A DNA stretch of 15,916 bases from Candidatus Zixiibacteriota bacterium (GTDB lineage Bacteria > SM23-81), in contig DAOVRJ010000023.1 in the NCBI GenBank assembly GCA_030628225.1, forward strand, positions 1 through 15,916, given 5' to 3'. Positions within the stretch are counted from its first letter, which is position 1. Every line of letters begins with the position of its first letter. The notes below the pieces were generated by a model that ran no database searches, had not been told where the DNA came from, and saw only the letters and a program-made list of their open reading frames with translations. Made by a program: the position numbers and the translations under genes. Shown in pieces: positions 1-15,916 of this stretch.

Positions 1-782
1 TCTATCTCGGCCGCCACCTCCATGTGGACCTTGATGGTCACCAACTCCCTGGACAGGCGGGCCAGGTCAGCATTTTGCAACAGGTTTTGCTGAACTTTCC
101 TGCTGGAGATCTCATCGGCCCGGGCGATAGCCGTCTCGATGTCCCCGAAGCGCTGAATCAGGTCGATGGCTGTCTTGGGGCCGATTCCGGGCACTCCGCT
201 CACGTTGTCGGAACTATCGCCCATCAGGCCCAAAACCTCCACCACCCTGTTCGGGGGCACCCCGAATTTCTCCTCCACTTTAGCTTCATCGAAGAGTACC
301 GGATCTTCCCCTCTCCGACGAGGATTCAACACTTTGACTCTTTCGGAAACCAGCTGCAGGAAATCCTTATCTCCACTGACCAAAACCACTTCCAAACTCT
401 GTCTCTCAGCACAGCGAGCCAGTGTGCCCATGAGATCGTCGGCCTCGAACCCCTCCTGCTCCAACATGACGATGTTCATGGTCTCCACCACCTGTCGAAT
501 GCGAGGCATCTGGTCTCTCATCTCATCGGGCATTTTAACCCGCGTAGATTTATAAGCCGGATACATCTTGTGGCGAAAGGTGGGAGCGGCCGTATCGAAG
601 ACCACGGCCAGATGGCTGGGTTTGTGCTCGCGGATGATCTTCAGCAGAGCGCTGGTAAAACCGAATACGGCGCTGGTGTTCTCTCCCTTGGAGTTGATCA
701 GGGGGTTGCGGATAAAGGCGAAATAAGAGCGATAAGCTAAGGCATGACCATCGATGAGAAAGAGGCGTTTGGGCTCAGTCAT
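1..782 (-). CDS. polA: DNA polymerase I, N-terminal 5'-3' exonuclease domain (partial, runs off left edge)
   Basis: PolA fills gaps and removes RNA primers from Okazaki fragments in the cytoplasm. Only the first 260 codons are present, and they cover the FEN-like 5' nuclease domain. Visible family motifs are LFLIDGHALAYRSYFAF (residues 7-23, metal-binding Asp11), FDTAAPTFRHKMYPAYKSTR (62-81), GFEADDLMGTLA (111-122), VSGDKDFLQLV (135-145) and GLMGDSSDN followed by the helix-hairpin-helix VPGIGPKTAIDL (185-208). The start is the ATG at 780-782, with a GGGAG about 11 bases upstream. It follows prmC by 42 bases, probably in the same transcript. The 3'-5' exonuclease and polymerase domains lie outside the window, so I cannot say whether this is a full PolA or a stand-alone nuclease. 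The length already reached and the family resemblance favour PolA. Confidence 0.93.
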   Translation of the reverse strand, partial: MTEPKRLFLIDGHALAYRSYFAFIRNPLINSKGENTSAVFGFTSALLKIIREHKPSHLAVVFDTAAPTFRHKMYPAYKSTRVKMPDEMRDQMPRIRQVVETMNIVMLEQEGFEADDLMGTLARCAERQSLEVVLVSGDKDFLQLVSERVKVLNPRRRGEDPVLFDEAKVEEKFGVPPNRVVEVLGLMGDSSDNVSGVPGIGPKTAIDLIQRFGDIETAIARADEISSRKVQQNLLQNADLARLSRELVTIKVHMEVAAEI

Positions 783-824
783 GAGATGGGTTTCTCCCTT
801 CTTCCCAACAATCAAGGCTAACTC

Positions 825-1709
825 TCAACTGTGTGATGCCCTCTCCACCATCACCACTCGTTGGACCCCGGTATAATCTTTGATCACCCGGGGCTCACCG
901 AAGGCCCTGGTCTTCACCATCAGTTCCCCCACTACCTGGGCCTGCCCGGCACCTACTTCCAGAACCAGAAGTCCATCTCTGGTCAGAAATTCCGGCGCCT
1001 CGGCTACCACCCGGCGAATGACCTCCAGCCCATCGGACCCTCCGTCCAGAGCCAGCAACGGCTCGTGGAGGCGGATCTCTGGGGGCAAGTTCTCCAGCTG
1101 ATCACTGCTTACGTAGGGTGGATTGCAGACCACTGCCGTAAAAGCTCCCCTCTTTCCCTTCAGGGGATCGAAGAGATCCCCCTGAGCAAAACTAATTCTC
1201 TCCACCACGCCGTGTCTTTGGGCATTTCTGCGGGCCAGCCCCAGAGCTTCTGCGGAGCAATCCGTGGCCCACAGCCGGGCTCCGGAGAGATGGACAGCCA
1301 GGCTGATGGCGATCACGCCAGAGCCCGTGCCCAGATCGGCTATTTTCAGAGACGGTCCCAAAGATCTGAGCCGCTCCAGAACTATCTCTACCAGGATCTC
1401 CGTCTCCGGACGGGGGATCAGGGCCGCGGGACTCACCAGGAAATTGAGGGAGAAAAATTCCGTTTCCCCCATCAGGTATTGCAGGGGACAACCAGCGAGA
1501 CGATCCTTCACCAGGGCCCGGAAGGCGGACACCTCCCGCTCTTTCAGGGGACGATCGTAATTCAGGTACAGGTCGATGCGCCTGAGGTCCAAAACGTGTC
1601 CCAGCATCACCTCTGCGTTGAGCCGAGGGTTGTCCAAGTTTTTTTTTCTCAGATAGCCAGCGGTTTTGCTCAAGATCTCCGCAATGGCCCATACCTTTCG
1701 TTTCTCCAA
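825..1709 (-). CDS. prmC: Peptide chain release factor N5-glutamine methyltransferase
   Basis: PrmC (HemK) uses S-adenosylmethionine to methylate the glutamine of the GGQ motif in release factors, which speeds peptide release. The 294-residue length is normal. An N-terminal helical release-factor-binding domain (about 1-95) precedes a Rossmann methyltransferase domain with the SAM motif DLGTGSG (125-131) and the hallmark NPPY (196-199), which binds the substrate glutamine. LHEPLLALDGGSDGL is also typical. The start codon is TTG at 1707-1709, preceded by AGGGTGA; no ATG or GTG lies near the N-terminus in this frame. The gene lies between a small coiled-coil gene and polA. Its substrate RF1 is encoded two genes upstream, a common bacterial pairing. 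Confidence 0.96.
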   Translation of the reverse strand: MEKRKVWAIAEILSKTAGYLRKKNLDNPRLNAEVMLGHVLDLRRIDLYLNYDRPLKEREVSAFRALVKDRLAGCPLQYLMGETEFFSLNFLVSPAALIPRPETEILVEIVLERLRSLGPSLKIADLGTGSGVIAISLAVHLSGARLWATDCSAEALGLARRNAQRHGVVERISFAQGDLFDPLKGKRGAFTAVVCNPPYVSSDQLENLPPEIRLHEPLLALDGGSDGLEVIRRVVAEAPEFLTRDGLLVLEVGAGQAQVVGELMVKTRAFGEPRVIKDYTGVQRVVMVERASHS

Positions 1710-1739
1710 GGCTCACCCTAGCTTTTCGTGATTCAGGTG

Positions 1740-2042
1740 CTATTCTTTTTCCTGGGGATCATCTGTCTGGGCTTCCCGGAAGCGGCTCTCCGCCTCGACC
1801 AGCTTGGCCTTTATCTCCTTCAACTCCTCTTCTATCAGGTGAAGTTGACGGTCCTTCTCCTGGATTCTGATGCGCAGGTTATTAACCCGTTCCCGATCCT
1901 GGCCCCCCAGAGATTTCTCCAAGAGCCCGATGACGATCTTCCTCTCTGAAAATAAAAAATCTCGCACCTTCAGCGTTTTTTCTCGCTGAGCCTTCAAGCT
2001 CTGTACGCGTTTCTGCCGCTCCCTGGCGGCTTTATCGATCAT
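1740..2042 (-). CDS. Small predicted coiled-coil protein of unknown function
   Basis: The product is 100 residues, highly charged and rich in Glu, Lys, Arg and Gln, with no signal peptide or membrane segment. Hydrophobic residues recur with heptad-like spacing over about residues 10-90, for example in RVNNLRIRIQEKDRQLHLIE, so a long alpha-helical coiled coil is likely. The ATG at 2040-2042 has GGGGG five bases upstream. The gene lies after the prfA terminator and 30 bases before prmC, so it probably heads a small prmC-polA transcript. I do not recognise a family. Its position next to prfA and prmC hints at a translation or housekeeping role, but that is only context. Its ordered spacing and ribosome-binding site support a real gene. 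Confidence 0.7.
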   Translation of the reverse strand: MIDKAARERQKRVQSLKAQREKTLKVRDFLFSERKIVIGLLEKSLGGQDRERVNNLRIRIQEKDRQLHLIEEELKEIKAKLVEAESRFREAQTDDPQEKE

Positions 2043-2054
2043 GAACGCCCCCTT

Positions 2055-2070
2055 GGCCGAATGCTCGGCC
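2055..2070 (-). other. Small hairpin upstream of the coiled-coil gene
   Basis: GGCCGA (2055-2060) and TCGGCC (2065-2070) form a perfect 6-bp stem with a 4-base loop. It lies 13 bases before the start codon, just upstream of the GGGGG ribosome-binding site. No U tract follows, so it is not a terminator. It could shape the leader RNA. Confidence 0.4.
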
Positions 2071-2117
2071 TAAAACCTGTAGCCTCACATCAAGTCAGCG
2101 GACAAATGGGCGGCCAG

Positions 2118-2147
2118 TGAAAAACCTGCCCAGAGACAAGGCAGGTT
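2118..2147 (-). terminator. Intrinsic terminator after prfA
   Basis: On the minus strand AACCTGCC (2147-2140) pairs with GGCAGGTT (2130-2123) across a 9-base loop, and the stem runs into TTTTTC. It begins 12 bases after the prfA stop codon. The U tract is short and shares bases with the stem, so termination may be partial, allowing read-through into the coiled-coil gene, prmC and polA. Confidence 0.7.
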
Positions 2148-2159
2148 CTTCAGATCCGC

Positions 2160-3230
2160 TCAATTGTTGCCAAACTCCCTCAACTTCTCTTTCCTCTCCT
2201 CTGTTTTCAAGGTCTGAATCACCTCTTCCAGCTCGCCGGCCAAAACCTGCTCCAGTTTGTAAAGGGTCAAACCCACGCGATGGTCGGTCAGCCGACCCTG
2301 AGGAAAGTTATAGGTCCTGATCTTGGCGCTGCGGTCGCCGCTGCCCACCTGTGACTTCCGGCTCTGAGCAACGGCCCGGTGCTGCTTTTCTTGAATTTGG
2401 TCTAAAACTCGTGCTCTGAGAACCTTCATGGCCTTGGCTTTGTTCTTATGCTGGGATTTCTCATCCTGGCAGGTGGCCACGACTCCCGTGGGGATGTGCG
2501 TGATACGCACCGCCGAATCGGTGGTGTTCACGCTCTGCCCGCCGGGTCCTGAGGAGCGAAAAACGTCCACTCGCAAATCTTTAGAATCGATCTGAACCTC
2601 CACCTCCTCGGGCTCCGGAAGAACCACCACGGAGGCGGCGGATGTATGTATGCGACCACTTGACTCGGTGATGGGCACCCTCTGCACTCGATGAACCCCG
2701 CTCTCGTATCGCATCTTTCCATAGGCGCCTGATCCCTCCACGGAGAAGACGATCTCCTTAAATCCACCGATTTCCGTAGAATTTGAGCCCATTATCTCGA
2801 TATGCCACCCCTGTCGTTCAGCAAACTTCGAGTACATCCGAAACAGATCGGCCGCAAACAGGCTGGCCTCCCCCCCACCGGTCCCAGCCCGTATCTCCAC
2901 GATGGCATTACCCTTGTCCCGGGGGTTCTCCGGCACCAACATCAGCTTCAACTTCTCCTCCAGCCGCTGTTGCTCCCGTTTCAGCTCCTGGATCTCATCT
3001 CGAGCTAAATCGGCCAACTCCTCATCGGAACTTGACAGCAACATCTCATCTTCCTCGATATTCTGGCGCACCTGAGTATATTTTTTATTCACCTCCACGA
3101 TCCCGGACAGATCTTTGTACTCGCGGGCCAGCTTCTGAAGCTGCTCCCCATCAGTCACAATATTTGGATCGCTGAGCATCTGATGGAGAGCGGAATGCCT
3201 GGAAATCAGCTTGTCTAACTTCTCCAACAT
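2160..3230 (-). CDS. prfA: Peptide chain release factor 1
   Basis: RF1 reads UAA and UAG stop codons in the ribosomal A site and triggers hydrolysis of peptidyl-tRNA. The 356-residue length is typical. Domain 1 is helical (about 1-105). The recognition tripeptide region reads RVQRVPITESSGRIHTSA (181-198); its P-x-T form (PIT, 186-188) marks RF1 rather than RF2, which has SPF. The catalytic GGQ is at 230-232 inside SSGPGGQSVNTTDSAVR, followed by the basic DEKSQHKNKAKAM stretch. The ATG at 3228-3230 has only a weak purine-rich sequence (AGAGAAAAG) upstream. It lies downstream of yqhQ across a hairpin, and PrmC, the enzyme that methylates its GGQ, is encoded two genes downstream. Confidence 0.98.
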   Translation of the reverse strand: MLEKLDKLISRHSALHQMLSDPNIVTDGEQLQKLAREYKDLSGIVEVNKKYTQVRQNIEEDEMLLSSSDEELADLARDEIQELKREQQRLEEKLKLMLVPENPRDKGNAIVEIRAGTGGGEASLFAADLFRMYSKFAERQGWHIEIMGSNSTEIGGFKEIVFSVEGSGAYGKMRYESGVHRVQRVPITESSGRIHTSAASVVVLPEPEEVEVQIDSKDLRVDVFRSSGPGGQSVNTTDSAVRITHIPTGVVATCQDEKSQHKNKAKAMKVLRARVLDQIQEKQHRAVAQSRKSQVGSGDRSAKIRTYNFPQGRLTDHRVGLTLYKLEQVLAGELEEVIQTLKTEERKEKLREFGNN

Positions 3231-3255
3231 AGCACGACTTTTCTCTATTGGACGC

Positions 3256-3272
3256 GGAGGCCAACGGCCTCC
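3256..3272 (-). other. Strong hairpin between yqhQ stop and prfA start
   Basis: GGAGGCC (3256-3262) and GGCCTCC (3266-3272) form a perfect 7-bp GC-rich stem with a 3-base loop. It lies three bases after the yqhQ stop codon and about 25 bases before the prfA ATG. No U tract follows on the minus strand, so a classical terminator is unlikely. It could be an RNA processing or stabilising element, or could modulate prfA translation. Confidence 0.5.
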
Positions 3273-3275
3273 ACC

Positions 3276-4214
3276 TCAGGGAGCCAACGCCTCTTTTAAG
3301 GCCACCAGGGCCACGGCTATCTGATCGTCGTCAGGTTCTTTTGTAGTGATTCTTTGAAGCCACAATCCCGGGGCCATGAGCACTCTGGCCAGTCGGTGTT
3401 GATGAGCTCGCCCGGACAGCTTGAGCAGCTCATAGGAAACCCCGGCAACAAAGGGCAGCAGCAAAAAATGTATCAAAAGTCGCTGGGCTAAACCGGGAAG
3501 ATGGCCCGTCTTCAGGGCAAACACGGTGTCTGCCAGGGAAAAAACCAGGATGGCCACCAGGGCCACGATGAGCAGAAAACTGGTTCCACAGCGGGGGTGT
3601 TTGGTGCTGAAGTTCCTGGCTTGCTCAGGAGTAAGTTCATGGCCCGCCTCGTAAGCAAAGATGGACTTATGTTCCGCCCCATGATATTCGAACAGTCTGC
3701 GCAACTCGTGAAACAGCGAGATGACCCATACATAGACCAGAAAAAGGATAATACGAATGGCTCCGGCGACGAGGTTAAAGCTTATGGCCCCTTTATGTAT
3801 CTGCAACAAATTGGTCAACAGAAGCGGGGTAAAGAAAAAAATGGCCAGTCCCAACCCCAGACCGAGAATTAGACTGACCACCAGAAATCCTTCGTTGCGG
3901 GAGGCTTTTTTTTTCCTTTCCCGGGCATCTTTCTCCTTCTGCTCCTCCTCCAGATCGTTCATGGCCACCTCTGCCGAGTAGTTCAGGGTTTTCAGGCCGA
4001 TGACCAGCATCTCAAAGAAGGAAATTACACCTCGAATGACGGGTAAACCCAGGAGACGGTATCTTTTAGAGAGGGCCACATAGGGTTCGTTCTTCACAAC
4101 GATCTGGCCATTTTTCCGCCTGACAGCGGTCACCACCCGTTTGGGGGAACGCATCATCACACCCTCAATGACTGCCTGTCCTCCCACCTCGATCTTATCG
4201 GTTTTTCCGAACAT
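3276..4214 (-). CDS. yqhQ: DUF1385 (YqhQ-like) polytopic membrane protein
   Basis: This is a conserved membrane protein of the DUF1385 family, whose molecular function I do not know. The diagnostic N-terminus [19 protein letters not shown] (7-25) is clear, as are the central [14 protein letters not shown] (176-189) and HPRCGTSFL (206-214). Hydrophobic stretches at about 58-76, 109-135, 148-168, 211-232 and 246-263 suggest about five membrane segments. A charged Glu/Lys stretch (88-107) separates the first two. I chose the ATG at 4212-4214 because GGGGAGGA lies upstream of it and because family members start just before the GGQAVIEG motif. An in-frame ATG at 4233-4235 would add seven residues but has no ribosome-binding site and sits close to a terminator-like hairpin. 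It lies between rpmE and prfA, a widespread arrangement. Confidence 0.93.
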
Positions 4215-4244
4215 CTTGATCGCTTTCCTCCCCATCTGGATGAG

Positions 4245-4291
4245 AAAAGAGCGCTGAACCGGGTGTTTCCCGAGTAAAACCCCCTCAGCGC
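4245..4291 (-). terminator. Terminator or attenuator-like hairpin between rpmE and yqhQ
   Basis: On the minus strand GCGCTGA (4291-4285) pairs with TCAGCGC (4257-4251). The 27-base interval holds a nested CGGG/CCCG stem (4260-4263 with 4269-4272). TCTTTTC follows. The shape is that of a two-level stem-loop with a weak U tract. It may partly terminate the rpmE transcript and so lower expression of yqhQ and prfA. Confidence 0.5.
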
Positions 4292-4303
4292 CCCAAGATT
4301 AAG

Positions 4304-4663
4304 CTACTGCTCGTTGCCCTTTGTATCGGACTGTTTCTCCTCCACCTGCTTGTCAGATTGCTTCTGATCCGGGGACTCCTCCGTTTTCTGATCCGCAGCC
4401 TTCGTCGCCTTCCGATCCGGGGATTTCTCTACCTTCTCCTCCGGAGATTCCTCCGTTCCAAACTCCTTCAGACCATATCTCCTCCGAAATCGCTCCACGC
4501 GACCGGCCGTATCCACCAGCTTCTGCTTGCCGGTGAAGAAAGGATGGCAGCTAGAACAAATTTCAATCCGTATGTTGCTTTTGGTAGACCGGGTGTGGAT
4601 CACGTTCCCGCAGGCGCAGGTGATAGTGGTTTCCTTGTACTCAGGATGAATGTCTTTCTTCAA
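4304..4663 (-). CDS. rpmE: Ribosomal protein L31 with long charged C-terminal extension
   Basis: L31 binds the large subunit near the central protuberance and bridges the subunits. Residues 1-66 are a full zinc-type (C+) L31: MKKDIHPEY at the start, cysteines at 16, 18, 36 and 39, and then [20 protein letters not shown]. About 50 extra residues (67-119) follow. They are almost entirely Glu, Lys, Gln, Asp, Ser and Thr, with repeated SPD(R/Q)K and KQSD units, and are predicted disordered. The family is normally 65-75 residues. The start is TTG at 4661-4663, with AGGAGG five bases upstream; no ATG fits. An extended -10 promoter lies in the gap after rho, so it can be expressed on its own. The intact cysteines imply the zinc-bound form. 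Confidence 0.95.
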
Positions 4664-4709
4664 AATAGCCTCCTAATACATCTTTTCTGGTTCAAGAGTT
4701 TAATAAAAA

Positions 4710-4738
4710 AATATAACAAAAATGCTTCCCCGATGCAA
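4710..4738 (-). promoter_or_regulatory. Probable extended -10 promoter for rpmE
   Basis: On the minus strand TTGCAT (4738-4733), a 17-base spacer and TATATT (4715-4710) are preceded by TGT, giving the extended -10 form TGTTATATT. The -35 box is weak, as is usual with extended -10 promoters. The predicted start is near 4703, leaving a leader of about 40 bases before the rpmE TTG codon. The region is strikingly AT-rich compared with its surroundings. Confidence 0.6.
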
Positions 4739-4759
4739 GAGAAAAGGAACTCGCCCGAT

Positions 4760-6007
4760 CTACTCGCTCATAGACTCTAAAAACCGCTTGTTGCTCTTGG
4801 CAGATGTCAGCTTTTTTTTCAGAAACTCCATCGTCTCTATGGCGTTCATTTCGTTGAGAAATTTTCGCAGGATCCAGATCCGGTTCAGCTCCTCCTCGCT
4901 GAACAGCAACTCCTCTTTGCGGGTACCGGACCGATTGATGTCTATGGCCGGAAAGATGCGTCGATCGGCCAATCGGCGATCAAGAACCAGTTCCATATTT
5001 CCAGTCCCCTTGAACTCCTCAAAGATCACCTCGTCCATACGGCTCCCCGTTTCGATGAGGGCCGTAGCGATGACCGTCAGGCTACCCCCCTCCTCGATGT
5101 TACGGGCCGCCCCGAAAAAGCGCTTGGGTCGCTGGAGGGCATTGGAATCCACGCCACCGGAGAGTATCTTGCCACTATGGGGCACCACGGCATTGTGGGC
5201 CCGAGCCAGTCGTGTGATGCTGTCCAAAAGGATGACTACGTCGTGTTGATGCTCAACCAACCGCTTGGCTTTCTCCAGGACCATATCCGCCACCTGGACA
5301 TGCCGCTCTGCGGGTTCATCAAAAGTCGAGCTGATCACCTCACCCTTCACCGATCTTTGCATATCGGTGACCTCCTCCGGACGCTCGTCGATGAGCAGAA
5401 CGATTAGTTGGATACTGGGACTATTAATGGTTATGCTGTTGGCGATACTTTGCAGTAACATGGTCTTACCGGCCCTGGGAGGAGACACTATCAGGCCTCT
5501 CTGCCCCTTGCCGATGGGGGTAAACAAGTCCATGATCCTCATGGACAAATTCCCCGAGGGTTCCTCCAGCTTGACCATTTCCTGAGGATACAGGGGAGTG
5601 AGATTGTCGAACAGGATCTTCTGCTTGGCCAGCTCGGGGTTCTCAAAATTCACCGCCTCTACGCGCAACAGGGCGAAGTATTTCTCCGTCTCCTTGGGAG
5701 GACGAATCTGGCCCGAGATGGTGTCTCCGGTGCGCAGATCAAACCGCTTGATTTGGGAGGGGGAAACGTAGATGTCGTCAGGACCGGGTAGGTAATTATA
5801 GCCGGGAGATCTTAAAAATCCATATCCCTCCGACAATATTTCCAGGACTCCGGCGGCGAAAATGAACCCGTTTTTCTCCGTTTGGCCCTCCAGGATCTTA
5901 AAGATCAGCTCTTGTTTTCTCGTGCCGCTGACCCCGGAGATCTTCAAATCCTGGGCCACCTTTAATAGCTCGGAGATAGTTTTGGTCTTCAGCTCCACGA
6001 TATCCAT
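4760..6007 (-). CDS. rho: Transcription termination factor Rho
   Basis: Rho is the hexameric RNA helicase that ends transcription of untranslated RNA. The 415 residues match the usual length. In order: the N-terminal SAP-like helices (1-42, [20 protein letters not shown]), a cold-shock RNA-binding fold (about 48-120, with [16 protein letters not shown] at 53-68), Walker A PPRAGKT (176-182), Walker [15 protein letters not shown] (257-270), the Q-loop and R-loop region (280-302, [20 protein letters not shown]) and the C-terminal GTRKEELL. I chose the ATG at 6005-6007 because AAGAGG lies seven bases upstream and the family begins with this M-D-I/L-x-x-L-K motif. An upstream in-frame codon at 6049 would add 14 unrelated residues. 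There is no large basic insertion of the actinobacterial or Bacteroidetes type. argS is 107 bases upstream. Confidence 0.98.
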
Positions 6008-6069
6008 GTTTGTACCTCTTGGGGAGAGAAAATTTCCATCTCGGCGCACATCCTATCACCAGTGTGTTG

Positions 6070-6084
6070 CCGGAACCGTTCCGG
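6070..6084 (-). other. Tight hairpin in the argS-rho gap (rho leader)
   Basis: CCGGAA (6070-6075) and TTCCGG (6079-6084) form a perfect 6-bp stem with a 3-base loop, inside the 107-base gap before rho. No U tract follows. In several bacteria rho is regulated through its own leader RNA. A role here is inference only. Confidence 0.35.
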
Positions 6085-6114
6085 TGAAACTCACAGCAGC
6101 TCTGGCGAACCGGA

Positions 6115-7773
6115 TCACATGTGAGTTGGCGCACTTATGCCGATCAACTTGAGGGCGTTTTTCAGAACGACCTGGGTGGCTTTAATCAAGGCGAGTCGAG
6201 CTGCGGTAAGACCTGCGTTATCAGTCACCACCCGGTATTTGTGGTAGAATAAGTGGAATGCGGTGGCCACATCTCGGAGGTAAACAGTTAATCTGTGAGG
6301 CTCCAAGGACCTGGCGGCCCCCAGAATGACCTCGGGCAACAGGATGATTTCCTTGATCAGGTCCAGCTCTTCCTTTTTGTTCAGCAAAGAGAGCTTCACA
6401 TCTTCAATGGCAGGAAGAGTAACTCCCTGATCTTTTGCGTGTTTCAGGATACTAGAGATTCGGGCATGCGCATACTGAACGTAGTAAACGGGGTTCTCCT
6501 CGGATTGTTCCACAGCCACATCCATGTCGAAGTCCAGATGGCTCTCCAGCCGACGCATCAGGAAAAAGAAGCGGGCCACATCCGTGCCCACCTCTTTTAC
6601 CAACTCCCGCATGGTGATGATGGACCCCGCTCGCTTGGACATCTTCACCGGCTTGCCTCCGCGAAGGAGATTGACCTGCTGAATAATACGCAGGTCCAGC
6701 CGGCTGGCATCTATGCCCAGGGCCTCGACGGCCGAGCGCATTCTCGGCACATAACCGTGATGGTCTGGACCCCAGAGGTCGATGATTCTATGAAATCCGC
6801 GATCCAACTTGTTCTTATGATAGCCGATATCCATCAGAAAATAGGTGGCCTCACCATCTTCCTTAATGAGAACTCTATCTTCCTCGTCGTAGAAATCAGA
6901 GGATCGGAACCAAACGGCTCCTTCCCGCTCGTAGATGTGCCCGCCCTCGGTCAGCAGGGCCAGAACCTCCTCCAGGACTCCCGATTTCTTCAAATTCCTC
7001 TCGCTCATCCACACGTCGTAGGTGACCCCAAATTGCTTCAAATCATTCTGCTGCGCGGTTACAAGCTTGTGCAGAGCCTGATGGCGAATTTTCTCGCGCG
7101 TTTCGGCCGGCGGTAAGGAGAGATACTCGATGCCCACTTGATCTATGAGTTCCCTGGCCAGATCGATGAGGTACTCGCCGTGGTAAGCGTCATCGGGAAG
7201 CTCCACGGACTCCCCCAAAAGCTGGCGATACCTGATCTCCACTGATTCGGCCAATCGTCTCACCTGGGCACCAGTATCATTGACATAGTATTCCCGCTCC
7301 ACATAATGGCCCGTCGCCTGCAGAATATTGGCGATGCTGTCGCCCACCGCAGCGGCCCTGGCGCTAACCACGTTCAGGGGACCCGTGGGGTTTGCGCTGA
7401 CGAACTCCACTTGTACTTTCTGCCCCTTGCCCAACTCAGATTTGCCGAAGTTTTTTTCCTGCCCATGAATCTCCAGCAGCTGATCCCACAGATACCGGCT
7501 GCCGTAGGTGAAGTTGATGAAACCGGGCGCCCACACAGACCAGCTCTTAATCAGCCCTCTGTTCAGCTTAAGCTTCTGGGAAATAGCCTCAGCAATGGCC
7601 TGGGGATCCTGGCCTGCTTTTTTTGCCAGAATCATGGCTGCATTTGTGGACAGATCCCCGTGAAGATCCTTCTTCGGATGCTCCAGCTGTATCTCATCGG
7701 CAGACAGGCGCGGCAATCCATCTATCTGGGCAATCACCCGAGCTATTTTTCGCACAAGATATTCCTTGACCAT
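6115..7773 (-). CDS. argS: Arginyl-tRNA synthetase with an altered HIGH signature
   Basis: ArgRS charges tRNA-Arg with arginine using ATP. The 552 residues match the family. The N-terminal Add-1 domain (about 1-90) carries DLSTNAAMILAK (40-51). The class I catalytic core starts at VEFVSANPTGPL (122-133), where HVGH or HIGH should follow. Here positions 134-137 read NVVS, so both histidines are gone. The rest of the core is intact: EYYVNDTGAQVRRL (161-174), YFLMDIGYHKNKLDRGF (311-327), DLWGPDHHGYVPRM (332-345) and KMSKRAGS (377-384). The C-terminal helical anticodon-binding domain includes YVQYAHARISSIL. The ATG is three bases after the rsfS stop, implying coupled translation. The overall identification is firm. 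The altered signature may be a lineage variant rather than a defect, since the flanking core is well conserved. Confidence 0.96.
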   Translation of the reverse strand: MVKEYLVRKIARVIAQIDGLPRLSADEIQLEHPKKDLHGDLSTNAAMILAKKAGQDPQAIAEAISQKLKLNRGLIKSWSVWAPGFINFTYGSRYLWDQLLEIHGQEKNFGKSELGKGQKVQVEFVSANPTGPLNVVSARAAAVGDSIANILQATGHYVEREYYVNDTGAQVRRLAESVEIRYRQLLGESVELPDDAYHGEYLIDLARELIDQVGIEYLSLPPAETREKIRHQALHKLVTAQQNDLKQFGVTYDVWMSERNLKKSGVLEEVLALLTEGGHIYEREGAVWFRSSDFYDEEDRVLIKEDGEATYFLMDIGYHKNKLDRGFHRIIDLWGPDHHGYVPRMRSAVEALGIDASRLDLRIIQQVNLLRGGKPVKMSKRAGSIITMRELVKEVGTDVARFFFLMRRLESHLDFDMDVAVEQSEENPVYYVQYAHARISSILKHAKDQGVTLPAIEDVKLSLLNKKEELDLIKEIILLPEVILGAARSLEPHRLTVYLRDVATAFHLFYHKYRVVTDNAGLTAARLALIKATQVVLKNALKLIGISAPTHM

Positions 7774-7776
7774 CTC

Positions 7777-8148
7777 TCACCCGGCGGATTTCACCTTTTG
7801 GTCGGAGAGCATCTCCATAGATGCATCGCCCCATAGATGCTCCAGCCTGTAGAAATCGCGAACTTCTCGGTCAAAAATATGTACAACCACATCCACGTAG
7901 TCCAGCAACACCCATTTAAGGGCCGAATATCCCTCGACGTGCCAGGCTTTGATATTCTGCTTCTTCAAGCCCTCTATAATGGCATCGCTGATGGCCTTCA
8001 CGTGGACATCTATATTTCCCGAACAGACAAGGAAAAAGTCCGTTACAGACGTAATTTCCCGCAGGTCCAGGACCTTAACGTCAACAGCTTTCTTGCTTAA
8101 GGCAATTTCCCCGGCGGCAACTGCAATCTCCCGGGCCGTGGTCCCCAA
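7777..8148 (-). CDS. rsfS: Ribosomal silencing factor RsfS (Iojap/YbeB family)
   Basis: RsfS binds ribosomal protein L14 and prevents subunit joining when nutrients are scarce. The 123-residue length is normal. Family features include KVLDLREITSVTDFFLVCSG (25-44), HVKAISDAIIEGLKK, WHVEGYSALKWVLLDYVDVV (69-88), VHIFDREVRDFYRLEHLWGD (89-108). The start is TTG at 8146-8148, directly after the TAG of the LytR_C gene. Its ribosome-binding site AGGGGGTGA lies in the last codons of that gene, so the two are very likely translationally coupled. argS follows after three bases. rsfS beside a LytR_C-domain gene recurs in several phyla. Confidence 0.95.
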   Translation of the reverse strand: MGTTAREIAVAAGEIALSKKAVDVKVLDLREITSVTDFFLVCSGNIDVHVKAISDAIIEGLKKQNIKAWHVEGYSALKWVLLDYVDVVVHIFDREVRDFYRLEHLWGDASMEMLSDQKVKSAG

Positions 8149-8640
8149 CTAATCACCCCCTAAGATTTCCCGGAGTGGCGCCAGTTCCGCACAGTCCTTT
8201 CCCAAAATAAGCGTGACCTCCAAGAACAGATCCTCGTCCTTCTGCTGAATCACATTGTCCACACCGATAGCTCTAGCCACCTTCCAGGCGTAGCTCATTT
8301 CCCCCACCCGATCCACCACGATAGTCTCGGGGAATTCGAAATTCTCAGCATTGCCCATATTCACAACGTCAAACCCCTTTATTCTCAGAAAATCGGTGAC
8401 CTCTTTGGCCAAGCCGGCCTTCCCACAACCATTCAGCACCTCTACCCGCACTATCTTCTGCTCCACGGGCATCGGCTTTTCCGGCACCTGGGTCAACCGA
8501 TAAATTACGGAAAAGAGAAATACCATGAAAATGAGCACCAGAAACAGGATGCCCACCTCTAAGCCCCGCGATCTGAGGTTCAGCTTACCGCGGGAATTTC
8601 TCCTGTGGGGACGTCGACTTGTTCTTTTTTTTCTGATCAT
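8149..8640 (-). CDS. Membrane-anchored LytR_C-domain protein
   Basis: This 163-residue protein has a very basic N-terminal tail (residues 2-26, many Arg and Lys), one membrane segment (about 27-48, VGILFLVLIFMVFLFSVIY) and an extracytoplasmic C-terminal domain (about 63-148). The domain resembles the LytR cell-envelope C-terminal family: VEVLNGCGKAGLAKEVTDFL (67-86), KGFDVVNMGNAENF (88-101), and DRVGEMSYAWKVARAIG with a terminal LILGKD. There is no LytR-CpsA-Psr phosphotransferase domain, so it is the stand-alone form. Topology suggests inside-N, outside-C. The ATG at 8638-8640 has only a distant AAGGG, and no better start exists because the frame closes at a stop upstream. Its exact function is unknown. 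The stop codon abuts the rsfS start. Confidence 0.85.
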   Translation of the reverse strand: MIRKKRTSRRPHRRNSRGKLNLRSRGLEVGILFLVLIFMVFLFSVIYRLTQVPEKPMPVEQKIVRVEVLNGCGKAGLAKEVTDFLRIKGFDVVNMGNAENFEFPETIVVDRVGEMSYAWKVARAIGVDNVIQQKDEDLFLEVTLILGKDCAELAPLREILGGD

Positions 8641-8850
8641 GATTAGACGCAGCTTAACCCTTTGCGGTATCGTTTAAAACGCCTGACGAGCAGCCCCGGC
8701 CAGGACAGCTATATCTTCGTGGCCATCTTCAATGGCCCCCTTCTCATCGACAAAAACCTTTTTATGGAGGTCGAGAGGTTTCAGGAGGGATTTCAACCAC
8801 TATCGTGGAGACAGGCCTCTTCTTGTTGAGGCCGGAGGCAACAGTAGAAC
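8641..8850 (-). other. 210-base gap with short frame-broken coding-like pieces
   Basis: No full gene is visible. On the minus strand two overlapping short open frames read like protein. Frame A (TTG at 8854 to a stop at 8762) contains SGLNKKRPVSTIVVEIPPET. Frame B (TTG at 8796 to a stop at 8674) contains KKVFVDEKGAIEDGHEDIAV and ends in LAGAARQAF. Frame B is +1 to frame A where they overlap, so together they could be one small gene with a frameshift, a decayed gene, or chance. Neither has a good ribosome-binding site. Two small hairpins lie inside (8797-8808, CCAC/GTGG; 8814-8833, GGCCTC/GAGGCC), neither followed by a U tract. Confidence 0.4.
8674..8796 (-). CDS. Possible 40-residue hypothetical protein (or 3' piece of a broken gene)
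   Basis: From a TTG at 8794-8796 to TAA at 8674-8676, this frame encodes 40 residues, including KKVFVDEKGAIEDGHEDIAV. The composition is balanced and soluble-looking, unlike most chance frames here. There is no convincing Shine-Dalgarno sequence before the TTG, and a stop lies just upstream, so translation from this start is doubtful. It ends 33 bases before the LytR_C gene. I do not recognise a family. It may be the 3' part of a gene whose 5' part lies in the next frame upstream. Confidence 0.25.
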   Translation of the reverse strand: MKSLLKPLDLHKKVFVDEKGAIEDGHEDIAVLAGAARQAF

Positions 8851-9348
8851 TCAATCTCCCATTGAGCCCCAACCACCTCGAAATCTCCAAGGTGAGTCGT
8901 GGTAGTCGATCACGGGCTGCGATCGGTAGTTAAACTGAATGAAGACGTTGTCGATGGGCTGAAAATCCAGTTGAAAAGCGGTCATCAAGGCTTGACGGCG
9001 GAAAATCGAGGTGTTCGAATTTATTGCCAGGGGCCGATGGAAGTACCCCAGGTTTACCTTCACATTCAAACTCGGGGAAACGCGGTAGGACAACATGTTC
9101 TGATAGAGACCAACCAAGTCCCCCGATTTTCCACGGGAGGAATAGACCAGGCCGTAGCTCTGGGACATGTGCAGCCGCTGTGGGTCCAGCAGGGAAAGGC
9201 CCTGGCCAAAGCTACCGAAGATGTTCTGGCCGGACAAAGGGTAAGTCAGATCCGTTCGCCCAACAACCCCGGTCCCCTCGGCCAACAGCACTGAGGGCAA
9301 CAGTACCAGTATACATATTAGCAACCAACTTGTTTTTGACCACATCAT
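8851..9348 (-). CDS. Exported beta-rich protein of unknown function
   Basis: This 165-residue protein starts with a clear Sec signal peptide: basic/polar MMWSKTS, hydrophobic core LLICILVLLPSVLL and probable cleavage after Ala23 (LLA|EG). Cys12 lacks a lipobox, so it is probably not a lipoprotein. The mature part is rich in Gly, Ser, Tyr and Phe with alternating polar and hydrophobic stretches such as SLNVKVNLGYFHRPLAI and DNVFIQFNYRSQPV. That pattern suggests beta-strands of an outer-membrane or periplasmic protein. The C-terminus (GGWGSMGD) is not the aromatic end typical of barrels, and 142 residues is short for a barrel. The ATG at 9346-9348 has GGGGAG seven bases upstream and a good promoter just before it. 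I do not recognise the family. The broken coding-like sequence just downstream raises the question of whether the gene was once longer. Confidence 0.75.
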   Translation of the reverse strand: MMWSKTSWLLICILVLLPSVLLAEGTGVVGRTDLTYPLSGQNIFGSFGQGLSLLDPQRLHMSQSYGLVYSSRGKSGDLVGLYQNMLSYRVSPSLNVKVNLGYFHRPLAINSNTSIFRRQALMTAFQLDFQPIDNVFIQFNYRSQPVIDYHDSPWRFRGGWGSMGD

Positions 9349-9389
9349 AAATTCGCTCCCCGACTCAGCACAATACGCTCATTTGTAAA

Positions 9390-9417
9390 ACTATAACATA
9401 TCCCCCTCAAATGTCAA
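9390..9417 (-). promoter_or_regulatory. Sigma-70-type promoter for the exported-protein gene
   Basis: On the minus strand a perfect TTGACA (9417-9412), a 16-base spacer and TATAGT (9395-9390) lie about 40 bases before the ATG. The -35 hexamer contains the TGA stop codon (9416-9414) of the upstream nucleotidyltransferase gene. The lysine-codon A tract of that gene ends just upstream and could act as an UP-like element. This promoter probably drives the exported protein and the LytR_C-rsfS-argS-rho genes. Confidence 0.75.
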
Positions 9418-10166
9418 CCCTTTTTTTTAGTTTTTAAGTGAGCCATGATTCTCTCCACCTCTAATAACTGATCCACGGAGTTCACGCCCAAAACTTCCTG
9501 AGGATCACCGGCCACGACTGCCGCTACTGGTAGCTCCCGAGAGCGCAAGATAGCAATGGCATCGGGCAGGTAGAATTCGCCCTGGCGGTTGTCCCGGCCA
9601 ATCTGGCCCAGGACCTCGAATATCAACGGGGCCTGAAAGCAATAAGCTCCCGTGTTAATCTCCTTGACGGCCTTTTGTTGCTGGTTGGCATCTTTCTCTT
9701 CGACGATGACATCAAGCATGCCCCCGGGGGTGCGCAGGACACGCCCATACCCCCGTGGGTCCTTTAGGATGGCCGTCAGCACCGTGGCCTTGGCGCTGGA
9801 GGCCCGATGTTGGCTCAGCAAGCGATAAACGATCTGGTCGCTGAGCAGAGGAGTATCACCGCAAAGGACTAAAAGCTGGCCACGAAAACCGGACAGGATT
9901 CCCTCAGCCTGCAGCAGGGCATGGGCGGTGCCCAGTTGCTCCGCCTGGACAACGAATTCCACCCTTTCTTCTTGGAGAGCCTGAATCACTCGTTCTTTCT
10001 GATGGCCCACCACAAGGATGACCCGGTCCGAGCCGACAAGCCGGGCCGTCTGGATCACATAGGTCACCATAGGACGTCCGCACACCGGATGCAGGACCTT
10101 GGCCAGACTCGATCTCATCCGCTTTCCCTCGCCGGCGGCGAGGATGACCGTTGCCAGGGATTTCAT
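9414..10166 (-). CDS. GlmU-type uridylyltransferase domain without the acetyltransferase half
   Basis: The protein resembles the N-terminal pyrophosphorylase domain of GlmU, which joins UTP and N-acetylglucosamine 1-phosphate to make UDP-GlcNAc. Motifs in order are LAAGEGKRM (9-17), the substrate-loop lysine in LAKVLHPVCGRPM (21-33), QAEQLGTAHA (74-83), LCGDTPLL (101-108), RGYGRVLR (138-145), VKEINTGAYCF (167-177), RQGEFYLPDAI (194-204) and GVNSVDQL (227-234). At 250 residues it ends in Lys-rich sequence (LKTKKKG) exactly where GlmU would continue into its left-handed beta-helix acetyltransferase domain, which is missing. The ATG at 10164-10166 has GGAG four bases upstream and lies 11 bases after panC. 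The acceptor sugar is inferred and another sugar-1-phosphate is possible. A separate acetyltransferase would be needed elsewhere if this is the cell's only GlmU. Confidence 0.88.
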   Translation of the reverse strand: MKSLATVILAAGEGKRMRSSLAKVLHPVCGRPMVTYVIQTARLVGSDRVILVVGHQKERVIQALQEERVEFVVQAEQLGTAHALLQAEGILSGFRGQLLVLCGDTPLLSDQIVYRLLSQHRASSAKATVLTAILKDPRGYGRVLRTPGGMLDVIVEEKDANQQQKAVKEINTGAYCFQAPLIFEVLGQIGRDNRQGEFYLPDAIAILRSRELPVAAVVAGDPQEVLGVNSVDQLLEVERIMAHLKTKKKG

Positions 10167-10177
10167 TTATCTCCATT

Positions 10178-11023
10178 TCAAACCCGAATCAACAGGTTGT
10201 CGATAAGCCGCGCCCGGCCGAACGTCACAGCCAGAGCAATGAGAACATCCCCATCCAGTTGCTCCAAAGATCGAAGCTGTGCGGCATCCACGATGGAGAT
10301 ATAGTCTATCTCAGCCCTCTCTCCGGCCTCTATCATCCGGGTCATCCCCTGTATTAAGTTTTTGGCGGACCGCTCTCCTGCACTGATCTGTGACCCGGCC
10401 CACTCCAGAGCCCGAAACAAGACCGGGGCTTCAGCTCGCTCCTGAGGCGTTAGATACTCATTTCTGGAGCTCATGGCCAGCCCATCATGTTCTCGAACTG
10501 TGGGCACAACCACAATTTCCAGATTTTGTTTCAAATCCCTGATCATCCTGCGGATAACAATTGCCTGCTGGGCGTCTTTTTGACCGAAAACGGCCAAGTG
10601 GGGCTTGACGATGTTGAACAACATGGTCACTACTGTGGCCACGCCTCGAAAATGACCGGGGCGTGATGCTCCGCAGAGAACCTGTGTGAGTCCCTTCACC
10701 TCAATGTACGAGCAGTATCCCTTAGGATACATCTCCTCAACCGAGGGAACAAACAGGATGTCACAGCCCGCCTGCTGGGATAGCCGGGTGTCCCTGGTCA
10801 AATCGCCAGGATAGCTCTGATAATCCTCCTGGGGACCGAACTGGGTCGGATTGACGAAAATGCTGACTACAACCAGCTGGCTGAGCTGACGGGCCCGCCG
10901 GATCAGGTTAAGATGGCCCTCGTGCAAATAGCCCATGGTGGGTACAAAACCGATCTTTTTCCCAGCACACCGGGCCTTCTCGGCAACCATCTGCATTTGA
11001 TCTATGCCTGTGACGACCTTCAC
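10178..11023 (-). CDS. panC: Pantothenate synthetase
   Basis: PanC joins pantoate and beta-alanine, using ATP through a pantoyl-adenylate, to make pantothenate (vitamin B5). The 281-residue length is normal. The nucleotide-binding HIGH-like motif is intact in VPTMGYLHEGHLNLI (27-41, His34 and His37), followed by VSIFVNPTQFGPQEDY (53-68), HFRGVATVV (124-132), FGQKDAQQ (146-153) and the KMSKS-like MSSRN (184-188). The start is GTG at 11021-11023, with GGGAGG about 8 bases upstream. panB, the previous pathway step, ends 27 bases upstream, and the GlmU-like gene follows after 11 bases, so all are probably one transcript. Confidence 0.97.
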   Translation of the reverse strand: MKVVTGIDQMQMVAEKARCAGKKIGFVPTMGYLHEGHLNLIRRARQLSQLVVVSIFVNPTQFGPQEDYQSYPGDLTRDTRLSQQAGCDILFVPSVEEMYPKGYCSYIEVKGLTQVLCGASRPGHFRGVATVVTMLFNIVKPHLAVFGQKDAQQAIVIRRMIRDLKQNLEIVVVPTVREHDGLAMSSRNEYLTPQERAEAPVLFRALEWAGSQISAGERSAKNLIQGMTRMIEAGERAEIDYISIVDAAQLRSLEQLDGDVLIALAVTFGRARLIDNLLIRV

Positions 11024-11050
11024 GAAAAGCCCCTCCCCGGCTCCCAGAGC

Positions 11051-11848
11051 TCAGTAACTCTCCTCCGGGCTGGGAAATTTGGCCTCCTTAACATCCTGGA
11101 TATAGGCCTGGAAAGCCCCTCGCATCTGTTCGGCCAGTCGCGCGTAACGCCTGACGAACCTGGGCTTGAATTTCTCAAACAGTCCCAACATGTCGTGTAC
11201 CACCAGCACCTGCCCATCACATTCAGGACCGGCCCCAATTCCTATGGTGGGGATTTTTAGCCGCTGGCTGATTTCCCCGGCCAGATCGCTGGGAATCTTC
11301 TCCAGAACCACTGAAAAGCAGCCCGCCTTCTCTATCGCCTGGGCATCTTGGATGAGGCGCTGCGCCTCATCCTGAGATTTTCCACGAACTCGATAGCCAC
11401 CGAACTGATGGATCGATTGTGGCGTGAGCCCCAGATGACCCATCACGGGAATGCCCGCTCCGGTCAATTTGCCAATGGTCTCCACCATCCTCTGGCCGCC
11501 CTCGATTTTCACCGCCTCTGCGCCGGCTTCCTGGAGAAGCCGCCCGGCATTAACCAGGGCATCTTCTGGGCTGACCTGAAAGGACAGAAAGGGCAGATCG
11601 CCGATGAGCAGGGCCCTCTTTACGCCTCGCCGAACAGCCTTGGTGTGGTAGACAATTTCATCCATGGTTACCGGCAGAGTTGTCTCGTGGCCGGAAAAAA
11701 CCATGCCCACCGAATCGCCCACCAGGATGGCGTCTATCCCCACCTCATCCAGTAACTGGGCCGTCAGATAGTCGTAGGCCGTCAGAACGGCGATCTTCTC
11801 TTGGGACTTCATCTGTCGGAAGTGCTCGGCGGTCATCTTCTCATTCAT
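11051..11848 (-). CDS. panB: 3-methyl-2-oxobutanoate (ketopantoate) hydroxymethyltransferase
   Basis: PanB transfers a one-carbon unit from 5,10-methylene-tetrahydrofolate to alpha-ketoisovalerate to form ketopantoate. The 265 residues form a TIM barrel. Magnesium ligands expected for the family are present: Asp45 in VGDSVGMV (43-50), Asp84 in LIGDLPF (81-87) and Glu116 in VKIEGG (113-118). The catalytic Glu is Glu183 in VVLEKIP (180-186), and GHLGLTPQS (137-145) is typical. The ATG at 11846-11848 has GAGG seven bases upstream. It links the folate and pantothenate parts of this operon, because its co-substrate is a folate made by the pathway of the upstream folB and folK. panC follows after 27 bases. 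Confidence 0.97.
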   Translation of the reverse strand: MNEKMTAEHFRQMKSQEKIAVLTAYDYLTAQLLDEVGIDAILVGDSVGMVFSGHETTLPVTMDEIVYHTKAVRRGVKRALLIGDLPFLSFQVSPEDALVNAGRLLQEAGAEAVKIEGGQRMVETIGKLTGAGIPVMGHLGLTPQSIHQFGGYRVRGKSQDEAQRLIQDAQAIEKAGCFSVVLEKIPSDLAGEISQRLKIPTIGIGAGPECDGQVLVVHDMLGLFEKFKPRFVRRYARLAEQMRGAFQAYIQDVKEAKFPSPEESY

Positions 11849-11918
11849 GGCCCAACCTCTTTCCTCAAAACTATTTCCCGCAACCCAGAGCTCAGGGACG
11901 GGCTCGGAGACACCTCCC

Positions 11919-12557
11919 TCACTCTCTCATGGGCACGTAATACCTGGTACCCACGTGAGGCTTGCGGATCTGCTCCAAAAGATCCTCAAGATCATCGGAG
12001 TTGTGCACGAAATCTATCTTGACCGTATTGACCACCAGAAGGGGGGAATCGGTATAGTGAAAGAAGAAATAGCTGTATGCCTCGTTGAGGCGCTGGATAT
12101 ACTCGGCGGAGATGTTCCGCTCGTAAGGGCGATTTCTCTCCCGGATTCGGTGCATCAGGGTCTGAGTGTTGGCCTGAAGATAAATGACCAGATCCGGTTT
12201 CGGGATGTCCCGCTGCAACAAGGACCACAGTCTTTCGTAGAGACTCAGCTCCTTCTCGTTGAGATTGATGTAAGCGAAAATTTTATCTTTGTCGAAGAGA
12301 TAGTCGCTGACGGTCTTCTGCTGAAACAGATCTTGCTGGGGAAACTCCATTTGCTGCCGATAGCGGCTGAGCAGAAAGAATAGCTGGACCTGAAAGGCAT
12401 AGTGGACGGGATCCCGGTAAAAATCCTCCAGAAACGGGTTTTCCTCTACCTCTTCCAGGACCATCCGGGCGTTCATCCTCTCGGCCAATAACTTGACCAG
12501 ACTGGTCTTGCCGACACCGATGACACCCTCAATAACCACGTAATTCGACTCAGTCAT
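11919..12557 (-). CDS. Deoxynucleoside kinase (dNK/dGK family)
   Basis: Enzymes of this family phosphorylate deoxynucleosides for dNTP salvage. The protein has 212 residues. The P-loop is GVIGVGKT (11-18), VEENPFLEDFYRD (37-49) matches the substrate region, VSDYLFDKDKIFA (83-95) is the segment after the catalytic acid region, and RIRERNRPYE (137-146) is the arginine-rich lid. The ATG at 12555-12557 overlaps the end of folK by eight bases (ATGACTGA), with GAGGG about 10 bases upstream, so its translation is probably coupled to folK. The frame stays open farther upstream (to 12692), but that part is folK read in another frame. Substrate preference (dA, dG, dC or T) cannot be told from sequence. 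It commonly sits beside folK in several phyla, with no known metabolic reason. Confidence 0.93.
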   Translation of the reverse strand: MTESNYVVIEGVIGVGKTSLVKLLAERMNARMVLEEVEENPFLEDFYRDPVHYAFQVQLFFLLSRYRQQMEFPQQDLFQQKTVSDYLFDKDKIFAYINLNEKELSLYERLWSLLQRDIPKPDLVIYLQANTQTLMHRIRERNRPYERNISAEYIQRLNEAYSYFFFHYTDSPLLVVNTVKIDFVHNSDDLEDLLEQIRKPHVGTRYYVPMRE

Positions 12558-13059
12558 GTTCTGATTTCCCTCTGGGCCGATAGCGCCAAACCCTCTTCGT
12601 GTCGCCTGTGCAGGCCAACAACTCGGCCATGCTCTTCCCCCGCTGTGGGTGCACCACGGACGGAGCGATCTCAACCAGGGGTACCAGTACAAAAGCCCTA
12701 TCGGCCAACTCCGGATGGGGAACGATCAAATCTGGTTGATCGATGAGCTTATTGTCGTAAAGGAGCAAATCCAGATCGATGCATCGGGGCCCCCACCGCC
12801 AGGTCCTCTGGCGGCCCATACGTTTCTCGATGGACTGCAAAACGGCCAGCAGGTCTTGGGGCGAGTACTCAGTGGACAGCTGCACTACGGCGTTCAAAAA
12901 CAGGGGCTGATCCTGAACTCCTACCGGCTCCGTCTCATACAGCGAAGAAGAGCGCAGGATCTCCATTCCCTGATCCTGCTGAAGAAGATCTAATGCCTGT
13001 TTGATCTGGGCCTGACGATCATTTAAGTTTGACCCCACACCCACGAAGACGATGGCGAT
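12550..13059 (-). CDS. folK: 6-hydroxymethyl-7,8-dihydropterin pyrophosphokinase, apparent ATC start
   Basis: FolK transfers pyrophosphate from ATP to hydroxymethyl-dihydropterin in folate synthesis. Typical motifs are VFVGVGSNLNDR (4-15), SSLYETEPVG, FLNAVVQL and the signature RWGPRCIDLDLLLYDN. The start is unusual. The frame runs open upstream into folB, but that extension is Trp/Arg-rich shadow sequence. The N-terminus expected for the family lies at ATC (13059-13057), exactly six bases after a perfect AGGAGG and 16 bases after the folB stop. The nearest conventional start, GTG at 13044-13042, lies 21 bases from that AGGAGG and would remove the first beta-strand (IAIVF). I therefore place the start at ATC, giving 169 residues. 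A base-calling error turning ATG into ATC is the main alternative. The stop overlaps the next gene by eight bases. Confidence 0.9.
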   Translation of the reverse strand: MAIVFVGVGSNLNDRQAQIKQALDLLQQDQGMEILRSSSLYETEPVGVQDQPLFLNAVVQLSTEYSPQDLLAVLQSIEKRMGRQRTWRWGPRCIDLDLLLYDNKLIDQPDLIVPHPELADRAFVLVPLVEIAPSVVHPQRGKSMAELLACTGDTKRVWRYRPRGKSEHD

Positions 13060-13065
13060 GGGAAA

Positions 13066-13071
13066 CCTCCT
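13066..13071 (-). promoter_or_regulatory. Perfect Shine-Dalgarno sequence that decides the folK start
   Basis: AGGAGG on the minus strand lies between the folB stop (13078-13076) and the folK frame. It is spaced six bases from an ATC codon and 21 bases from the first GTG. No ATG lies at a usable distance in the folK frame. Confidence 0.75.
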
Positions 13072-13075
13072 CGAT

Positions 13076-13429
13076 TTACTCCGCGGAGAGTTCCACCTCC
13101 ACGCAGTCCAGCCTTCCGGGAAGGGGGGGCTGGGGTTTGCGCACTCGCACCAACATTTGCTCAGGCCGATATCGTCCGGCAATGGCGGTGAGAATAGCCT
13201 GGGCAAGAGCCTCCAGCAGCGAGAACTCCCCCTCCACCACCACCTCCTCCACAAGACCGTAGATCTCTCCGTAATCGATGGTTTGAGAGAGATCATCGGA
13301 AACGGCAGCCCGGCGCAGATCCAAGGAGATCTCCACGTCAACCTCCAAGATCTGGCCCAACTCCCTTTCTGCGGCCGTCACCCCGTGATGGGCATAAAAG
13401 GCCATGTTCAGAAGACGAATGACACCCAT
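13076..13429 (-). CDS. folB: Dihydroneopterin aldolase
   Basis: FolB cleaves 7,8-dihydroneopterin to 6-hydroxymethyl-dihydropterin, the substrate of FolK encoded next. The 117 residues match the family. Key features are FYAHHGV near the N-terminus, the catalytic Glu region AERELGQ, VDVEISLDL, TIDYGEIYGLVEEVV and the conserved lysine in VRVRKPQPPLPG near the end. I chose ATG 13429-13427 because the distance to FYAHHG fits the family. An ATG two codons earlier (13435) and another at 13462 are in frame, but none has a clear Shine-Dalgarno sequence. The open frame extends to 13570, overlapping the aminotransferase gene, but that stretch does not look like FolB. folK follows with 16 bases between stop and inferred start. 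Confidence 0.95.
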   Translation of the reverse strand: MGVIRLLNMAFYAHHGVTAAERELGQILEVDVEISLDLRRAAVSDDLSQTIDYGEIYGLVEEVVVEGEFSLLEALAQAILTAIAGRYRPEQMLVRVRKPQPPLPGRLDCVEVELSAE

Positions 13430-13487
13430 ATTCATTCTGTAGTGGGGATGAAAAAGATCCATCGGGAAGCGGCTGTTGATGTGGACA

Positions 13488-14687
13488 TCAACTCCGCACA
13501 GCCTGGCGTTTCCGCTGCCAGGTGAAAGCTTGCTCTTTGATCCGCTCCAGGGCCAGCTGGAGACGATCATCGGGTACTGTCAGGGAAATACGCACATAAC
13601 CCTCGCCTCCCTCGCCAAACCCGCTTCCCGGAGTGACCAGAACCCCTGTGCGCCGGAATAACCGGCGCGAAAAACCCAGGGAAGTATAACGACCGGGGAC
13701 AAGCGACCATATAAATGGAGTGGCCTTGGGCCGGTGCAATTTCCACCCCAGGTCTCGAAACCCCTGGACCACCATATCCCGTCTGCTGGTGTAGCTTTCC
13801 CTACAGGGAGGTACCAGGGAGAGAGCTCGTCCGGCTGCCCTCTGGAGAGCCGGCGATGGGCCCGCGAAAGCACATCCCCTCACCGCCGCCAGCCCGGCGA
13901 TGATCTGCCGATTGCCCACCGCAAATCCAATTCGCCATCCGGCAAGGTTATAATCCATGGACAGGGAATAAAGCTCTATGCCCACTCTTTTGGCGCCGCG
14001 GGCCTGCAAGAAGCTGGGGGCCTGGTATTCGTCGTAGGTCGTCTGAGAATAGGTGGCATCGTGCACCACAACCACATTGTGAGCCAGGGCGAACTCAACC
14101 GCCTCCCGAAAGAAGGCCAGATCAGCCACGGCGGTAGTGGGGTTGTTGGGGTAGTTGAGGAAAAGCAGCTTGGCCAGGTGAGCAGTTTTTTCGGGGATCT
14201 GCCGAAAATTTGGCAGAAAATCGTTCCGTTCAAGGAGGGGCATGGTCTCTACCCGGGCGCCAGCTAAAATAGCACCGGCTCGATAGAGAGGATAGCACGG
14301 ATCGGGAAGGAGCACCACCTCGTCGGGATTGACAAAAGCCAACGGAAGGTTAAGTAAGCCCTCCCAAACCCCATGAAGTGGAAGCACTTCCAATTCCGGA
14401 TTCAGAGAGACCTCGAACCTGGCCTCAAACCACTGGGCCACTCTGCGACGGAACTCCTCAAGACCAAACCCTAAAAGGTACCGGTTATGCCCACCTTCTC
14501 TGGCCGCCTTGCAGATCTCGGCCACCACCTCCGGGGAAGGTGGCCTTTCGGGATTGCCCAGGCTCAGATCGATGACGTCAACATCTCGGCGAGCTGCCCT
14601 CTGGGCTTTTCGTCTCAAACCCAAAAACAGACCGGCGGGTATCTGGTGCAACCTCTCGGCACGCTCGATGACGATTTTCTTGCGCAT
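13488..14687 (-). CDS. LL-diaminopimelate-aminotransferase-like protein lacking the PLP lysine
   Basis: The 399-residue protein is a fold-type I aminotransferase, closest to the DapL-like branch: AERLHQIPAGLF (10-21), VIDLSLGNPERPPSP (38-52), VLPLHGVWEG (101-110), LLPDPCYPLYRAG (126-138), LFLNYPNNPT (175-184), VVHDATYSQ (207-215), SLSMDYNLAGWRIGFAVGN (241-259) and GYVRISL (363-369). Most cofactor and substrate residues are kept: Asn182, Asp210, Tyr213, Arg252 and Arg366. However, the lysine that forms the Schiff base, normally in SLSKTYN, is Met244. The phosphate-binding GSKEG loop reads GVWEG. It may be a non-aminotransferase relative, a regulatory pseudoenzyme, or contain a sequencing error (one base, AAG to ATG). 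The ATG at 14685-14687 has GGAGAGG just upstream. It is the first gene of the folate/pantothenate operon; its role there is unknown. Confidence 0.9.
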   Translation of the reverse strand: MRKKIVIERAERLHQIPAGLFLGLRRKAQRAARRDVDVIDLSLGNPERPPSPEVVAEICKAAREGGHNRYLLGFGLEEFRRRVAQWFEARFEVSLNPELEVLPLHGVWEGLLNLPLAFVNPDEVVLLPDPCYPLYRAGAILAGARVETMPLLERNDFLPNFRQIPEKTAHLAKLLFLNYPNNPTTAVADLAFFREAVEFALAHNVVVVHDATYSQTTYDEYQAPSFLQARGAKRVGIELYSLSMDYNLAGWRIGFAVGNRQIIAGLAAVRGCAFAGPSPALQRAAGRALSLVPPCRESYTSRRDMVVQGFRDLGWKLHRPKATPFIWSLVPGRYTSLGFSRRLFRRTGVLVTPGSGFGEGGEGYVRISLTVPDDRLQLALERIKEQAFTWQRKRQAVRS

Positions 14688-14761
14688 CTAACCTCTCCGG
14701 GATAACAGATGCCCTGAGCGCACACCTCAACAGAGACATGAAGTTAAGTCATCTCGAATCA

Positions 14762-14790
14762 AAAATACAATATGTCGGCGATGTTGTCAA
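14762..14790 (-). promoter_or_regulatory. Sigma-70-type promoter of the folate/pantothenate operon
   Basis: On the minus strand TTGACA (14790-14785), a 17-base spacer and TATTTT (14767-14762) lie downstream of the groEL terminator and about 75 bases before the aminotransferase start. The perfect -35 box, ideal spacing and AT-rich sequence upstream of it support the call. The -10 box is only fair. Confidence 0.7.
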
Positions 14791-14793
14791 GGA

Positions 14794-14808
14794 AACTTTT
14801 TAAAAGTT
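14794..14808. repeat. Perfect AT-rich inverted repeat beside the operon promoter
   Basis: AACTTTT (14794-14800), one T, then AAAAGTT (14802-14808) form a 7-bp perfect palindrome, four bases upstream of the -35 box. It could be an UP-like element or an operator for an unknown regulator. AT-rich palindromes of this size can also arise by chance. Confidence 0.4.
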
Positions 14809-14826
14809 GCCCGGCCCCTCCTGGGG

Positions 14827-14869
14827 AAAAAAGACCCCCAACGAGAAATTCGATGGGGGTCCCTTTTTT
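14827..14869 (-). terminator. Strong intrinsic terminator after groEL, bidirectional in form
   Basis: GACCCCC (14833-14839) pairs with GGGGGTC (14855-14861), with an inner CGA/TCG stem (14842-14844 with 14850-14852) in the loop. Six A residues (14827-14832) flank one side and six T residues (14864-14869) the other, so it gives a U tract on either strand. It starts about 18 bases after the groEL stop and insulates groEL from the downstream operon. Confidence 0.92.
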
Positions 14870-14887
14870 GTTTGACAGACGGGCGAT

Positions 14888-15916
14888 TTAGTACATGCCA
14901 CCCATGCCGCCTCCGGGTGGCATAGGCGGCGCTTTCTCCTCTTCGGGAATATCCGTCACCAATGCCTCGGTGGTCAGAAGCAGTGCGGCGATGCTGGCAG
15001 CGTTCTGCAGCGCCGTGCGCACCACCTTGGTAGGATCGATTACGCCGGCTTTCATTAGATCCTCGTACACCCCCGTTTCGGCGTTGAATCCCACATTGGC
15101 AGGCTCATTCTTGACCCTGTTGACCACAACGGAGCCTTCCCAACCAGAGTTGTTGGCAATCTGGCGAATAGGCTCCTCCATGGCTCGCCTGACAATATCA
15201 ATGCCCACCTTCTCATCTCCCTTGGCATCGACCTTTTCCAGAGCGGGAATGGTCCTCAAACAGGCAACCCCACCGCCGGGTACGATGCCTTCCTCCACAG
15301 CAGCTCTGGTGGCGTGCAGGGCATCTTCCACCCGGGCCTTCCTCTCCTTCATCTCCGTCTCTGTGGCCGCGCCCACGCTGATCACGGCCACTCCCCCGGC
15401 CAGTTTGGCCAGACGTTCCTGGAGCTTCTCCTTGTCATAGTCGGAGGTGGAATCCTCGATCTGCTTTCTGATCTGACCCACCCGGTCCTTAATGTCCTTG
15501 GTGCTGCCTCCGCCCTCGACGATAGTCGTGTTCTCCTTATCCACAGTGACTCTCTTGGCCTTGCCCAGATCGGCAGTGGTGGCGTTCTCCAGCTTAAATC
15601 CTACCTCCTCGGAGATCACTCTGCCACCAGTGAGGACGGCGATATCCTCCAGCATGGCCTTGCGGCGGTCTCCAAAACCCGGGGCCTTCACGGCACAGAC
15701 CTTAATGGTGCCGCGCAGCTTATTCACCACCATGGTAGCCAGAGCCTCCCCCTCCACATCCTCGGAGATGACCATAAGGGGCTTGCCCATCTGGGCCACC
15801 TTCTCCAGAATGGGCAGCAGATCCTTCATGGTGCTGATCTTCTTGTCGTGGATCAGAATCATGGGATCTTCTAACATAGCCTCCATCTTCTCGGCATCGG
15901 TGACGAAGTATGGAGA
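14888..15916 (-). CDS. groL: Chaperonin GroEL, C-terminal part (runs off right edge)
   Basis: GroEL is the 60-kDa subunit of the double-ring ATP-driven folding chamber. The last 342 codons are present and the frame is open to the window edge. It starts inside the apical domain ([20 protein letters not shown]) and continues through [91 protein letters not shown] and [12 protein letters not shown]. It ends in a Gly/Met-rich tail, [10 protein letters not shown], typical of group I chaperonins. The stop TAA at 14888-14890 is followed by a strong terminator. groES and the promoter would lie beyond the right edge. Confidence 0.98.

Follow-up and report, generated by a model that had tools for sequence, protein, structure and literature searches.

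A DapL orthologue without its catalytic lysine, probably retained as a pseudoenzyme at the head of a conserved operon in Candidatus Zixiibacteriota

The DNA analyzed here (the window, i.e., the whole stretch of 15,916 nucleotides) harbors on its reverse strand an operon whose first gene (positions 13488..14687) encodes a DapL-family protein of 399 aa lacking the PLP lysine, as judged from the open reading frame, its translation, and the NCBIfam and Pfam models. On the same strand, this gene is followed by folB (13076..13435, with homologues in the same place in the three other genomes of the phylum), folK (12550..13071, the start being approximate), a deoxynucleoside kinase gene (dNK, 11919..12557), panB (11051..11848), panC (10178..11023), and a gene for a GlmU-like uridyltransferase domain (9414..10166), all of them open reading frames named from their sequence. 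In our collection, the phylum is represented by four genomes, two per family, all fragmented assemblies with a completeness of 90-97%: the genome of the window (G000) and G001 form family f1, and G002 and G003 form family f2. The gene order from the Lys-less gene to glmU is common to the window, G001, and G002; in G003, the same order is found up to panC, near the end of the contig. The GlmU-like protein (about 250 aa) is confined to the uridyltransferase domain, the acetyltransferase half being absent, and has an equal length in G001 and G002.

A sigma-70-like promoter, TTGACA-17-TATTTT, is located 5' of the Lys-less gene (14762..14790, reverse strand); it was recognized by its motif and by alignment with G001, where the hexamers and their spacing are the same, the element being nearly identical amid a more diverged spacer. 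The promoter footprint of f2 differs from that of f1 and reads, in both f2 genomes, CTTGACTT...TTTAATATGTTTGA, about 10 nt 5' of the start codon. Just upstream of the -35 box lies a palindrome-like sequence, AACTTTTAAAAAGTT (14794-14808), whose counterpart in G001 is AACTTCTGAAAAGTT and which might represent an operator; no Rfam match for a riboswitch was found upstream of the gene. Behind groEL, a GACCCCC...GGGGGTC hairpin followed by six T (14827-14861) was spotted by eye and is likely to be the terminator between groEL and the Lys-less operon. In G003, a selenocysteine tRNA gene (L035:1863-1960) lies directly upstream of the Lys-less gene.

The open reading frame, its strand, and its length are those given in the original prediction, and codon 244, which aligns with the PLP lysine of the homologues, is indeed ATG (13956..13958, read from 13958 to 13956 on the reverse strand), the surrounding residues being SLSMDYNLAGWRIG. 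The lysine forming the aldimine with PLP is K270 in the Arabidopsis DapL (PMC3102117). In the alignment, column 244 is occupied by Lys in each of the 133 homologous stretches from outside the phylum (a set that includes a few duplicates). Two other motifs of DapL are altered in the window protein: the phosphate-cup loop, canonically x-G-S-K-E-G, reads HGVWEG (residues 105-110, 14358..14375), as predicted, and RGCAFAG (residues 270-276, 13860..13880) stands in place of the canonical K-x-N-x-D-S-G. The prediction that Asn182, Asp210, Tyr213, Arg252, and Arg366 remain also proved true of the window protein; the functional roles of these and the other pocket residues are those generally attributed to them in aminotransferases of fold type I. 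The nearest NCBIfam models are those of the LL-DAP aminotransferase, and the window protein falls below every cut-off (437.6 vs. 507 and 429.5 vs. 593 bits), while it passes the Pfam model PF00155 (aminotransferase class I/II) with 173.8 bits vs. a gathering score of 19.7. The value of 593 bits is the curated cut-off of TIGR03540, which is failed also by an f2 member (226.9 bits) and is passed by the canonical DapL of a syntenic control locus (L005, 618.6 bits).

AAG and ATG differ by a single base, and a sequencing or assembly error might thus be invoked to explain Met244. We discarded this explanation, whose probability appears negligible, since the homologue of the independent f1 genome G001, which is the nearest relative (75% identity), reads SFSMTHNLGGWRLG (SFSM) and has the same altered loop (QGVWEG); moreover, Lys is replaced by Pro in G002 and G003, where the sequence is EIGALTPPGDLLSPQPGYL or differs slightly from it and the phosphate loop contains DLR. 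The idea of a truly diverged clade, advanced in the original prediction, is in agreement with these data: close relatives lack the lysine, Met and the GVWEG loop occur together in G001, and the four proteins are monophyletic and encoded in the same operon. The neighboring Asp245, which had been taken as a further sign of divergence, is not a feature of the clade, as this residue is the usual Thr in G001 (SFSMTHN). In the phylogenetic tree, the four Lys-less proteins form one clade (SH-aLRT 98), within which the stem branch of f2 is long (2.09 changes per column). A profile built from the four gave 764, 756, 658, and 643 bits on its own members, whereas the next best score among the other 382 of the 386 genomes searched was 415. 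An alignment-based scan of the contig collection matched only Lys-bearing DapL, and a scan of the same collection with the window protein as a single query gave no match.

The extent of the changes was evaluated on the 32 positions with a conservation of 98.5% or more among canonical DapL proteins: 25 of them persist in f1 and 16 in f2, whereas a canonical member lacks 0.26 on average and never more than four. All four members of the clade have lost S107, K108, K244, M248, K270, N272, D274, S275, Y325, and Y19; apart from S107 and K244, these positions are 97-100% conserved in the 133 stretches (100% for K108, 99-100% for K270, N272, and D274, and 97% for S275). The loss of G44, Y70, G106, Y132, S241, S243, and R252 is restricted to f2, where the region of Tyr70 is deleted and Arg252 is replaced by Gln. 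N182, D210, Y213, E238, and R366 are kept in all four; the retention of four of these (N182, D210, Y213, and R366) could point to a remaining site for a small molecule. We found no lysine that might have migrated, the two lysines common to the four proteins in the alignment (173 and 233) being ordinary canonical positions, and no new conserved lysine or histidine in the pocket region. Conversely, H14, R30, E147, R154, N160, P324, F325, F344, and R345 are fixed in all four and rare elsewhere, which speaks in favor of a single origin and of a newly acquired constraint. The grouping of f1 and f2, despite the long f2 branch, is supported by synteny and by shared derived residues; two separate losses of the lysine are conceivable in the strict sense.

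The genes downstream might suggest a link to folate and pantothenate synthesis. However, among 80 loci from other phyla, 33 have an intact DapL gene immediately upstream of folK, three of these also having dNK-panB-panC, and the canonical DapL of L005 precedes folK and panB. The DapL-before-folK order is widespread, being found in Nitrospirota, Omnitrophota, Thermodesulfobacteriota, Nitrospinota, and others. Since a Lys-bearing DapL occupies the same place in many other phyla, the operon context was inherited from DapL, and the neighbors, being ancestral, say nothing about a role in folate metabolism; a new function in folate or pantothenate synthesis inferred from the operon was therefore rejected as evidence. 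By descent and position, the gene is a DapL orthologue and not a folate gene. Thus, of the earlier interpretation as a whole, the real Met, the Lys-less clade, and the shared operon stand, and a metabolic link to the neighboring genes is not supported.

A different question concerns the synthesis of DAP in these organisms. In profile searches, no canonical DapL of either type, no DapD, and no Ddh scored over the cut-off in any of the four genomes, so that redundancy through a plant-type DapL, DapD, Ddh, or LysX of the AAA pathway, with none over cut-off, was not retained as an explanation. The DapD profile matches control genomes such as that of B. subtilis, which we take to carry DapH, and none of the four; DapH, judged through this profile alone, would therefore probably have shown. 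In f2, we found DapA-DapB, DapF, and a MurE with the DAP-type DNPR motif, and LysA, DapD, and Ddh were not found; in f1, a DNPR-type MurE and LysA are present, and DapA, DapF, DapD, and Ddh were not found. The DAP genes are thus oddly split, with LysA without DapA/DapF in f1, and DapA/DapB/DapF without LysA in f2. As far as it can be recognized from these genes, the f2 pathway lacks precisely the DapL step, and it is chiefly on this account that we kept as an alternative a Lys-less protein that continues to serve the pathway, either by itself or together with a partner. According to this idea, which appears unlikely, the protein would help to make LL-DAP either by a lysine-independent reaction or as the non-catalytic subunit of a heteromeric transaminase using the lysine of its partner, for which the AspAT-like enzyme of f2 (G002:C49:12539-13675) is a candidate donor. 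A known precedent is SPTLC1 (LCB1), a fold-type-I PLP homologue retained as a protein without the PLP lysine, which pairs with SPTLC2 in serine palmitoyltransferase (PMC3794620). However, SPTLC1 is a paralogue paired with a catalytic sister, whereas no close sister subunit was found within any of the four genomes, the next best homologues being 27-29% identical. In addition, none of the four retains K-x-N-x-D-S, the lysine of GSKEG, or Tyr325, f2 further loses Arg252, Tyr132, Tyr70, and Ser241/243, and the step could be carried out by an unrelated aminotransferase. In f1, neither DapA nor DapF was detected, and the presence of the gene in this family is not accounted for by the DAP pathway. 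The narrower proposal that, in f2, the Lys-less DapL completes LL-DAP synthesis without an internal aldimine, or as a subunit steering an unrelated aspartate-type aminotransferase to tetrahydrodipicolinate, is in our opinion rather unlikely.

It might also be supposed that the gene is decaying and is kept merely as the leader of the operon, for the sake of its promoter or of translation coupling. The fact that the erosion of the active site has progressed further in f2 than in f1, together with the long f2 stem, would fit this possibility, which we nevertheless consider quite improbable. Indeed, the open reading frames are intact in all four genomes (378-406 aa), with no internal stops or frameshifts, and the residues fixed in all four and rare elsewhere likewise speak against decay. 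Moreover, dN/dS is 0.133 in the f1 pair (bootstrap 0.093-0.185) and 0.131 in the f2 pair (0.093-0.181), values that are approximate because dS exceeds 1; in the same pairs, folB, folK, dNK, panB, panC, and glmU gave 0.04-0.21, so that the Lys-less gene lies within or slightly above the range of its operon neighbors. An AlphaFold2 model of the window protein, built from 28 sequences, predicts an intact fold (mean pLDDT 89.5). Its best structural match is the bacilysin aminotransferase BacF (6l1l/6l1n/6l1o; TM 0.92 with 6l1o and 35-36% identity), which differs in having, in the alignment, the SFSK lysine motif; the TM is about 0.86 with the Arabidopsis DapL, including its K270N and K270Q variants.

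The retention of pocket residues raises the possibility that the f1 protein is a lysine-independent PLP/PMP enzyme or a sensor of PLP adducts, Met244 and the VWEG loop being adaptations. In f1, Y70, Y132, N182, D210, Y213, S241, S243, R252, and R366 are kept, and the K270N and K270Q variants of the Arabidopsis DapL were crystallized with LL-DAP or glutamate, according to the titles of entries 3ei8, 3ei9, and 3eia. A natural replacement of the catalytic lysine in an aminotransferase fold, with altered chemistry, does occur in ColD (GDP-4-keto-6-deoxymannose 3-dehydratase), which functions with a His substituting for the Lys and uses PMP (PMC8987622). However, ColD has a catalytic His, whereas the clade has Met or Pro and no acid-base group: Met is incapable of acid-base chemistry, the pocket has no new conserved Lys or His, and the phosphate loop has lost S107 and K108, the substrate motif being missing as well. 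Furthermore, f2 would need a separate explanation, and overall such an activity of f1 seems to us very doubtful. The earlier suggestion that the preserved pocket still binds a cofactor may apply to f1 but not to f2, which is without the phosphate-cup Arg, the stacking Tyr132, Tyr70, and Ser241/243.

On the whole, we consider it probable that the gene is an in-place orthologue of DapL (TIGR03540 type) that has lost the catalytic lysine and has been retained as a constrained pseudoenzyme. The relationship with DapL of the TIGR03540/PRK09276 type is evident from the fold-type-I sequence (about 40-47% identity), from the same place before folK(-dNK-panB-panC), and from the conservation of Arg366, Asn182, Asp210, and Tyr213; the differences lie in the missing PLP lysine, the altered GSKEG, the loss of K-x-N-x-D-S and Tyr325, and the score below the DapL cut-off. 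The data show the loss of the lysine in all four genomes, a single clade, a conserved place, purifying selection, and, within each family, a conserved promoter. An essential catalytic residue is thus lost while purifying selection continues, as expected of a pseudoenzyme of a PLP fold. Among animal proteins, AZIN1/2 (antizyme inhibitors) and PDXDC1 belong to PLP-protein families other than that of DapL, and no sequence relation to the window protein is claimed. They are vitamin B6 enzyme homologues without the conserved catalytic lysine (PMC11016064) and, like SPTLC1, indicate that non-catalytic retention occurs.

As for the mechanism, the split between f1 and f2 was probably preceded by the loss of the catalytic lysine, of a portion of the phosphate cup, and of the K-x-N-x-D-S motif on the substrate side, and the internal aldimine and the transamination cycle would no longer be possible. 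Since a protein that lacks the lysine in all four genomes is still full-length, in place, and under selection, it probably has a job that does not require the classic chemistry; we can speculate that the folded protein acts most likely as a scaffold or as a partner with a regulatory role, either as a homodimer or in association with another subunit of fold type I. In f1, PLP or an adduct of PLP with an amino acid might still be bound by the remnant of the pocket (N182, D210, Y213, R252, and R366), with no turnover taking place. However, the function shared by the two families is probably PLP-independent, because the cofactor site of f2 is largely gone and yet its protein is as constrained as that of f1.

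In other bacteria, DapL is an enzyme of the synthesis of lysine and of cell-wall precursors. The clade described here would represent a bacterial pseudoenzyme that descends from an enzyme central to the cell wall, conserved in position and fixed in all four available genomes of this small phylum. Annotating these genes as DapL would assign to them a reaction that they are probably unable to carry out, f2 being left with an apparent gap in DAP synthesis. The two families offer two snapshots of the transition, one with the cofactor pocket mostly kept (f1) and one with the pocket mostly eroded (f2), and the clade makes it testable how an essential aminotransferase retires from catalysis and what its retention serves.
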